DNA of 64,000 nt from Synechococcus sp. MW101C3 (lineage in GTDB: Bacteria; Cyanobacteriota; Cyanobacteriia; PCC-6307; Cyanobiaceae). The first letter of the stretch is position 1; the number at the start of each line of letters is the position of its first letter. Of this stretch, positions 1-64,000 are shown in pieces. Location of the stretch: positions 186,001 through 250,000 of the forward strand of contig NZ_NQKX01000002.1 of assembly GCF_002252635.1 (NCBI RefSeq), in the 5' to 3' direction. The notes beneath the pieces were generated by a model. That model saw only the letters and a program-made list of their open reading frames with translations. It was not told the DNA's origin and did not search any database. The translations under genes and the position numbers were made by a program.

Positions 1-2362
1 CGACCTCTACATGGCGCTCAGCTATGCCGTGCGCGACCGGCTGATGACCCGCCACCTCGCTTACAAGGACGAGCTGCGGCGGCTGCGGCCCAAGGCGGTG
101 GCCTACCTCTCGGCTGAGTTCCTGATCGGGCCGCAACTGGGCAACAACCTGCTGATGCTGGGCATCGTCGAACAGGCCAGGGAAGCCCTGCGTCGTTTCG
201 GGATCAACAACCTGGACACGGTGCTCGATGAGGAGGAGGAGCCGGGTCTTGGCAACGGCGGCCTCGGACGCCTGGCGGCCTGCTACATGGAGTCGCTGGC
301 CAGCCTGGAAATCCCCGCCACCGGCTACGGCATTCGCTACGAGTTCGGCATTTTCGATCAGCTGATCGAGCACGGCTGGCAGGTGGAGATCACCGACGGC
401 TGGCTGAAGGGAGGCTGGCCCTGGGAATTGATTCAACCCGAGCGCAGCTGCAGGGTGGGTTTTGGCGGCCACACCGAACAGGTCCGCGACGAACGGGGTG
501 AACTGCGGCATCGCTGGGTGCCTGCTGAAGCGGTCATCGGCATCCCCCACGACGTGCCGGTGCTGGGCTTTCGCGTCAACAGCTGCAACCGGCTGCGGCT
601 CTGGCGCGCCGGCGCCGCCGAAGACTTCGACTTCCATGCCTTCAATCGCGGCGATTACTACGGCGCGGTGGAGCAGAAGGTGGGATCGGAAACCATTTCC
701 AAGGTGCTCTATCCGAATGACGGCAGTGATGCCGGACGGCGGTTGCGGCTGCGGCAGCAGGCCTTCTTCGTGAGCTGCTCCCTGCAGGACATGCTGCGCA
801 GCCTCGTGCTGCGGGGTATCCCGATCGAGGCGTTCGCTGATCACTGGGCCGTTCAGCTCAACGACACCCATCCCGCGATCGCCGTGGCCGAGCTGATGCG
901 GTTGCTGGTGGATGAGCATGGGCTGGGCTGGGAAGCCGCCTGGGAGATCACCAGCCGATCGATCGCCTTCACCAATCACACCCTGCTGCCGGAGGCACTG
1001 GAGTGCTGGGATCTGGGCCTGTTTGCCTCGCTGCTGCCACGGCATCTGGAGGTGATTCTGGAAATCAACCACCGCTATCTGCAGGAGGTGCGGCTGCGCC
1101 AACCGGGCGATAACGACCTGCTGCGGCGGCTGTCGATCATCGAGGAGACGGACGGCAAGCGGGTGCGCATGGCCCACCTGGCCGTGGCGGCGGCCCACAG
1201 AATCAACGGCGTGGCCAGCCTGCACAGCGAGTTGGTGCGCACCAGCCTCTTCCCCGACGCCGCCCGCCTCTGGCCGGAGCGGTTCACCAACGTCACCAAC
1301 GGTGTGACACCGCGTCGCTGGCTGGCCCTCGCCCATCCCGACCTGGGGACCCTGCTGAACGAAGCGCTCGGAACCGCCTGGCCTGCCGCTCCGGAGCTCT
1401 GGCAGCGGCTGGAAACCTGGCAGAACGATGCAGCCTTTCTAGAGCGCTGGGCCGGGGCGAAGCGCGCCGCCAAAGAGCGCCTGGCGGCTCTGATCGAGGC
1501 CCGAACCGGGCAGGTGATCGATCCGACCAGCCTGTTCGACGTCCAGGTGAAGCGGATCCACGAATACAAGCGGCAGCACCTCAATGCCCTGCAACTCGTG
1601 GCTCAATACCTCCGGCTCAAACGCGGCGACAGCGATGGCATGGTGCCGCGCACCGTGATCTTTGGTGGCAAGGCAGCGCCGGGGTATGCGATGGCGAAAT
1701 TGATCATCCGCTTCATTCACGGCGTGGCTGGTGTGATCAACGCCGACCCCGATGTTCACGGGCTGCTGAAGGTAGTGTTCCTGGCCGATTACAACGTGAA
1801 GCTGGGGGAGAAGGTGTATCCAGCGGCCGATCTCTCCGAGCAGATCTCCACCGCCGGCCTGGAGGCTTCCGGCACGGGCAACATGAAGTTCACTCTCAAC
1901 GGTGCGCTCACGATCGGCACCCTTGACGGGGCCAACATCGAAATCCGCGATCAGGTGGGTGCCGAGAACTTCTTCCTGTTCGGTCGCACCAGCGAGCAGA
2001 TCGCCGAGCTGCGCGCCAAAGGTCAACCCCATGACCGATTGGAGGCAATACCATTGGCACGCGAAGCGTTGGATCTGATCAGCGCGGGCCATTTCAGCGA
2101 AGGGGATGGCAACCTGTTCCGCCCTCTGGTCGACTCCATCCGGGGGGCCGATCCCTATTTTCTACTGGCGGATTTCAACGACTATCTCGCCTGCCAGGAC
2201 CAGGTGAGCCGCACCTGGAGCCAGCCGGCCCTGTGGACACGCCGGTCGCTGCTGAACACCGCCCGCAGTGGTTTCTTCTCCTCCGACCGCGCCATCCGCC
2301 AGTATTGCGATGGCATCTGGGGCGTGCGCCCGCTGCGCATCGCCATGACCCATGGCTGCTGA
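1..2362 (+). CDS. glgP: Glycogen/alpha-glucan phosphorylase, 5'-truncated by the window edge
   Basis: Releases glucose-1-phosphate from storage glycogen using inorganic phosphate and pyridoxal phosphate (GT35 family, cytosol). The reading frame is already open at the window edge (Asp-Leu-Tyr precede the first Met at position 11), so roughly the first 50 residues lie outside. About 785 residues are present, against about 830-850 in complete enzymes. Visible motifs are the N-terminal GNGGLGRLAACYMESLA, the central QLNDTHPAIA, and the C-terminal EASGTGNMKFTLNG, whose Lys carries the PLP cofactor. The last codons overlap the following phosphatase gene by 11 bases in another frame. Family assignment is very secure. 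Confidence 0.97.
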   Translation, partial: DLYMALSYAVRDRLMTRHLAYKDELRRLRPKAVAYLSAEFLIGPQLGNNLLMLGIVEQAREALRRFGINNLDTVLDEEEEPGLGNGGLGRLAACYMESLASLEIPATGYGIRYEFGIFDQLIEHGWQVEITDGWLKGGWPWELIQPERSCRVGFGGHTEQVRDERGELRHRWVPAEAVIGIPHDVPVLGFRVNSCNRLRLWRAGAAEDFDFHAFNRGDYYGAVEQKVGSETISKVLYPNDGSDAGRRLRLRQQAFFVSCSLQDMLRSLVLRGIPIEAFADHWAVQLNDTHPAIAVAELMRLLVDEHGLGWEAAWEITSRSIAFTNHTLLPEALECWDLGLFASLLPRHLEVILEINHRYLQEVRLRQPGDNDLLRRLSIIEETDGKRVRMAHLAVAAAHRINGVASLHSELVRTSLFPDAARLWPERFTNVTNGVTPRRWLALAHPDLGTLLNEALGTAWPAAPELWQRLETWQNDAAFLERWAGAKRAAKERLAALIEARTGQVIDPTSLFDVQVKRIHEYKRQHLNALQLVAQYLRLKRGDSDGMVPRTVIFGGKAAPGYAMAKLIIRFIHGVAGVINADPDVHGLLKVVFLADYNVKLGEKVYPAADLSEQISTAGLEASGTGNMKFTLNGALTIGTLDGANIEIRDQVGAENFFLFGRTSEQIAELRAKGQPHDRLEAIPLAREALDLISAGHFSEGDGNLFRPLVDSIRGADPYFLLADFNDYLACQDQVSRTWSQPALWTRRSLLNTARSGFFSSDRAIRQYCDGIWGVRPLRIAMTHGC

Positions 2363-4568
2363 TCCGCTCCTGCGCCGCCGCGAGCTGCTCGCCCTGCTGG
2401 GGGTATCGGCTGCCGCTGCTGCCGCTTCTGGCGGGGCCAACCCGCCGGCCGCCCAGGCCCTTTCCCGCACGGCCGCGCGGCGGCCTCCCTCCCTGAACGC
2501 CCTGCCCTTCAAGCCCCTGCCCGGACCCCTGCCGTTGCCGGTGGCCGGGCTCAGTGGCGCCGAGCAGCTGCGCCTGTTCAGCACGATCACGCTCGACGAC
2601 CGGATGGTGGTGCCGGATGGCTACCGCGCCGAGCTGGTGGCGGTGTGGGGGGAGCCAGTGGCCGCAGGCCGCTTTGGCTACAACAACGATTACCTGGCCC
2701 TGCGGGAGCTGGGCGATGGCCTGGCCTTGCTGACGGTCAACTTCGAGTACATCAGCCCGCGGCCCTGGCTGGAGGGCTTCAAGGAAGCCACCGGTGCGGA
2801 GCTGCCCGGCCGCGCCGTGATCCAGGCGCTGGTGAAACGGGGCGGGGCTGTGGACGTGCCGTCGCTCGATCCCAGCGACCCCCTGGCGCGGCAGTGCCGC
2901 CAGCTGGCGGCGGAAGCCCTGCGCGATCTGGGCGTCGGCGTGATCGCCCTGCGCCGCGATGGCGAGGGCAGCTGGCGGCGCGAACCGGGCCGCTACGACC
3001 GGCGCATCGATGGGCTCAGCGGTCTGGAGGATCCGGCCGCTCTGCTGCGCGTGAGTGGGCCAGCGGCGGCAGTGTTCCGCGCCCGCGAGCGCCTTGGCTA
3101 CGACGACGGGCTCGGCGATCGGGTGATCGGCACCTTCGCCAACTGCGCCGGTGGCGTCACCCCCTGGGGAACCGTGCTCAGCGCTGAGGAGAACATCCAG
3201 GATCAGGTGGTGGAGGCGGTGCATGCCGATGGCAGCGCCTCGTCGCCTGCACAGCTGCCATTCCAGTTCGGCGAACAGCGGGTGAAAGGCCTCGGCAATC
3301 CCTTCGCCCTGGCCGGCAACAAGTACGGCTGGATGGTGGAGCTGGATCCGCAACGGCCTGAGCAGCCCGCCGTGAAGCACAGCTGGCTGGGGCGCTTCCG
3401 CCATGAGGCGGTGGCGGTGCGTGCGCAGGCGGGTGAACCGCTGGTGGTGTACTCCGGCTGCGACCGCATGGGCGGCCATCTCTATCGCTTCGTGAGCGCA
3501 GGGCGGATCCGCGATCCCGCCGACCCTGCCAACTCTCGCCTGCTGGAGGACGGCCGCCTGGAGGCGGCCCGCTTCGCCGCTGACGGCAGCGGCCAGTGGA
3601 TTCCGCTGGCGCCGGCCACCGCCGTCGATCCGCTGCTGCCCAGCCACTTCGAACGGCACGGTGTGTCGCAGGCCTGCCGGCTGCCCCACAGCGACCGGCG
3701 CCAGGCCGGCGCTGAAAGCTTCAGCAGCGATGCCCAGGTGGCCGACTACCGCCGCCGCTTCCCCACCCTCGGCGACCTCTACCCGGGCAAGGGGGAGCAG
3801 CGGATGGGGGCGATCCTGATCGATGCCCATCTGGCCGCCAGCGCCGCCGGCGCCACGCCCTCCGCACGGCCGGAGGACACCGATCTCGATCCGCTCAACG
3901 GCGACCTGTTGGTCGCCTTCACTGCCGGCGGCGCCAATGACGACGGCCGCGCCGATCCCGCCATCTTCCGTGGCCCGGCCGGTGAAGCCAGCTGGCCGCA
4001 CGGCTGGATCCTGCGCCTCAGCGATGGCGGCCCCGAAGCGGGCAGCCGTTTCCGCTGGAGCATGGCGGCCACCGGTGGCACGCCATGGCAGGGCGGCGCC
4101 GGCTTCTCCAACCCCGACAACCTCGCCTTCGATCGGGCCGGCAACCTCTGGATGGTCACCGACCATTCCGGCCGCGGCAGTGAGATCCAGCAATTCGGCA
4201 ACAACGGCTGCTGGCTGCTGCCCCGCAGTGGCCCGGCGGCGGGGGAGGCGCTGCTGTTCGCCACAGGACCGATGGAATGCGAGCTGTGCGGTCCCTGTTT
4301 CGATGCCGCCGAAACCAGCCTGTTTCTGGCCGTGCAGCACCCTGGCGAAGTGCACGGCACCAGGGCCGGTAAAGCCCGCGAAGGCCAGGGCTATCCGCTC
4401 GTGAACCGCGATGGCCGCACCTTCGAGCAGTTGCGGTGGGTGCCGCTGGGCTCGAATTGGCCGTCAGGGGTGCCGGGGCGGCCACCCATGCCAGGGGTGG
4501 TGGCGATCCGGCGCCTGGATAGCGCTCCGCTGCTGGCGCCCACAAGCCCGCGCCCCAGTGATCCGTGA
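2352..4568 (+). CDS. phoX: PhoX-type (DUF839) Tat-exported alkaline phosphatase
   Basis: The 738-residue product begins with a twin-arginine type signal: RRRELLALLG at residues 8-17, followed by an Ala-rich hydrophobic stretch. This suggests folded export by Tat to the periplasm. The body has the DUF839/PhoX layout: TLDDRMVVPDGYRAELV, FNCAGG-like TFANCAGGVTPWGTVLSAEEN with its conserved Glu pair, YSGCDRMGGHLYRFVS, and NPDNLAFDRAGNLWMVTDHS. PhoX enzymes are Ca/Fe-dependent phosphomonoesterases that release phosphate from organic esters. The ATG overlaps the end of glgP by 11 bases, so the two genes may be cotranscribed. No Pho box was identified. True phosphatase activity of this DUF839 member is inferred from the family. 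Confidence 0.85.
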   Translation: MAADPLLRRRELLALLGVSAAAAAASGGANPPAAQALSRTAARRPPSLNALPFKPLPGPLPLPVAGLSGAEQLRLFSTITLDDRMVVPDGYRAELVAVWGEPVAAGRFGYNNDYLALRELGDGLALLTVNFEYISPRPWLEGFKEATGAELPGRAVIQALVKRGGAVDVPSLDPSDPLARQCRQLAAEALRDLGVGVIALRRDGEGSWRREPGRYDRRIDGLSGLEDPAALLRVSGPAAAVFRARERLGYDDGLGDRVIGTFANCAGGVTPWGTVLSAEENIQDQVVEAVHADGSASSPAQLPFQFGEQRVKGLGNPFALAGNKYGWMVELDPQRPEQPAVKHSWLGRFRHEAVAVRAQAGEPLVVYSGCDRMGGHLYRFVSAGRIRDPADPANSRLLEDGRLEAARFAADGSGQWIPLAPATAVDPLLPSHFERHGVSQACRLPHSDRRQAGAESFSSDAQVADYRRRFPTLGDLYPGKGEQRMGAILIDAHLAASAAGATPSARPEDTDLDPLNGDLLVAFTAGGANDDGRADPAIFRGPAGEASWPHGWILRLSDGGPEAGSRFRWSMAATGGTPWQGGAGFSNPDNLAFDRAGNLWMVTDHSGRGSEIQQFGNNGCWLLPRSGPAAGEALLFATGPMECELCGPCFDAAETSLFLAVQHPGEVHGTRAGKAREGQGYPLVNRDGRTFEQLRWVPLGSNWPSGVPGRPPMPGVVAIRRLDSAPLLAPTSPRPSDP

Positions 4569-4576
4569 TCAGTGCA

Positions 4577-6913
4577 TCAGCCCACCGCCACCAGCCAGCG
4601 GCCCGCCGCCGCCAGCAGCAGCGCCGCCAGCGAGCCGCCCCACAACGACAACCGCCCCGGCGTCAGCAAGCGGCGCAGCAGCAGCAGTGAGCCTGCGGCG
4701 CCCACCAGCACCACCACGCTCTGACAGAAGGCGATCACGTGGGGGTCGGCGCTCCAGGCCGGTAGCGGCGCCTGGAAGCTGACCGGCAGCACCAGCCCCG
4801 CCTCCGCCATGCCGAGCGGCAGGTGGCGCGCCAGCAGCAACGCCCACAGCAGCGGCAGCAGGCCGTAGAGCGCCAAGCGCAGGCCCGCGGCCGGCATGGA
4901 GGTCCGCAGCGCCGCCACCAGCCGGGCCAGCAGGAAAAGCGCGGCCGGCAGCGCCAGTGCCACAGCGGCGAAGGCGAGCCGGGGCAGGAGCGGACCCTCC
5001 TGCAGACTGGCGGGCGCCAGCGGCAGGCCTCCCAGCAGGCGTTGCCACACGTGCAGGCACACGCCACCGGCCAGCACCAGGATCAGGCCGGCTTCCCCCG
5101 CCGGCGGCCGCATGTCGCGTTGCAGATCGGCGGCGGGGGGCCGCACACTGAGCTGCACCGAGCGGTGCGGACAGGCCTGGACGCAGGTGAGGCAGAGCAC
5201 GCAGTTGCGGTTGTCGGCCAGGTGGGCGGGATGGGTGCCGAGCGGGCAGCCGGCCGTGGCCAGCCCCTCGCCTTCCGCCGGCCCCCCCTTGAAGCAGGCG
5301 TAGCTGGTGCAGCTGCCCCCGCAGACGCCGGCCTGGGCACGCAGCTCCAGCACGGAGAGCTTGGCGAACAGGCCGTTCATGCCCCCCACCGGGCACAGAT
5401 AGCGGCACCAGAAGCGCTTCTCGAACAGCACCGAGCAGATCACCGCGCCGGCGGTGATCACCAGCAGCAGGCTGCTGCTCAGCCGGGCCTGGTTTTCCAT
5501 GCCGCTGAGCTCCTCCCACAGCAGGATCGCCGCGAAGCCGGCCGCCAGGCAGGGCGCCGCCCAGACGTCGGTGTCGCCGTGGGGCCAGGCGGCGGGACGC
5601 CAGCCCACGGCGCGGGCCAGCCGCTGGGCGATCTCCCCCCACACCATGAACGGACAGAACGAGCACCACAGGCGCCCCACCAGCGGGTAGCCGATCAGGA
5701 TCAGCGGCCACCACCAGGCCCAGAACAGCACCAACCCACCGTTGTGGGCGCGGTCCTGGGGGCCGGCCCACAGCCAGATGTTCACCAGCACGAACACCCA
5801 GCTCACCACGCCGAACAGCAGCGCGTTCCAGAAGCGCGGCGAACGCATACGGGCGCGCAGAGAGGGCTTCCAGCGCCACAGATCGAAGCGCAAGCGCGGC
5901 TGACGTGGCGCCAGCCAGAACACCTCCTCAGGCAGTTGCGGTGGTGGGCGCTGGGTGGCGGCATCGGCAGACGGCACAGGCAGCTGGCGCAGGGCCCGCT
6001 CCACCAGCTGCTTGAGCTCGCGGATGTTGCCCGGGAAGTCGTGGGTCTGAAGCCGCCGGATCACCTCCGCCCCCACCGCCGGCGCCAGCGGCCAGCCCAG
6101 GTGGCGGCTCTGCTGGCGCAGCAGGTAGCGCAACCATTCGCCCAGGTCCTGGCGCCGCACCCGCAGCGCCGGCACCCGGATGCGGCTGCAGACCCGATCA
6201 AAGGCCGGCAGAGCGGATTCGGCGGTGAAGAACACCCGCCCGGCGAAGTGATGCTGCGCGCCAGCTTGGCCCTGGGGTGGCTCCCCCGGCGCTTGCCAGC
6301 TGCCGTCACGGGCCAGTTGCAGCAGCGCGGGCTGCAGGACGGGATCGACCCGATCGAGCTGGCAGATCAGCAGGGCGCCATCGCCGAGGGCCTCCAGCAG
6401 CGAGCCGCGCCCTCCACTGCCGGCGGCACCGAACAGGTCACTGCCATCGGCGCGCAGCAGCGCCCCATCCAGCCGAACCATCAGGCGGCGGCGGTGGCTG
6501 GAGCCACGGTGAATCAGGGCCGCCAGGTTGTCCTTCTCCAGCCCCGGCTCCCCCGAGAGCAGCACCGGCCCGTGCGCGGGGTCGGCGGAAGCGCGGTGCA
6601 CCGCCTCACGCAAGGTGCGGGCGTAGCGGCTGGAGCCCACCACGCCCCGCCGCGCCGGGCCCACCAGAAACGGAGCCAGCCGCAGGAAGGCCTCGGGCAC
6701 GTTGGACGGATCCTGGGTCACTGATGGTGGAGCCGGTTCCCTTTCGCGAGGCGAGGCGAGAGAGCCTTCGGAGTCCGGGGGCAGGGGCACGTTCAAGGCC
6801 AGTGCCTGCGTATCGCTCCACTCTGATGCGCTTTTGTGCGTTGCAACCGCGCTGCTGTGCGATGCAACCAAGCCAGGACGGCTGAGCCGCAACCAACCGG
6901 GCCTGCGCCTCAA
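4577..6913 (-). CDS. Fusion of a degenerate sigma54-activator-like AAA+ domain with a membrane polyferredoxin
   Basis: 778 residues. Residues ~95-320 follow the sigma54-interaction AAA+ layout, ending in PGNIRELKQLVERAL. However, the Walker A is changed to GEPGLEKDNLAALIH, the GAFTGA loop is missing, and the Walker B region reads GALLICQLDR, so ATP hydrolysis and sigma54 contact look lost. There is no C-terminal Fis-type HTH. From ~345 on it is a NosR/NapH-like membrane iron-sulfur protein: several hydrophobic helices, CSFCPFMVWGEI, CRYLCPVGGMNG, CGGSCTSYAC, and a 4Fe-4S motif CVLCLTCVQACP, then more membrane segments. The start is TTG at 6913, sharing TTGA with the stop of the upstream gene, which implies translational coupling. 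A role in membrane redox signalling or electron transfer is inference. Confidence 0.75.
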   Translation of the reverse strand: MRRRPGWLRLSRPGLVASHSSAVATHKSASEWSDTQALALNVPLPPDSEGSLASPREREPAPPSVTQDPSNVPEAFLRLAPFLVGPARRGVVGSSRYARTLREAVHRASADPAHGPVLLSGEPGLEKDNLAALIHRGSSHRRRLMVRLDGALLRADGSDLFGAAGSGGRGSLLEALGDGALLICQLDRVDPVLQPALLQLARDGSWQAPGEPPQGQAGAQHHFAGRVFFTAESALPAFDRVCSRIRVPALRVRRQDLGEWLRYLLRQQSRHLGWPLAPAVGAEVIRRLQTHDFPGNIRELKQLVERALRQLPVPSADAATQRPPPQLPEEVFWLAPRQPRLRFDLWRWKPSLRARMRSPRFWNALLFGVVSWVFVLVNIWLWAGPQDRAHNGGLVLFWAWWWPLILIGYPLVGRLWCSFCPFMVWGEIAQRLARAVGWRPAAWPHGDTDVWAAPCLAAGFAAILLWEELSGMENQARLSSSLLLVITAGAVICSVLFEKRFWCRYLCPVGGMNGLFAKLSVLELRAQAGVCGGSCTSYACFKGGPAEGEGLATAGCPLGTHPAHLADNRNCVLCLTCVQACPHRSVQLSVRPPAADLQRDMRPPAGEAGLILVLAGGVCLHVWQRLLGGLPLAPASLQEGPLLPRLAFAAVALALPAALFLLARLVAALRTSMPAAGLRLALYGLLPLLWALLLARHLPLGMAEAGLVLPVSFQAPLPAWSADPHVIAFCQSVVVLVGAAGSLLLLRRLLTPGRLSLWGGSLAALLLAAAGRWLVAVG

Positions 6914-7518
6914 CGCTGCGGGCCGTAGGGCTGGGAGGGAATCGCCAGGGAGGGAGGCAGATCCGACAGACGCTCCGGCAGAGGGGAGCCGGTGCGCTGC
7001 AGCTCGGCGATCGGACGAACCTGGCCCATCGCCAGACCGGTGAGCATCGGCAGTTCTGTCTTCAGCTGATTGGCCGGTTTCGGATTCACAAAGCGAAAAC
7101 TGAGCGTGGTTTTCTGGCCGGCGGTGTCATAGCCCACCACCGTGAAATACAGGTCGGCCGACTTGCCGGCCCTGGAGCCCGCGAAGGCTCCGCCCACCAT
7201 GCCCCCCACCAGACCGATCGGGCCCAGCAGCACGCCACCGGCAATCGCCCCGGCGGTGCCGCCGCCGATCGCGCCCACCGTGCCGTTGGTGGTGTCGAAG
7301 GTTTCCTGGCCGCCCGTGAACCACTGGGCCACCCGACCGATCGGGATGAAACGCCCCTGAGCAGCGATACCGGTGGCGTCGAGGTTCACGGTGCAGGCAC
7401 TGGTTCCGCAGAGCGCCTGGTAGGTGGAGGCCCGCGCCGGCAGATGCAGAAGCAGCCCCAGGACCAGGGAATAGGGAAGCAGCGAGGTGAACAACAGGCG
7501 TTGCAAGCGTCCGTCCAT
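6910..7518 (-). CDS. Exported glycine-rich hypothetical protein
   Basis: Not assigned to a named family. From ATG 7518 the product has about 202 residues. A TTG start at 7548 would add ten, but the ATG gives a cleaner signal peptide: basic DGRLQR, a hydrophobic core and an Ala-x-Ala-like ARAS end. A mature region with two Cys (LCGTSACTV) is followed by a long Gly/Ala segment (GAIGGGTAGAIAGGVLLGPI) of glycine-zipper type, suggesting membrane insertion or oligomerisation. Its stop overlaps the TTG start of the downstream AAA/polyferredoxin fusion by four bases, so the two are probably made together and may act in the same envelope process. Confidence 0.65.
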   Translation of the reverse strand: MDGRLQRLLFTSLLPYSLVLGLLLHLPARASTYQALCGTSACTVNLDATGIAAQGRFIPIGRVAQWFTGGQETFDTTNGTVGAIGGGTAGAIAGGVLLGPIGLVGGMVGGAFAGSRAGKSADLYFTVVGYDTAGQKTTLSFRFVNPKPANQLKTELPMLTGLAMGQVRPIAELQRTGSPLPERLSDLPPSLAIPSQPYGPQR

Positions 7519-7548
7519 CGTTTCGGCACTCAGAGCCCTGTCAGTCAA

Positions 7549-8542
7549 TCGAACTGCTCGCCAGGAGCAAGCATTGCCACAGAGCCAGCGGTGACCGAAT
7601 GTGACCCAGGCCGCCTAATCGAGGCGCGTCATTACACCATGGTCTGAACAGACCAGTGGCCGTTGTGGCACAGGTGTGAGTGTCTGCTTCAGGCGATGCC
7701 TGCATCCCTCCACTCTTTTGCAGCGGTTGCAATCCAAGTCCATCAGCCGCTCATCAAGACTCCCAAGGGCGCCATCCGATCGATGGACTGTCGATCCGAA
7801 TGCATTTGCGGCCTCTACCAGCAGAACCACTCAGGGCAACGGAAAACGTACAGAGTCAGATGTCACTTGCAAGCCGGCAACGTTCTTACCCTCTGAACGG
7901 AAAGCCTCATCAACGCTACGGCCGCCGAGGCCAGCACGGCTTCATTGAGGCCATCATTGAGCCCAGCGTCAGTTCGTTTCCGGTTCCATTCACAGCCAAG
8001 AGCCCAAGGGAGTAGGCGCGCGTCTCTCATGGGATGCCGACCATTGATGGAGTCATGCGTGAAACAGCCCCTTCGGTGCTGTCTTGACTCCGTCAATCAG
8101 CCATTGGCTTGCCGGCCAAGCTGATCGGCAACCCCAGGCCTTCCTGCCGAAAGCGGTGATGGGTTGATCGGGCAGCACAACCTGACCCATGGCGGCTGTG
8201 CACGAACCCTCATGGACACAACGTGCATGAGCATGGTGATTCATGCATGAGCAGAACGTGCCCTTGGTGATGACGATGCAACGAGAGTCAGTGGAAAGAA
8301 CGCCATGCCGACTGGATCGTCTTTCTTTGGCTGGTAGGCGCCTGGGGCTTCAGTGGTAGTGCCACCACCGCTGTCACCATCGGCGACCATCTCCTGGTAG
8401 TGGTGTTTTGTGCCTGAGATCCTTTGCCATTACAGGGCTGGGCTTGAGTTAGTCAAAGCTGGTGGACCAATAATGGACCGCTGACCGGATTATGTAGTAG
8501 TATTCATAGTCTTATTAGATCTGGCATACATGCATTTGGTTC
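7549..8542. other. Gene-poor stretch, ~1 kb
   Basis: No convincing gene was found. The longest open frames overlap one another on both strands and show no family motif. Around 8310-8420 a hydrophobic frame without a start (WIVFLWLVGAWGFSGSATT) could be a decayed membrane-protein fragment. A short direct repeat GCATGAGCA occurs near 8225-8255. Base composition is lower in GC than the flanking genes, as expected for spacer or decayed DNA. Confidence 0.4.
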
Positions 8543-8698
8543 ATGTCAGTCAAGGCTTATCCGAACAAATGGGCAGGTGTAATCCCCGCAGCACTTGATG
8601 CTGGTGCTCGTTATCCAGAGCTGGTAGCTGCACAGTGGGCGCTAGAGAGTGGACAGAGCACCTCACCCGCCGGTGCCAGGGTTGGACCGATGACATGA
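8543..8698 (+). pseudogene. Truncated glucosaminidase-domain gene (N-terminal fragment)
   Basis: ATG 8543 opens a 51-codon frame starting MSVKAYPNKWAGVIPAALD and continuing GARYPELVAAQWALESG. This matches the start of the glucosaminidase domain (peptidoglycan N-acetylglucosaminidase family), where the AAQ-ALESG segment carries the catalytic-region Glu. After ALESGQSTS the homology stops and the frame ends at 8698, so only about 35 of ~150 expected residues remain. Function is almost certainly lost. It sits just upstream of another broken gene (DUF1651), marking this as a decay zone. Recognition rests on motif memory rather than alignment. Confidence 0.55.
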
Positions 8699-8714
8699 CG
8701 CGCCAGCTGGGCTG

Positions 8715-8966
8715 GTGCCCGGAGGTGGGCTGATCCTGAGTGGCCACCAGGTGCTGCACTTCAGACCCGTCAGCTACGACTGCTGGAGCCAGACGCTGGC
8801 GGTGACGAGCGGCGAGCTGATGCCCGGCCAGCCGGCACCACTCCTCAAACGGCGCCGGGAACTGTCTCGCGAGGAGGCCATCAGGCTGTGGCGGTAGATG
8901 CTTCGTCAGGGCTGGCAGGTCTGCCCGCCCCAGTGGGTGCCGCAGGCCTCCCTCTCCCCCCGTTGA
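8715..8966 (+). pseudogene. DUF1651 gene interrupted by an amber codon
   Basis: DUF1651 is a small picocyanobacterial family of unknown function whose members end in an RRELSREEA..LW......GW..C.PQW block. Here GTG 8715 leads to LLKRRRELSREEAIRLWR, then TAG at 8895-8897, then in the same frame MLRQGWQVCPPQW and a short tail to TGA 8964-8966. Aligned with the intact copy at 14615-14821 (LWDEKRKAGWRPCSPQW), the TAG falls exactly where that copy has Glu, so a single GAG to TAG change would explain it. The stretch before and after the stop keeps family consensus, suggesting recent inactivation or readthrough. Confidence 0.7.
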
Positions 8967-8980
8967 CGAGAATTGGGCCC

Positions 8981-9664
8981 ATGGAGCTCCATCCCGATCT
9001 CAGCCAGCGCGCCGTGCTGGACACCAGCAGCCTGCCCTGGACCGCCTCGCCGATGGCGGGAGTGGAGCGGCGCATGCTCGATCGGCGTGGCGACGAAGTG
9101 GCCCGGGCCACTTCGATCGTGCGCTACGTGCCCGGGAGCCGGTTTGAACGCCACAGTCACGGTGGCGGCGAGGAGATCCTGGTCCTGGAGGGCACCTTCT
9201 CCGACGAGCAGGGCGACTATCCAATCGGCACGTATCTGCGCAACCCAGTCGGCTCCAGCCATGCGCCCTTCAGTGAAGAAGGCTGCACGCTGCTGGTGAA
9301 GCTGCATCAGATGCACCCTGCCGATCAGCCGCGCCTGGTGATCGACACCACCCGAGAGGCCTGGCTGCCCGGGCTGGTGCCGGGGTTGGAGGTGATGCCG
9401 CTGCATGCCTTCGGCTCCGAGCACGTGGCCCTGGTGCGCTGGGCTCCGGGCACGGTGTTTCAGCGCCATGGCCATCCGGGCGGCGAGGAGATCCTGGTGC
9501 TCGCTGGCGTGTTCCAGGACGTCCAGGGCACCTATCCGGCCGGCAGCTGGCTGCGCAACCCGCCCCGCAGCGTGCACCGACCCTGGAGCGAGGCCGGTTG
9601 CACGATCTGGGTCAAGACCGGCCACCTGCCGAACACCCAGGGGCCCGATGGCTCAGACGCGTGA
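8981..9664 (+). CDS. Bicupin (ChrR-like) protein
   Basis: About 227 residues from ATG 8981. The frame stays open further upstream to 8888, but that part overlaps the DUF1651 tail and has no homology. Two repeated cupin halves are visible: FERHSHGGGEEILVLEGTFSD and FQRHGHPGGEEILVLAGVFQD, each with the His-x-His...Glu metal-ligand pattern and a downstream LRNP.GS.H/LRNPPRSVH segment supplying another His. This matches ChrR-type anti-sigma cupins and related small-molecule-binding proteins. No ChrR N-terminal zinc anti-sigma domain and no sigma factor gene are nearby, so a stand-alone metal-dependent enzyme or sensor is as likely. It ends 12 bases inside the 3' end of the convergent CDF transporter gene. 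Confidence 0.75.
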   Translation: MELHPDLSQRAVLDTSSLPWTASPMAGVERRMLDRRGDEVARATSIVRYVPGSRFERHSHGGGEEILVLEGTFSDEQGDYPIGTYLRNPVGSSHAPFSEEGCTLLVKLHQMHPADQPRLVIDTTREAWLPGLVPGLEVMPLHAFGSEHVALVRWAPGTVFQRHGHPGGEEILVLAGVFQDVQGTYPAGSWLRNPPRSVHRPWSEAGCTIWVKTGHLPNTQGPDGSDA

Positions 9665-10270
9665 GGCCCGAGCCTCCCGCAGGATCCGCCGGCCTCCGTT
9701 CAGGACCAGCAAGCTGATGGCGATGCCGATCAGCAGATCAGGGATGCGGCTGCCACTCCAGGCCACCAGCAGGCCGGCCACGATCACGCCCAGGTTGGCC
9801 AGGGTGTCGTTGGTGGAGAAGATCACTGAGGCCCGCATGTGCACGCCGCCCTCACGGTGCCGGCGTACCAGCACCAGACAGAGCAGGTTGGCCAGCAGGG
9901 CCAGGGCGCCGATGCCCACCATCAGGGCGCTGATCGGTTCACTGCCCACCGCGGTGCGCCGCAACACATCCAGCAGCACCAAGATCGCCAGGATGATCTG
10001 CAGCTGACCGCTGAGCACGGCGGCCCGGCGCTGCTGCGTCATGCGGCTGCCCACGGCTCCCAGGCTGAGCCCATAGACACCCGCGTCGGCCAGCATGTCG
10101 AGGGAGTCAGCAATCAGGCCGGTGGAGCCTGCTCGCAGGCCTACAGCCAGTTCCACCACAAACATGGCGGCGTTGATCACCAGCACCACCCAGAGGGTGC
10201 GGCGCTGCAGTTCAGCCGCCTGCTCGGCACCACAGCCGCAACCCACCGCCTTGCTGTTGCCTTGGGCCAT
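9653..10270 (-). CDS. Cation diffusion facilitator (CDF) family metal transporter
   Basis: About 205 residues from ATG 10270; the longer frame reaching 10423 overlaps the upstream gene and lacks family sequence. It opens with a Cys-rich GCGCGAEQ, then hydrophobic helices with the CDF signatures GLIADSLDMLADAGVYGLSL (first metal-ligand helix; canonical His replaced) and STNDTLANLGVIVAG (second). There is no C-terminal cytoplasmic domain, so it is shorter than typical CDF exporters (~300 residues). CDF proteins export Zn, Co, Fe or Mn in exchange for protons. It lies 34 bases downstream of the CDGSH-glutamate-synthase-like gene on the same strand and is probably cotranscribed with it. Confidence 0.8.
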   Translation of the reverse strand: MAQGNSKAVGCGCGAEQAAELQRRTLWVVLVINAAMFVVELAVGLRAGSTGLIADSLDMLADAGVYGLSLGAVGSRMTQQRRAAVLSGQLQIILAILVLLDVLRRTAVGSEPISALMVGIGALALLANLLCLVLVRRHREGGVHMRASVIFSTNDTLANLGVIVAGLLVAWSGSRIPDLLIGIAISLLVLNGGRRILREARASRV

Positions 10271-10304
10271 AGCGCGAGGGCTGGTCGATTTTTTCGGCAA
10301 ACTC

Positions 10305-11873
10305 CTAACCCTCCGGAGCGTCCTGAGCCGAGCCGCTCCAGGCGATCCCGGCCAGATCCGCCACCTCCCGGTGCCAGCTGGACAGGTCGATCCTGGAGAA
10401 GCCGCGCAGATGGTCATGGCCACATGCCCGTGCCAGCACCTGCATCAGCGCCACCGCCGCCTGCAGGAACCTGGCCAGCCGCTGGGCGGCATGCTCCACC
10501 TCCAGCCGGCGGCGCAGCTGTGGATCCTGGGTGGCGATGCCCGCAGGGCAGCGGTTGGTGTGGCAGATCCGGGCGCCGACACAGCCGATCGCCTGGATCG
10601 CAGCATTGGCCAGGGCGATCCCATCGGCCCCCAGGGCCAGGGCCTTGACGCAGTCGGCCGGAGTGCGCAGTCCGCCGGTGGCGATCAGGGTGACGCGGCC
10701 GCTGGCACCCCGGCGGTCGAGGTGGGCCCGGGCCCGCGCCAGGGCAGGGATGGTGGGCACGGCGATGTGATCGCGCAGCAGCAGGGGAGCGGCGCCGGTG
10801 CCGCCGCCGCGGCCATCGAGAATGAGGTAATCGGCGCTGGCCTCGAGGGCGAAGTCCAGGTCGGCCTCGATGTGCTGGGCACTGAGCTTGAAGCCCACCG
10901 GAATGCCACCGGTGAGTTCCCGCACCCGATCGGCGAGGGCGCGGAAATCCCCCGGCGTGTGGAGATCGACGAAGGTGGGAGGTGAGTGGATCGGCTGGCC
11001 TTCAGGCAAGCCACGGATGGCGGCAATGCGGGCGGTGACCTTGCTGGCGGGCAGGTAGCCGCCGCTGCCGGTCTTGGCGGCCTGGCCGGCCTTGAAGTGG
11101 AAGGCCTGCACCAACGGCAGCAGCTCCTCGCGGTAGCCGAACCGGGCCGGACCCAGTTCGAAGAGGTAGCGGCTGTTGGCAGCCTGCTCCTCCGGCAGCA
11201 TCCCGCCTTCCCCGGAGCAGATCGCCGTCCCGGCCAGCTCCGCCCCTTTGGCCAGGGCCAGTTTGGCTTCCTCGGAAAGGGCCCCGAAACTCATGTCGGA
11301 GACCAGCAAGGGAAGCTCCAGTCGCAGGGGTCGCCGCGCCTGGGGGCCGATCACCAGCTCGGTGCCAACCGCCGTCTCGCTTGGCAGGGGCTGGCGGGCC
11401 AGCTGGGCCACCAGGATCTGGATGTCGTCCCAGCAAGGCAGCTGCGAGCGCGGTACGCCCATGGCCGCCAGAGGCCCCTCGAGGCCTACCCGATCGAGGC
11501 CATGTTCGGCCAGCTCGTGGATCAGCGCCACGCTGGGCTCTTCCGGCGTGGGCTGGGGCGTCGGCATCGCATCAACCAGCTCGGGCTTGGGCTGATCCGC
11601 GTGGACGCTGTAGAGCGATCCGACCCGATCGGCCGGCACCTGGCTGTGGCTGCCGTCGCAGTAAGGCGGAGTGGCGGTCTGCTTGCAGCGGCACAGCACG
11701 GCCCTGCCGCTCGTTTCGGCCACGAAGGCCAGGGGACTGAACCCGGTGCCCTGATGGGAGCCGTCGCAGAAGGGCTGGTCAGCCGACCTTCCGCAGGCGC
11801 AATAGAAGTACTCCTTCCCCTGCTCAAGGTCCACGCTGATGGGGGTGCTGGCGGCAACCATCGGTGCTGGCAT
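10305..11873 (-). CDS. Tandem CDGSH iron-sulfur domains fused to an FMN-binding glutamate-synthase-like domain
   Basis: About 522 residues from ATG 11873 (ATG 11861 is an alternative). Residues ~15-75 carry two complete CDGSH motifs, C-A-C-GRSADQPF-CDGSH and C-R-C-KQTATPPY-CDGSH, each expected to hold a 2Fe-2S cluster with 3Cys-1His ligation. The rest is the GltB/GltS FMN (beta/alpha)8 domain: SDMSFGALSEEAK, GRGGGTGAAPLLL, ATGGLRTPADCVKALALGAD, and a cluster-binding CVGARICHTNRCPAGIATQ. The N-terminal glutaminase and C-terminal GXGXG domains of true glutamate synthase are absent, so it belongs to the stand-alone glutamate-synthase-related oxidoreductases. Substrate is unknown. The CDF gene follows 34 bases downstream, hinting at a link with metal or redox homeostasis. 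Confidence 0.85.
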   Translation of the reverse strand: MPAPMVAASTPISVDLEQGKEYFYCACGRSADQPFCDGSHQGTGFSPLAFVAETSGRAVLCRCKQTATPPYCDGSHSQVPADRVGSLYSVHADQPKPELVDAMPTPQPTPEEPSVALIHELAEHGLDRVGLEGPLAAMGVPRSQLPCWDDIQILVAQLARQPLPSETAVGTELVIGPQARRPLRLELPLLVSDMSFGALSEEAKLALAKGAELAGTAICSGEGGMLPEEQAANSRYLFELGPARFGYREELLPLVQAFHFKAGQAAKTGSGGYLPASKVTARIAAIRGLPEGQPIHSPPTFVDLHTPGDFRALADRVRELTGGIPVGFKLSAQHIEADLDFALEASADYLILDGRGGGTGAAPLLLRDHIAVPTIPALARARAHLDRRGASGRVTLIATGGLRTPADCVKALALGADGIALANAAIQAIGCVGARICHTNRCPAGIATQDPQLRRRLEVEHAAQRLARFLQAAVALMQVLARACGHDHLRGFSRIDLSSWHREVADLAGIAWSGSAQDAPEG

Positions 11874-12157
11874 CGAGCTCAGGCGTACGACACGGGCCGG
11901 TGGCCCACCATTCAGTGTGGAGCGGGCCAACGAAGGGCGCCGCCTGATCAGGCGACAGGGTGGGGGTATCTTTCGTGGCCCGGAACCCAGGGGCGAACTC
12001 GGCACCCTCGTGCCGGCCAATGCCTGCACGAGCCACAAGAGCCAGGGCAGCGAATACCCCGCCGAGGTGATCCCTTTGCTAACCCATGCTGCATCGCAAT
12101 CTGGTGTACATCGGCATCACCAGCTGCTTGCCACGGGTGATGCCGGCTGCGTGGGCC

Positions 12158-12829
12158 TCACCAGAGGCCTGGCAAAAGCCGAGCGCTGTGCTGCTGCCAG
12201 GCGCTGAACTCCGGGTACTTCGCCGCCATCTGCACTTCCTTCTGGCCAATGCGTTGCAGATAGATCAGCAGCACCAGAGCCGGCACCAGGTAGGCCCAGC
12301 CGTTGCCGGCCACCACCGCGAAGCTCATGTAGCGCAGCAGATCGCCGAGGTAATTCACATGGCGCACACGCCGCCAGATGCCGTCGCTCACCAGGCCAGC
12401 ACCCATCGCTTTAGCGGTGGTTTTCTGTGCATCGGCGCTGGCGTTGATCAGGCTGCCGAAGCTGAACAGCCCCAGCGCCACGGCCACGGCGGCCTGGGAG
12501 ATCGGTACGGGATTGAGAAAAGCCAGCAGCCCCGGCAGGCTGTAGAGCACTCCGATGAACAGCAGGGCGAAGCCAAACCCCACCACCCCCACACGCTCTC
12601 TGAACAGCTGCCGAGCCCGCTCGGGAAACAGCCACTGCTCCAGCAGCCACCAGAGGCAGTAGCTGATGTGCAGGCTGAGATAGACCACTTGGCGCATGTC
12701 CTTCACCCCGACCACGGCCGCCAGCACCAGCAGCAGCACAATCGTGAGCATTTTGGCGGTGTTGATCGCTGTGAGTTGGCTCCAGCCCGCCGGTGGGGCC
12801 TGGCCCTCGTCCCGTGCTGATTCAGTCAT
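12158..12829 (-). CDS. Membrane methyltransferase family protein (ICMT/DUF1295-like)
   Basis: 223 residues with about five or six hydrophobic helices. Near the C-terminus it has the pattern of isoprenylcysteine carboxyl methyltransferase-like and steroid-reductase-like membrane enzymes: IWRRVRHVNYLGDLLRYMSF followed by a helix and EVQMAAKYPEFSAWQQ. Those families bind AdoMet or NADPH at this membrane-facing site. The substrate cannot be read from sequence. It is transcribed away from the FAD oxidoreductase, whose start lies about 90 bases beyond this ATG. Confidence 0.7.
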   Translation of the reverse strand: MTESARDEGQAPPAGWSQLTAINTAKMLTIVLLLVLAAVVGVKDMRQVVYLSLHISYCLWWLLEQWLFPERARQLFRERVGVVGFGFALLFIGVLYSLPGLLAFLNPVPISQAAVAVALGLFSFGSLINASADAQKTTAKAMGAGLVSDGIWRRVRHVNYLGDLLRYMSFAVVAGNGWAYLVPALVLLIYLQRIGQKEVQMAAKYPEFSAWQQHSARLLPGLW

Positions 12830-12921
12830 CCGCGCACACTCGCTGGCGGCACCCTATCGACCCTGGCGGGCGTCGCGACCGCCAAAACCGCTCACACCGC
12901 CGCTGCCAGCTAGAACGAGCC

Positions 12922-14556
12922 ATGCCAGACGACACCATGCCCGACAGAAAACAATCTCATGTGGTCGTCATCGGAGGCGGATGGGCTGGCTGGGGTGCCG
13001 CAAAGACACTCTGCGAAGCCGGCGTTGACGTGACCTTGATCGATGGGATGCTCGATCCAACCGGCAGTCAACCAATCACAACCAAAAGCGGTAAACCCTT
13101 TGAGGCTGGAACCAGGGGCTTTTGGAAGGACTATCCCAACATCAATGCCCTCACAGAAGAGCTCGAAGTTGGCAATATTTTCACTGACTTCACAACCAGT
13201 GCTTTTTGGTCACCCGATGGATTGGAAGCAACAGCTCCTGTTTTTGGAGAATCACCCCAATGGCCAAGCCCCCTAGGCCAAGTGATTGCAACAATCAAAA
13301 ACTTCAAGCGACTTCCCATTCAAGATCGACTCAGCATCGCAGGACTTCTCTATGCCATGCTGGACCTCTATCGCAGCGACAAGGTTTTCCAGAAATACGA
13401 CAACCTTAGTGCACAATCACTGTTTATAAAGCTTGGCATCAGCGATCGACAAATTAATGATTTCTTGCGACCGATCTTGCTGGTTGGGTTGTTCAAGCCT
13501 CCCGAAGAAGTTTCGGCCGCTGTCACTATGGAGCTCCTCTATTACTATGCCCTGGCGCATCAAGACTCGTTTGATGTTCGTTGGATTAATTCAAAAAGCA
13601 TTGCCGAACAACTGTTTGAGCCTCTCGCTCGAAGACTGATGTCACGCCATCATCTACGCGTCCTTGGGGGAACCTTCGTGACACGGTTGAATGTTTCACC
13701 TGAGACGCAACGCATAAGCTCGGTTGAAATTCAAAGTGTAACAACAAATGAAGTCAAGGTGATTGATGACGTCGATGCTGTGGTTTTAGCGGTGGGTGCT
13801 AAAGGACTTAAATCCCTGATGTCTCAATCGCCAGAATGCAGCAAAGCAGCGCCAGAGCTTGTTGCCGCTGCTTCTCTCGGTTCGATCGATGTCGTTTCAA
13901 CACGTCTTTGGCTGGATCGCTATGTTCCAATCGCTTACCCAGCCAATGTTTTCTCTCGCTTCGAATCGCTGAAGGGCGCTGGAGGCACCTTTTTCATGCT
14001 TGACCAACTGCAAAAGGAATCGGAGCGGGCGCTATGGGGTCATGACCAGCCGCAGGGTTCCGTGATTGCAAGCGACTTTTACAACGCATCTGTCATCGCA
14101 GTGATGAATGATCAAGAGATTGTTGATCGACTTATGCATGACTTGCTTCCAATTGCTCACCCTGAATTTAGGAACGCGAAGGTAGTTGATTACGAGGTAC
14201 GGCGTTATCCAGATTCTGTGTCTCACTTCTCTCCCGGCAGTTTTAGGAAGCGCCCACCCTTGGAAACCTCAGTAGAGACGATCGTCTGCGCTGGTGATTG
14301 GGTGCGGATGGGCGACAAAGAGCATGGTGCCAAAGGTCTTTGTCAGGAAAGAGCCTATGTTTGTGGACTGGAAGCAGGAAACTCCCTGATCAGGCGCAAA
14401 ATCGTCAAAGGGTCGAATCAATCGAAGACCATCCAACATTCGGTCGTCCCAATTCGTGCTGATGAACCACAGGTAGTTCTAGGCCGTGTTCTCAACAAAA
14501 TCGTAATGGATCAAATCGATGCCCTTGGCCTGACACTTTCTTGGTTTGACTCATAG
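12922..14556 (+). CDS. FAD-dependent amine oxidase / carotenoid desaturase-like oxidoreductase
   Basis: About 544 residues from ATG 12922 (ATG 12937 also possible). It starts with a Rossmann dinucleotide-binding motif HVVVIGGGWAGWGAAKTL followed by an acidic end to the second strand (VTLIDG). It ends with CAGDWVRMGDKEHGAKGLCQERAYVCGLEAG, the usual FAD-binding C-terminal motif of phytoene-desaturase/amine-oxidase relatives (described here by its key parts CAGDWV and GAKG..QERA). The closest feel is the zeta-carotene-desaturase-like or hydroxysqualene-dehydroxylase-like group; the substrate is not inferable. Its third-position GC is visibly lower than the neighbours', with many AAT, GAT, TCA and ATT codons, suggesting recent transfer. 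Confidence 0.75.
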   Translation: MPDDTMPDRKQSHVVVIGGGWAGWGAAKTLCEAGVDVTLIDGMLDPTGSQPITTKSGKPFEAGTRGFWKDYPNINALTEELEVGNIFTDFTTSAFWSPDGLEATAPVFGESPQWPSPLGQVIATIKNFKRLPIQDRLSIAGLLYAMLDLYRSDKVFQKYDNLSAQSLFIKLGISDRQINDFLRPILLVGLFKPPEEVSAAVTMELLYYYALAHQDSFDVRWINSKSIAEQLFEPLARRLMSRHHLRVLGGTFVTRLNVSPETQRISSVEIQSVTTNEVKVIDDVDAVVLAVGAKGLKSLMSQSPECSKAAPELVAAASLGSIDVVSTRLWLDRYVPIAYPANVFSRFESLKGAGGTFFMLDQLQKESERALWGHDQPQGSVIASDFYNASVIAVMNDQEIVDRLMHDLLPIAHPEFRNAKVVDYEVRRYPDSVSHFSPGSFRKRPPLETSVETIVCAGDWVRMGDKEHGAKGLCQERAYVCGLEAGNSLIRRKIVKGSNQSKTIQHSVVPIRADEPQVVLGRVLNKIVMDQIDALGLTLSWFDS

Positions 14557-14614
14557 TCCTCTGATTCCATGTCCTCAAGTGTCAGGGCAGAAGTGCCCGT
14601 AGTCTTCATTCAGG

Positions 14615-14821
14615 ATGTCAGGCGACAGCGAAAACTGGTCCAGCACTAATTCCGGATGTCACTTGACAGAACCAAAGGCCGAGGTCATCACCTGTGAGCT
14701 GCTGCCCGATCAGGAGATCCCTTTGCTGAAATCACGCCGAGAGCTGAGCCGGGCTGAGGCCCTCAAGCTCTGGGATGAGAAGCGCAAGGCGGGCTGGAGA
14801 CCCTGCAGTCCCCAGTGGTGA
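14615..14821 (+). CDS. DUF1651 family small protein (intact copy)
   Basis: 68 residues starting at ATG 14615. The C-terminal half is strongly DUF1651: ELLPDQEIPLLKSRRELSR then AEALKLWDEKRKAGW and the terminal CSPQW. The N-terminal part (SENWSSTNSG) is weaker but keeps the W typical of the family. An in-frame stop at 14598-14600 precludes a much longer N-terminus. Function is unknown; the family is confined to marine and freshwater picocyanobacteria, which is useful for placing the organism. It serves as the reference showing that the copy at 8715 is broken. Confidence 0.75.
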   Translation: MSGDSENWSSTNSGCHLTEPKAEVITCELLPDQEIPLLKSRRELSRAEALKLWDEKRKAGWRPCSPQW

Positions 14822-14990
14822 TGAGGTGGACCAGGAGTGAGGTTGCCTGCTTAACACCATGGCCTATCGGCTCCATTGATGAATCAGAGGCCACGACCAA
14901 GGGTTCTCTCGGGTGACAGATCGCGCCGTAAGGAGCCTCCGCTCCATGGATGGAAGCTTCGTTGACTGGTTCAAGCAGGCTGTCCAGGGC

Positions 14991-16361
14991 TCAGGTGCCC
15001 CGCACGACAGCACTCAGCAGCGAAAGGTTGATCAGGACGATGACGCTGGCGCAGAGCCAGCCCATGGCCTGTAGCCAAAGCGGTGCCCTCAACTCACCCA
15101 TCAGGCCACGCCGTCCGCAGAACCAAACCAGCGGGATCACCGCGAACGGCAACTGCAGAGACAGCACTACCTGGCTCAGCACCAGCAGGTTCGTGGTAGC
15201 CCTTTCCCCGAACAGGATCACCGTGGCCATCGCCGGGATCAAGGCGAGACCGCGGGTGAGCAGCCGCCGCTTCCAGTCCGGCAGACGGATCTGCAGGAAC
15301 CCCTCCATCACGATCTGGCCGGCCATGGTGGCCGTGAGGGTGGAGCTCTGGCCCGCCGCCAGCAGGGCCACCCCGAACAGCACGCTGGCGAGCGACGTGC
15401 CCAGCATGGGAGTCAGCAACCGGTAGGCCTCGCTGAGGTCGGTGACCGGCTGCGGCAACCGGCCGTAGAAGCTGCCGGCGGCCAGCACCAGGATCGAGAC
15501 ATTGATCAGAAAGGCCAGGCTGAGGGCGATCAGCGTGTCCCAGGTGCTGAAAGCCAGGGCCCTGCGCTGCGCCACCTGGCCGCCGATCCAGCGGCGGGTT
15601 TGCACCAGCGAGGAGTGCAGATAGAGGTTGTGGGGCATCACCGTGGCCCCGAGAATCCCGGCCGCCAAAAACAGCTGCTGCCCGTCTCTGAGGCTGGCGG
15701 CCTGGGGTATGAAGCCCTGGCCCACCTGGCCCCAGTCCGGCTGCAGCAGGAACATCTCCACCGCGAAACAGCCCCCCACCAGGGCCACCAGGGCAATCAC
15801 CAGGGCCTCCAGCCGGCGGATCCCGAAGCGTTGCAGGGCCAGCAGCAGCAGGGTGTCGGCGGCCGTGAGGCCCACACCCCAGGGCAAGGGAAGACCGAAG
15901 AGCAGCTGCAGGGCAATGGCGCTGCCCACCAGCTCGGCCAGGTCGCAGGCAATGATCGCCACCTCGGCCAGCAACCACAGGGGAATTCGGCAGAACCGCG
16001 GCAGAAGCTGGCTGCAGGCCTGGGCCAGATCCAGCCTTGTGGCGATGCCCAGCCGGCAGCAGAGCGACTGGAGCACCATCGCCATCAGGCTGGAGAGCCC
16101 GATCACCCAGAGCAGGCGATAGCCGAACTGGGAGCCAGCCGCCAGATCCGTGGCCCAGTTGCCTGGATCCATGTAGCCCACGGCCACCAGGTAGCCAGGG
16201 CCGAGCACCCGCAGGAAGGTGCGAAGCATGCCCAGGCCGGCAGGCACCTCCACCGTCTGGTCATTGGTGCGCGGGGCCGTGCCCAGCGGTGCATCAGGCA
16301 TGAAGCGACGCCAGCGGAGCTGGAGGCTAAGGCGAGGGTGGCTGCGATCCTGCTGGGGCAT
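14991..16361 (-). CDS. mntH: Nramp-family divalent metal transporter
   Basis: 456 residues, about eleven membrane helices. The two unwound metal-site helices are clear: MDPGNWATDLAAGSQFGY (Asp-Pro-Gly-Asn) and GATVMPHNLYLHSSLV (Met-Pro-His-Asn). Nramp proteins import Mn, Fe or similar divalent cations with protons. The promoter upstream (16431-16461) is a MerR-family promoter with a 19-bp spacer and a perfect palindrome, the same architecture as in front of the Zn/Cd ATPase at 19170. The CadR-type regulator is transcribed divergently from the other side of that operator. This predicts metal-activated expression, which is unusual for an importer. Confidence 0.9.
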   Translation of the reverse strand: MPQQDRSHPRLSLQLRWRRFMPDAPLGTAPRTNDQTVEVPAGLGMLRTFLRVLGPGYLVAVGYMDPGNWATDLAAGSQFGYRLLWVIGLSSLMAMVLQSLCCRLGIATRLDLAQACSQLLPRFCRIPLWLLAEVAIIACDLAELVGSAIALQLLFGLPLPWGVGLTAADTLLLLALQRFGIRRLEALVIALVALVGGCFAVEMFLLQPDWGQVGQGFIPQAASLRDGQQLFLAAGILGATVMPHNLYLHSSLVQTRRWIGGQVAQRRALAFSTWDTLIALSLAFLINVSILVLAAGSFYGRLPQPVTDLSEAYRLLTPMLGTSLASVLFGVALLAAGQSSTLTATMAGQIVMEGFLQIRLPDWKRRLLTRGLALIPAMATVILFGERATTNLLVLSQVVLSLQLPFAVIPLVWFCGRRGLMGELRAPLWLQAMGWLCASVIVLINLSLLSAVVRGT

Positions 16362-16430
16362 GGCTGGCCTGACCTCGCCCTGGGGAAGGGATCACCGCCA
16401 GCTCAGAGGTCGAGAGGAGGAGATGCAACC

Positions 16431-16461
16431 ATCGAAAAGCCTGAAGTGGCTTCAGGGTCAA
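16431..16461 (-). promoter_or_regulatory. MerR-family promoter/operator of the Nramp gene
   Basis: Read on the minus strand: -35 TTGACC (16461-16456), a 19-bp spacer, and -10 TTCGAT (16436-16431). The spacer region contains the perfect palindrome CCTGAAG-CCA-CTTCAGG (16456-16440). A 19-20 bp spacer with a central dyad is the hallmark of promoters activated by MerR-family metal sensors, as in pbrR, zntR and cadR systems. It lies about 70 bases upstream of the Nramp ATG and about 65 bases before the divergent regulator gene. Confidence 0.75.
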
Positions 16462-16523
16462 GGGCCTAGCGTTGCGCAAGGGAGGCTTGCCCGCCCGACT
16501 TGCCTACCCAAGGGGATGAATCC

Positions 16524-16940
16524 ATGCAGATCGGCGAGTTGGCACGGTCCACCGGGGTCAAGATCGAAACCATTCGCTATTACGAACGCGAGCACTTGCT
16601 GCCGGTGCCGCAACGCACGGATGGCAACTACCGCCTCTATACGCCGCGGCATGTGGAGCAGTTGCGCTTCATCCGCTACTGCCGCAGCCTTGGCATGAGC
16701 CTGGAGGAGGTCCGCATCCTGATTGGGGTGCTCGACACACCATCCGGAAGCTGTCTGACGGTGAATGCCCTGCTGGACGAGAAGATTGCAGAGGTCGATG
16801 CCCGCGTGAATGAGTTGCACAAACTCCAGGATCAGCTACGGCAGCTCAGAGGGCTTTGTCAGCAACCGGATGAGGTGAAGACCTGCGGCATCCTTATGGA
16901 GTTGAACCGTTCGGCTCGCATCGACAAGGCTCAGATCTGA
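16524..16940 (+). CDS. cadR: MerR-family Cd/Pb/Zn-responsive transcriptional regulator (CadR/PbrR type)
   Basis: 138 residues from ATG 16524, which is preceded by AGGGG; a TTG at 16500 would add eight residues of no homology. It has a winged-helix MerR head (MQIGELARSTGVKIETIRYY...GNYRLY), a coiled-coil dimerisation helix, and cysteines at 77, 112 and 121. These match the three-Cys pattern that binds Cd(II)/Pb(II) in CadR and PbrR. The typical CGIL ending (TCGILMELNRSA) is present. It is divergent from the Nramp gene and convergent with the ATPase gene (3' ends overlap by 47 bases). Both of those genes have matching MerR-type operators, so it is the likely activator of both. Confidence 0.88.
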   Translation: MQIGELARSTGVKIETIRYYEREHLLPVPQRTDGNYRLYTPRHVEQLRFIRYCRSLGMSLEEVRILIGVLDTPSGSCLTVNALLDEKIAEVDARVNELHKLQDQLRQLRGLCQQPDEVKTCGILMELNRSARIDKAQI

Positions 16941-19170
16941 TCGTTCCCGACCACGCTGAGCCCTTGATCTTTCCGAGCATGGGTGTGCGGAGCAGTCGCA
17001 GACCATTGGCGATCACGATCAAGCTCGTGCCCATGTCCGCGAAGACCGCCATCCACATCGTGGCGTTCCCGGCCACGGTGAGCACCAGAAAAAGGGCCTT
17101 GATCCCCAGGGCCAGCGCGATGTTCTGGCGCAGGATGGTGAAGGTGCGGCGAGAGAGGGCGATCGTTTCCGGTACGCGCATCAGATCGTCATTCATGATC
17201 ACCACATCGGCCGCTTCGATGGCGATGTGGGTGCCGGCTGCCCCCATCGCAAAGCCGATGTCCGCCTTGGCCAGGGCCGGCGCATCGTTGATGCCATCGC
17301 CTGCCATGGCCGCGAATCCATAGCGGGCCTGCAGGACAGCCACCGCCTCGAGCTTCTCCTGCGGCAGCAGGTTGCTTTTCACCTGCTCTATGCCGGCCTG
17401 GGCTGCGATCGCGCCGGCGGTGGCTGCGTTGTCACCCGTGAGCATCACCGGTGTGACGCCCAGGGCCCGCAGGGCCTCCATGGCCGCCGCCGAGCTGGGC
17501 CGAACGGTGTCGGCGACGGCGATCAGGGCGAGCACGCCGCTGTTATCCGCGAGCAGGCTGAGCGAGCGGCCCTGGCGCTCATGGACCTGCATCGACGCCT
17601 CCAGTGCGCTGGAGCAAAGCCCTAGCTCCTCGATCCAGCGGTGGTTGGCCAGCATCAAATGGCGGCCCGCGATCACGCCGCGCACCCCGCGCCCCGGCAG
17701 GGCCTCGAAGGCCTCCACAGCCAACCGCTCGCCATCGAGGCCAACGGCCATCGCCCGCGACACCGGATGGTCGGAGCGCTCCGCCAGGCTGCTGGCCCAC
17801 TGTTTGAGAACGCCAGCGTCTGCCGTTTCTTGCTGAGGGGAAAAGGCCACCAGCTTGGGCTGGCCCAGGGTGATCGTGCCGGTCTTGTCGAGCGCCAGCA
17901 CCTTGATCTTGCGGGCCTCCTCGATGTAAAGACCGCCCTTGATGATGATGCCGCGACGGGCGGCTGTGGCCAGGCCGCTCACCACCGTCACCGGAGTGGC
18001 GATCACCAGGGCACAGGGACAGGCGATCACCAGCAGCACCAGCGCCTTGTAGATCGCCTGCAGGGGTGTGAAACCCAGCAAGGGCGGCGCCAGCAGAGCA
18101 ACCGCCAGGGCCACCACGAACACCGCCGGGGTGTAGCGGGCCGCGAAGCGATCGATGAAGCGCTGGATCGGAGCACGGGAGGCCTGGGCTTCCTCCACGG
18201 CGTGGATGATGCGCGCCAGGGTGCTGAGCGAAGCAGGCGCCGTCACCTGGATTTCCAGGGCGCCGCCCTGGTTGATCGTGCCCGCAAACACCTCATCACC
18301 TGGGCCTTTGTCGACCGGCAGGCTTTCGCCGGTGATCGGCGCCTGGTTGATCGCACTCACGCCGGAGAGCACCGTGCCATCGAGCGGCAGGCGCTCACCC
18401 GGGCGGACGCGCACCACATCTCCGATGGCGACAGCACTGGCGGAGACGCGTTGCCAGCGGCCATCGCTCTGGCGAATCTCCGCCTCATCGGGGGCCAGGG
18501 CCATCAGGCTGGTGATCGCCTGGCGGGCCCGCTGCACCGCCCGCGCTTCGATCGCCTCGGCCACGGCATAGAGCGCCATCACCATGGCGGCTTCCGGGAA
18601 GCGGCCGATCAGGAAGGCGCCCGTGACCGCCACGCTCATCAATGCATTGATGTTGAGCCGGCCCTGGCGCAGGGCCGCAAGGCCCTTGCGAAACACGGAG
18701 AAACCCGCCAGGGCGATCGCGGCGATGGCGATCCCGATCTCCAACAGCTCATGGCCCGGGAAGGGGGGAACGACCAGATGCAGCAGCTCCGCCGTGATCG
18801 CCAGCGCCAGGGAGCCCGCCAGGCGGAGTCGTTCAAATCGCCGTTCGGCGCGGGTCTGGGCGGCGGACGGCCGCTGATCGGTGCTGATCGGCTCCGGGTT
18901 GAATCCCAGCCGGCGGATCGCCGCAAGGGCGGAGTTGAGCGCTGCTACTTCTGCATCGATCGCCAGAACGCGCTCGGCCAGCAGGAACCTCAGGCCGCGG
19001 ATGCCGTCAACACCTGCGAGGGCATGGCGGATCTCGCCTTCCTCCGTGGCGCAATCCATCGCGCTGATCCGAAACAGCGCTTCCTTGACGCTTGCCGGCT
19101 CCGGCTGCGGCCCCGTGGTGGCTCCAGCCGTCTGCCCGCTGGTTCCGCTGCTGCAGCAAGGTTCCGCCAT
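16894..19170 (-). CDS. zntA: Zn/Cd/Pb-exporting P1B-type ATPase
   Basis: 758 residues from ATG 19170 (a TTG five codons upstream is less likely). A Cys pair EPCCSSG near the N-terminus and an HMA-like domain with SAMDCATEEGE are followed by eight predicted helices. P-type ATPase motifs are TGES (QAPITGESLPVDKGP), the transmembrane metal motif CPCALVIATP, phosphorylation site DKTGTITLGQP, the HP motif SDHPVSRA, and hinge MAGDGINDAPALAKAD. The last helix region VFADMGTSLIVIANGLRLLR has the Asp expected of P1B-2 Zn/Cd/Pb pumps. It exports toxic soft metals from the cytosol. A MerR-type promoter lies directly upstream at 19191-19221. Confidence 0.93.
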   Translation of the reverse strand: MAEPCCSSGTSGQTAGATTGPQPEPASVKEALFRISAMDCATEEGEIRHALAGVDGIRGLRFLLAERVLAIDAEVAALNSALAAIRRLGFNPEPISTDQRPSAAQTRAERRFERLRLAGSLALAITAELLHLVVPPFPGHELLEIGIAIAAIALAGFSVFRKGLAALRQGRLNINALMSVAVTGAFLIGRFPEAAMVMALYAVAEAIEARAVQRARQAITSLMALAPDEAEIRQSDGRWQRVSASAVAIGDVVRVRPGERLPLDGTVLSGVSAINQAPITGESLPVDKGPGDEVFAGTINQGGALEIQVTAPASLSTLARIIHAVEEAQASRAPIQRFIDRFAARYTPAVFVVALAVALLAPPLLGFTPLQAIYKALVLLVIACPCALVIATPVTVVSGLATAARRGIIIKGGLYIEEARKIKVLALDKTGTITLGQPKLVAFSPQQETADAGVLKQWASSLAERSDHPVSRAMAVGLDGERLAVEAFEALPGRGVRGVIAGRHLMLANHRWIEELGLCSSALEASMQVHERQGRSLSLLADNSGVLALIAVADTVRPSSAAAMEALRALGVTPVMLTGDNAATAGAIAAQAGIEQVKSNLLPQEKLEAVAVLQARYGFAAMAGDGINDAPALAKADIGFAMGAAGTHIAIEAADVVIMNDDLMRVPETIALSRRTFTILRQNIALALGIKALFLVLTVAGNATMWMAVFADMGTSLIVIANGLRLLRTPMLGKIKGSAWSGTIRSEPCRCEPNGSTP

Positions 19171-19190
19171 GGTCAGGCCATCCAAGCCCC

Positions 19191-19221
19191 ATCAAACAGC
19201 CTGTAGCCACTTCAGGGTCAA
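19191..19221 (-). promoter_or_regulatory. MerR-family promoter/operator of the Zn/Cd ATPase gene
   Basis: Minus strand: -35 TTGACC (19221-19216), a 19-bp spacer, and -10 TTTGAT (19196-19191). The dyad is CCTGAAG-TGG-CTACAGG (19216-19200), differing by one base from the perfect palindrome in front of the Nramp gene. The -35 hexamer and the bases before it (AAGGCCC on one, TAGGCCC on the other) are also shared. The transcript would start about 10-15 bases upstream of the ATG at 19170. Activation by the CadR/PbrR-type protein at 16524 is the obvious inference. Confidence 0.78.
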
Positions 19222-19255
19222 GGGCCTTGCGGGCCATTTGCCCTCAGGCTGTTGA

Positions 19256-19666
19256 TCAACGCAGCTGGGAGCACTCCCGATCCCGCAACGGCTGCATCAG
19301 CCCATCGGCTTGCCGAGCCAGCTCGGCTCCAGCCGCCGTGTAGAACCTGAAGCGCTGGCGGTTGACGTAGAGAACCCGCTGGCTGCGCAGCAGCTGTTCT
19401 TCCGCCTTGTGGCGGCACTCGATCAGGGCCTGGTAGTCGATGGTCTGCTCGTTGCGGTCGTTGGCATTGGCCCGATCGGCCTGCTGGCTGAGGAGCGGGC
19501 AGATCCGTTCACGGATGGTGCGGATCAGGGCGATTTCGGCCTTCATGGCCTGCTCGGACAGGGCATTGCGTTGATCCAGCAGGTTCCGGCACGCCTCCAA
19601 TTCAGCCGCCAGCGCCGGAGCCGCCAGCGACCCACAGGCCAGCGAGAGGGTCAGGACGTGGCGCAT
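19256..19666 (-). CDS. Exported hypothetical protein, Cys- and charge-rich
   Basis: 136 residues from ATG 19666, with a clear signal peptide: MRHVLTLSLACGSLAAPALA, then mature AELEACRNLLDQRNALSEQ. The mature part is helical and charged, with three Cys (EACRN, RICPLL, IECRHK) and a fourth near the end (RECSQ), so disulfides in the periplasm are possible. The frame stays open upstream to 19732, but that part is basic and unconvincing. No family was recognised. It precedes the ATPase promoter on the same strand, 35 bases away, without evidence of a functional link. Confidence 0.6.
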   Translation of the reverse strand: MRHVLTLSLACGSLAAPALAAELEACRNLLDQRNALSEQAMKAEIALIRTIRERICPLLSQQADRANANDRNEQTIDYQALIECRHKAEEQLLRSQRVLYVNRQRFRFYTAAGAELARQADGLMQPLRDRECSQLR

Positions 19667-19868
19667 GAACGGATCGGTTCGATGCCTGCGCCTGTGGCTG
19701 CGATCGCCGTGGCCCTTCTGAAACTTTTGCATCAGAAGATTGTCCTGGGTGTGAGCCCCCTCGCGAGCCTCAGCCGCTCCTCATGGGGCTCAGAAGACGC
19801 GATCCCGCCAAGGTTGGCGCCGTGATTTCTAATGCAGATAGCATAAAAGAGCCACTGTTTCATCTCAC

Positions 19869-20048
19869 TTGAAGAAGCTTGTTGGACCACTACGTAGAGC
19901 GTTGATCTATGGCCTGATTAGTTATGGCGGGCTTGTTCTGATCAACAACTCAGAGCTGGATCTCCCCAACATGTGGATCGCGTATCTGCCGATGTTTATC
20001 GGTGTCTACGTAGTGACACAGTGGCTCGACAAGAAGCTTGGGGATTGA
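19869..20048 (+). CDS. Possible small membrane protein, 59 residues
   Basis: A TTG-initiated frame (19869) encodes KKLVGPLRRALIYGLISYGG, a short polar turn INNSELDLPN, then MWIAYLPMFIGVYVVTQWLD and KKLGD. The layout is a basic amphipathic start, two hydrophobic segments and a basic tail, typical of small inner or thylakoid membrane proteins. It ends at TGA 20046-20048, about 55 bases before the convergent SRAP gene. No family is recognised, and a better start codon was not found (stop at 19839-19841 upstream). It is supported only by its amino-acid pattern. Confidence 0.45.
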   Translation: MKKLVGPLRRALIYGLISYGGLVLINNSELDLPNMWIAYLPMFIGVYVVTQWLDKKLGD

Positions 20049-20103
20049 GCACCTCAGGAATGGGCGCCTCTTCATCAATCGATGACCAGAGCGAGTTTGC
20101 AGA

Positions 20104-20760
20104 TCACAACCAGTCGACAGGAATCGCCTCCCAGCCGGCGGGATCCCACGGGGCCATCAGCGCCTCCAGCCCCCGCAGCTCGGCTGCGTCTTCCGGCAGC
20201 AACCAGGCCTCTTCCCATCCATCGTTGATCACCACCGGCATGCGGTCGTGGATCGGACGCAGCAGGGCGTTGGGGGTGGTGGTGAGGATGCAGCAGGTCT
20301 GGAGTTCGCTGCCATCGGGAGCGATCCAGTGGTCCCACAGGCCGCCCAGCCAGAAGGGGGCGCCGTCCTGACGGCGGATCCAGAAGGGCTGCTTCTTCCC
20401 TTTGGGTCCATGGCCTTCCCCTTCCGGCGGCGGCCTCCATTCGTAGAAGCCATCGGCAGGCAGCAGGCAGCGGTGATGGCGCCAGGGACCACGAAAGAAA
20501 GGCTTCTGGCTCACCGTCTCGCTGCGGGCATTCATTGGCCGACTCTTGCCGCGGGTGTCCTTCAGCCAGCTCGGCACGAGGCCCCACTGCGCGTAGCCCA
20601 CCTCCAGTCGGCCCTGTTGCTGGCGCTGGATCAGAAGCGGTTCGCCGGGCCGCACCTGCTGCCGGGGCTGGTACTGCTCGAGGAAACCCTCCGGCAGCGG
20701 ACCCTTGAGCCTTGGCAGCAACTGATCGATCGTGGTGGTGAGCGAGTAGCGGCCACACAT
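20104..20760 (-). CDS. SRAP-domain protein (YedK/HMCES-like, SOS-response-associated)
   Basis: 218 residues from ATG 20760, chosen because the catalytic Cys must be residue 2 (MCGRYSLT) after Met removal. Family motifs in order are: QVRPGEPLLIQ, QWGLVPSWL, KSRPMNARSETV with the conserved Asn and Glu, RCLLPADGFYEW, LTTTPNALLRPIHDRMPVVI with the conserved His. SRAP proteins form a covalent thiazolidine link through Cys2 to abasic sites in single-stranded DNA, shielding them from cleavage. It stands alone here; no LexA box was identified. The assignment is very secure. Confidence 0.93.
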   Translation of the reverse strand: MCGRYSLTTTIDQLLPRLKGPLPEGFLEQYQPRQQVRPGEPLLIQRQQQGRLEVGYAQWGLVPSWLKDTRGKSRPMNARSETVSQKPFFRGPWRHHRCLLPADGFYEWRPPPEGEGHGPKGKKQPFWIRRQDGAPFWLGGLWDHWIAPDGSELQTCCILTTTPNALLRPIHDRMPVVINDGWEEAWLLPEDAAELRGLEALMAPWDPAGWEAIPVDWL

Positions 20761-21293
20761 CAGCGACGCCTGCGGATCCGATTGGGCTTCTCCCAATCTG
20801 AGTGACCTGACTACTGGCTGAGGGGTTTCGCAGGGAGTGAGTCTGAGGGGACCAAACCCACACTGGAGACGGCCACGCTGCGGTGGATCGGTTTGCCGTA
20901 CTGACGCCACGGTCAATCGGATCTATCAATGAATCAGAGGCCTCGACCAGGGCAGCGCGAGCCCAAGCCCTGCAACCGGCCCAAGGGCGCCCGACACGGG
21001 GCGCCCTTCTCATTGGGAAGATCAGCAGATCATCACCAGCCCTGGTGGTTATTGGGGCAGCTGGGACGGCAAAGCCATGGCTCCACAGAGATTGATGAGG
21101 CGGAGATGCTCGAGCCGACGCAGTGGGCATGGCTGGAGCCATGCCGATGGTTTATCTCGCTCTGCCGTGTGTTTCGCAAGCCAGAGCTCCCAGGCCTGGA
21201 CCCAGCCCGAGCTTAAAACTCAAAAGGACAACAGTGCCACTGCAACTGTGAGAATAAGGTAGACTGCCCGGCTTCCTTGCTCCCGGCCGCACC
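20761..21293. other. Intergenic stretch with a strong hairpin
   Basis: About 530 bases between the SRAP gene and the next plus-strand gene. Overlapping short frames show no family motif. It contains a 9-bp perfect inverted repeat AAGGGCGCC...GGCGCCCTT (20983-20991 and 21000-21008), terminator-like but followed only by CTCATT. The bases near 20920-20952 (ATGAATCAGAGGCC context) resemble those near 14870-14903, a short dispersed repeat of unknown meaning. Just before the next gene, AATAAGGTAGACT (21250-21262) could hold a -10 element. Confidence 0.4.
20983..21008. terminator. GC-rich hairpin, terminator-like
   Basis: Nine-base arms AAGGGCGCC and GGCGCCCTT with an eight-base loop. A T-run after the stem is weak (TTCTCATT on the plus strand). 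No gene on either strand ends close to it, so it may terminate an unannotated short transcript. Confidence 0.4.
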
Positions 21294-21920
21294 ATGACTG
21301 ATCTCGCTCCAGCGACCTTGCGGTGGCTCAATCAGCTCGACAGCACGACCCGCAGCATCGACAGCCTTGTGGATGAGGGGTTCGGTGGTTTTTCCTTGCT
21401 GGATCTCTTGCCATGGATGAACGAAGGCCACGCCATTGCAGCCATCCAAGCGATCGACTGGGTGAAGAGCCAGCCGGACGAGGACGGTGAAATGGCGCTG
21501 ATGACCGCTGATGCGGAGGGGTTGGACAAGCTTCTGGAGTGGATGCTCGAAACCCGTGGCAGCTGTCCGATGGTCTATGCACCGGAGGAGGAGGTTGTCG
21601 TGCCGGACAGTGTTCCCTTGCTGCGCCCCACGGCCTACAACCTGCCGGAGGGTATGTCCTCCGATGAGGTGTTTGATGAGGAGTTCAGCGAGAACCTTTC
21701 AGAGTTGTTCGCGGCCATCAAGGACTCCTATGGGAACCACGCGCACCTCTACCGAATCGACTATGGCCAGCTGGTGGAGACGGTCGAACACGGCCTCTTG
21801 CTTGCCGGTCAGTTTATCGACCTCAACGACGGTGAATTGTTTGACTTCAGCATGGACGCGATCAATCAGCGGATTCGCTACCAATCCACTGGCCGCTACC
21901 ACAAAGGCTTTCCTGCCTGA
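21294..21920 (+). CDS. Hypothetical acidic protein
   Basis: 208 residues from ATG 21294. It is acidic and without signal peptide or membrane segments. Segments such as FSLLDLLPWMNEGHAIAAIQ, LDKLLEWMLETRGSCPMVY and SDEVFDEEFSENLSELFAAI suggest a soluble, mostly helical protein. No known family was recognised. Coding pattern and codon use are regular, and a possible -10 element lies upstream, so the gene is probably real. It ends just before a decayed fragment of a helicase gene on the other strand. Confidence 0.6.
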   Translation: MTDLAPATLRWLNQLDSTTRSIDSLVDEGFGGFSLLDLLPWMNEGHAIAAIQAIDWVKSQPDEDGEMALMTADAEGLDKLLEWMLETRGSCPMVYAPEEEVVVPDSVPLLRPTAYNLPEGMSSDEVFDEEFSENLSELFAAIKDSYGNHAHLYRIDYGQLVETVEHGLLLAGQFIDLNDGELFDFSMDAINQRIRYQSTGRYHKGFPA

Positions 21921-21925
21921 TCCGG

Positions 21926-22022
21926 GACAACCGATTGATCTGCTCCCCTTCCGCCACCGTATTGGCAATCCCCGTTGCCAGGCCCCGGGGGGCGGCGTCG
22001 CCATCGCTGGCGGCGAGGGCTT
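21926..22022 (-). pseudogene. Remnant of a second RecB-like/helicase gene with an internal in-frame deletion
   Basis: Read on the minus strand this fragment gives ASDGDAAPRGL joined directly to TGIANTV, then EGEQINRL. The intact helicase at 22731-26270 has TASDGDAAPRGL, about 30 residues of helicase motif VI region, then VTGIANTVEEAEQINRL near its C-terminus. So the fragment is the end of a homologous gene from which the region between was removed in frame. It has no start and no flanking coding capacity. It lies about 700 bases downstream of the intact gene's stop, with a hypothetical gene between. Confidence 0.7.
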
Positions 22023-22105
22023 TCCCGACCGATGGGGGTCAGGCGGGCCTTGGGGTGTGTAGGCATGGGGTGTGAGGTCTTGGGCTGCTGAGTTGGGTTT
22101 CAATG

Positions 22106-22522
22106 TCACCGATCTTCCTCGTACCAGATGGAGTTGCGCCCATTGCTCTTGAATCCTCCGGTGAATGCACGAGCATTCCGGAAGGCGACGACGATGCGCC
22201 CCTTCTCGATGCATTCTTCTACGTGGGCGCGAGCGGCTTGTATGGAGAGGGAGTCCTTGTCTTTCGAGTGCTTGAGGATCTCGTGCTCGACGTACTCATC
22301 AAGACGCTTTGGGTCCATCACGTGCGTCGCAACCGGGTCAATCTCAGCGGCAAGTAAGAAGTGATGCCCATTGAGCGTGCCAATCCTCAGGATGCGCTCA
22401 TTGCGTACGCGGTTCAGCGATGCGAGCCAGAAACCAGTGATTCCGTGGCGTGAGCCAGATGGCTTGGCTAGTACTGCATCGACCACCGCATCTACCAGCC
22501 AAGACTTGACGTTGAACGACAT
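22106..22522 (-). CDS. Hypothetical protein
   Basis: 138 residues from ATG 22522 (MSFNVKSWLVDAVVDAVLA). A soluble-looking protein with mixed charge: KPSGSRHGITGFWLASLNRV, HHFLLAAEIDPVATHVMDP, DEYVEHEILKHSKDKDSLS, and a basic/aromatic C-terminus. It has no membrane segment and I recognise no family. Position between the intact helicase and its remnant, in a region rich in mobile and defence-like genes, suggests accessory status. Base composition is slightly lower in GC than core genes. Confidence 0.5.
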   Translation of the reverse strand: MSFNVKSWLVDAVVDAVLAKPSGSRHGITGFWLASLNRVRNERILRIGTLNGHHFLLAAEIDPVATHVMDPKRLDEYVEHEILKHSKDKDSLSIQAARAHVEECIEKGRIVVAFRNARAFTGGFKSNGRNSIWYEEDR

Positions 22523-22730
22523 AGATTTCTCCGATGTAGAACAAATGATAGAAGCGCACTTTCTTCAGCTTAGGTGCTCTGTCTCCCCCTCTGCCGGGGA
22601 AGTTGACGCCTCTCCATCTCGATCACTTCAAGTTCAAGAGGATCACGTCAGTGGCACAATTGACCAAAATAGGCTATTCCTCAATGGATTGAGAAGGGAA
22701 TCCAAGTCAGTTCAGTTGAAATCTCTGAGA

Positions 22731-25700
22731 TCATCCTTCCATAGGAACTTGGGCCAATCGGCACAACCGATTGATCTGCTCCGCCTCCTCCACCGTGTTG
22801 GCGATACCCGTGACGAGGCCGGGTGAGCCCACAACGATCGAGAGGCAACGGGCACGGCTGATGGCGACATTGAGCCGGTTGGGCTGCAGCAGGAAACCCA
22901 GGCCCCGGGGGGCGGCGTCTCCGTCGCTGGCGGTGAGGGAGTGAATGGCCACGGGGGCCTCCTGGCCTTGGAATCGATCCACCGTTCCCACCCGTGCCCG
23001 GTTGCCCAACCTTTGCTGGAGCCGGTTCACCTGCACGTTGTAGGGGGCGGTCACCAGGATGTCGTCTGGGGTCAACAGCCCACGGCGTTCAGCGCCACTG
23101 CTGGCATGGCGGTAACTGGAACCCAGCAAGGCTTCCACTAGCTGGGCGATGCGTTCGATCTCCTCCTCTGAGCAGACGCTGCAGCTGGTGTGCTCAGCCG
23201 CCTCAAACACCAACCCCTGGCTGGGGAGGACTCCACCCTTGCTGCCGGTGAAGGGCTCCCGCCACTCGATCCGGTTGATGGCATTGGCGGGGCTGGCCTT
23301 GAGGCGGCAGTCGTAGAAGAGCGCCGACACCATGGCGGTGAGCGAGGGTTCCATCCGCCAGCTGGTGGCCAGGAACACGCCCCGATCGGCCGGCACCACC
23401 GCCTTGTCCTGCATCAGATACTCCAGGCAGGAGCTGCCGCTTTCTCCCGGATGATCGGCCTGGCTGGGCTGGGCCAGTTGCTGCTGGTCGCCCACCAGCA
23501 GGATTCCTCGGGCGCAGCGAGCCATCACCAGCAGATTGGCCAGGGACATCTGCCCCGCCTCATCCACCACCAGCCAGTCGAAGAGCTCCTCCATCACGGG
23601 GCGAGCGAACATCCAGGCCGTGCCGCCCACCACGGCCATCGAACCTGTGAGCGCATCGGGTTTGCAGAGCGCCACGGGCTGGCCGACCAGGCCTTTGTCG
23701 TCCTTGGCGGTGCTGCACTTCACCACCTGCTGGCTGAGGCCACGGGTGGCGCAGGCGCTGTGGGCCTTGAGCAGCAGGTTGTTGATCGCGGCGTGGCTGT
23801 TCGAACTGATCGCCACCCGCAGACCGCGCTCCACCAACTCGGCAATGACCTCGGCGGTGACGGTGGTTTTGCCCGTGCCTGGGGGCCCCTGGAGCGCCAG
23901 GGTCAGATCGCTGTGGGAGGCCAGAAACTCCGCCAGTTGGGCGGGCAAAGCGCTCGGATCGGCTGCGAGGGCAGCATTGAGCCCGATCAGGGGCTCAATG
24001 GCACGGCGCTCCAGCAGGTGAACGATGGCGGCAGGGATGGGCTTGCCACCATCCACCCAGCTCTCGGCCTGGGCCAGCAGGCTGTCCCGTAGGAGCTCGC
24101 TGATGTCCTCGGGCACCTTGATCAGGGCCATGGGACCCCTGGGAAGCTCCACCGCCTGGCCGGCGGCTTGCCGCTTGTCTCTGGCGCTCCAGGGGTACTT
24201 GAGGGTGAGGGTGCCCCGCTCGCCGTCGATCACCACGGCCTGGAGCTTCTGGCCGGTCTCGGGGATCTCCAGCTTGATGGACCCATCTCCCTGGGCGACA
24301 TGGAGTTTGAGGGTCTGACTCGGATCGAAGCAGAAGGTGTGCCAGTCGGAGCCGGTTCTGGGACTCGGCACGCTCTCAACGCTTTGCCAGACGGCTCCGT
24401 TGATGGCCTCGCCATCGGCGTCGAGATCCTCAGGAGTCTGCAGGGCCTTACCCCTGCGGTCGAAGTAGGCCCACCAGGCCACCTTGGCCTCGCGGTGATG
24501 GAACGGCAGCAGCTGGGCCAGCAGGCGCTGCACCCGCCAGCTGAGGCTCCGTGAACCCAGTTCTTCCTGGGCGATCAGTTCGGCTTCTGGGGCATTGGCG
24601 GCTGGATCGCTCTGGAGCTGCTCGGGCAACTCGGCGATCAACCGGGCGCTGAGGGCTTCCAGGGGCCAGGGTTCGGCCTCAGGGCGTTCCTCCTCCGGAT
24701 GCTCGAGCGGTTGCTCGGGCAGGCCCTGGGCGCGGCGCAGCTCCAGCAGCCAGTCGTGCAGCAGCACGGTGGAGACGCAGTCGTCGCGGTTGTAGTCCTC
24801 GATCGCCTGAAGCCTGGGGCTGCCTTCTGGGGCGGGTCCCGGCAGGGAAGGCTCACCGGAGGACTGCCAGTGCAGGTAGGCGACAACAGAATCACCGGCG
24901 TTGGTGACATCGGCGCCACGAGGGCCCATGTAGAGCCCCTCCACCTTCTTGATCGAGTAGCTGCCCTCACCGAGGACGATCGAGCGGGTGACGATCGGCA
25001 GCAGGTCGCAGAGCAGATCGCTGCGCAACCAGTCGTCGATCACCGCCTCACGGGTCTGGTGTTGCTGGGAGAGGCGGCGCATCGCCGACTTCTCATAGCT
25101 GGCGTAGTGGTAGACGTGCAAGGCTGGATGACGGCGCCGTCGTTCCTCCACCCAATCCACAAACCCCTCGAAGGCCCGCTTTTCTCCCAGGGGGCTATGA
25201 CCCCACCAGGCGATGAAGGCTGCCGGCTGAGCCGGGACCTCCCGGTAGCAGGCCCCAAAGAGGTATTCGAGCTTCTTGGCAGCAACGGCATCCTGGATGC
25301 CCTCCATGTCGAACCAGATGTCGCCGGCATCGGCGGCGGGCAGGGCGGCCAGGCCCTTGCCCGGCTGCAGGGGGCGCACCAGGAAGGCGGGCTTGCCATC
25401 GGGGCCGTGGGGGGTGAGCTGCAGCTGGGCCTGCTGACGCAGCTCGAAAAGGGCCTCGGCCGCCAGGCCAGCAATGCTGGCGCCGGGAGGCAGTTCGGCT
25501 AGCTGCTCGATCGTGTGGATGCCGGCGGCCTTGAGCTTGAGGCGCTGGTTCTGGCGCATGTTCGCCACCAACACCAGATCCCGCTCGGCGATCAGGCGCT
25601 CCTCAATGAAGGCGCTCCAGCTGCCGTGATCACCGGGTTCATCCTCCGGTGGTGAGGCGGAATCGAAGGAGGCACAGAAATCGCGGTAGCGGTTGCGGAG

Positions 25701-26270
25701 CTGTTGGTACCAGGCCCAGAAACGATCGATGTCGTAGGTCTGGAAGCGGCCACCACCGAGAAACAACTCGAAGCGATCGGGCCGGTGCCCCAGCAGTGGG
25801 GTGAGCAGTTCGCAGTAGGCACAGGCCTGGACCAGGAAGGTGGTGCGGGGCTTACTGGCCAGCTTGCACTCGATCGGGATGTAACTCCAGTCGCCGAGAT
25901 CTGAGGGTTGGGGAATCCTGCGCAGCACATCGGCCGAGCCGCGGATCTCTCCGTTGTTCAGCGAGGCCTGATGGATGAAGTCAAACCCTGCTTGCATCGC
26001 CTCGCGGGTGGCGACGTAATCAGCCTCGTTCTGCTTGCCGGCCAGGCGGGCGATGCGATAGCCCTCGGCTTCCAACTGGTTGAGCAACACCTGCTCGAGG
26101 CGCAGGCCATCGGCGAACAGTTGCTCATCAAGGGAGGAGGGGGGTGGCTGCTCGCCAGTGAAAAGACCTCTGGCTTTGAGCTCCTCCCACCATGCACCGA
26201 TGCGGGGGCTGCGGCTGAAGAGGGAGAGCTGGCTGGGGGTGATGGGGCGAGAGGAATTAGGATTAGACAT
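22731..26270 (-). CDS. TM0106-type RecB-like nuclease / RNase H-like / DNA2-UPF1-like helicase
   Basis: 1179 residues. The N-terminus (~1-170) resembles RecB-family nucleases: DEQLFADGLRLEQVLLNQL, then SLNNGEIRGSADVLRRI and YIPIECKLA, the acidic...GxxD...ExK layout. Then comes a DnaQ/RNase H-like part (DIWFDMEGIQD, HVYHYASYEKSAMRRL, EDYNRDDCVSTVLLHDWL). The C-terminal third is an SF1 helicase: Walker A LALQGPPGTGKTTVTAEV, DEAGQ (WLVVDEAGQMSLANLLVM), LVGDQQQLAQP, DRFQGQEA and NVAISRARCLSIVVG. The combination is that of the TM0106-like family, probably acting in DNA repair or defence. The gene for an AT-rich GIY-YIG nuclease ends 18 bases upstream on the same strand. Confidence 0.88.
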   Translation of the reverse strand: MSNPNSSRPITPSQLSLFSRSPRIGAWWEELKARGLFTGEQPPPSSLDEQLFADGLRLEQVLLNQLEAEGYRIARLAGKQNEADYVATREAMQAGFDFIHQASLNNGEIRGSADVLRRIPQPSDLGDWSYIPIECKLASKPRTTFLVQACAYCELLTPLLGHRPDRFELFLGGGRFQTYDIDRFWAWYQQLRNRYRDFCASFDSASPPEDEPGDHGSWSAFIEERLIAERDLVLVANMRQNQRLKLKAAGIHTIEQLAELPPGASIAGLAAEALFELRQQAQLQLTPHGPDGKPAFLVRPLQPGKGLAALPAADAGDIWFDMEGIQDAVAAKKLEYLFGACYREVPAQPAAFIAWWGHSPLGEKRAFEGFVDWVEERRRRHPALHVYHYASYEKSAMRRLSQQHQTREAVIDDWLRSDLLCDLLPIVTRSIVLGEGSYSIKKVEGLYMGPRGADVTNAGDSVVAYLHWQSSGEPSLPGPAPEGSPRLQAIEDYNRDDCVSTVLLHDWLLELRRAQGLPEQPLEHPEEERPEAEPWPLEALSARLIAELPEQLQSDPAANAPEAELIAQEELGSRSLSWRVQRLLAQLLPFHHREAKVAWWAYFDRRGKALQTPEDLDADGEAINGAVWQSVESVPSPRTGSDWHTFCFDPSQTLKLHVAQGDGSIKLEIPETGQKLQAVVIDGERGTLTLKYPWSARDKRQAAGQAVELPRGPMALIKVPEDISELLRDSLLAQAESWVDGGKPIPAAIVHLLERRAIEPLIGLNAALAADPSALPAQLAEFLASHSDLTLALQGPPGTGKTTVTAEVIAELVERGLRVAISSNSHAAINNLLLKAHSACATRGLSQQVVKCSTAKDDKGLVGQPVALCKPDALTGSMAVVGGTAWMFARPVMEELFDWLVVDEAGQMSLANLLVMARCARGILLVGDQQQLAQPSQADHPGESGSSCLEYLMQDKAVVPADRGVFLATSWRMEPSLTAMVSALFYDCRLKASPANAINRIEWREPFTGSKGGVLPSQGLVFEAAEHTSCSVCSEEEIERIAQLVEALLGSSYRHASSGAERRGLLTPDDILVTAPYNVQVNRLQQRLGNRARVGTVDRFQGQEAPVAIHSLTASDGDAAPRGLGFLLQPNRLNVAISRARCLSIVVGSPGLVTGIANTVEEAEQINRLCRLAQVPMEG

Positions 26271-26288
26271 GAAAGGAAGTTATGGCTT

Positions 26289-27158
26289 TCAGTTTAGGTT
26301 TAGGCCGTGGACCCTAGTCCCGAATGCTTTCTTGTAAAAGGACTCCAGTCTAATTACATCATCTTTGCTGCTTCCTGAATCCATTGTGTGAAGAATGCTA
26401 TAGATTAAGTTGTCTGCTCCATTCGCGTTGATGTGACTTCTTAGCATTGCATTTCCATTGTGACCGCCGTTGACATATCCCCGCCAGCGCCCCCATAATC
26501 CCTGATTCTGCATGCCAGTAGAGCTATATGCAGAGCCAACGTATGAGTCGCCAGTCGATGCATCTGTGATCACATAGATGCCCGCGACTGAAGAGAGAGC
26601 CGCCTTCCAGGTGGGTGCTCCACCTCCACCAATTCGAAGATCAAACTGTTGCCGATTCAAGTGAAACGAGTAAAAACCTGGAAAGGGGACATCGGATATG
26701 CCAAAGGGGAATTCTCTAATCTCAATAAACTGAAACCCCATTCCAGTATTGCCAATATTTAAGTATCTGTTTCGGCATGGGCTACTCCACTTAAAGGTCA
26801 CGCGGCCAAACCATTTATTAATCGCGTTGTCACTAAATGTATTTTCAATTATAAACACGGTATCTCCATTGGCATTGAGTCCGGTTTCCCTAGGGCCAGA
26901 AGAGACATCGTAAGCTCCTGCGAAGATATATCGCTCATTCCGATCGAGTGGCAAAAGATTTATGATAGTTCCAGCGTTTCTAAAGTTATTTCTATTCTGG
27001 TATTTGTTTTCAGTCGACATTCCATCTTTACCTTTAAAAACTAATACGTCCTGATAATAAGATAAACTATTTCCACTACGAGGAAACACGTGAGCAAAGA
27101 CTGGCGCAGTCAGGTTGTAGCCATTTGCGAAGTCCTGAAGATTTTCAACTTGGATCAT
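26289..27158 (-). CDS. GIY-YIG nuclease-family protein, AT-rich
   Basis: About 289 residues from ATG 27158; the frame stays open to 27203. The C-terminal ~110 residues form a GIY-YIG domain: GIYVITDASTGDSYVGSAYS, LWGRWRGYVNGGHNGN with the conserved Arg, VIRLESFYKKAFGTR with the metal-binding Glu, and HGLNLN with the final Asn. The first ~165 residues (aromatic- and Asn-rich, e.g. NRYLNIGNTGMGFQFIEIRE) are an unrecognised domain, probably target recognition. GC content is far below the neighbours, pointing to horizontal acquisition. It lies 18 bases upstream of the large nuclease-helicase gene and is likely cotranscribed with it. A restriction-like or defence role is inference. Confidence 0.8.
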   Translation of the reverse strand: MIQVENLQDFANGYNLTAPVFAHVFPRSGNSLSYYQDVLVFKGKDGMSTENKYQNRNNFRNAGTIINLLPLDRNERYIFAGAYDVSSGPRETGLNANGDTVFIIENTFSDNAINKWFGRVTFKWSSPCRNRYLNIGNTGMGFQFIEIREFPFGISDVPFPGFYSFHLNRQQFDLRIGGGGAPTWKAALSSVAGIYVITDASTGDSYVGSAYSSTGMQNQGLWGRWRGYVNGGHNGNAMLRSHINANGADNLIYSILHTMDSGSSKDDVIRLESFYKKAFGTRVHGLNLN

Positions 27159-27332
27159 TGATGCTCCCGTTGGCTGGTGGATGGCAAGATTACATTCGCA
27201 CACACTGTGCCGAGCTGCTCAGCACGTGAATCTCTACGAGTTCTACATGGCTTAAGCGATGTCATCCAATTATGTGAGCAAAGGGAGTGCATTGTCACAT
27301 GCTATTGACACCATGCAGCGCGCCAGTCTTAG

Positions 27333-27968
27333 TTATGCATGCATATTCAATGGAAGTTGAATCGCTGTCAACACTCCACTCACATATGCCCCCGTATCAA
27401 TTCCGATCCGATGTGGCAACCGGGTCACCTGGTAGTCGTTGCGGAACGTATGGCCGTGCACCACGGTGTAAGGCAGCCCATGGGGCTTGGAGAGGAAGGG
27501 TTTGCGGATCCAGATCAGATCGTCGAAGGCCTGGCGCTCCAACGGAACCCCCGGCCGCACCCCGGCATGCACAAACAGGTAGTTGCCGCGAACCGCCGTG
27601 ACCGGCAATTGCTCGAACCACTCCCGGTGTTCGCGCGCCAGGGGCAGCAGTGCGGGGTCGCCGCCGTTGCAGCGCCACAGCTCGAAGGCGAGTCCTCGTT
27701 TTGTTGACGCCAACGACTCGACCAGCATCTGCTCGTGGTTGCCGCGCAGCACCGTCACCGCCGCCAGGCCAAAGGCGCCGGGGTTCTCCTGCAGCTGCCA
27801 GATCCGCTCCAGCACCTTGCGATCACCATCGGGTTCGGGGGCCCGATCGATCAGATCACCGAGAAAGATCAGCTCCACACCTGAATCCAGATGCGGCAGA
27901 AGTTGCTCCTCCAGCAAGGCGGCGCAGCCGTGCACATCCCCGATCGCCACCACATCAGGCCTGGTCAT
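27333..27968 (-). CDS. Metallophosphoesterase, PPP-type serine/threonine phosphatase-like
   Basis: 211 residues with the full PPP/bis-tetraphosphatase set of metal motifs: GDVHG (VVAIGDVHGCAALL), GDLIDR (IFLGDLIDRAPEPD), GNHE (VLRGNHEQMLV), then LFVHAGVRPG and VVHGHTF with the two late His. Members remove phosphate from proteins or cleave diadenosine polyphosphates. The start overlaps the end of the VWA gene by 14 bases on the same strand, so it is the third gene of a merR-vwa-phosphatase operon. Substrate is unknown, but the VWA protein or its partners are candidates. Confidence 0.88.
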   Translation of the reverse strand: MTRPDVVAIGDVHGCAALLEEQLLPHLDSGVELIFLGDLIDRAPEPDGDRKVLERIWQLQENPGAFGLAAVTVLRGNHEQMLVESLASTKRGLAFELWRCNGGDPALLPLAREHREWFEQLPVTAVRGNYLFVHAGVRPGVPLERQAFDDLIWIRKPFLSKPHGLPYTVVHGHTFRNDYQVTRLPHRIGIDTGAYVSGVLTAIQLPLNMHA

Positions 27969-29211
27969 CGTCGCTCTCCCAGACGTTGGTGTTGGACCGC
28001 ATCGACTCCCGGCTCAGGCGCTTCCGGCTGAGCTTGGGATCGCTCTTGAGCAAGGACAGTTTCTGGTTGAGCAGGTCCAGCTCGCGGGTGATCCTTGGAG
28101 TCGCGGGCATCGACAACAGACTGTCGCGCAGATTCCTCAGGCTGAGGCTTGCGGTGTCGTGATCGCCGCGATCGAGTTCGCTGATCACGCGCCTGCGTTC
28201 GCGGTCGGCCTTGAAGAGAGCCAGTTGTTCGGCCACCGCCTTATCGGGGTCCAGTGCCCCGAGTTCTTCGCTTTCCATCACCGGCAACTGCAGATGCTCG
28301 ATCAGGATCTGGCGTTCGCTGCTACCGGGGGCATCCCAGGCCAGGCGCACGCTGAGCATCTCCTGATTGGGGATCCAGGCGGGCAGCTTGAGCTGCACAC
28401 CCACATTGAGCTCCTGGCCGGTGCGCAGGTTGGGGAGCTGATGGTTGCCGGCGCCGGTGGGCTTGAGGTCGTTGAGCAGATCGACCACCTCGGCGCCGTG
28501 CTTGCCCCGTAGACCAATGCTCACCCGCCGCCCGAAGGTGGTGGCCAGGCCCTGGAGCTCGGAGGCGTAGAGATCCGCCAGCTGGCTCGGGGTTTCGATG
28601 TGGGCCAGGGTGCCATCGCCTGCGGCGGCCATGGCCCCCATTAGGTCTTCATCGAAGTCCACCCCCAGGCCAAAGCCACTGGTGCTGATTCCCCGTTGGG
28701 TCAGACCCGCCACCTTGCTGGCGATCTGATTCTGGTCAGTGAGGCCCTCATTGGCCTGGCCATCGGACAGCAGCAGCACCCGGTTCATCTGGGTGGGATC
28801 GAGGTGTTCGGCCACCTGTGTGGCTCCCGCCAGCCAGCCATCGAAGAGGGCCGTGCAGCCACCGCTGTGGATCGTGTTGATCGCAGCGATGAACGGCTGT
28901 GGATCGATGACGGGGGTGGAGGGCACGACCACCTTCACCTCATCGTCAAAGGTGACGATGGCGAGGCGATCACGGCTGGTGAGTTCCCCGGCCAGGAAGC
29001 GGGCCGCCTTGCGGGCGTAGCTGAGCTTGGTGCCGCTCATCGAGCCGGAGCGGTCGATCACCAGGGCCAGGTTCAGCGGCGGCCGCTGCTGGCGTTGGGG
29101 ATCAACGTCAAGGGCTGGGGGTGTGATCGTGAGCAGCAGATCAAGGCGTGACGGGCGATCAGAGGCCACCGCCGGCCGCAGAGGCCGGAAGCGCAGGGTG
29201 GGTTGGGTCAT
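27955..29211 (-). CDS. VWA-domain protein
   Basis: 418 residues, no signal peptide or membrane helix, so cytoplasmic. The von Willebrand A domain (~45-215) has an intact metal-ion-dependent adhesion site: LVIDRSGSMSGTKL (DxSxS), GGCTALFDG (Thr) and LLSDGQANEGL (Asp). The C-terminal half (~220-418) has a beta-rich part, then a charged helical tail with DRERRRVISELDRGDHD. Cytoplasmic VWA proteins usually scaffold complexes with MoxR ATPases, kinases or phosphatases. Here a phosphatase gene overlaps downstream and a MerR-like regulator lies 34 bases upstream. No MoxR ATPase or kinase gene is adjacent. Confidence 0.88.
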   Translation of the reverse strand: MTQPTLRFRPLRPAVASDRPSRLDLLLTITPPALDVDPQRQQRPPLNLALVIDRSGSMSGTKLSYARKAARFLAGELTSRDRLAIVTFDDEVKVVVPSTPVIDPQPFIAAINTIHSGGCTALFDGWLAGATQVAEHLDPTQMNRVLLLSDGQANEGLTDQNQIASKVAGLTQRGISTSGFGLGVDFDEDLMGAMAAAGDGTLAHIETPSQLADLYASELQGLATTFGRRVSIGLRGKHGAEVVDLLNDLKPTGAGNHQLPNLRTGQELNVGVQLKLPAWIPNQEMLSVRLAWDAPGSSERQILIEHLQLPVMESEELGALDPDKAVAEQLALFKADRERRRVISELDRGDHDTASLSLRNLRDSLLSMPATPRITRELDLLNQKLSLLKSDPKLSRKRLSRESMRSNTNVWESDDDQA

Positions 29212-29245
29212 AGCTGAGTAGGCGGTGGTACTTGGAAAAAAAGAT

Positions 29246-29935
29246 TCAGCTGAAGGGGTCGTCGATCAGTTCGTTGAGCCGATCCAGCAGGCGCTTGAGC
29301 CACTGCTGACGGCGGGAACCGGCAGGAGGAAGAGAAACGGATTCGCGGACGTGAACTTCGATCCCGGGGGCAAGGGTGAAGCGCAGCCAACGGCTTGAGG
29401 CCTCTCGACTGCTCCCCCCGTAGCGGGAGCCGGAAGGGGAGCGTTCGGAGCGGGCCTGGGTAGAGAAGGGTTCGCTGAGCATCCCGAGAACGGGACTGAG
29501 CGAATGGGTTTTGCTCAACAGGTGCGCAGGAATGTCGTCACTGGTTGGGGTGGATTCCTCTGAGGACTGCAGATCCCGGAGGTAGTCGAGGGCGGCACGG
29601 GAAGCAGGAGGGGAAGGAACGATGGCCGCCGCCCCTTCCCCATCGAGCTGCTCCAGCTGTTGCTCCAGATCGGGGTCGGCCAGAACGCAGAGGGGAGCAA
29701 TCGCTGAGAGGCTGAGACCGCGCCGGGCCAAGGCGCGCACCAACACCAGTTGCAGGAGGTGACGGTGGGTATAGACGGCACTGCGGCCCTCCTTGCCGGG
29801 GCGATCGATCAACCCCTGGGTGGCATAGAGACGCACGGTGCGAGATGAGATCACCTCTCCCAGCAGCTTGCCGGCGACGAGGAGGAGCTCCTCGAGGCCG
29901 TAGAGGGCGTCAGCTGGAGTGGAGACCTTCACCAT
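29246..29935 (-). CDS. MerR-like HTH regulator heading the vwa-phosphatase operon
   Basis: 229 residues. The N-terminal ~75 residues are a MerR-type winged helix: ISSRTVRLYATQGLIDRPGK, RSAVYTHRHLLQLVLVRALA, RRGLSLSAIAPL. The C-terminal part is long, Ser/Glu-rich, then LRFTLAPGIEVHVRESV and a basic amphipathic WLKRLLDRLNELIDDPFS. It has no metal-binding Cys set, so it senses something else, possibly a protein or ligand linked to the VWA partner. The gap to the next gene is 34 bases. The short divergent intergenic region with the M28 peptidase could hold its operator. Confidence 0.75.
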   Translation of the reverse strand: MVKVSTPADALYGLEELLLVAGKLLGEVISSRTVRLYATQGLIDRPGKEGRSAVYTHRHLLQLVLVRALARRGLSLSAIAPLCVLADPDLEQQLEQLDGEGAAAIVPSPPASRAALDYLRDLQSSEESTPTSDDIPAHLLSKTHSLSPVLGMLSEPFSTQARSERSPSGSRYGGSSREASSRWLRFTLAPGIEVHVRESVSLPPAGSRRQQWLKRLLDRLNELIDDPFS

Positions 29936-30101
29936 GGCCTAATTATGCACACTTGCAGTGCAGGTGTCAAGCGGCTAAGCTTCGTGGCCCTGCTGCTGGA
30001 TCACCTTCGCTCACCCCGCTTCCAAACTCGCCCCAGACCACACCCGACTGCTGGAGCACCTGCAGCAACTGGCCCGGCCCCGCCATGCCCGCTGGGACCC
30101 C

Positions 30102-30857
30102 ATGGGCCTGATGGCGGTTCGGGCCTATCTCAAAGAGCAGCTCGGCGCCCTTGGGCCCTTGGAAGAACACCGCTTCTCGGAAGGGATCGATGAGGGCACC
30201 AACCTGATTCTCAAGCTCCCCGGCCAGCACCCGGAGCTGGATCCACTGCTGGTGGCAGCCCATTACGACGGCCCCCTGCACTCGATCGGCGCCGATGACA
30301 ACGCCTCCGGGCTGGCTGCTCTGGTCGAGCTGGCGGTGCACTGGAAGGCACAACCGCCCCGGCGACCCGTGTGGATCGTGGGGTTTGACCAAGAGGAATG
30401 GGGCATGTTCGGCAGCACCGCCCTGGCCAGGGAGCTCAAGGCCAGCGGGCAGAAGCTCAAGTTGATGGTGAGCCTGGAAATGCTCGCCTACACCTGCGAA
30501 ACCCAGAACTACCCTCACCCGGCCATGCGGGCGATCTACGGCGACCGGGGTGATTTCATCGCCGTAGTCGGCAACCTGGGTGCTACAGCGATGCTGCCGG
30601 GCCTCGCGAGCCGCATGGGGCGGCATGTCGTCACCAAGCTGCTGCCGGTGCCCGATGCCGGTCGGGCGATTCCCGATGTGCGCCTGAGCGACCACAGCCC
30701 CTTCTGGGATACGGGCTACGACGCCGTGATGGTGACCGACACCTCCTTCATGCGCAATCCGCACTACCACAGGATGAGCGACATGATCGACACCCTCGAT
30801 CTACCATTTCTGGCGGCTGTCACCGAGGGTTTGAAGGAGGGGCTTGGGGTGCTCTGA
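30102..30857 (+). CDS. M28-family zinc aminopeptidase-like protein
   Basis: 251 residues from ATG 30102. Conserved-looking sequence continues upstream in frame (LLEHLQQLARPRHARWDP) to a stop at 29976-29978, without an ATG, GTG or TTG, so the real N-terminus is uncertain. M28 zinc-site motifs are present: LLVAAHYDGPLHSIGADDNASGLA (His-x-Asp and the bridging Asp), GFDQEEWGMFGS (catalytic Glu and metal Glu), and a late VRLSDHSPFWDTGYDAVMVT with the final metal His. These enzymes cleave N-terminal residues or act as carboxypeptidase-like or glutaminyl cyclase relatives. No signal peptide is seen. It diverges from the merR-vwa operon. Confidence 0.85.
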   Translation: MGLMAVRAYLKEQLGALGPLEEHRFSEGIDEGTNLILKLPGQHPELDPLLVAAHYDGPLHSIGADDNASGLAALVELAVHWKAQPPRRPVWIVGFDQEEWGMFGSTALARELKASGQKLKLMVSLEMLAYTCETQNYPHPAMRAIYGDRGDFIAVVGNLGATAMLPGLASRMGRHVVTKLLPVPDAGRAIPDVRLSDHSPFWDTGYDAVMVTDTSFMRNPHYHRMSDMIDTLDLPFLAAVTEGLKEGLGVL

Positions 30858-31191
30858 GTAAGAGGTTCTTAGTGTGCAGGGTGTTGGTCTGGGCGGAGGA
30901 CTTTACGCTTCTTGGCGAGTAGTCACTCCGGCATCTTGCATCATTAGGATGAAGAGTGTGAATGCCAGAATGTGCAGGTATTGACAGCCTTTGTCTCTGC
31001 GCTATGGCGCGCAGCCATGGCCCATGGGCGTAGATTTGTACATTCTGATCACATTTGAGCTTAGAATAGTCCGGCCGTGTAACACCTGATACTCGGGGCA
31101 TTTGAACTGTCGTTTCATGCGCATTCCCGGATGCTAGCGTCCATAGGGAATATCCTTATCACTTCCCTCTCTCACGCATTTACATAGAATA
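30858..31191. other. Intergenic stretch before the restriction operon
   Basis: About 330 bases with no credible gene. GC drops markedly towards the McrB start, in keeping with the lower GC of the restriction genes, and the boundary may mark an insertion edge. The sequence at 31005-31030 (GCGCAGCCATGGCCCATGGGCG) is rich in short palindromes. No clear promoter could be singled out. Confidence 0.4.
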
Positions 31192-32961
31192 ATGGCACGC
31201 CTTCCGGGAAACGACTCTCAAAAGATCTATGAAGCGTCGAAGTGCTTTCTCGAAAACTGCCTGCTCCAGGATGGCTCTCTTGTCTTTGCTGGCGAATCAC
31301 TTTGGCAGGCCGAACTGCTGCAGCATATCCATCGAGCTTTTGTAGAGGCCCCCGATGAAGGTGATCGATCCTTTATCGAGAAGCTTCGTGATCAGGTCAG
31401 GCCAGCTGGCCAGGACGTGGTTCGCCTTGCAGGCGAGCTCCTATGTGTGTACTTCTTGTTCCCTTCGAGTGTCAGTGGAATCCGAAAACGGGAAGTCGTC
31501 AATGAAGTTTTTGGTTGGGTTGGGGACAGTCTTCCTCAGAGCAGTCTTGTTTCCCAGGCCTTTGAGCATGGCATCGGTAGCGGCGGTCAGGGTTACAACA
31601 CCCGTCGACCATTTGAAATCGCATTCCTTATCAACTTCACCATTGCCTGGAAGAAGCTCAACTCCGCCGAGCAGCAGGAGACAGCAGCGGATCCGTGGCG
31701 TTTCCAAGAGCTTGTCAATGGCATCGAGGATGCAGAGTCAAAGCAACTCCGGCACATGATGCTCCACCTGCTTTTCCCTGACGAATTTGAGCGCATCGCG
31801 AGTGGAAGTCATAAGAGACGGGTCATCGCAGAGTTCTCAGGTTTGATCCCAGACGAATCGGACAATGAAGATCGAAATCTTTTGGCAATCCGGAGAGCTC
31901 TCGAGGCATTGCTGCCGAATCAAAGTCTCGACTTTTACTGGCCACCGTTGGAAGCAGCCTGGGACAAGGATTCGTCTCTTGAGGTCATCCAGTACAAGAA
32001 ACAGATCGTGTTATTTGGCCCACCAGGAACTGGAAAGACGTTTCGAGCCAAAAAGATGGCTCAACGAATTATCCATTCAGTTGCACTCTCACAATGGGGG
32101 CCTGCTCGATATTTTAAATCACAGGCAGAGATCACAGAGGCCATCAAGACCAATGTGCACCGTTTACAGCTTCACCCCTCCTACGGCTATGAAGACTTTG
32201 TACGTGGCTTGCACATCTCTGATAACGGTGCAACAGAATATCGGCCAGGTTACCTTCCAAGACTAATCGAAGACATCGAGAAGATACCGAGAGAGGTGCG
32301 TCTTCCACATGTGCTGATTCTCGATGAGATGAACCGAACAGACCTGAGTCGGATGTTGGGCGAGTGTTTTTCGTTATTGGAGGATCGGAATCAGACGATC
32401 GAATTGCCAGCGCGCAATGGGAACGAGGAAACACTCAAGTTGCGGATTCCAGATGATCTGTTTGTGATTGGAACGATGAATCTGATCGACCAGTCCATTG
32501 AACAGATTGACTTTGCCCTGCGTCGCCGCTTCCTTTGGGAATTGTGTCCCTTTGACGCCGAGGCACTTATCGCGGCTGCCGAAGCTAAATGGGATGATCT
32601 TGGTTGCGGCATTTCCTGGGATCGGGTAGAAGCTGACTTTCGAGGACTGGCAGGTGCAGCCACCGAATTGAATCGCGAGATTCACAACAGTGATGTTTTG
32701 GGTTCCCAGTATGAAATCGGACACACCTACCTTCTTGATGTGGTGGTGTTCCTCCGGAATTTCCTTGGCCTGCGTCCAACACGTAGGCAGAACTATCTCT
32801 GGAACAGGAATGGCAAAGCGCTTGAACCAGTTATTCAGGTATGGAAGCTATCCCTGCTGCCTCTGTTAGAACAGTACTTGGCCGGGCTCGATTCCAATTC
32901 TCGGAATGGGGAGCTGGATAAGCTCGCCAAGGTCTTTCTCAGGTCTTCGGTGATTGAATGA
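31192..32961 (+). CDS. mcrB: McrB-like AAA+ restriction subunit
   Basis: 589 residues. Residues ~270-520 form a McrB-type AAA+ GTPase/ATPase: Walker A LFGPPGTGKTFRAKKMAQ, a PSYGYEDFVRGL motif, Walker B HVLILDEMNRTDLSRMLGE, and the McrB signature region GTMNLIDQSIEQIDFALRRRF. The first ~265 residues do not resemble the E. coli McrB DNA-binding domain and are probably a different modified-base or target-recognition module. McrB rings translocate DNA and activate the McrC nuclease. The stop overlaps the mcrC start in ATGA. The GC content is lower than that of the flanking core genes, fitting an acquired defence cassette. Confidence 0.9.
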   Translation: MARLPGNDSQKIYEASKCFLENCLLQDGSLVFAGESLWQAELLQHIHRAFVEAPDEGDRSFIEKLRDQVRPAGQDVVRLAGELLCVYFLFPSSVSGIRKREVVNEVFGWVGDSLPQSSLVSQAFEHGIGSGGQGYNTRRPFEIAFLINFTIAWKKLNSAEQQETAADPWRFQELVNGIEDAESKQLRHMMLHLLFPDEFERIASGSHKRRVIAEFSGLIPDESDNEDRNLLAIRRALEALLPNQSLDFYWPPLEAAWDKDSSLEVIQYKKQIVLFGPPGTGKTFRAKKMAQRIIHSVALSQWGPARYFKSQAEITEAIKTNVHRLQLHPSYGYEDFVRGLHISDNGATEYRPGYLPRLIEDIEKIPREVRLPHVLILDEMNRTDLSRMLGECFSLLEDRNQTIELPARNGNEETLKLRIPDDLFVIGTMNLIDQSIEQIDFALRRRFLWELCPFDAEALIAAAEAKWDDLGCGISWDRVEADFRGLAGAATELNREIHNSDVLGSQYEIGHTYLLDVVVFLRNFLGLRPTRRQNYLWNRNGKALEPVIQVWKLSLLPLLEQYLAGLDSNSRNGELDKLAKVFLRSSVIE

Positions 32962-34286
32962 AACTAATCGCTAAGGACTGTTCCCCGCTGAACCCGCAGC
33001 CGACGGCGGCAGAAGCTGACTGGCTACGGAGGGTCGCAGCGAGCATTTCTACCGGTGATTTCGTCGTCCCGATCTCAGGCGACCGCGATGATGACGAACC
33101 TATCGTGTACTGCTCGTGGGATGGTACATGGTGGGCCGGTCGGTACGTGGGCTCCCTGTCTTCTGAAGGCCACTGTTTGACGATTGAGCCTCGCTTCGGC
33201 CTGGCTGCACTTAGAAGCTGGCTGTCAGAGGCAGCCTCTGTTGTACTGATTGAGTCGCCAGGGCATTTGCGCCAGGACGAGTCCTTCATTGTGCAGTTGT
33301 TGGCAGCAGTCTGGGCGCACGGTTTTGTCGAGGCCGCGCGCCATGGTTTGCCAGCTCTTCGCCGAGATGTCGCGAGCAAAGGTCCAACGATCCGCGGGCG
33401 ACTTGATGTCACTGCCTCAATTCGATTGATTGCATCGAAAAGCAGGGAGGTGGTCTCCATCAGATCGGAACGGTCGTTGGATCACGCCGCATCCAATGCC
33501 ATCATCGCCGCCTATTGCGTTTTGCGCCGGTGGCTCGGAGTTCCTGACGATCAATGGATGCCCACTCGCGCAAAGGAACTCATCCCACACTTGATGGCTG
33601 TAACAGGACCACGTCCACGCGTACCTACAAAGGCTGAACTAGATCATATTCGTTATACGCCGATTACCGTAAGGTTTGCCCCGATTGCTGAGTTATCTCG
33701 CCAAATCGCAAATCGACGCGGACTTGCTGCTGATGTGGATGCAAGTGGCGAAACCAAAGGCGTTCTTCTGGATGTGGCCGAACTATGGGAGATGTATGTA
33801 CTAAGCCTTCTCCGTAAAGCAGCGACTCCGCTAAATGTGAAGCACGGCACTCGGGAGAGAAACGCCTCCAAGAAGCTTCTCTGTAGTGACGTCGATGGGC
33901 AGGGGCTCGGTACCTTGATCCCTGATGCCGTCCTCTGCAGAGACAACGATGTTCTAGCCGTGGCCGATGCGAAGTACAAGCGCCTGCACAAGTCTCGGCT
34001 TGCGCCGAACGGCCCTCAGAGAGAGGATCTTTACCAAATGGCTGCCTACTTGGCTAGATATACTCCAACTGTCGGCAACGCGGCATGGGGGCTCCTTGCA
34101 TATCCCGTCGATCCGTCACAGCCAGAGGTTGCTCCAGCAGAACTATTCAGCCCATGGAGTCTAGATCAAGGGAAGAAGGTTGTATTCACATCACTTCCGC
34201 ATGACGCTGAACTTGCGACACAGAAGCTACGGAGTCTCATCGCACTTATGACATCTGAACGTTCCATCTTGGGTCATCGCTCGTGA
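32958..34286 (+). CDS. mcrC: McrC-like nuclease subunit
   Basis: 442 residues. The N-terminal half carries the McrC beta-rich domain (EGHCLTIEPRFGLAALRSWL), which inserts into the McrB ring. A helical middle follows (RSLDHAASNAIIAAYCVLRRWL), then a PD-(D/E)xK nuclease core: TLIPDAVLCRDNDVLAVADAKYKRL, with REDLYQMAAYLARY as the following helix. Together with the preceding AAA+ gene this makes a complete type IV system that cuts DNA carrying modified bases. ATGA overlap with mcrB indicates coupled translation. An IS3-family fragment begins immediately after the stop codon. Confidence 0.9.
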   Translation: MKLIAKDCSPLNPQPTAAEADWLRRVAASISTGDFVVPISGDRDDDEPIVYCSWDGTWWAGRYVGSLSSEGHCLTIEPRFGLAALRSWLSEAASVVLIESPGHLRQDESFIVQLLAAVWAHGFVEAARHGLPALRRDVASKGPTIRGRLDVTASIRLIASKSREVVSIRSERSLDHAASNAIIAAYCVLRRWLGVPDDQWMPTRAKELIPHLMAVTGPRPRVPTKAELDHIRYTPITVRFAPIAELSRQIANRRGLAADVDASGETKGVLLDVAELWEMYVLSLLRKAATPLNVKHGTRERNASKKLLCSDVDGQGLGTLIPDAVLCRDNDVLAVADAKYKRLHKSRLAPNGPQREDLYQMAAYLARYTPTVGNAAWGLLAYPVDPSQPEVAPAELFSPWSLDQGKKVVFTSLPHDAELATQKLRSLIALMTSERSILGHRS

Positions 34287-34580
34287 TCAGCACCACCGTT
34301 CCACTGTGGCGGGCTTTGTCTTCTTGCCCGGGGTGAACAGGTCGGTGGCCCTATCCAGCAGCTGCTTCTTCCCCTGATTCACATGGACCGTGTGCACCGC
34401 ATGATCAGCGGCGATCTCCTGGAGGGTCTTGCGGCCACTGATCGCCTCCATGGCAACCTTGGCCTCGAACTCGGGACTATGGGTGCGGCGTTTGTTAATG
34501 GGTGGGAGCCCCCTCTCAGGGGCGGGGCCCCGCCTCACAGGTTAACGTTGGACCCTGTCCTGAAAACCCAGGCCACCTCA
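34287..34580 (-). mobile_element. IS3-family insertion sequence remnant (left end plus orfA fragment)
   Basis: Minus strand. The segment 34287-34499 encodes INKRRTHSPEFEAKVAMEAI, then GRKTLQEIAADHAVH and QLLDRATDLFTPGKKTK, the start of IS3-group OrfA with its helix-turn-helix. The expected Met is ATT here (34499-34497). Sequence after GKKTK is unlike the family, and orfB is missing. Upstream, 34555-34580 read on the minus strand as TGAGGTGGCCTGGGTTTTCA then GGACAG, the form of an IS3-type left terminal repeat. So a left-end piece remains, joined abruptly to the mcrC stop codon. No right end or target duplication was found. Confidence 0.72.
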
Positions 34581-34869
34581 ATAGTGTGCGCGAGGCGAAC
34601 TGTGCATCGGTGTCGTTCGAGCACCGAATCAACCGGGCTGATTCGAGTTGAGGTGCCAGATGGATTGGAATGGCTGAGGCCAAGTGCTGTCTATGGCCTT
34701 CTCAGACTAACCCAGACTGGCAAGTCCACGATTAGCAGCGATATCGGCAGTATCCCAAGGCTTGCAGTCACCTGCTCTTGTTAGCACGTTGTTCAAGCTA
34801 TGCTGATCCCACTAAGTCCGAGCAAAGGCTGGCTTCCTCTTCGTCTATCCCTTTGCAGCAGCAGCTACA

Positions 34870-35529
34870 ATGTCAACAGCTTACCCCTGCACAATGACAG
34901 CCAAGCGAGACTGGCTATGCGAGATACAACTTCTTCAACAGCAGGTAAGTGCAACACTGCCGGAACTAAAAGGACCACCTCAACTATTTCTTCGTATTTT
35001 CGCTGACAACATTGATAACCCAGCTTACAGAGACCGCTTTCTATTGTTTCTCAAGCAACTAGCGCTCTGCAATTGGGCCACACGTTTTACGGCGGGAGAA
35101 ATAGGTGAAGAGCCGACCAGATATGCCGGTGGAGCGGTTGTGGACTTTTCTAGCGATATCAACGCACCCTTGTTTTTTGAAAGTGTTGTTGAGCCTCGTC
35201 TTCGAAAGAACTTATCTGAACTCAAGTGGCTCATTGATCTGCCAAAGAGGTATCCGCATGTTAAGGAACATATTGCATTTGGGATTCTCTTTCGCTGTTA
35301 TCTAGACTTGCTCCTCAGCCTTGAAGTAATGGCTGGCAAGTTGACATACCATAACTATGGCTCGCTGCCCAATTTCGAAGATCCAAAGTACTGGAAAGTG
35401 CAACAAGAGTCATTTCACGCAGTTGGCCTGCACCTTTGCGGAGCTGAAATGTTCTCGCACGCTTTCAAGGGCAACACCTTTGGTTTCTTCGATGAAATGA
35501 TACGCCTAAAGCATAAGTCTAGGGGCTAG
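34870..35529 (+). CDS. Unrecognised AT-rich accessory protein
   Basis: 219 residues from ATG 34870 (ATG 34894 is a reasonable alternative, giving MTAKRDWLCEIQLLQ). A soluble, mainly helical protein with many aromatics: LFLRIFADNIDNPAYRDRF, FLKQLALCNWATRF, PHVKEHIAFGILFRCYLDLL. No signal peptide, no clear membrane helix and no motif of a known nuclease or ATPase. GC is about the lowest in the window, matching the two genes that converge on it. Its place beside McrBC and an IS remnant suggests a transferred accessory, possibly defence-linked, gene. No function is proposed. Confidence 0.55.
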   Translation: MSTAYPCTMTAKRDWLCEIQLLQQQVSATLPELKGPPQLFLRIFADNIDNPAYRDRFLLFLKQLALCNWATRFTAGEIGEEPTRYAGGAVVDFSSDINAPLFFESVVEPRLRKNLSELKWLIDLPKRYPHVKEHIAFGILFRCYLDLLLSLEVMAGKLTYHNYGSLPNFEDPKYWKVQQESFHAVGLHLCGAEMFSHAFKGNTFGFFDEMIRLKHKSRG

Positions 35530-35554
35530 GCCTTCGGCTACTTGCTGGAAATGC

Positions 35555-36217
35555 CTAGTATGCTCTAGCAATGCTATGAATGTACCCGCTTCTCCTTTTC
35601 CAGTCGGGCATTAGGGCATTCAAGCTGTCTGCATAACATTCTTGTTCATTGCTAAGTAAGTTCTTGTCTTTAAGGATTTCGAACAGCCTCTGAGATGGGT
35701 GACACCAATCGACAACGTCATCTGCCCACGGCAGCAGAGCAGTCAATTCATTTCGCCATGTGCTACCTCCAACAAAGCCTGCATACAACAACCATCCATA
35801 ACGTTCAGCCACGAGTGCCTCTGCGCCCCTCATCGGCAAATCGACTTCTTGAGATCTTGTGGATCTTAAAGGTATCCAGAACTTGTGCAACACCTTTAGG
35901 GCCATGTTGGCCTTGGCGATCAGTGGCACTAGAGTATTCTTGGCACCGAAGTCTTTACTAATATGATAATCTAGCTCATCGCATCGTTTTGCGACGTAAC
36001 GAATTCTGGCTAGAATTTCGTCGTTTGGCACATCAGCAAGACTTTCAGTCCACATCCACAGGCTACCAAGTAGAACCCTGGTAGCACGATAATGGCCACA
36101 CTCTTCACGCTCGGCACCTAAAAAGTTTCCAGTTTCCCTGAGCCTTGATATCCTCCTATGGTGATTGGCTTCTGTCCTGGTTAGTTCTGAGTGAGCCCGA
36201 AGGATAATGTCAAGCAT
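35555..36217 (-). CDS. Unrecognised AT-rich accessory protein, second gene of a bicistron
   Basis: 220 residues from ATG 36217 (MLDIILRAHSELTRTEANHH). Basic and Trp/His-rich, soluble: HYRATRVLLGSLWMWTESLA, RCDELDYHISKDFGAKNTL, FVGGSTWRNELTALLPWADD. No catalytic motif was recognised. It begins six bases after the stop of a 65-residue acidic protein on the same strand, so the two are almost surely cotranscribed. A small acidic protein followed by a larger basic one is the usual arrangement of antitoxin-toxin pairs, but nothing else supports that here. Confidence 0.55.
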   Translation of the reverse strand: MLDIILRAHSELTRTEANHHRRISRLRETGNFLGAEREECGHYRATRVLLGSLWMWTESLADVPNDEILARIRYVAKRCDELDYHISKDFGAKNTLVPLIAKANMALKVLHKFWIPLRSTRSQEVDLPMRGAEALVAERYGWLLYAGFVGGSTWRNELTALLPWADDVVDWCHPSQRLFEILKDKNLLSNEQECYADSLNALMPDWKRRSGYIHSIARAY

Positions 36218-36223
36218 TATAAC

Positions 36224-36421
36224 TCAAAGGCTGATGTTTTTGAGTCGCTCCTCTAGTAGTGGGCTTCCCGCGATAGCCTCGCCAAAGCTTTCTAGTAAGC
36301 TAGGCGCTAGTCCAAGTTCTTGACTGGCCAAGGATTCACTGGCTTCGGAAAGTGCCTCATCCATCGCGTCCTCAAGAAGCAATTCAGTCAACGGATCAAT
36401 GAAATCAAGTGGATTAATCAC
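36224..36421 (-). CDS. Small acidic protein, first gene of a bicistron
   Basis: 65 residues: MINPLDFIDPLTELLLEDAM, then EALSEASESLASQELGLAPS and LEERLKNISL. Very acidic and helical, lacking Cys, Trp and His. It ends six bases before the 220-residue gene on the same strand. No family was recognised. The acidic, short, helix-rich nature fits an antitoxin, chaperone or adaptor for the downstream product; this is inference from arrangement only. Confidence 0.5.
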   Translation of the reverse strand: MINPLDFIDPLTELLLEDAMDEALSEASESLASQELGLAPSLLESFGEAIAGSPLLEERLKNISL

Positions 36422-36618
36422 TTATGCTTGTTTAAACTTGCAATCGTGAAAATACACGACAAGGGTTCGCATGTCAAGCTAGTAAATAGAACTTCATGGC
36501 AAGGGCAGCTACTGAGTTCCAGGCCTCCCGCAGACCCACCAGGGTGTGGAGAGTGCCGGGCGGCATCAGCCACCCTGGGACTTACGGCGTGGTAGAGCCG
36601 CGGGGCGGTTAGCCTGCA

Positions 36619-36750
36619 GTGCAGATTCAATTCCCCGAGTCCGTAGAGATCGCTGCAGTGAGATCGACTCCTTATGCACGCGCACAGGAGTTGCTGCGTC
36701 AAGGACACACCTACCTCGACGCTGATGGGGATGGACAGTCTTGCGAATGA
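36619..36750 (+). CDS. Excalibur-domain mini-protein or remnant
   Basis: A 43-residue frame from GTG 36619 ends in ARAQELLRQGHTYLDADGDG followed by QSCE and stop. D-x-D-x-D-G-x-x-C-E is the excalibur calcium-binding signature, here complete. The preceding part is too short to be a full secreted excalibur protein and lacks a signal peptide, so it is either a stand-alone domain or the 3' end of a decayed gene. A related, more degenerate piece (LDRDGVGEAC) precedes the second cyAbrB gene at 40565-40711, showing the two genes were duplicated together. Confidence 0.5.
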   Translation: MQIQFPESVEIAAVRSTPYARAQELLRQGHTYLDADGDGQSCE

Positions 36751-36836
36751 CCCGCCTAAAGAGCGATACCTCCGGCAAGCCACTGGCTGCACTCGGGCCG
36801 GCTGGTTAAGTTCCTTTTAACCGACTTTGCTTGACC

Positions 36837-37208
36837 ATGGCCCTTATCGGATCGGATCTGCTGGCCACCATCAAAGCGTTGCCTGAGGCCTCGAAGTCGG
36901 ACCTGGTGCGAGCCGCCGGCTATGTGAGCACCAAGAAGGACGGTAGTGAAAGGCTGAACTTCACCGCTTTCTATGAGGCGCTGCTGGAGGCCAAAGGGGT
37001 CAGTCTCGGAGTCGGGATCGGCACCGGCAAAGGGAAGGCCGGCCGCACCTTGAGCTACGTGGCCACGGTGCAGGGCAACGGCAACCTGCTGGTGGGCAAG
37101 GCCTACACCAGCCTGCTTGACCTATAGCCGGGCGATGAATTCGAGATTAAGCTGGGTCGTAAGCAGATCCGCCTGGTACCCGTGGGTGGATCCGACGAGG
37201 AGGCCTGA
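36837..37208 (+). pseudogene. cyAbrB-type regulator gene with amber codon before the C-terminus
   Basis: From ATG 36837 the frame gives LIGSDLLATIKALPEASKSD and continues like the intact paralog at 40741 up to LLVGKAYTSLLDL, then meets TAG at 37125-37127. The same frame goes on PGDEFEIKLGRKQIRLVPVG to TGA 37206-37208, matching the paralog, which has Lys at the stop position. So a single AAG to TAG change removes the last ~27 residues, i.e. half of the swapped-hairpin AbrB fold. The truncated 96-residue protein could still be made from the N-terminal domain. cyAbrB proteins regulate carbon and nitrogen metabolism in cyanobacteria. Confidence 0.8.
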
Positions 37209-37262
37209 CGATCAGTCAGTTAGGTGGGCTGAACCTTTCTTGGTGCTGGCTGTCTGGTGAGA

Positions 37263-37284
37263 GGGGTGTCTTTGCTGACACCCC
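37263..37284. terminator. Hairpin downstream of the broken cyAbrB gene
   Basis: Perfect 8-bp stem GGGGTGTC / GACACCCC with a TTTGCT loop, 55 bases after the last cyAbrB codon. There is no T-run on either side, so Rho-independent termination is only possible, not established. Confidence 0.4.
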
Positions 37285-37338
37285 AAACAAGCGACGTGCC
37301 GGATCCATGACCGCAGGCTTAGCCCCTACGCTCCATGA

Positions 37339-37704
37339 TCAGGAAGCCGTAGAGCTCTTGACGGGGTTCAGTATCGCCAGTGCTTGAGCCATCGATTCCA
37401 CCGTGCGGGCCGTTGATTCGAGCGCAACGGCAGTGGAATCCACCGTCTCTTCGATCGAATCAAGCTTCTCTTCGAATTCAGCAGCGGTGGAGAAAGGCTC
37501 TCCACGCGTGACTTCTGCGGAGACACCGCTCAAGAGCCCATAGATGTCTTTGGACCACTCTTCGATTTCTTTGATTGTCTTTCCCTGCGCTCTGACCGCT
37601 GCAGCTAGCTCCGTGACCGAGGCAAATAGCTCTTCCATTGAATCAACCAAGACTTGAAGTAGTCTATCACGGCTATTGCAGTCCGATGCATTCAGGCCTG
37701 GCAA
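37339..37704 (-). CDS. Hypothetical coiled-coil protein
   Basis: 121 residues (MPGLNASDCNSRDRLLQVLV); a later Met at residue 23 gives MEELFASVTELAAAVRAQGK. The whole body is a continuous amphipathic helix pattern: heptads in DSIEETVDSTAVALESTART and ESMAQALAIL. No signal peptide or enzymatic motif. Likely a structural or docking protein; family not recognised. It lies between the two cyAbrB modules. Confidence 0.5.
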   Translation of the reverse strand: MPGLNASDCNSRDRLLQVLVDSMEELFASVTELAAAVRAQGKTIKEIEEWSKDIYGLLSGVSAEVTRGEPFSTAAEFEEKLDSIEETVDSTAVALESTARTVESMAQALAILNPVKSSTAS

Positions 37705-38086
37705 TACTTGACCGGAGAGACGAAGTCAGGTTATCCATGAATTCATCTGCATACTGGCAATGCTTGCGTTGCGCATGACACCCCGGGCAAGGGTAATGGC
37801 GGCCAGGTATCTAGAGAATCCACTTGCTATTAATATCCGCAATCAGCCTGCGCGTGACATGGGCCGCTCGCCTTTGCTGGCCCCAGCGTGGCGAAGACTG
37901 ATGCGGACTGGGGTTCAATAGATCGTCAGCTCAGCACGGGTGCTGCTGTACGAAGCAGGTCCAAGGCCTATCTGATTCATAACCCCCTTCCGCTGTGTGA
38001 CCCTCCTACCTGGAACCGCTGACAAAACAAAGAACAGCGATAGGAATCAACACTCCGATTCTACTGTTGTTCACGAATAGCTCAAG
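37705..38086. other. Intergenic stretch
   Basis: About 380 bases with no supported gene. Short frames on both strands have no motif, and no promoter or terminator could be singled out. Confidence 0.4.
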
Positions 38087-38698
38087 GTGCTGTCTAGTCC
38101 CCTCGACCCGATTTCTGCTGAGAATGCAGATCCAACGCCTCAACGCTCCTTTGATCCCTTTGTTCAGATTACGGTGGATCAAGTCTCGCTCAGGATCCGT
38201 AGAAGCCGCGCCGGCTCCTGCAAGTATCTGCTCCACTTGGTCCTGCTCAAGCCTGAAGTCACAGAACGTCCTGTGGGTCATCAGGGCTGGATCCCCATGG
38301 GGCACCGCACCGTTGGAATCATTGCCCTGCGGCTCGACTACACCGGTGAGGGGATCCTCGGTCAGTCGATTAGCACGTACGGCCACAGGGAGTGGATCGC
38401 ATTCTGCTCCCGTCTCGCTGTCTTCTCCAACGGTCTCGACCAGCTGGCTCTAAGCCCGGAGCTGAGGGGGCTGGCCGAATGGGACTCCGAACCCCAGGCC
38501 TACTTCTTTCGCAACATCTGGCTGAAGGGCCACTGGCAGTGGTTGCGGATCCAAGAGGAAAGCCCTGGCCTGACGACGCTCACGCTCAGCCTGGCGGAGA
38601 TCGTCGCTGCAGCTGAGACCCAAGCCCTCGCAGCGGTACCGACGGCGCCGAGTGGGGGTTCAGCTGTCTCTGCAGCTCAGCAGCGTCGACCGGATTGA
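38087..38698 (+). CDS. Hypothetical protein
   Basis: 203 residues from GTG 38087. Soluble, with beta-like stretches: FDPFVQITVDQVSLRIRRSR, KYLLHLVLLKPEVTERPVGH, TVGIIALRLDYTGEGILGQS, and a low-complexity Ala/Ser tail. An antisense frame of 126 residues overlaps its first half but has less plausible composition. No family recognised. Third-position composition rises in GC along the gene, as expected of host-like coding DNA. Confidence 0.5.
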   Translation: MLSSPLDPISAENADPTPQRSFDPFVQITVDQVSLRIRRSRAGSCKYLLHLVLLKPEVTERPVGHQGWIPMGHRTVGIIALRLDYTGEGILGQSISTYGHREWIAFCSRLAVFSNGLDQLALSPELRGLAEWDSEPQAYFFRNIWLKGHWQWLRIQEESPGLTTLTLSLAEIVAAAETQALAAVPTAPSGGSAVSAAQQRRPD

Positions 38699-38819
38699 AC
38701 GCCTGGCAGGTGCTGGGCCATCGGCCGATTCCCTTCGGGGTGGTGCTGCCGAGGACTTTGGGGGCGGCCTCCCTGTTATGAACTCCGTTGAGGCCTATGA
38801 GGAAGCGTGACAGCCCTTG

Positions 38820-39047
38820 CTACCACCGCATTTTGCGCTGTGACGGCCATGACGCTGTCTCCGCACCGACCCATGCGAACCCCTGGCGGATGGTCCGGAT
38901 GACGCCTGCACCACCCACCTGGGCCTCCAGCCGGGTGATGTGTTCGCGATCAAACTCTGGCGCTAGCAGATCCGCCGGCTTCCAGCTGTTGGGGCTGCCG
39001 ACGAGGAGCGAGGGTGTGGTTGTGTATGCCGGCTGGCCGTCGGTCAA
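38820..39047 (-). CDS. Small hypothetical protein coupled to the upstream gene
   Basis: 75 residues from TTG 39047, whose TTGA overlaps the stop of the preceding gene (39044-39505). Sequence: TDGQPAYTTTPSLLVGSPNS, then WKPADLLAPEFDREHITRLE and GGAGVIRTIRQGFAWVG, ending in a basic tail. The even composition suggests a real protein or the C-terminal continuation of the upstream gene after a frameshift. No family recognised. Confidence 0.45.
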   Translation of the reverse strand: MTDGQPAYTTTPSLLVGSPNSWKPADLLAPEFDREHITRLEAQVGGAGVIRTIRQGFAWVGAETASWPSQRKMRW

Positions 39048-39505
39048 CGAAATCGCTCGCAGGACACCAGGAAGCCGCTGACGTGGTCGGGCCACTGGGC
39101 CAGCGCCAGCAGCTCTCGGGGCTGCCGGGCAAAGCCTTTCTGGGAGAGGGCCATGAGCTCGGCCAGGTTGTCGTGGGTGACCAAAGGTTTGCTCCTCATC
39201 GCGGTTTCGCAGGCGTCGACGAACTCCTGCCCCTGCTCCGCCAGGCACTGGGCGTAGGCCGCCTCGAAGCTCACTCCCTGCTCCTGCAGCCGCACGAAGG
39301 CATCCAGCTCAGAAGGTAGGTGGTCCAGCCAGAGGGGAAGGCTCCGCACTGGCCCGATGGTGACCTCGCCGGTCTCCGTGTGCATCAGCACCACGGTGGC
39401 CTCCAGGGTCCAGCTGGGTTGGGCCAGCAGCTGGTCGGCTGCATTCTCGAAGGCCCCGCGGTTGTCCTCAACCAGGGCCTGGTGGATGTCCCCGAGTTCG
39501 GACAT
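39044..39505 (-). CDS. Hypothetical protein, intact member of a three-copy local family
   Basis: 153 residues from ATG 39505: MSELGDIHQALVEDNRGAFE, AADQLLAQPSWTLEATVVLM, EVTIGPVRSLPLWLDHLPSE, LDAFVRLQEQGVSFEAAYAQ. Acidic, soluble, helical. Family unknown. Two ruined copies with the same N-terminal sequence occur at 42845-42947 and 45413-45665 on the same strand. All three have, just upstream, a conserved ~85-105 bp element with an inverted repeat (here 39525-39607). The next small gene overlaps its stop by four bases. Confidence 0.6.
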   Translation of the reverse strand: MSELGDIHQALVEDNRGAFENAADQLLAQPSWTLEATVVLMHTETGEVTIGPVRSLPLWLDHLPSELDAFVRLQEQGVSFEAAYAQCLAEQGQEFVDACETAMRSKPLVTHDNLAELMALSQKGFARQPRELLALAQWPDHVSGFLVSCERFR

Positions 39506-39524
39506 GGCAAAGGGGGTGACACGA

Positions 39525-39607
39525 CAAAGCCCGGTGACGAAGCGACCGGACTCGGAAGGAGTTTGATTGACCGGGCGGAGGTGCTGACGCTGGCACCTGG
39601 GGCCAGG
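39525..39607 (-). repeat. Conserved leader element, copy A
   Basis: About 85 bp upstream of the intact gene. On the plus strand it contains AAAGCCCGGTGACGAAGCGA then CCGGACTC, a partly mismatched inverted repeat, and TGACGCTGGCACCTGGGGCC then AGG. The same order of blocks is found at 42966-43065 and 45668-45770. On the minus strand the hairpin is followed by CTTTGTCGTGTC, a weak T-rich tract, about 20 bases before the ATG. Confidence 0.6.
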
Positions 39608-39928
39608 TGACTAGGAGACTGCTGAAAACCCAGCCGGCTAAGAGAGGCTGGACCAACGGCACCGAGCAGATACGCGGCCAGCAGGACCGGACGGAGTGGC
39701 CCCTGTTCTCCTCCACCACCTTCAAGGAGCGGATTCCCAGGCCCATCTGCTGGAGCCCGTAAAGCGGCTGGTGGATCAACGGAACCCGGTCTCGCCTGCG
39801 GCGGTTTCCTCTTCTTCAGGCAAGCTGCGGGCGCCGATCCCGTCGTGGCCACGTTGATGTCTCAGCAGGCTGCGCGAGGGCAGCGCCAAGGTGCCGTTCT
39901 GGGCGAACCGATGCGCGTCCTGTGTGGA
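39608..39928. other. Intergenic stretch
   Basis: About 320 bases between the leader element and the tspO stop codon. A minus-strand frame around 39600-39780 (QQMGLGIRSLKVVEENRGHS) looks protein-like but has no recognisable homology and is cut by stops. Probably decayed coding DNA. Confidence 0.35.
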
Positions 39929-40441
39929 TTACAGCAGCGATGCAGTGCCGAAGAACGGGTCCGGGTTCGAGAGGGCCACAAACAGGGACACATAGGTGGC
40001 CAGCAGCAGCCACAACACTCTGAGAGCAATGAAGCTGGTCGATAGCCGGTCAATCCTCCACGCGCACACCAGGCTGACCAGACCGGTCAGGAGTCCGGCG
40101 ACGGTATCTGCGGCTCCAAGCACAGGGCTATGGAGCAGGAAGTAGACGGTGGTGAAGGCTGAAAACAGCACCCAGCCCACACCCTCCGACCACAGGAACA
40201 CCGTCCGCTTAGTGGAGCGATCCGTCGCATTGGCGATACGTGACAAGGCCACCAGGGATGTCACATTGAGAACCAACCAGGCCGGGGCGAAGGCCCAGTC
40301 GGGAGGTGCCACAACCGGCTGTCGAAACGCGTTGTAAAACGCGAAGTCCCCTCCAAGGCCTGCGGGTAGAGCACTGGTTGCGTTTGCAACCGCAAGGATG
40401 GTGACTGCGTGCCACCACTTGAATCCACCGCGATCAGCCAT
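39929..40441 (-). CDS. tspO: TspO/MBR-family membrane protein
   Basis: 170 residues, about five membrane helices. Family signature sequences: FAFYNAFRQPVVAPPDWAFA then PAWLVLNVTSLVALSRI, which include the Pro-Asp-Trp and Trp-Leu-Val-Leu-Asn residues that line the tetrapyrrole/cholesterol pocket. TspO proteins bind porphyrins and respond to stress or oxygen. The second half is less conserved than usual and longer than the common ~155-160 residues. Neighbours give no functional hint. Confidence 0.8.
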   Translation of the reverse strand: MADRGGFKWWHAVTILAVANATSALPAGLGGDFAFYNAFRQPVVAPPDWAFAPAWLVLNVTSLVALSRIANATDRSTKRTVFLWSEGVGWVLFSAFTTVYFLLHSPVLGAADTVAGLLTGLVSLVCAWRIDRLSTSFIALRVLWLLLATYVSLFVALSNPDPFFGTASLL

Positions 40442-40564
40442 TCTCCCCAGGGCGCAAGGCCTCTGAATTATCAGCGTGCATCTGCTCGCTACCTGCCAGT
40501 GTTAGATGCAGAGCACGCTCCTGTCGGCATGCTTGGTTCTGGGCCAAGGCGCTGGTGGACGTAG

Positions 40565-40711
40565 TCGGCAGTTGATTCTTGGCAACGAGTCCAGCAACTG
40601 CTCCAGGAAGACCACACGCACCTCGACCGTGATGGGGTTGGCGAGGCTTGCCAGACTCCGTTGATCGAGCCATCCGTGCGTACATGGGATGACCGCAATC
40701 TGATTGTCTGA
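40565..40711 (+). pseudogene. Degenerate excalibur-domain remnant upstream of the second cyAbrB gene
   Basis: A frame without a standard start follows TAG 40562-40564: DSWQRVQQLLQEDHTHLDRD, then GVGEACQ, ending at TGA 40709-40711. It aligns with the better copy at 36619-36750 (AQELLRQGHTYLDADGDGQSCE): the Asp/Gly/Cys skeleton is kept but the third Asp and the final Glu are lost. Its position, 29 bases before the cyAbrB ATG, parallels the first module. Together they show a two-gene duplication. Confidence 0.5.
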
Positions 40712-40740
40712 TAAGGTCCGGTTTACTGAGCTTCTTGTCA

Positions 40741-41112
40741 ATGCCCCTTACCGGATCGGATTTGCTAGCCATCGTGAAAGCCCTGCCTGATGCTTCGAAG
40801 TCTGATCTGGTGCGAGCCGCTGGCTATGTCAGCACCAGAACGGATGGCAGCGAGCGGCTGAACTACACCGCCTTCTATGAGGCACTGCTGGAAGCGAAGG
40901 GCGTCAGCTTGGAAAGTGGGGGCGGGAAAAGCAAAGGGCCCGGTGGCCGCAGCTTGAGCTACGTGACCAAGGTGCAGTTCAATGGCAACCTGCTGGTGGG
41001 TAAGGCCTACACCGCCATACTTGATCTCAAGCCAGGCGACGAATTCGAGATCAAGCTGGGTCGTAAGCAGATCCGGCTGATTCCGATGGGCGGAGTGGAA
41101 GAGGAAGACTGA
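40741..41112 (+). CDS. cyAbrB-family transcriptional regulator (intact paralog)
   Basis: 123 residues from ATG 40741. N-terminal domain: LTGSDLLAIVKALPDASKSD, LVRAAGYVSTRTDGSERLNY. After a Gly/Lys-rich linker (GGGKSKGPGGRS) comes the SpoVT/AbrB-like C-terminal DNA-binding domain: NGNLLVGKAYTAILDLKPGD, EFEIKLGRKQIRLIPMG. cyAbrB proteins are cyanobacteria-specific regulators of carbon/nitrogen balance and related stress genes. It is a close paralog of the amber-interrupted gene at 36837, so this is the copy likely to supply the function. Confidence 0.88.
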   Translation: MPLTGSDLLAIVKALPDASKSDLVRAAGYVSTRTDGSERLNYTAFYEALLEAKGVSLESGGGKSKGPGGRSLSYVTKVQFNGNLLVGKAYTAILDLKPGDEFEIKLGRKQIRLIPMGGVEEED

Positions 41113-41428
41113 CGCGCTTACCTGTCGAAACGCGAAAGAGATGATCGACAAGATGTTTCTTACGCCACTTCTTTGCTTTGTCGGCATGAGGTGTTCCTAC
41201 TGGAAGAGCATTGGCCAATACGACACCAGGGACGATCTAAATGCTGAGGTTCGGGCTTTCCTCCGCTGCAATGGAGTGTTGAGGTTGCTCGGCCGCATCA
41301 CCCGCCCCTGGAACCTTCGCCTTGCCGCACGTTGTATCTGATCCAGTCCGATGTTGGAACCAGCCTCCCGGGTGTTGGGTGGACCGGCGGTCGCTTTCCT
41401 ACCCTGATGGAGCTTGAACGCCGTCTTG
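41113..41428. other. Intergenic stretch
   Basis: About 315 bases between cyAbrB and the amidohydrolase. One 66-codon frame (41141-41341) lacks family features. No clear promoter or hairpin. Confidence 0.35.
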
Positions 41429-42844
41429 ATGCGCACCCCTATTCCCTTCGCTCTCGCTCTGCTGCTGCTGGGGAGCGGGTGCAGCACCTCATCGGCCACC
41501 AAGCCGGCGACAAGCACGGCAGCACCCTCTCCGCCCCCGCTGAGCCAGGCCACCCCCCCTGCTGCTGGGGTCACCCTGTTCGAGAACGTGCGGGTGTTCG
41601 ACGGCCAGGCGGCCCAGCTCTCACCGCCCAGCAACGTGCTGGTGGTGGGCCGGACGATCCAAAGCATCACCACCACCCCGATCACACCACATGCGGGGCA
41701 GCCGGTGACCCGGATCGAGGGAGCGGGTCGGGTGCTGATGCCAGGCCTGATCGACAACCACGTCCATGTGCTGATGAGCGCCAGCAGCCAGGCTGATCTG
41801 CTCGATCCCAAGGTGGAGCCGAAGCTGCTGCAGGAGCGGGCCACCGCCGAGGCGGGCCGGATGCTGATGCGGGGCTTCACCAGCGTGCGTGACCTGGGCG
41901 GCCCGATGCTGGTGGACAGGCCCGCCATCGACCGGGGCAGCCTGCCCGGTCCTCGCATCTATCCGAGCGGGGCGATGATCTCCCAGACCTCCGGGCACGG
42001 CGATTCACGGCTTCCGCATGAGCGTTCACGCCGGTTCTTCGGGGAGGTGTCGCGGGGCGAGAAGCTGGGGGCTAACTTCATCGCCGACGGCCGCGACGAG
42101 GTGCTCACCGCCACCCGCGAGGACCTGCGGGCCGGGGCCAGCCAGATCAAGGTGATGGCTGGTGGGGGAGCAGCCTCGGCCTATGACCCGCTCGATGTCA
42201 CGCAGTACACCCTCGATGAGATGAAAGCCGCCGTGGAGGCGGCCTCCGACTGGGGCACCTACGTGACGGTGCATGCCTACACCCCGAAGGCGGTGCGGCG
42301 AGCTGTCGAGTCCGGGGTGAAGTGTGTCGAGCACGGCCAGCTGCTCGATCAGGCCACGATGCAGCTGCTGGCACAGAAGGGAGTCTGGCTGAGTCTGCAG
42401 GCCCTCGATGAGGCCCCCCCGACGGCGCCGGAGAACGTGCGGCAGAAGAAGCACACCGTGGTGTCGGGAACCGACAACGCCTTTCGCTGGGCGAAGCAGT
42501 ACGGGGTCAAGCTCGCCTGGGGCACCGACTTTCTGTTCATGCCGGCCCAGAACGTGAAGCAGAACTCCGACATCCTCAAGCTGAAGCAGTGGATGACGCC
42601 GCCCGAGATCCTCAAGCTGGTGACCCACGACAACGCCAAGCTGCTGGCGCTCTCCGGCCCCCGCAATCCCTACCCCGGTGCTCTGGGGGTGGTGAAGAGC
42701 GGTGCACTGGCCGATCTGCTGCTGGTGGATGGCAATCCGCTGGAGAATCTCGATCTGATCGGCGATCCCCAGAAGCGCTTTCTGGTGATCATGAAAGACG
42801 GCCGGATCTACAAGAACAGCCTGGCCGCTGCCGCGGCGGGTTGA
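41429..42844 (+). CDS. Lipoprotein amidohydrolase (imidazolonepropionase/prolidase-like)
   Basis: 471 residues from ATG 41429, chosen because it gives a lipoprotein signal: RTPIPFALALLLLGSGCSTS with the lipobox LGSGC. Then a Pro/Ala/Ser linker and a full amidohydrolase fold: LMPGLIDNHVHVLM (His-x-His), SQIKVMAGGGA (carbamylated Lys position), VTVHAYTPKAVRR and VKCVEHGQLLD (metal His), LAWGTDFLFM (catalytic Asp), and C-terminal GALADLLLVDGNPLENL. Metal-dependent hydrolysis of an amide-containing substrate, probably a dipeptide or imidazole compound, in the periplasm. The export of such an enzyme is known in related families. Confidence 0.88.
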   Translation: MRTPIPFALALLLLGSGCSTSSATKPATSTAAPSPPPLSQATPPAAGVTLFENVRVFDGQAAQLSPPSNVLVVGRTIQSITTTPITPHAGQPVTRIEGAGRVLMPGLIDNHVHVLMSASSQADLLDPKVEPKLLQERATAEAGRMLMRGFTSVRDLGGPMLVDRPAIDRGSLPGPRIYPSGAMISQTSGHGDSRLPHERSRRFFGEVSRGEKLGANFIADGRDEVLTATREDLRAGASQIKVMAGGGAASAYDPLDVTQYTLDEMKAAVEAASDWGTYVTVHAYTPKAVRRAVESGVKCVEHGQLLDQATMQLLAQKGVWLSLQALDEAPPTAPENVRQKKHTVVSGTDNAFRWAKQYGVKLAWGTDFLFMPAQNVKQNSDILKLKQWMTPPEILKLVTHDNAKLLALSGPRNPYPGALGVVKSGALADLLLVDGNPLENLDLIGDPQKRFLVIMKDGRIYKNSLAAAAAG

Positions 42845-42947
42845 TCGTGATCCCGCAGGAGTGGATCTGCGTTAGCAGCAGCGTGGTCTCCATCGACTCG
42901 CGGTAGTCCTCGACCAGGGCCTGGTGGATGCCTGTGAGGTCAGGCAT
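42845..42947 (-). pseudogene. 5' fragment of the three-copy family, copy B
   Basis: ATG 42947 on the minus strand gives MPDLTGIHQALVEDYRESME, then a short divergent stretch, and runs into the end of the convergent amidohydrolase gene. The start closely matches the intact copy (MSELGDIHQALVEDNRGAFE). Nothing of the middle or C-terminus remains. Confidence 0.6.
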
Positions 42948-42965
42948 GGGATGGTTGAACACAAC

Positions 42966-43065
42966 AGAGCCCGGCGACGAGGCCACCGGGCTCTGAAGAA
43001 GTTTGGTTGATGGGGCGGAGTGGCTGACGCTGGCACATGGGCCAGGTTTCCAGTGGGACTTCCCG
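42966..43065 (-). repeat. Conserved leader element, copy B
   Basis: Best-preserved hairpin of the three: AGAGCCCGG (42966-42974) and CCGGGCTCT (42986-42994), a perfect 9-bp stem. It is followed by TTGGTTGATGGGGCGGAGTG, GCTGACGCTGGCACATGGGC and TTCCAGTGGGACTTCCCG, shared with copy C. On the minus strand the hairpin is followed by GTTGTGTTC and could also terminate the mscS transcript. Confidence 0.6.
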
Positions 43066-43375
43066 CTCGGTCCGCTGCCTCTGGGTAGGCGAACACTCCG
43101 TCGATCCGCAACAGCTGTATCACCGTCTGCACGGAATCGAGCCAGCCACATGCGGGCCTTGCAATCACTGACCCGTGCTCAATGGCCAGTTGAGGAAGGC
43201 TTCTGCCCTCGTCGAGAGGCTGCAGGATCAGGTGCTCCCGATCAACGGAAGTCCGGCACACATGGGGGTATGTAGGCATGGGTGGGGGCCTGGGGCTGTT
43301 GGGTCGCACAACAACCCTGTTGGCCAATACCCCGCTGCCAGCCAGAACAACCTGATCGAACGAAACCCATAGGCA
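43066..43375. other. Intergenic stretch
   Basis: About 310 bases before the stop of the mscS gene. No supported gene. The G-rich segment near 43273-43315 (TGTAGGCATGGGTGGGGGCC) resembles one near 22058-22090, but the similarity is short. Confidence 0.3.
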
Positions 43376-45109
43376 TCAGGTCGGTAGGGGCGGCACCGTG
43401 CTTTTGTTGCCGTTGCGAATGGCCTGATAGCCGGGCGAGAGGATTTCCACACCTGCGGCAGCGAACTGGTCCTGCAGTGCAGCCAGGAGGTCAGAGAGCG
43501 CCGCGCGGTAATCGGACACATTCTTCAAAAAGGCTGTGATCTCGTAGCTGATGTGGAAATCGTTCAGTGAGGTCTGCAGCACGAAGGGGTCTCGCTCGCC
43601 CGTGATCGTGGGAACACTGCGGGCAGCTGCGAGCATGAGTTCGTGCACCTGGCGCCAGGGCACGTCGTACCCGATCGTGATGGTGCTGGAGAGGGCTACC
43701 GGTTCGCGAATCTCCCTCCGGGCGAAGCTGTAGTTGGTCACCGAGGCGGAGATCACGGTGGCGTTGGGGATGCTGACGAGTTCATTGCGCGGAGTGCGCA
43801 CGCGCGTCACCAGCAGGGCTCGCTCCTGCACCAGTCCCACCACGCCGTTGATTGTCACCCGATCCCCCTCTTTGAAGGCACGGGTGTAGATCAGCATCAG
43901 GCCGCTGATCACGTTGGTGGTCACCGAACTTGAACCCAGTGCGGCCAGTACCCCGAGGAAGATGCCTGCTCCCTGGAAAGCCTTGCTGTCGGAGCCAGGA
44001 ATGTAGGGGAAGCTGATCGCCAGACCCGCGATCAGGATCAGCACAGAGGCGATCCGGGAAGTGGGCTCAGCCCACTCTGGGTAGAACCAGGCGAAGCGGA
44101 TCCTGCCTCGGGCCAGGGCCACGAAGCACCTCCGACTGAACCGCATCACCAACCCCGTGATCACGAGGATCACCAGGATTGTGAACAGATTGGGGATGGC
44201 GTTCACCACGCTGGCGAACAGCCCGCCCACCATGCTGAGGATGTGGGATCTCAGACCTGCAGCGAGCATGGTGGTGGGTGGGAAGAAGCTCAGCAGCAGG
44301 GGGACCAGCAAGTAGCTGATCACCACCAACACACTCCAGTGGATGACATCCAGGGTGGTCTGCTGAATTCGGGTGATCTGGGCTGCGTTGAGCAGGGTGT
44401 TCCCTCCCAGCCGCACGCCGCTCAGCTGGTTGGGGTCACGCTCCTGGATGTACGCCAGCAGTTTCCGCTCAAGGTGTGTCTGTCCCCTCAGCCAGAGCAC
44501 GTAGATGCCGAGCACCAGAAGGGCCTGGGCTGTGCCCCTAAGCCAGCTGGTGACGCTGTGTCTGTTGCGGTAGTCCACGACAGCACTGCGTAGCTTGTCG
44601 CGGTAGAGGTCGGCCAGCTGAGGGCGGGTCTTGCCGAAGCACGCGGCCATGCGGTCATCCACCGCCAAAAGGCTTTCCATCCCTGCCCCATGAGCGCTCT
44701 CCAGACCCACGAGCGAGTAGGGGGGATCCTCCACCACCACGAACTGCTGTGGCTGGATGGTCGAATCCTCCGCCACCAGGCGGAGCACGGAGCTGCTTTT
44801 TCGTGCCAGCACCCGCGCATCCTGGGATCTGATGGCCCGCCGCAACTCCAGCACCTTTCGCCCCTCGAGCGTTACCCAGCTGGGGTTGGTGGCGCAGCCC
44901 TCCGGGAGCTTGTCCTGGGCCGAAACGGCTGCGGCAGGAGCCGCCGCTGGGGATGGGGCGGCAAGGAGAAGACCCAACCCGCCCCATGCAATGAGCCCCA
45001 TCAGCAGGCAGCCGATCAAGGCGAAACGTGCTGGCCAAGGAGCACGTCGCCGACTTCGGTTCGAGAGGAGAAGCCTTCTGCTGGTTGTGAAAGCAGGTTG
45101 GGTTGTCAT
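43376..45109 (-). CDS. MscS-family mechanosensitive channel
   Basis: About 577 residues from ATG 45109, which gives a signal-like N-terminus (hydrophobic FALIGCLLMGLIAWGG, then an Ala/Pro-rich linker). A large periplasmic part is followed by several helices and the MscS core: pore helix region AGIFLGVLAALGSSSVTTNV, IYTRAFKEGDRVTING, VVGLVQERALLVTRVRTPRN, ISIPNATVIS-like VSIPNATVISASVTNYSF, and a cytoplasmic domain ending LDQF-like LLAALQDQFAAAGVEILSPG. Works as a pressure-release or small-ion channel in the inner membrane. The N-terminal extension is unusual compared with the ~290-residue E. coli protein but typical for large cyanobacterial MscS homologs. Confidence 0.88.
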   Translation of the reverse strand: MTTQPAFTTSRRLLLSNRSRRRAPWPARFALIGCLLMGLIAWGGLGLLLAAPSPAAAPAAAVSAQDKLPEGCATNPSWVTLEGRKVLELRRAIRSQDARVLARKSSSVLRLVAEDSTIQPQQFVVVEDPPYSLVGLESAHGAGMESLLAVDDRMAACFGKTRPQLADLYRDKLRSAVVDYRNRHSVTSWLRGTAQALLVLGIYVLWLRGQTHLERKLLAYIQERDPNQLSGVRLGGNTLLNAAQITRIQQTTLDVIHWSVLVVISYLLVPLLLSFFPPTTMLAAGLRSHILSMVGGLFASVVNAIPNLFTILVILVITGLVMRFSRRCFVALARGRIRFAWFYPEWAEPTSRIASVLILIAGLAISFPYIPGSDSKAFQGAGIFLGVLAALGSSSVTTNVISGLMLIYTRAFKEGDRVTINGVVGLVQERALLVTRVRTPRNELVSIPNATVISASVTNYSFARREIREPVALSSTITIGYDVPWRQVHELMLAAARSVPTITGERDPFVLQTSLNDFHISYEITAFLKNVSDYRAALSDLLAALQDQFAAAGVEILSPGYQAIRNGNKSTVPPLPT

Positions 45110-45412
45110 GAAATGTTGGCAAACCGATGGGAAGGTTCGCTCTCGTACATCGAGGAACGGAGCGGTGATTCGGGATACGCATTCGCTCGCCCGACATGTC
45201 ATGTAAGGACACGGCGGCCGCCCCCACCAGCAGCGAGCGATGCCTGCAAATCAATACCCCCTCCTTTAGTGGGGGTTCAAGTAAAGCAATCACTGACCTT
45301 GATTGCGTTCGGGAGAAGATCTTGAATCAGCGGATTGCGGGAGTAACCAATGCCATTGGGTGGCGGTGAAGCACGATCGAGCCTGCACAAGATCGGGGCT
45401 GCTGATGGCCAC
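45110..45412. other. Intergenic stretch upstream of mscS
   Basis: About 300 bases, no supported gene. An inverted repeat ACCCCCTCCTTTAGTGGGGGT (near 45257-45278) could form a hairpin on either strand. The frame upstream of the mscS ATG stays open to 45202, so a longer N-terminus cannot be excluded. Confidence 0.35.
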
Positions 45413-45665
45413 TCACCTCTGCTCCTGCAGCCGCACGAAGGGATCGAACGCAGGCTGGGCGGTATCCAGGTAGGACAAGAGCGCCCGCACCGGACCGATA
45501 ATGATGCCTTGTCCTGGATATGGATCAACGCCACCGTGGCCTCCAGGGTCCAGCTGGGCTGGGCCAGGTGCTTGTCGGCTGCGATCTGCAAGGCCTATCG
45601 GTAGTCCTCGGCAAGGGCCTGGTGCCTGCGGGCAAGGTCCACACGATCTAGCCAAAGGAACCCAT
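45413..45665 (-). pseudogene. Frameshifted copy C of the three-copy family
   Basis: Minus strand: DLARRHQALAEDYR, then TAG (45600-45598), then in the same frame ALQIAADKHLAQPSWTLEAT, which matches AADQLLAQPSWTLEATVVLM of the intact gene. A shift of frame after IHIQDK leads to IIIGPVRALLSYLDTAQPAF and DPFVRLQEQR followed by stop, matching EVTIGPVRSLPLWL and DAFVRLQEQG. The expected ATG (45665) is in yet another frame. The gene is clearly dead, with at least two frameshifts and one nonsense codon, and the C-terminal third is missing. Confidence 0.7.
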
Positions 45666-45667
45666 GA

Positions 45668-45770
45668 AGAAGCCCGGCGACGAGGGCACCGGGCTCTACA
45701 AGCAACTGGATTGCGGGGGCGGAGTGGCTGACGCTGGCACCTGGGGCCAGGGTTCCAGTGGGACTTCCCG
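45668..45770 (-). repeat. Conserved leader element, copy C
   Basis: Plus strand: AGCCCGG...CCGGGCT inverted repeat at 45671-45695, then GGGGCGGAGTGGCTGACGCT, GGCACCTGGGGCCAGG and TTCCAGTGGGACTTCCCG. It is nearly identical to copy B over the second half and to copy A over the centre. It lies directly before the dead reading frame. Confidence 0.6.
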
Positions 45771-46171
45771 TTGGGTCCGGGGCACCTGAGGCGAGGCCGT
45801 TAACGGTGCAGTGGACGGCGGGCGGAGCACACACACAGCGGTGTCACACGCCAGGGAAGCCAGAGATCCGATGAGAGTGTTGGAGCAGGGGCCGGATCGT
45901 CAGCGCGCTCCTGATGCCTGACCCGGGGGAGTGTCATCCATGGCTGGGCCTCCGAATCCGATGCGAGAACGATCGGACGGCCAGCGGGCAGGGGCAATAG
46001 GGGTTTATGCCTGAGGGGGCGGATGGAGTGGGAGATCTGCAGACTTCAGCCACCCCAGGGCGTTCACCAGCCTGGCCGCTTCCTGGAAGGAACTTGGTTG
46101 CGAGAATGTCCACGCGATGGGGTCGGTGTGGATGCCCTGCCAGGAGCATCCACAGCCGTAACCCAGCGCCT
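45771..46171. other. Intergenic stretch
   Basis: About 400 bases, no supported gene on either strand. Overlapping frames are shadow-like (Pro/Arg/Ser-rich). Confidence 0.35.
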
Positions 46172-46339
46172 TCAGCGCGCCAGCAGCCCGATCGGTCCGA
46201 GCACCAGGAAGCCGCCGAACAGAGCCAGCACCAGGGCCAGCTTGGCGGTCCAGTGGGCCGGCAGGCGCCTGAGACCGTCAGCAAGGCGGAAGGGGGTGAT
46301 CGCCGCGATCACGCTCGCTTCGATCTGGAAATCCACCAC
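46172..46339 (-). CDS. Possible small membrane protein, 55 residues
   Basis: GTG 46339 opens VVDFQIEASVIAAITPFRLA, then DGLRRLPAHWTAKLALVLAL, then FGGFLVLGPIGLLAR and stop. One strong hydrophobic helix preceded by an amphipathic basic helix is typical of small membrane proteins. The frame continues upstream to the stop codon of a 26-residue hydrophobic frame in the same phase. Not a recognised photosystem or cytochrome subunit. Supported only by composition. Confidence 0.45.
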   Translation of the reverse strand: MVDFQIEASVIAAITPFRLADGLRRLPAHWTAKLALVLALFGGFLVLGPIGLLAR

Positions 46340-46372
46340 CGGCCGCGGCTGGACCTGGCGGGGACGCTCGCT

Positions 46373-46398
46373 GGCCTGAGGGAACCCTCAGGCCTTTT
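46373..46398 (+). terminator. Rho-independent terminator-like hairpin
   Basis: GGCCTGAGGG-AA-CCCTCAGGCC followed by TTTT on the plus strand, the best terminator-like structure in the window. No plus-strand gene ends upstream of it within about 3.5 kb, while two tiny minus-strand frames flank it, so its transcript is unidentified. Confidence 0.6.
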
Positions 46399-46468
46399 CG
46401 AGCCGGCGGATGATCATCGACATCAGCGCCAGCGAACCGACGAGAGCGACGAGCAGTGCGATGGTCAT
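46388..46468 (-). CDS. Possible 26-residue membrane peptide
   Basis: ATG 46468 gives MTIALLVALVGSLALMSMII then RRLEKA. A single hydrophobic helix with a basic C-terminal end, the form of very small photosynthetic-complex subunits, though it matches none that I recognise. The stop codon lies inside the hairpin at 46373-46398. Chance is possible at this length. Confidence 0.3.
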   Translation of the reverse strand: MTIALLVALVGSLALMSMIIRRLEKA

Positions 46469-46516
46469 GACGAATGGGGTGCCGAAGGTGAGTGCAGGTT
46501 ACGGAGCCGCTGGGGG

Positions 46517-46753
46517 TCAGCCCTGCTCAGACACCGGCGGGACCGGGGCGAGACAACGATCACGCAGCAGGCGGGCCACCGTGAGGTTGCTCACCGTCAT
46601 GCTGCTGTCGCGCTCAAGCAGCCATTCGGCCATCTCCATGCGCAGGGCATAGGCCTCTTCGAAGAACTCCAGCCGCTCCAGATCGCGCAGACGACCTTCG
46701 ATCCACTGGAGGGTTTCTCCAGGGAGCTGGCGCTGGGAACGACGTTGGCTCAC
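46517..46753 (-). CDS. Small hypothetical protein, cytoplasmic
   Basis: 78 residues: MSQRRSQRQLPGETLQWIEG, RLRDLERLEFFEEAYALRME, AEWLLERDSSMTVSNLTVAR. A charged helical protein with no Cys until LLRDRCLAP. Divergent from the PdeM-type phosphoesterase gene, the two starts being 29 bases apart and sharing a promoter region. Family not recognised, though composition is gene-like. Confidence 0.55.
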   Translation of the reverse strand: MSQRRSQRQLPGETLQWIEGRLRDLERLEFFEEAYALRMEMAEWLLERDSSMTVSNLTVARLLRDRCLAPVPPVSEQG

Positions 46754-46782
46754 GGGGAGTGCCGCCTAGTGAGGGAATCTTG

Positions 46783-47535
46783 ATGGATGGCGAGGGAAAC
46801 TGGGTATCGGATGGAACACATCTGCAGCACAGCTGCGCACAAATACCTTTGACGGAACACCTTCCCTTCCTCTGGCGCGGTCACAGGCTCAAGCTGCTGG
46901 GGGCGCGGGCGGTGTGGGATCCGACGCAACGTCTGCTGTTGGTGGCGGATCTGCACTTGGGCAAGGCCGAGTCGTTTCAGGCCCATGGCGTGCCGCTGCC
47001 CAGCGATGGCGATGCCTCCACCCTCAACGCCCTGATCGCGCTGGCGCACCGCTGGCAGCCGGCTGAGGTGGTGGTGCTGGGTGATCTGATCCACGGCCGG
47101 CTCGGCCTCACCGGCGAACTGCGTCAGAAGATCCAGGCCTTGCCGGAGCTGCTCGGTTGCCCGCTCACGCTGATCGCTGGCAACCACGAGCGGGGCAGCT
47201 GGCTGGAAGGGCTGGTGCAGCAGCCCAGCAGCCGTCGCGGCCCCCTCTGGCTGAGCCACGGACCGGAACCGCTGCCAGTGGGCGGGGGTGAACTGCTGCA
47301 GCTCTGCGGCCACCTGCATCCGGTGGCCACAGTCGGTGACCGCAGCGATCGGCTGCGCCTGCCCTGCTTCGTTCACGACGCGGAGGCTCAGCGCCTGGTG
47401 CTGCCCGCCTTCGGCAAGCTCACCGGCGGCCACCCCTGCGAAGACCACCATCAGCGCTGGCTGGTGGCCGACGGCGCGATCGTGGCCTGGCTCAGGCCGC
47501 TGCCGCCAGAGCGCGCACCACATCGCCGCGGGTGA
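46783..47535 (+). CDS. pdeM: Ligase-associated DNA-damage-response endonuclease PdeM-like metallophosphoesterase
   Basis: 250 residues from ATG 46783 (a GTG at 46759 is less likely). Metallophosphoesterase motifs in order: LLVADLHLGKAESF (DxH), VVVLGDLIHGR (GD), LIAGNHERGSW (GNHE), LWLSHGPEPLP, LCGHLHPVATV (GHxH). The DLHLGKAE motif is characteristic of PdeM, which in other bacteria is encoded with a DNA ligase, an Lhr-type helicase and an exonuclease. None of those partners is in this window. It overlaps the convergent CBS gene by 44 bases. Confidence 0.85.
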   Translation: MDGEGNWVSDGTHLQHSCAQIPLTEHLPFLWRGHRLKLLGARAVWDPTQRLLLVADLHLGKAESFQAHGVPLPSDGDASTLNALIALAHRWQPAEVVVLGDLIHGRLGLTGELRQKIQALPELLGCPLTLIAGNHERGSWLEGLVQQPSSRRGPLWLSHGPEPLPVGGGELLQLCGHLHPVATVGDRSDRLRLPCFVHDAEAQRLVLPAFGKLTGGHPCEDHHQRWLVADGAIVAWLRPLPPERAPHRRG

Positions 47536-47968
47536 GCACACCCACCAGCTTGTCGCCCTCAAGCACGAACAGCCGCTGGGTGCTGCGGTCCTGCAGCAGC
47601 CGGGCCGCGTCCGGCAAGGACAGATCGGCACTGCAGGTGTGGGGGTGCGCACCCATCAGTTCACCCACCGTGCTGCCCAGCACCTGGTGCACCTGCCGAT
47701 CCCAGTCGAGCGGATTGCGCAGGTAGATCACCGCGTCCAGCAGCATCACGTAGGGGCCGGCGTCAAAGCCGCTCTCCTTCACCATCAGGTTCTGTTCGGT
47801 GAGCTCCCCCACCAGCGCTCCCGCCGCATCCAGCACCGGCAGTCCGCTGATGTGGTGGTCGCTCAGCAGTTGCACCGCCTGCTGCAGAGGGGTTTCGGGC
47901 GTCACGCTCAACACCGGGGTGGTCATGGCCGCCGCCACCCGCAGGGCCGGCTGGGAGTCGAGGGTCAT
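47492..47968 (-). CDS. Two-CBS-domain protein
   Basis: 158 residues. First CBS domain: VAAAMTTPVLSVTPETPLQQ, AVQLLSDHHISGLPVLDAAG; second: VGELMGAHPHTCSADLSLPD, AARLLQDRSTQRLFVLEGDK then LVGVLTRGDVVRAL. The pair folds into a Bateman module that binds adenosyl ligands such as AMP or ATP and regulates partners. No enzyme domain is attached, so it probably acts in trans. The partner is unknown; CBS pairs of this size regulate thioredoxins in plastids and cyanobacteria, but that is only an analogy. Confidence 0.88.
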   Translation of the reverse strand: MTLDSQPALRVAAAMTTPVLSVTPETPLQQAVQLLSDHHISGLPVLDAAGALVGELTEQNLMVKESGFDAGPYVMLLDAVIYLRNPLDWDRQVHQVLGSTVGELMGAHPHTCSADLSLPDAARLLQDRSTQRLFVLEGDKLVGVLTRGDVVRALAAAA

Positions 47969-48051
47969 CGGAGCGTTGCGATTGCAATGGTTCTAGGCCA
48001 GCGAGGGGTCGGGATCCGCGGCAGCAGACTGGCCCTTCCGGCCTGCCCAGC

Positions 48052-48645
48052 TTGACGCCGACACCCCAGCACCGCCCCACAGGCCGACCTGCCGCTTCTG
48101 CAGCCCGGCGCCTCGCCGATGGGCTCACGCTGGCGCGGGCCGTGGTCGGCTTGCCGCTGCTGCTGCTGCTGGCCGCCGATCAGCAGGGGGCGGCCTGGTT
48201 CCTGCTGCTGCTGGGCGGCTTCAGCGACTGGGCCGACGGCGTCCTAGCCCGCCGTGCCGGCGGCGGTTCCGCCTGGGGTGCTCGCCTCGATCCCCTCACC
48301 GACAAGATCCTGATCAGTGCACCGCTGCTGTGGCTGGGCGCCGCCGGACGGCTGCCGCTCTGGGCGGTGTGGCTGCTGCTGGCGCGCGAGCTGCTGATCT
48401 CCGGCTGGCGTGCCGGCCAGGGGGATGGCGGACCCGCCTCCCGCGCCGGCAAGGCCAAGACGGTGCTGCAGTTCAGCGCGCTGCTGCTGCTGCTCTGGCC
48501 CGAAAGCTGGGGGCTGGGCCTGGGCCAGGCCGGGTTTGTTGCCGGGCTGCGCAGCGCTGGTTGGTGGCTGTTCTGGCCCTCGCTGGCGCTGGCCCTGAGC
48601 TCGGCGCTGGGGTATCTCAGCCCAGCAGCGCCGCGTCGCCACTGA
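48052..48645 (+). CDS. pgsA: CDP-alcohol phosphatidyltransferase (phosphatidylglycerophosphate synthase-like)
   Basis: 197 residues from TTG 48052; the N-terminus is uncertain. Membrane enzyme with about five helices and the full CDP-alcohol signature D-x2-D-G-x2-A-R-x8-G-x3-D-x3-D, seen as SDWADGVLARRAGGGSAWGA followed by RLDPLTDKILI. In cyanobacteria this enzyme makes phosphatidylglycerophosphate from CDP-diacylglycerol and glycerol-3-phosphate, the first step to thylakoid phosphatidylglycerol. Its end overlaps the convergent epimerase gene by 29 bases. Confidence 0.85.
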   Translation: MTPTPQHRPTGRPAASAARRLADGLTLARAVVGLPLLLLLAADQQGAAWFLLLLGGFSDWADGVLARRAGGGSAWGARLDPLTDKILISAPLLWLGAAGRLPLWAVWLLLARELLISGWRAGQGDGGPASRAGKAKTVLQFSALLLLLWPESWGLGLGQAGFVAGLRSAGWWLFWPSLALALSSALGYLSPAAPRRH

Positions 48646-49534
48646 AATCAGGCCGGGCGGCGGGGCGCAGGGCGTAATCGTTGGAGTAGCTGTCCGCCAG
48701 GCCGGCATCGAGATCGAAGGCCGGCGTCCAGGCCAGCTCCCGCTCCAACCGGTGCACATCGGTGAGGAAATGGGCCAGGCGCAGGGGAAAGGCCTTGCGG
48801 GCCTTGGGGTCGAGGCCCGAGGGATCGAAACTGCGGATCGTCACCGCTGCCGGATCCTTGCCGCAGGCCCGTGCCGCCGCCGCCACCAGTCCGCGGAAGG
48901 TCACGCCCTTGCGGCCCGAGCAGTTGTAGATCCGGTTGGTGGCGGCCTCCACCTCCAGGCAGCGGGCCATGGCCGTGGCCAGGTCACTCACGTGGCCCAG
49001 CTGGGTGATGGTGTTGCCGTCGCCGGGCAGGGGCACCGGCTGGTCGTGCATGAGGCGGTCGAAGAACCAGCTCTCCACCGGGTTGTAGTTCCCGGGCCCG
49101 TAGATGTAGGTGGGCCGGAAGCTGGTGAAGGGGATGCGCTCGGCCCGCAGCCAGTCTTCGGTGTGGAGCTTGCCGGCATGGCGGCAGGCGGGGTCGGTGG
49201 GGGCGGTTTCATCCAGCGGCCACAGCTCACTGTCGGCATAGACGCCGGCCGAGCTCACGTATACGAAGCGATGGGCGGGGGGGCCGGTGCGCTCCACCAC
49301 CGCCCGGCTGTCGTCGAGGTTGCGGCCGCTGCTGTCGATGATCACGTCGAAGGCACGGCCCCGCAGCGGTTCGAGCGCGGCGGCATCGCTGCGGTCGCCC
49401 ACCAGATGCTCCACCCCGGCCGGCACCGGATTGCGGCCGCGGGTGAACAGGGTGAGCGCATGGCCATAGCCCTGCAGCTGGGCCACCAGGGGCTTACCGA
49501 TGAAGCGGGTGCCACCCATCACCAGGATCTTCAC
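48617..49534 (-). CDS. CSP41-like NAD(P)-binding epimerase/dehydratase
   Basis: About 306 residues from GTG 49534, which puts the Rossmann motif at the very start: VKILVMGGTRFIGKPLVAQL. A longer frame exists upstream but lacks family sequence. Other motifs: FVYVSSAGVYADSELWPLDE, FRPTYIYGPGNYNPVESWFF (the Tyr-x3-Lys of true SDR epimerases is not evident), and QLGHVSDLATAMARCLE. This pattern fits the atypical SDRs related to chloroplast CSP41, which bind and cleave RNA and stabilise plastid transcripts rather than being sugar epimerases. Function in cyanobacteria is not settled. Confidence 0.82.
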   Translation of the reverse strand: MKILVMGGTRFIGKPLVAQLQGYGHALTLFTRGRNPVPAGVEHLVGDRSDAAALEPLRGRAFDVIIDSSGRNLDDSRAVVERTGPPAHRFVYVSSAGVYADSELWPLDETAPTDPACRHAGKLHTEDWLRAERIPFTSFRPTYIYGPGNYNPVESWFFDRLMHDQPVPLPGDGNTITQLGHVSDLATAMARCLEVEAATNRIYNCSGRKGVTFRGLVAAAARACGKDPAAVTIRSFDPSGLDPKARKAFPLRLAHFLTDVHRLERELAWTPAFDLDAGLADSYSNDYALRPAARPDFSGDAALLG

Positions 49535-49670
49535 GGAAGCAGCGGCAACGGCGCCGCCATTCAAGCGCTGAGCGGGGCGGGAGCCGCCACCGCATGCACC
49601 CCCAGTGGGCAGGTGCTGCCCCACCCCTGCCGGCGAGGATGGGCCACGACCACGGCTCACCCGCTCCGCC

Positions 49671-50432
49671 ATGCAGATCATTCCCGCCATCGACCTGCTC
49701 GACGGCCACTGCGTGCGGCTGCACCAGGGTGATTACGACCAGGTCACCCGCTTCAACGACGATCCGGTGGCGCAGGCCCTCGACTGGCAGAGCCAGGGGG
49801 CCGAGCGGCTGCATCTGGTGGATCTCGATGGCGCCCGCAGCGGTGAACCGGTCAACGATGCGGTGGTGCGCGCGATCACGGCGGCGCTCCGTATTCCGGT
49901 GCAGCTTGGCGGCGGTGTACGCACGGCAGAGCGGGCAGAGGCGCTGCTTGCCGCCGGCCTTGAGCGGGTGATCCTCGGCACGGTGGCGATCGAACAGCCG
50001 GAGCTGGTGCAGGCGCTGGCGGCCCGCTTCCCCGGCCGGATCGTGGTGGGCATCGATGCCCGAGGCGGCAAGGTGGCCACCCGGGGCTGGCTGGAGGACA
50101 GCGCCGTGGAGGCCACGGCGCTCGCGGCCAGCTTCAAAGGCAGCGGTGTGGCGGCGATCGTGAGCACCGACATCGCCACCGATGGCACCCTGGCCGGCCC
50201 GAACCTGGAGGCGCTCCGCGCGATGGCCGCCGCCAGCCCGGTGCCGGTGATCGCCTCCGGCGGCGTGGGTTCCGTCACCGATCTGCTGGCCTTGCTGGCC
50301 CTGGAGCCGCTGGGCGTGGAGGCGGTGATCGTGGGCCGGGCGCTCTACGACGGAGCGATCGACTTTCGTGAAGCCCTGCAGGCCGTGGGACCGGAGCGGT
50401 TACAGGATCCGATTCCGCCGAGCGTCTGCTAG
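49671..50432 (+). CDS. hisA: Phosphoribosylformimino-5-aminoimidazole carboxamide ribotide isomerase
   Basis: 253 residues from ATG 49671. HisA catalyses the fourth step of histidine synthesis, an Amadori rearrangement of ProFAR to PRFAR. The TIM barrel shows catalytic Asp in [13 protein letters not shown] and in [15 protein letters not shown], and the phosphate-binding ends [11 protein letters not shown] and [12 protein letters not shown] plus [12 protein letters not shown]. The Fur-family gene follows after 63 bases. Confidence 0.96.
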
Positions 50433-50495
50433 GGGCCGATCCCTTACCCCAGGGGCAAACCGATTAAGGTTGAGGTAAAGCATTCGTATCCACGT

Positions 50496-50960
50496 GTGAA
50501 GGCTGCGACTGCCCCACCGCTGACCAACGGGCAGAGCACAGGCCCCACCGCCCTCGCGGGGGTGATCGAGGTGTTCGGACGCTGCCGCGACCTGGGCATG
50601 CGCCTCAGCCGCCAACGCAAGCTTGTGCTGGAACTGCTCTGGCGAGAGCGGCGCCACCTGAGTGCCCGCGACATCTTCGAGCGCCTCAATCAGCAAGGCC
50701 GCCGCATCGGCCATACCTCCGTCTATCAGAACCTTGAAGCCCTGCAGAGCGCTGGAGTGATCGAGTGCCTCGACCGCGCCAATGGCCGCCTCTACGGCTA
50801 CCGCAGCGACCCCCACAGCCATCTCACCTGCCTGGTGAGCGGTGAAATCCAGGACCTTGACGTGGTGCTCCCCGACGACCTGGTCCGCCGCATCGAAGAG
50901 CTCACTGGCTACACGATCGAGTCGTACACCCTGCAGCTGGCCGGCCGGCCCCGCCAGTGA
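50496..50960 (+). CDS. Fur-family transcriptional regulator
   Basis: 154 residues from GTG 50496. Winged-helix N-terminal: GMRLSRQRKLVLELLWRERR, HLSARDIFERLNQQGRRIGH, TSVYQNLEALQSAGVIE. The regulatory region has YRSDPHSHLTCLVSGEIQDL; where Fur has Cys-x-x-Cys this has Cys-x-x-Ser, and the C-terminal Cys-x-x-Cys pair is missing. So the structural zinc site is lost, and metal sensing, if any, relies on His/Asp ligands. It could be a Zur, PerR or Fur-like regulator; sequence alone does not decide. Four phased 20-bp repeats begin 40 bases after its stop. Confidence 0.88.
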   Translation: MKAATAPPLTNGQSTGPTALAGVIEVFGRCRDLGMRLSRQRKLVLELLWRERRHLSARDIFERLNQQGRRIGHTSVYQNLEALQSAGVIECLDRANGRLYGYRSDPHSHLTCLVSGEIQDLDVVLPDDLVRRIEELTGYTIESYTLQLAGRPRQ

Positions 50961-51000
50961 GCGCGGTGGAGGGGCGCAGGGGAAAACAGTTGGCGAGAAT

Positions 51001-51080
51001 CAGTGGCATCCAATGCTTTCAAGTGACGTGAAATCAATCCAAGTGACATCCAATGTCAGCTTGTGACATCACGAGAATGT
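51001..51080. repeat. Four imperfect 20-bp tandem repeats
   Basis: Units start at 51001, 51021, 51041 and 51061: CAGTGGCATCCAATGCTTTC, AAGTGACGTGAAATCAATCC, AAGTGACATCCAATGTCAGC, TTGTGACATCACGAGAATGT. The shared core is GTGaCaTccAATG. A spacing of 20 bp is about two helical turns, so each core faces the same side of the DNA, as in operator arrays or iterons. They lie in the gene-free stretch just after the Fur-family gene. Confidence 0.6.
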
Positions 51081-51930
51081 TCCTCTTTGCTGCAACCTGC
51101 GGGGACGACATTAGCCAAAGGGGGCCAGAACAACGGAGACAGCTCGACGAATCTGAACGTGCATCCAGACGTTTCGACTCGACGCAGGTGGAATCCATAG
51201 CTGTGCGATTCTTCACCGCTGGTGGGAGCCTCTGGAACCATCGCTTTCTCGCCATCTCGTTTTGTCGCTCATGATGGAGAAGGCGTGTGGATCCTTCAGG
51301 GGAAATAGTTGCTCCTACGCGGAAGGTTGAATCGCGAGAGAGCGAATGCGTCAAACGACTTAAGCCAGGGCGGACACACTTCAGGACGAACCAACTCCAG
51401 AAACAACGGATTCCGCAGGCAAACAGAAACGCGAGATATTGGAGTCGCAGCTCACAGGATTCGTAAGCTGGCGGATCCGGATGTCATCCCCATCGAGGAA
51501 AGAGAAAAGACCCCTCAGGTTTCTCTGCGAGACACAACCCATCCTCCAGCTCTGCAACCAAATCCTGATTCAGGGCGCTGATGGTCTGGTAGATGAAGAC
51601 ATGAATTTCAGGCCAGCCGGCTGTCTTTGGATGGCGCGTGGATGGCGCGTTGGAAGGGGTGTTGGATGGCGCCGATCCAGCGGGACAGAACCGCTACGGA
51701 TTGCGGCAAGACAATACCAATGGAGCGCATTCCTGACGGCATGCCTGAACTCCCAGCCCCCTGCCAGGACCCGTCGCCACCGTTGACCTGGGGATCAGGG
51801 AAAAAGCAAGACCTGCACAACGTGATCGGCACAGCCCCCAGCCCGCATCTGTTCACTTCACTGGCCTCCAATCAAGCTGGAGAATTCGCCGTCAAGTCGT
51901 TACCTTGGCTCCAATGAGCGCACGCCCCCA
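51081..51930. other. Gene-free stretch, ~850 bases
   Basis: No supported gene on either strand; frames are short, overlapping and without motifs. It contains a direct repeat of TGGATGGCGCG at 51628-51638 and 51639-51649 with a third, one-base-different copy at 51663-51673. The composition is lower in GC than the flanks. It may hold decayed genes or a non-coding RNA, but no sequence was recognised. Confidence 0.45.
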
Positions 51931-53625
51931 GTGACACCAGCCCCTGAGGACTCTCCAGCCAAGGCAACTAACCGTCCCAGGATCCTGCTGTTCGCCGACC
52001 CCTTGCTGCGCGATGGCCTCAGCCGCCTGCTGAGTGCCGCGCCTTGTGCCGCCGAGGTGTTCACCGATCCGGCCGCCTGCAGCCGTGCGCCCCAGCTGCT
52101 GATCTGGAGCGTGAGCGCGCCGGTGCAGCCCGCCAACATGCTGCGAGAGCTGCAGCGATTGGAGGAGCGCTGGCAGCCTGCCCCGCTGCTGTTGCTGCTG
52201 CCCGCGCAGCCGGGTTGCTCCAGCGATTGGTTGCTGCAACTGCCCGTGGCCGGCCTTCTGCAGGACCCCGATCCGGACACCTTGCTGGCGGCCGTGAGCA
52301 CCCTGCTGGCCGGTGGGCGAGTGGTGGAGCTTCAGGGCGACGGGGCTCCTGCCCCAGAGGCCACGCCGCTGATGGGGCCGATCGGGCTGGGGCAATGGCT
52401 GCTGCAGAGCGGCCTGCAGCAGATCGATGCGGAGCTGCGCCTCTGCCGTCGCCTGCTCACCCCGCCGCCGGACGCCTTCCTGCTGCAGTTGATCCTGGAG
52501 GGCCGGTTGCGCGAGCTGGGCGCCGCCCGCTCCTTGCTGCTCTGGCTGTGGGGGCCGCTGGTGCTGGCCTGGGGCGATGCCCAGATCAGCGACGACGGTG
52601 GACTGCCCAGCCAGGCTGTCATTGGCGACCTGCCGCAACCTCCGGCCAGCGGCAGCACGGCGATCACCCTGCGGCAACGCACCGCCGAAGGGGTGTGGAG
52701 CGCCATCCGCCAGCGGCTCCAGGAGTCCAGCCTGTCGGGGCCGCTCGATCCGCATGCCGGCACCCTGTTCGCGCTGCAGGGGCTCAGCGTGGAGCGGCGC
52801 CGCGACCTGCTGCTCGCCCTGCTGGGCCAGCTCGATCAGCTGCTGCTGCGGCTACGGCAGGAACGGCCGGCCACCGACACGCTTGAGGCCCGCTGGCAGG
52901 CGCTGCAGCCGGAACTGCGCCGCCTTGCCCTGCGGCAGGTGGCCGGGGCCTACGTGCGGCTTCCTCTCGATGGTGTGCTGCTGCCGGTGGCCGACCACCT
53001 CAGCAGCACCACCGTGCTCACCAACGACGACCCGGAACTGCCCGCCTCCCTGCCGATGCTGAATGCGCTGATGGGGGGTCAACCGCTGCTGGTGGACGGC
53101 CGCCTGCTGTCTCCCGATGAACCCACTGCCCTGCTGCACCTGGAAGCCCTGGTGAGCAACTGGCTGATCCGCACCGCCGAGCTGATCAGCGCCGAGCTGC
53201 TGGCCTGCTGCGGCGACTGGCCGGAACTGAGGCGCTACCTGTTAGTCAATGAGCTGCTGGCCACCCGCAGCCTCGAACGTCTGCGCAACCAGCTCAATGC
53301 CCAGCAGCGCTGGAGCAGCTGGTTCGAGCGCCCGATCCAGCTCTATGAGAGCCGGAGGCTGCTGTATCGGTTGGAGGCGGGCAGGATCACGCCGTTGCTG
53401 CTCACCGAACCCCGCGACCGGGAGCTACGGCAGCTGGGCTGGCTGCAACAGACGGTCACGCTGGCTCTTGAAGCCCGCGATGCCCTGGCACCACAGCTGC
53501 AGGCCTTCCTGCGCCAGCTGGGCGATCTGCTGGTGGTGGTGCTCACCCAGGTGATCGGCCGGGCCATCGGCCTGATCGGCCGGGGCATCCTGCAGGGAAT
53601 GGGCAAAGGCATCAACCGTCCCTGA
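51931..53625 (+). CDS. DUF3685 family protein with response-regulator-like N-terminus
   Basis: 564 residues from GTG 51931. Residues ~17-115 resemble a receiver-like fold (PRILLFADPLLRDGLSRLLS, QLLIWSVSAPVQ, PLLLLLPAQPGCSSD, VAGLLQDPDPDTLLAAVSTLLAGGRVV), though the usual acidic pocket is poor. The remainder, rich in Leu, Gln and Arg helices, matches the DUF3685 proteins of cyanobacteria and plastids; it ends with a hydrophobic helix LLVVVLTQVIGRAIGLIGRG. Function is unknown. Family identification is from memory of layout and is moderately secure. Confidence 0.7.
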   Translation: MTPAPEDSPAKATNRPRILLFADPLLRDGLSRLLSAAPCAAEVFTDPAACSRAPQLLIWSVSAPVQPANMLRELQRLEERWQPAPLLLLLPAQPGCSSDWLLQLPVAGLLQDPDPDTLLAAVSTLLAGGRVVELQGDGAPAPEATPLMGPIGLGQWLLQSGLQQIDAELRLCRRLLTPPPDAFLLQLILEGRLRELGAARSLLLWLWGPLVLAWGDAQISDDGGLPSQAVIGDLPQPPASGSTAITLRQRTAEGVWSAIRQRLQESSLSGPLDPHAGTLFALQGLSVERRRDLLLALLGQLDQLLLRLRQERPATDTLEARWQALQPELRRLALRQVAGAYVRLPLDGVLLPVADHLSSTTVLTNDDPELPASLPMLNALMGGQPLLVDGRLLSPDEPTALLHLEALVSNWLIRTAELISAELLACCGDWPELRRYLLVNELLATRSLERLRNQLNAQQRWSSWFERPIQLYESRRLLYRLEAGRITPLLLTEPRDRELRQLGWLQQTVTLALEARDALAPQLQAFLRQLGDLLVVVLTQVIGRAIGLIGRGILQGMGKGINRP

Positions 53626-53663
53626 GCAGTGGCTGGGCCCTGGTCTTTCGGCTGGGCGTCACA

Positions 53664-54260
53664 ATGACCCCAACCCGCCTCCCGCTTCGGTTGCTGCGCT
53701 CTAACGCCTTTCCCTTCCTGATCCGCCGCAGCCTGGCGCTGCTGGTGGCGCTGTTCCTGCTGCTGGCTCCAAGACCGGCTCTGGCCTCGCTCACCACCAA
53801 CAGCTACGACGGCAACATCTTTGCTCTCTACGCGGGCAATGGCTCGCTGGTGCCACCCCGCAGCACGCTGGCCCAGGCCCGCGCCGACCATCGGCCTGTC
53901 GTGCTGGTGTTTTATCTCGATGACAGCGCCGACAGCAAACAGTTCGCGCCGGTGCTCTCGGAGCTGCAGCGCCTGTGGGGCCGCACGGTGGAGCTGATCC
54001 CCCTCACCACCGATCCGCTGCAGGGCCTGGCCGATCAGGGTGCTGACGATCCGGTGCACTACTGGAACGGCACCATTCCCCAGGTGGTTGTCTTTGATGG
54101 CGATGGCAAGGTGCTGCTTGACGCCAACGGACAGGTGAACACCACCACGATCAGTGCCGTGCTCAGCAAGGCCACCGGTCTGGAACCTGCCGGCGGCGAG
54201 CGGGCCACCAGCACCCGCAGCTTCAACGAGCTCAACAGCGAAGTGGTGTCCGGCAGCTGA
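53664..54260 (+). CDS. Thioredoxin-fold thylakoid/lumen protein, possibly a photosystem I accumulation factor
   Basis: 198 residues with a signal peptide: [20 protein letters not shown] then ALAS. The mature part begins [20 protein letters not shown] and has a thioredoxin-like order [60 protein letters not shown], with the cis-Pro but no Cys-x-x-Cys, so it is not a disulfide oxidoreductase. Cyanobacterial proteins of this kind are annotated as thylakoid photosystem I accumulation factors; that link is recalled rather than shown. The stop overlaps the fumC start (TGATG). Confidence 0.65.
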
Positions 54261-55636
54261 TGGCCACCCGCACCGAAACCGACAGCCTGGGCCCGGTGGA
54301 GGTGCCGGCCCAGCACTACTGGGGCGCCCAGACCCAGCGCTCCCTGCATTTCTTCCCCTTCGGGGAGGCGATGCCGCTGCAGCTGGTGCACGCGTTCGGC
54401 CAGCTCAAAGCGGCCTGCGCCGAGGTGAACCGCGACATGGGCCGGCTGCCGGCCGAGCTCGCGGAGTTGATCGTGGCAGCGGCCGAAGAGGTGGCCTCAG
54501 GAGCGCTCGATCCGGAATTCCCGCTCAAGGTCTGGCAGACCGGCTCCGGCACCCAGACGAACATGAACGTCAATGAGGTGATCGCCAACCGGGCGATCGA
54601 CGCTGCCGGTGGCACGCTCGGCAGCAAGCGGCCTGTCCATCCGAACGACCACGTCAATCTGAGCCAGTCGAGCAACGACACCTTTCCCGCCGCGATGCAC
54701 ATCGCCGTGGCGATCGAGCTCGAACGCACCCTGCTGCCGGCGGTGGAAGCCCTCGCCGCCACCCTGGCTGCCAAGGCCGAGGCTTACAGCAGCATCATCA
54801 AGATCGGCCGCACCCACCTCCAGGATGCGGTGCCGCTCAGCCTGGGTCAGGAATTCAGCGGCTACGTGGCCCAGCTGCAGCTGGCCGCCGCTGGCTTGCG
54901 TCTGCTGCTGCCCCAGGTGCTGCAACTGGCAATCGGCGGCACGGCGGTGGGCACCGGCCTCAATGCCCCCAGGGGCTACGGCGAGGCGGTGGCTGCACGG
55001 CTGGCGGAACGGATCGGCTTGCCCTTCACCAGCGCCGCCAACAAATTTCAGGCCCTGGCGGGCCATGAACCGCTGGCCGGTGCCCATGGCGCGCTCACGG
55101 TGCTGGCGGGCAGCCTGATGAAGATCGCCAACGACATCCGCTGGCTGGCCAGCGGTCCACGCTGCGGGCTGGGGGAACTGGTGCTGCCGGAGAACGAACC
55201 GGGTTCGAGCATCATGCCCGGCAAGGTGAATCCCACCCAGTGCGAGAGCCTCACGATGGTGGCCGTGCAGGTGATGGGCAACAACACGGCCGTGCAGATG
55301 GCCGCCAGCCAGGGCAACTTCGAGCTCAACGTGTTCAAGCCGTTGATTGCGCTCAACCTGCTCCAGAGCATCGAATTGCTGGCCGGCGGCTGCCACGCGT
55401 TCCGTGAACACTGCATCGAAGGGCTCGAACCCGACCGCGCCCGCATCGAAACCCTGCTGGATCAGAGCCTGATGCTGGTCACCGCGCTGGCTCCGGCGAT
55501 CGGTTACGACGGTGCCTGCCGCATCGCCCGCCACGCTCATGTGCACCGGCTCAGCCTGCGCGAAGCGGCGCTGGTGCTTGGAGAGATCAGCCCGGAAGCC
55601 TTCGACCGCTGCATTGACCCCGCCCAGATGATCTGA
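54260..55636 (+). CDS. fumC: Class II fumarate hydratase
   Basis: 458 residues. Interconverts fumarate and malate in the TCA cycle, cytosol. Motifs: [60 protein letters not shown] (catalytic His), and the superfamily signature [17 protein letters not shown] with the catalytic Ser. The start overlaps the previous stop by one base, suggesting cotranscription with the thioredoxin-fold gene. It faces the PhoH2 gene on the other strand, separated by five bases. Confidence 0.96.
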
Positions 55637-55641
55637 GCGGC

Positions 55642-57024
55642 TCAGAGCAGATTCGCCGCCAGCTCCGCCAGAGCAGAGCGTTCTCCTTTCTGCAGGGTCA
55701 CGTGGCCGGCCAGCTGCTGTCCCTTGAACTTCTCCACCAGCCAGGTGAGCCCGTTGCTGTCAGCATCCACGTAGGGATTATCGATCTGGTAGGGATCACC
55801 GGTGAACACGATCTTGGTGCCTTCGCCCACCCGGGTCACGATCGTTTTCACCTCATGGGGGGTGAGGTTCTGGGCTTCATCCACCACCATGAACTGGTTG
55901 GGAATCGAGCGGCCGCGGATGTAGCTGATCGCCTCCACTTCCAGCAGGCCCATGCTCTTGAGATCCAGCCAGTTGTTGCGCGGGCCCCGGGCGCCACGGG
56001 CCGGTGCCTGGCCGGGGTCGTCGCTGCCGAGCAGATAGTCGAGGTTGTCCACGATCGGTTGCATCCACGGGCCCATCTTTTCCTGCAGGTCTCCGGGCAG
56101 AAAGCCGATGTCCTTGCCGAGGGGGATCACGGGCCTGGTCACCAGCAGGCGCTGGTAGGTGTGGTCATCGGCCACCTGATGCAGACCGGCCGCCAGGGCC
56201 AGCAGGGTCTTGCCGGTGCCGGCCTTGCCCACCAGCGTCACCAGCTGGATCGAGGCATCGAGCAACAGATCGAGCGCGAAGGTCTGCTCCCGGTTGCGCG
56301 CCGACACCCGGCCCAGCTTGGCGCGGGACACCTTGGGCAGAGGCCGCAGCTGGGCGGCAGCGGAGCAGTAGCGCGCCAGCAGGGTGTGGCCGGGCTGGGC
56401 CGCATCCACCAGGGTCACGCCCTCGTTGGCCTGCAGCGGGGGAGCCTCGGGCGGCGGCGGAGGCAGTTCGGCAACGGCCAGGCTGCCCTCGCGCTGCAAC
56501 TGCTCCATCTGGGCGGCATTCACCCACCACTCGGCGGTGCCGGGGTAGAGATCGGCGATCGCCACCTTGTCACTGGTGTAGTCCTGAGCGATCAGGCCCA
56601 CCGCATCGGCCTTGATGCGCAGGTTGGTGTCCTTGGTCACCAGGATCACGGGCGGCTGGCTGCCCATCACGCCCTGCAGGCGCTGCTCCAGCGCCACCGC
56701 CAGGATGTTGTTGTCTCCGTTGCCCGATTTGAGTTCCGGCGGCAACTGGCTGAGTGTTTCGCTACGGCAGAACACCACCTTCAGCTGGCCGTGGGCGATC
56801 GGGTCGATCTCCACGCCCTCCGCCAGGTTGCCCTTTTCACGCAGCCCGTCGAGCAGGCGCGACACCTGACGGGCATTGCGGCCCTTCTCGCTGCTGTCGC
56901 GTTTGAAGCGATCGATCTCCTCGACCACCTCAATCGGAATCACGACGTTGTTGTCCTCGAAGCGCACCAGCGCCCGCGGGTCGTGCAGCAGAACGTTCGT
57001 ATCGAGAACGAAGGTCTTCTTCAT
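55642..57024 (-). CDS. PhoH2: PIN nuclease fused to PhoH ATPase
   Basis: 460 residues from ATG 57024; the open frame extends to 57462 without homology. PIN domain (1-150): KKTFVLDTNVLLHDPRALVR, PIEVVEEIDRFKRDS, GDNNILAVAL and ILVTKDTNLRIKADAVGL supply the acidic residues. PhoH domain: Walker A TLVGKAGTGKTLLALAAGLH, VTRPVIPLGKDIGFLPGDLQ, Walker B FMVVDEAQNLTPHEVKTIVT, KIVFTGDPYQID. PhoH2 proteins unwind and cut RNA in an ATP-dependent way. Divergent from the CofE-like gene across 88 bases. Confidence 0.92.
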   Translation of the reverse strand: MKKTFVLDTNVLLHDPRALVRFEDNNVVIPIEVVEEIDRFKRDSSEKGRNARQVSRLLDGLREKGNLAEGVEIDPIAHGQLKVVFCRSETLSQLPPELKSGNGDNNILAVALEQRLQGVMGSQPPVILVTKDTNLRIKADAVGLIAQDYTSDKVAIADLYPGTAEWWVNAAQMEQLQREGSLAVAELPPPPPEAPPLQANEGVTLVDAAQPGHTLLARYCSAAAQLRPLPKVSRAKLGRVSARNREQTFALDLLLDASIQLVTLVGKAGTGKTLLALAAGLHQVADDHTYQRLLVTRPVIPLGKDIGFLPGDLQEKMGPWMQPIVDNLDYLLGSDDPGQAPARGARGPRNNWLDLKSMGLLEVEAISYIRGRSIPNQFMVVDEAQNLTPHEVKTIVTRVGEGTKIVFTGDPYQIDNPYVDADSNGLTWLVEKFKGQQLAGHVTLQKGERSALAELAANLL

Positions 57025-57112
57025 GGCGTGCCGGCGTGCTGCCGCCCAGAAAGCTAGGGCGGTGCTGAGGCCACCATCTACGCTCCCGCTGTTTCGCCGC
57101 CCGCAGCACTCC

Positions 57113-58369
57113 GTGGCCCCATTGCCCGCTCCTCTGTGCCTGGCCCTGATCGCCGCTCTTGGCTTCGGCGCCCTGCTGCTGTGGCTGGAGCTGCGCCACC
57201 GGCTGCGGCCCGCTTCACCGCTGCGGCTGGATTCCCATGACTGGACGGTGCAGGAGCACCCAGCCGCCACCACCGGAGCGGCCCCTGCGGCGGTCGCGGG
57301 GGCCATCACCGTGGAAGGCGTGCTGCGCCTCAGCAACCCCCATGCCCGCATGGAGGTGATGGTGCCGGAAGTGGAGCTGCGGCCCACCCTGCTGGGCAAG
57401 GGCGACCTGAGCGGGGTCACCGTCACGGCCCGCCTCACCGCGGCCCATCCCGATGAGGACACCCGTGCCGATGGCTACTGGGCGGCCTACATCGTCAAAG
57501 GGAACAAGCAGACGGAGGCCCGCGTCTCGCTCACGATCGCTGCGCCGGCCGGCCGCCCGTCTGATGGCGACGCCGGGCAGCAGCCGATCAATCCCCTTGC
57601 CCTGATCGACACCCTCTGGCTCGAGGTGTTGTGGGTCAACTACGGCCCCTTTGGACGGCTGCAACGCCGTGACGGTCTGCTGATACCCCTGCGCAAGCCC
57701 GAGCCCCTGCAACCCGCCACCGCCCGCTGGCGAGCAGGGGAAGCCTGTCAGGTGCTGCCGCTGCCCACCCATCTGCTCGGCGTGCTGGATGATCCCGCCG
57801 ACGTTCTGCGCCGCTACGCCGCTGCCGTGCTGCAACCCGGCGACATCCTCACGATCGGCGAAACACCGCTGGCGGTGATGCAGGGCCGCTACCAGCACCC
57901 GGCCATGGTGGAGCCATCGGCCCTGGCCCGCCTGCTCTGCCGGGTGTTCCATCCCACCAGCAGCCTGGCCACCGCCTGCGGCCTGCAGACCCTGATCAAC
58001 GACGTGGGCCCGGCGCGGGTGCTGTGCGCCTGGCTGGCGGGCACCCTGATGAAACTGGTGGGCAGCCGCGGCGGCTTCTACCGCCTGGCGGGAGAGCAGG
58101 CACGCCTGATCGATGACATCACCGGCACCACCCCCCCCTACGACCAGACGATCGTGTTGGGCCCGGCCCACCCCGAGCGCAGCTGCCGTGAACTGGCCAG
58201 GCAACTGGGCGTGCCGGTGGCGGTGGTGGATGTGAATGATCTGGGCCGGGTGAAGGTGCTGGCCGCCAGCGAGGGCTGCGATGAGGGCCTACTGCAGCGG
58301 GCATTGCGGCCCAATCCGGCCGGCAATGCCAACGAGCGCACGCCTCTGGTGGTGGTCCGCCCCGCCTGA
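57113..58369 (+). CDS. CofE-like (F420-0:gamma-glutamyl ligase family) protein with N-terminal membrane anchor
   Basis: About 418 residues from GTG 57113, giving a hydrophobic anchor PLCLALIAALGFGALLLWLE. The C-terminal half has CofE-family sequence: LQPGDILTIGETPLAVMQGR, LARLLCRVFHPTSSLATACG, MKLVGSRGGFYRLAGEQARL, DDITGTTPPYDQTIVLGPAH. CofE adds glutamates to coenzyme F420, but cyanobacteria of this kind are not known to make F420, and the membrane anchor and extra domain (~80-230) are unlike archaeal CofE. So a different amide ligase or binding activity is likely. Confidence 0.75.
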   Translation: MAPLPAPLCLALIAALGFGALLLWLELRHRLRPASPLRLDSHDWTVQEHPAATTGAAPAAVAGAITVEGVLRLSNPHARMEVMVPEVELRPTLLGKGDLSGVTVTARLTAAHPDEDTRADGYWAAYIVKGNKQTEARVSLTIAAPAGRPSDGDAGQQPINPLALIDTLWLEVLWVNYGPFGRLQRRDGLLIPLRKPEPLQPATARWRAGEACQVLPLPTHLLGVLDDPADVLRRYAAAVLQPGDILTIGETPLAVMQGRYQHPAMVEPSALARLLCRVFHPTSSLATACGLQTLINDVGPARVLCAWLAGTLMKLVGSRGGFYRLAGEQARLIDDITGTTPPYDQTIVLGPAHPERSCRELARQLGVPVAVVDVNDLGRVKVLAASEGCDEGLLQRALRPNPAGNANERTPLVVVRPA

Positions 58370-58439
58370 CCCTCACGCGCTGGCACCCCTCCGGCCAGCC
58401 GGTCCAGAACCGATACAGTCGGGTCACGACTGAAGTCAC

Positions 58440-59588
58440 GTGCGGCACCCCATCCCCCTACGCCCCTCGGGAGGTGACCCGCTCGCCGCGCCGGGGGAGC
58501 TGCGGATCGAGCCGTTGCAGGGCTGGTCGTTGCCGCTGCTGAACGATGCCGCCTTCGCTGATCTGCAGCCGCTCTTGCAGCGCTCCCTTCTGCTGCGTCA
58601 GCCGGAGCGCCTGCTGAGTGCCCTGGTGCAGCGCCCGCCCCTGGTTCCTGAGGTTCTGGTGGCCTACGAGACAGCCGATTGCATGCTGGGGGTGAGCGTG
58701 GTGCGCCGCCTCAACCGGAGTGGCAGCTGCTGGGGTGTGGAGGCGTTGCGGGTGGCACGCACCGCCCTGCAGCGGCCAGGCAGCCTCAGCGGCCAGGAGA
58801 TCCAGGCGGGCCTGCTGCGCGAGGCGCTGCACCGCTGCAGCGGTGCCGCCAGCTGGATCGCCCGCTGTGACAGCACCGACACCGACCGGCTGGCACTGCT
58901 GCGGGAGCAGGGCTTTCAGCCCCTGCGGCACGAGGTCTCCTGGCTGTGGAACGCCCCGGCAGAGCCGGGCCCGGCTCTGCCGCCCCCTGGCGACCTGCAA
59001 CTGCGGCCCCTGAATCGGCGCACCGCCGGCCTGATGCTGCACCTGGAGCAGGCGGCCTGCCCGGCGCTGCTGCGTCAGCTGCTTGACCGCCGGGTGGAGG
59101 ATCTGCTCGACCAGAGCAGCGGCCCCAGTGCGCTCTGGCTCGACCCCAGCCGCCAGCAGGCAGTGGCGGGCGTGCGCCGGCTGCATCACCAGGGCCATGG
59201 CCCGGTGGATGTGCAGCTCACGGTGCATCCCGGTTGGTCGCGGCTGCACGGCCCGGCGCTGGAGCACCTGCTGATCCAGGCGGTGGCCAGCGATCCGGTG
59301 GTGCGCCTCTGCAGTGATGCCGGCGATGCGGAGCGCTGCGCCTGGTTGCGCAGCATCGGCGCCAGCCTGGAAGGCGAGCGGCTGCTGATGGCGCGCAGCG
59401 TCTGGCGCCGCCACGAGCAGGCCAGCAGCCGCGCCGCCAACTGGCGCCTCGACACCGTGCTCGAGCCGTTCAAACCGCGCCGTCGCACGGTGCCCACCCC
59501 TGCAGGACCGTCGGCGCTCACGCCCGCCGCACGCCCAACGCGGGCACTGGTGAGTGCCTCCTCCAGTGCGCTGTCCAGCGTCCGGTGA
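58440..59588 (+). CDS. GNAT-like hypothetical protein, conserved cyanobacterial type
   Basis: 382 residues from GTG 58440. Two halves have acetyltransferase-like spacing: ILRLQ-type VLVAYETADCMLGVSVVRRL, LLREALHRCSGAASWIARCD, TDRLALLREQGFQPLRHEVS in the first, and ALWLDPSRQQAVAGVRRLHH, LEHLLIQAVASDPVVRLCSD in the second, the usual layout of tandem GNAT folds. No clear acetyl-CoA loop can be fixed. It ends in a low-complexity Ser/Pro/Ala tail. The stop overlaps the ruvX GTG by four bases (GTGA). Confidence 0.65.
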   Translation: MRHPIPLRPSGGDPLAAPGELRIEPLQGWSLPLLNDAAFADLQPLLQRSLLLRQPERLLSALVQRPPLVPEVLVAYETADCMLGVSVVRRLNRSGSCWGVEALRVARTALQRPGSLSGQEIQAGLLREALHRCSGAASWIARCDSTDTDRLALLREQGFQPLRHEVSWLWNAPAEPGPALPPPGDLQLRPLNRRTAGLMLHLEQAACPALLRQLLDRRVEDLLDQSSGPSALWLDPSRQQAVAGVRRLHHQGHGPVDVQLTVHPGWSRLHGPALEHLLIQAVASDPVVRLCSDAGDAERCAWLRSIGASLEGERLLMARSVWRRHEQASSRAANWRLDTVLEPFKPRRRTVPTPAGPSALTPAARPTRALVSASSSALSSVR

Positions 59589-60076
59589 GCGCCACCCCCG
59601 GCACGCGGCAACAACGCCAACCCCCACAGCCCCGCTCCGTGCTGGCGCTGGATGTGGGGCGGCGCCGCATCGGCCTGGCCGGTTGCGATCCGCTCGGGCT
59701 CACGGTCACCCCACTGCCGGCACTGGCGCGCGGGGCCTACGCCCACGACCTGGAAACCCTGCGCGCCCTCGGCGCCAGCCGGCGGGTGCAGGCGCTGGTG
59801 GTGGGGCTGCCGCTCGACAGCCACCAGCAGCCCACGCCCCAGGCGGCCCACTGCCGCCGCTACGGCGAACGGCTGGCCCGCCACCTGAGCCTGCCGCTGG
59901 CCTGGGTGGATGAGCACGCGAGCAGCTGGGAAGCGGGCGAGCGCCACCGCCTGCACGGTGACCGCAGCGGCGCCCTCGACAGTGCCGCAGCGGCACTGCT
60001 GCTGGAGCAATGGTTGCGGGAAGGTGACGAGCCGGTGACCTTGGCGACCCCCCTGCGGACAGCAGGCCGGCGCTGA
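59585..60076 (+). CDS. ruvX: Holliday junction resolvase-like RuvX (YqgF)
   Basis: 163 residues from GTG 59585. RNase H-like fold: SVLALDVGRRRIGLAGCDPL (first catalytic Asp), VQALVVGLPLDSHQQ, LPLAWVDEHASSWEAG (Glu), GALDSAAAALLLEQWL (final Asp). In bacteria it processes branched nucleic acids or pre-16S rRNA 5' ends. GTGA overlap with the upstream gene points to operonic translation. Confidence 0.9.
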   Translation: MSATPGTRQQRQPPQPRSVLALDVGRRRIGLAGCDPLGLTVTPLPALARGAYAHDLETLRALGASRRVQALVVGLPLDSHQQPTPQAAHCRRYGERLARHLSLPLAWVDEHASSWEAGERHRLHGDRSGALDSAAAALLLEQWLREGDEPVTLATPLRTAGRR

Positions 60077-60106
60077 GACATTCTGAGAGGGTCTGACTCC
60101 CCCTCC

Positions 60107-60661
60107 ATGAGTGCCGAAGGCCCCTCGATCACAGGATCCGGTGACGTGCCCACGGTTCTCGTCCGTGACGACCACGACCGCCAGCTGCTCTGCTTCCTCG
60201 AACAACTGATCCCGCTTGATGGTCACGATTACGCCCTGCTCACGCCGGTCGATACCCCGGTGTGCCTGTTCCGCCTGCAGGGCGACGACGAACCGGAGCC
60301 GATCGAAACCCTCGATGCCACCGAACCGATCCTCTCGGTGGCCGATGTGGTGCTGCAGGAACACGACCTCACCCTGGTGCGTTCCGCCGTCACGCTCACG
60401 GTGAGCGGTGAGCTGGAGGAGCCCGATCCGGAGGATCTCGACGACGAGGACGGCGACGAAGACGACGACACCGACACCTACGAGCTGCTCGTCAGCTTCA
60501 TGGTCGAAGACCAGGAGTACGGCCTGTACATTCCGCTCGACCCCTTCTTCGTGGTGGCCCGCATGCACAACGGCGAAGCAGTGCTGGTGGAAGGCGAGGA
60601 ATTCGACCGCGTGCAGCCGCGAATCGAGGCTGAACTCGACGACAGGGAGAGCGCTGGGTGA
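60107..60661 (+). CDS. DUF3727 (DUF1292-like) protein
   Basis: 184 residues, very acidic. DUF1292-like start: VLVRDDHDRQLLCFLEQLIP, LDGHDYALLTPVDTPVCLFR; a linker of nearly pure Asp/Glu; then the DUF3727 end: YELLVSFMVEDQEYGLYIPL, DPFFVVARMHNGEAVLVEGE. Cyanobacterial and plastid family without a known function. The stop overlaps the GTG of the next gene (GTGA). Confidence 0.85.
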   Translation: MSAEGPSITGSGDVPTVLVRDDHDRQLLCFLEQLIPLDGHDYALLTPVDTPVCLFRLQGDDEPEPIETLDATEPILSVADVVLQEHDLTLVRSAVTLTVSGELEEPDPEDLDDEDGDEDDDTDTYELLVSFMVEDQEYGLYIPLDPFFVVARMHNGEAVLVEGEEFDRVQPRIEAELDDRESAG

Positions 60662-61173
60662 CCTCCCGCCACCTGCTGCAACCCGACTGGGAGCTGCAAA
60701 CCAGCCTGGCCGGCCTGCCGCTGGAGCGGCTGATCGCCCAGAACATCAAGGCGCTGGTGCTGGATGTGGATCGCACCCTCATCCCGCGCCGGCAGTCGCA
60801 GCTGCCGCCTGCCGTGGAGCAGTGGCTGATTCAAGCCAAGCCGCACCTGCGCATTCATCTGTTCAGCAACAACCCGTCCCGGCGCCGCATCGGAGCGGTG
60901 GCGGATCAGCTTGACCTCCCCTACACCGTGTCAGCGGGCAAGCCGCGCCGCAGCACCCTGCGGCGGGTGCTGGCTGAGCTGAATCTGCCGGCGCGGCAGG
61001 TGGCCGTGGTGGGGGATCGCCTGTTCACCGATGTGCTGGTCGGCAACAGGCTCGGCCTGTTCACGGTGTTGGCCAAGCCGGTGGATGTGCACGGGCTGCC
61101 CTGCCGCGTCGACCATCTGCAACGGCTGGAGGTGCGGCTGGCGCGGCTGGCGGGAGCGGACCTGAAGGGATGA
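60658..61173 (+). CDS. YqeG-family HAD-IIIA phosphatase
   Basis: 171 residues from GTG 60658. HAD motifs: ALVLDVDRTLIPRRQSQLPP (DxDxT), IHLFSNNPSRRRIGAV (motif II Ser/Asn), AGKPRRSTLRR (motif III Lys) and VAVVGDRLFTDVLVGNRLGL (motif IV GDxxxTD). Relatives act on phosphatidylglycerophosphate in plastids (PGPP1), matching the PgsA product, though this is inference. Overlaps proB by ATGA. Confidence 0.9.
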   Translation: MTSRHLLQPDWELQTSLAGLPLERLIAQNIKALVLDVDRTLIPRRQSQLPPAVEQWLIQAKPHLRIHLFSNNPSRRRIGAVADQLDLPYTVSAGKPRRSTLRRVLAELNLPARQVAVVGDRLFTDVLVGNRLGLFTVLAKPVDVHGLPCRVDHLQRLEVRLARLAGADLKG

Positions 61174-62291
61174 CGCGACGTGTGATCAAGGTGGGCACCA
61201 GCCTGCTGCGGGGCTCGGCGGATCGCGACACCGCCTGTGTGATTGCCGATCTGGCGGCCAGCCTCAGCCAGCAACGTCGCCGGGGCGATCAGGTGACCCT
61301 GGTGACCAGCGGCGCCGTGGGCCTGGGCTGCCACGCCCTGCAGCTGGAAAAGCGCCCCACCGAAGTGGTGGCGCTGCAGGCGGCGGCGGCGGTGGGGCAG
61401 GGCCAGCTGATGGGGCTTTACGCCGAAGCCTTCGCCAGCCACGGCGTGCGTGTGGCGCAGGTGCTGCTCACCCGCGGCGACCTGGCCTCGCGCCGCCGCT
61501 ACCAGAACGCCTGCCGCACCCTGGAACACCTGCTGGGTTGGGGCGTGATTCCGATCGTCAACGAAAACGACACCCTGGCCACCGACGAACTGCGCTTCGG
61601 CGACAACGACACCCTCTCGGCGCTGGTGGCGGTGGCGATCGGCGCCGAGGAACTGGTGCTGCTCACCGATGTCGACCGGCTCTATTCCGGTGATCCCCGC
61701 AGCGATGCCACAGTCGAGCCGATCGAGGAGGTGCGTGATCTCCAGGAGCTGGCCCGGCTCAGCAGCGTGGCCAGCGGGGGCGGGCGCTGGGGAACCGGCG
61801 GCATGACCACCAAGCTCACTGCCGCCCGCATCGCCACCTCCAGCGGGGTGCGCGTGCGGCTGGCGGACGGCCGCGACCCGCGCGTGCTGGAGGCCCTGGT
61901 GGCAGGCGAGAAAGTGGGAACGGTGTTTCAGCCCAGCTCCAGACCACTGGCCGACCGCAAGGGCTGGATGGCCCATGCCCTGCTGCCCAAAGGGGATCTG
62001 GTGATCGATGCAGGGGCGCAGAAGGCGCTGGTGGAGCGGGGCGCGTCCCTGCTGGCGGTGGGCATCCGCGCCGTGGAGGGCCGCTTCGGCCGCCAGGACG
62101 CGGTGCGGCTGGTGTCGTTGCAGGGAGAGGAGATCGGCCGGGGCCTCTGCGCCCTGAGCAGCGAGGAGGTGCGGCAGGTGCTGGGCCTCAGCAGCAGCGA
62201 GGTGCAGCGGGAGCTGCAGCAACCGGCAGGAGCGGCGGTGGTGCACCGCGACCATCTGGTGCTCACGGCCCTGGCAGCCGCCAGCGACTGA
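61170..62291 (+). CDS. proB: Glutamate 5-kinase
   Basis: 373 residues. First enzyme of proline synthesis: phosphorylates glutamate on the gamma carboxylate. Amino-acid kinase domain: [70 protein letters not shown] (Lys of the active site). C-terminal PUA domain from ~285: [20 protein letters not shown]. The start shares ATGA with the yqeG stop. Confidence 0.95.
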
Positions 62292-62338
62292 CCGCAGGGC
62301 AGGCCTACGATCCGGCCTCAGTTCGCGGCTCCGGCAGC

Positions 62339-63391
62339 ATGCGCTTCAGCACCCTGCTGCTCCAGCTCGCCCAGCGGGGCCTGCTCAACGACTCCGCACC
62401 GCGGCATCTGGCAGGCGACCCCGAACTGAGCGGGGCAGCCGCCGTGGATCAGGCCGCTGCCGGCCAGCTTTCCTTTCTCGAGCCCGGCCACCAGCTCAGT
62501 GCCGCCCTGGCCACGTGCCACGCCTCGGCGCTGCTGCTGCCGCTCGACCCGGAACTGCAGCAGTTGGCGCAGGAACGGGGCATGGCCTGGGTGGCCCTGA
62601 AGGATCCGCGGCTCGGGTTCGCTGAGGCCCTGGCGGCACTGCACCCGCCCCGGCACTGGCCCGCCGGCATTCACCCGTCGGCGGTGATCGATCCGAGCGC
62701 CAGTGTCGGCACCGGCGTGCACATCGCCGCCCATGTGGTGGTGGGGGCCGACTGCCTCGTGGGTGAGGGCTGCGTGCTCCATGCCGGCGTGGTGCTTTAC
62801 CCCGATGTGCACCTGGCTGAGGGCTGTGAGCTGCATGCCAATGCGGTGCTCCATCCCGGCAGCCGTCTGGCGCGCGGCTGCGTGGTGCACTCCAACGCCG
62901 TGATCGGTTCGGAGGGGTTCGGCTTCGTGCCCACCGCCAATGGCTGGCGCAAGATGCCCCAGACCGGCCTGGTGGTGCTGGAGGAGCAGGTGGAGGTTGG
63001 CTGCGGCACCACGATCGATCGCCCATCGGTGGGGGAGACACGCATCGGCGCCGGCACCAAGATCGACAACCTCGTGCAGATCGGCCACGGCGTCGTCACC
63101 GGCCGGGGTTGTGCGCTGGCCGCCCAGGTGGGCATCGCCGGTGGCGCCCGTCTCGGCAACGGTGTGATCCTGGCGGGCCAGGTGGGTGTGGCCAACCGCA
63201 CCACGATCGGGGATCGGGCGATCGCCTCGTCCAAGTCGGGCCTGCACGGCGACATCGCCGCCGGCGAGGTGGTGAGCGGCTATCCGGCGATCCCGAACCG
63301 CCTGTGGCTGCGCTGCTCGGCCGCCTTCAGCAAGTTGCCGGAGCTGGCCCGCAGCGTGCGCCAGCTCAAGGCCGCCGCCGGCGACCCCTGA
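62339..63391 (+). CDS. lpxD: UDP-3-O-(3-hydroxyacyl)glucosamine N-acyltransferase
   Basis: 350 residues. Third step of lipid A synthesis, transferring an acyl chain from ACP to the glucosamine amine. N-terminal uridine-binding domain (1-100), then a left-handed beta-helix of hexapeptide repeats: [40 protein letters not shown], and [20 protein letters not shown] with the catalytic His. C-terminal helix [16 protein letters not shown]. Presence of LpxD shows lipid A-type outer membrane. Confidence 0.95.
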
Positions 63392-63487
63392 GGACTGTGC
63401 GGGTGGGTCTGGGTCTATGGCTGTGCGTGTGGATCAGCGCCTGAGCCGGTAATCTCGCCAGTTGCCCCCGCCGCCTCGGCTGAACGC

Positions 63488-64000
63488 ATGACCACGTACC
63501 GGATCACCCTCCTGCCCGGCGACGGCATCGGTCCGGAGATCACGGCGGTGGCCAGGCGGCTGCTGGAGGCAGTGAGCGCCAGCCACGGTTTTTCCCTCAG
63601 CTTCGACGAACAGCCGGTGGGAGGAGCGGCAATCGATGCCTGCGGCGTGCCGTTGCCGGAGCGCACACTCGAGGCCTGCCGCCAGAGCGATGCGGTGCTG
63701 CTGGCAGCGATCGGTGGTCCCCGCTACGACGGCCTGCCGCGCGAACAGCGCCCGGAAAGTGGCCTGCTGGCCCTCAGGGCCGGCCTCGGCCTGTTCGCCA
63801 ACCTGCGCCCGGTGAAGATCATTCCGGCCCTGGCGGGCGCCAGCAGCCTCAAGCCTGAGGTGATCGAGGGCGTCGACCTGATGGTGGTGCGCGAGCTCAC
63901 CGGCGGCGTCTACTTCGGCACCCCGAAAGGCCGGGTGGAGGCCGGTGGGCATGTGCGTGCCTTCAACACCATGGCCTACAGCGACTACGAAATCGATCGC
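63488..64000 (+). CDS. leuB: 3-isopropylmalate dehydrogenase, 3'-truncated by the window edge
   Basis: 171 residues are present from ATG 63488 to the window end, roughly half of the ~355 expected. Start: TYRITLLPGDGIGPEITAVA. Further motifs: SDAVLLAAIGGPRYDGLP, LALRAGLGLFANLRPVKI, LMVVRELTGGVYFGTPKG. The enzyme oxidises and decarboxylates 3-isopropylmalate in leucine synthesis with NAD. The final bases encode FNTMAYSDYEIDR, the expected active-site region before the catalytic Lys. Confidence 0.95.
   Translation, partial: MTTYRITLLPGDGIGPEITAVARRLLEAVSASHGFSLSFDEQPVGGAAIDACGVPLPERTLEACRQSDAVLLAAIGGPRYDGLPREQRPESGLLALRAGLGLFANLRPVKIIPALAGASSLKPEVIEGVDLMVVRELTGGVYFGTPKGRVEAGGHVRAFNTMAYSDYEIDR

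What the first reader, a model, noticed from the sequence alone, without database searches (positions are those of the whole stretch)
22731..27158. GIY-YIG nuclease plus RecB/RNaseH-like/helicase giant as a two-gene unit
An AT-rich GIY-YIG nuclease gene with an unrecognised ~165-residue N-terminal domain ends 18 bp before a 1179-residue TM0106-type nuclease-helicase on the same strand. Nuclease plus helicase pairs of different ancestry are a common form of defence systems, and the base composition of the first gene indicates recent arrival. I do not recognise this pairing as a named system.
Basis: partly seen in the sequence, partly recalled or inferred. Interest (0 to 1): 0.6.

Follow-up and report, generated by a model that had tools for sequence, protein, structure and literature searches.

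The report
Swappable defence-gene slot beside nuclease-helicase
In this cyanobacterium a recently arrived DNA-cutting gene of the known Uzume anti-phage family sits just before a resident nuclease-helicase gene; close relatives carry a different gene, usually another DNA cutter, in that same spot, so it looks like a swappable defence slot and not a fixed two-gene system.

Summary
In detail: a 289-aa GIY-YIG gene (26289-27158, minus, 44% GC) ends 18 bp before a 1179-aa RecB-like/RNase H-like/SF1-helicase gene (22731-26270, minus, 66% GC). The GIY-YIG protein, including its 'unrecognised' N-terminal part, is a UzuA (Uzume) homologue (PADLOC 1e-44) with all GIY-YIG catalytic residues. The helicase is the known COG2251/TM0106 architecture, spread over many phyla. 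The two are not a conserved pair: UzuA lies beside none of 42 other Cyanobiaceae helicase loci, and in 80 loci from other genomes only one has UzuA nearby, one gene removed. What is conserved is downstream: a 138-aa gene (22106-22522) found in 6 of 400 family genomes, always directly after this helicase. The place of the GIY-YIG gene is an exchange slot. At the same chromosomal site, relatives with helicases 70-96% identical to one another have there an Mrr-like nuclease (3), McrBC, a PD-(D/E)XK candidate defence gene, an unknown gene with GmrSD, or a small protein. The 1 kb before the helicase is then usually non-homologous while both flanks align. Similar turnover occurs at other helicase sites. 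Whether slot gene and helicase act together is unproven.

The parts
26289..27158 (-). UzuA-family GIY-YIG nuclease gene (289 aa), current occupant of the slot
   Evidence: PADLOC UzuA 1.3e-44; TIGR01453 1.8e-6; GIY-YIG catalytic residues invariant in 9 homologues
26664..27158 (-). N-terminal UzuA-specific domain (about residues 1-165), function unknown
   Evidence: aligns with UzuA homologues on plasmids; AlphaFold model unusable (pLDDT 31)
26295..26585 (-). GIY-YIG catalytic domain (residues 192-288): G193/Y195, Y206-V207-G208, R224, H233, E272, N287
26271..26288 (-). 18-bp gap between UzuA stop and helicase start; no terminator-like site
22731..26270 (-). 1179-aa RecB-like / RNase H-like / SF1 helicase (COG2251/TM0106 type with tandem AAA)
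24747..26045 (-). TM0106-type region (residues 76-508): RecB-like nuclease (D114, E134-x-K136, Q148..Y152) and RNase_H_2 exonuclease (D321, E323, D422, D497)
   Evidence: TIGR03491 1.1e-58 and PF13482; residues invariant in 19 sequences
22812..23936 (-). Upf1/Dna2-type SF1 helicase (residues 779-1153), Walker A GPPGTGKT 795-802, Walker B DEAGQ 903-907
26271..27332 (.). exchange slot between the phosphoesterase stop and the helicase start, AT-rich
   Evidence: non-homologous in relatives while both flanks align; GC drop
22106..22522 (-). conserved 138-aa gene directly downstream of the helicase (unknown family)
   Evidence: found in 6 of 400 Cyanobiaceae genomes, all six directly downstream of this helicase
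21898..22035 (-). fossil of a second helicase 3' end (matches helicase residues 1106-1179 with a gap)
   Evidence: tblastn 9e-11; counterparts in L094, L095, L096
27333..27968 (-). calcineurin-like phosphoesterase, anchor gene on the other side of the slot
   Evidence: PF00149; syntenic in 8 helicase loci
27955..29211 (-). vWA-domain-like protein, anchor gene (label by recognition, not by a profile search)
   Evidence: syntenic, 82-87% aa identical to the window's in the six closest loci
21294..21920 (+). convergent 208-aa gene closing the locus
   Evidence: syntenic in L035, L092, L094, L095, L096

Best explanation
This is a chromosomal defence locus with a resident nuclease-helicase (plus a small downstream partner gene) and, immediately upstream of it, an exchange slot whose present occupant is a UzuA-family GIY-YIG nuclease. 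Shown: the slot gene differs between close relatives while the helicase and both flanks are kept; the occupants are mostly AT-rich and mostly of known or candidate defence-nuclease families; the UzuA gene has an intact active site and lies 18 bp from the helicase on the same strand. Inferred: occupants are swapped by homologous recombination in the conserved flanks (phosphoesterase/vWA on one side, helicase on the other); the slot gene is co-transcribed with the helicase; UzuA recognises invading DNA through its N-terminal domain and cuts it with the GIY-YIG domain; the helicase unwinds broken or replicating foreign DNA and degrades it with its RecB-like and RNase H-like nuclease domains. In this reading the two proteins are neighbours in one defence locus, and at most facultative partners.
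For: UzuA membership and active site. Slot turnover: 1 kb upstream of the helicase has 0% homology in window-L035, window-L092, window-L093, L094-L096 and L095-L096, while helicases are 89-93% identical in DNA, 1.5-3.5 kb upstream is 85-100% covered and the downstream kb is 67-100% covered in all but the L093 pair. Even within the Mrr family, L035 and L092 share only 58% aa in the slot gene against 96% (helicase), 98% (vWA), 93% (phosphoesterase), 95% (138-aa gene) and 94% (208-aa gene). Occupants: Mrr-like, McrBC, PDC-S26 PDDEXK_4 at 2.5e-115, GmrSD plus an unknown gene. The Mrr-like gene occurs in 3 of 400 family genomes, all three in this slot. Mosaic history of the locus (window 208-aa gene 89% nt to L095 but 65% to L035; helicase the reverse, 78% and 93%). 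Turnover at other sites: L075/L076/L077, L108/L109, L103/L104. Defence neighbours: Shango SngB+SngC, CRISPR Cas10/Cas1, McrBC on a plasmid, Abi.
Against: No experiment links either gene to phage resistance. Co-transcription is inferred from an 18-bp gap only; the promoter-like site upstream (27298-27269) is close to chance expectation. Occupant GC is not always low: the 147-aa protein in L094 is 0.62. One locus (L093) has antisense McrBC in the slot, so the slot does not demand an operon partner. In some other lineages the downstream side varies too (L100/L102, L089/L090), so part of the pattern may be general island turnover.
Confidence: 0.66

Rival explanations
1. A genuine modular system: the helicase is a common executor and each slot gene is an interchangeable sensor or nicking nuclease that must work with it, like the variable effectors paired with HerA or in Lamassu.
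For: The slot gene is usually codirectional and close (a crude ORF rule gives 32 of 43 loci codirectional within 260 bp); gaps of about 20-30 bp for unrelated occupants; the Mrr-like gene occurs in the family only in this slot; an independent UzuA-helicase neighbourhood in a gammaproteobacterial MAG; several GIY-YIG-type (T5orf172) genes near other helicases.
Against: UzuA and Mrr-like homologues stand without this helicase on plasmids; UzuA is known as a single-gene system (from memory of Millman et al. 2022); some proteobacterial helicase orthologues inspected have only a divergent WYL regulator upstream; L093 has antisense McrBC.
Confidence: 0.2
2. A dedicated two-gene GIY-YIG + helicase defence system.
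For: 18-bp gap, same strand, both nucleic-acid enzymes; one distant co-neighbourhood (L176).
Against: Absent beside 42 of 42 other Cyanobiaceae helicases and 79 of 80 others; UzuA homologues stand alone.
Confidence: 0.04
3. Plain defence-island clustering: unrelated accessory genes accumulate at a tolerant chromosomal site and adjacency to the helicase means nothing.
For: The same site in a helicase-free congener (G002) carries a CRISPR array; helicase decay products and mosaic flanks are common.
Against: Turnover is sharply confined to the kilobase before the helicase start while the other neighbours stay, at more than one chromosomal site; the downstream 138-aa gene is never seen without the helicase.
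Confidence: 0.3
4. The GIY-YIG gene is a homing endonuclease or selfish element that inserted here.
For: GIY-YIG domain most like group I intron endonucleases (TIGR01453); PADLOC 'HEase' weak hit.
Against: Full-length match to UzuA is far stronger (1.3e-44 against 1.4e-4); no intron, no split gene; relatives have other genes at the same place, not an empty homing site.
Confidence: 0.05

Closest known systems
Uzume (UzuA), single-gene anti-phage system (PADLOC PDLC03973/03974; Millman et al. 2022, listed in PMC12926258)
   Same: full-length profile match, same N-terminal domain plus GIY-YIG layout, intact catalytic residues
   Different: only about 25-30% identical to other members, and here it is packed 18 bp before a helicase; anti-phage activity not tested
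COG2251 / TM0106 family RecB-like nuclease with tandem AAA (architecture noted in PMC3985635)
   Same: RecB-like + RNase_H_2 + SF1 helicase in one chain; widespread (annotated so on plasmids)
   Different: nothing in architecture; new here are its patchy distribution in Cyanobiaceae and the variable upstream slot
Mokosh (MkoA/MkoC) and Dna2/Upf1-type helicases
   Same: helicase-domain similarity only
   Different: no Mokosh-specific domains; RecB-like and RNase H-like parts are absent from the match
Helicase/ATPase systems with exchangeable effectors (HerA-SIR2, HerA-DUF4297, Lamassu) - from memory
   Same: a constant motor gene with varying nuclease-like neighbour
   Different: here most occupants are also known stand-alone defence genes, and joint action is not shown
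Recombination-driven defence islands/hotspots - from memory
   Same: fixed flanks, variable defence cargo
   Different: here the variable position is a slot of one or two genes abutting one conserved gene

Membership tests
Uzume (UzuA) | full-length match to the UzuA profile, not just the GIY-YIG domain | tested here: met
   1.3e-44 over profile 47-278 of 278; second model 1.6e-26
Uzume (UzuA) | intact GIY-YIG active site | tested here: met
   G193, Y195, Y206-V207-G208, R224, H233, E272, N287 invariant in 9 homologues
Uzume (UzuA) | acts as a single gene without partner | not testable with these tools
   plasmid homologues stand alone, but activity cannot be tested
Uzume (UzuA) | protects against phage | not testable with these tools
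   needs phage challenge
TM0106/COG2251 RecB-like nuclease-helicase | TIGR03491 region above curated cut-off | tested here: met
   199 bits against cut-off 97
TM0106/COG2251 RecB-like nuclease-helicase | RNase_H_2 and tandem AAA helicase with intact motifs | tested here: met
Dedicated two-gene GIY-YIG + helicase system | conserved adjacency of the two families | tested here: not met
   0 of 42 other family loci; 1 of 80 wider loci, not adjacent
Exchange slot upstream of the helicase | non-homologous content between conserved flanks in close relatives | tested here: met
Exchange slot upstream of the helicase | slot evolves faster than other positions of the locus in a large sample | tested here: inconclusive
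   8 loci at this site and several sister pairs elsewhere; some pairs vary downstream too
Mokosh | MkoA/MkoC domain layout | tested here: not met
   only the helicase portion matches

The most novel reading that the evidence does not exclude
The RecB/RNase H/helicase protein is a shared executor of a modular anti-phage system whose recognition or nicking module is exchanged as a cassette at a slot directly before its start codon; UzuA, Mrr-like, PDC-S26 and other nucleases are alternative front ends feeding one helicase-exonuclease.
Probability: 0.2. Interest if true: 0.75.

Novelty: new variant of a known kind. Interest (0 to 1): 0.45.

Why it matters
It turns an apparent new two-gene system into a testable picture of how a small-genome cyanobacterial family swaps single defence genes at one fixed place beside a conserved nuclease-helicase. 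If slot gene and helicase cooperate, a large and widespread but uncharacterised family (COG2251 with helicase) gains a role; if not, the slot is a good place to prospect for new single-gene defences in cyanobacteria.

Tried and rejected
Homing endonuclease reading: weaker match than UzuA and no homing context. Mokosh reading: helicase domain only. Phage origin: no UzuA or helicase relatives in viral contigs; helicase absent from phage records; UzuA in only three phage records, two of them Klebsiella phages over 80 kb. AlphaFold models of the 138-aa gene and of UzuA were unusable (pLDDT 39 and 31), so no fold search was run. A UzuA alignment was too divergent for a contig scan. Literature on TM0106 helicases as defence: none found in the held library; COG2251 architecture found. 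The original Uzume paper is not held.

Full report
Observation. Both genes are as described: the GIY-YIG ORF ends at 26289 and the helicase starts at 26270 on the minus strand, with an 18-bp gap. GC is 0.44 for the first and 0.66 for the second, against 0.64 for the window. The window is base 186001-250000 of contig 2 of a 3.0-Mb genome; relatives brought in by the helicase search are Vulcanococcus, Synechococcus and Prochlorococcus, so the family is called Cyanobiaceae here by inference.

What the proteins are. The GIY-YIG protein is a UzuA homologue along its length (PADLOC 1.3e-44). The GIY-YIG residues G193, Y195, Y206-V207-G208, R224, H233, E272 and N287 are invariant in nine diverse homologues. 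Its N-terminal domain is therefore a family feature. UzuA homologues occur on 385 plasmid records, most of the listed ones annotated 'GIY-YIG nuclease family protein'; in the four inspected they stand alone. The large protein has a TM0106/RecB-like nuclease, an RNase_H_2 domain and an Upf1/Dna2-type helicase, all with intact motifs. This architecture (COG2251 with tandem AAA domains) is already in the literature (PMC3985635). It occurs in many phyla and on 57 plasmid records; none was found in phage records.

Is it a pair? No. The helicase is patchy in the family (49 of 400 genomes). UzuA was searched for in all fetched family loci and was found beside none of the 42 other helicases with upstream sequence (the 43 loci include one from another family, L039). 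Full-length UzuA is in 5 of 390 genomes of the class. Among 80 helicase loci from a public genome collection, one gammaproteobacterial MAG (L176) has UzuA upstream of the helicase, but with an ATPase gene between and a gene that looks like a transposase beside it. The gene that does travel with this helicase is the 138-aa gene at 22106-22522: 6 of 400 genomes have it, all directly downstream of the helicase. The naive chance is 2.6e-6, but the genomes are related (three genera).

The slot. Eight helicases, including this one, lie at the same chromosomal site, after the MerR-like, vWA-like and phosphoesterase genes. Between the phosphoesterase and the helicase there is UzuA (window), an Mrr-like nuclease (L035, L092, L095; Mrr_cat match below Pfam's cut-off in two, none in L095, which is homologous to them), McrBC on the opposite strand (L093), a 147-aa protein (L094), an unknown gene with GmrSD (L096), and a PD-(D/E)XK PDC-S26 candidate defence gene (L099). 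In pairs with helicases 89-93% identical in DNA the kilobase before the helicase shows no homology, while the sequence 1.5-3.5 kb upstream and, in all but the L093 pair, the kilobase downstream align; L094-L095 is partly homologous there (0.31). Two Mrr-bearing loci from one genus share 96% of helicase residues but 58% of Mrr residues. The Mrr-like gene is found in 3 of 400 family genomes, only in this slot, although distant relatives sit in other settings on plasmids. Comparable upstream turnover appears in unrelated helicase contexts (L075/L076/L077 with a Schlafen AlbA_2 gene in one; L108/L109; L103/L104). Some other pairs vary on both sides. The helicase tree groups the window with L035, L092, L093 and these with L094-L096, with strong support.

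How it may work. Shown: anatomy, slot turnover, intact active sites. Inferred: homologous recombination in the flanks swaps occupants. The locus is mosaic: the window's 208-aa gene is nearest to L095 while its helicase is nearest to L035. A helicase 3' fossil between the 138-aa and 208-aa genes, shared with L094-L096, suggests that an earlier helicase copy stood there and that the 138-aa gene may once have been its slot gene. UzuA would cut recognised DNA; the helicase would process ends or stalled intermediates. Joint action is possible but unproven.

Comparison and verdict. UzuA and the helicase are new members of known families. The slot arrangement resembles defence hotspots and effector-swapping motor systems, and is best called a new variant of a known kind.

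Noticed in passing
window 31192-34286 (+): McrB-like AAA ATPase and McrC gene pair, lower GC (0.51-0.56) than the window, about 2 kb beyond the vWA gene, past its MerR-like and peptidase-like neighbours: a second defence system close by.
   Followed up: partly
L131 2739-3597 and beyond (G002, same genus): A CRISPR array (28-nt repeat, about 62-bp spacing, 14 copies in the stretch examined) lies about 7-9 kb beyond the phosphoesterase anchor in a congener without the helicase.
   Followed up: partly
L139 10044-10769 (-) (G276): An internally deleted helicase kept as a 241-aa ORF: residues 7-42 joined to 981-1174, between a DUF6998 gene and a GmrSD_N gene.
   Followed up: partly
L105 4454-4696, L107 (oriented) 15503-16105, L082: Other helicase remnants (5' end before a slot, or 3' ends kilobases away), suggesting repeated integration and decay of helicase units.
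   Followed up: no
L036, L037, L079, L080, L084, L085, L094: A 147-192 aa unknown protein lies just upstream of the helicase in seven loci of separate clades, in L085 one gene away; it is found in only 3 of 72 relatives.
   Followed up: partly
L077 3728-4795, L086 2483-3301, L105 3272-3892: T5orf172-type GIY-YIG genes, a different subfamily from UzuA (PDC-S57 in L105), lie within 2-4 kb upstream of other helicases.
   Followed up: partly
window 20104-20916 (-); L227, L240, L242: SRAP (SOS-associated peptidase) genes recur near this helicase or near Mrr-like relatives.
   Followed up: no
L225, L227: In alphaproteobacterial plasmids the helicase has a divergent WYL-domain regulator directly upstream, as several defence systems do.
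   Followed up: no
L072 8053-11540 (G358): Shango genes SngB (3.5e-124) and SngC (1.7e-205) directly upstream of the helicase on the same strand.
   Followed up: no
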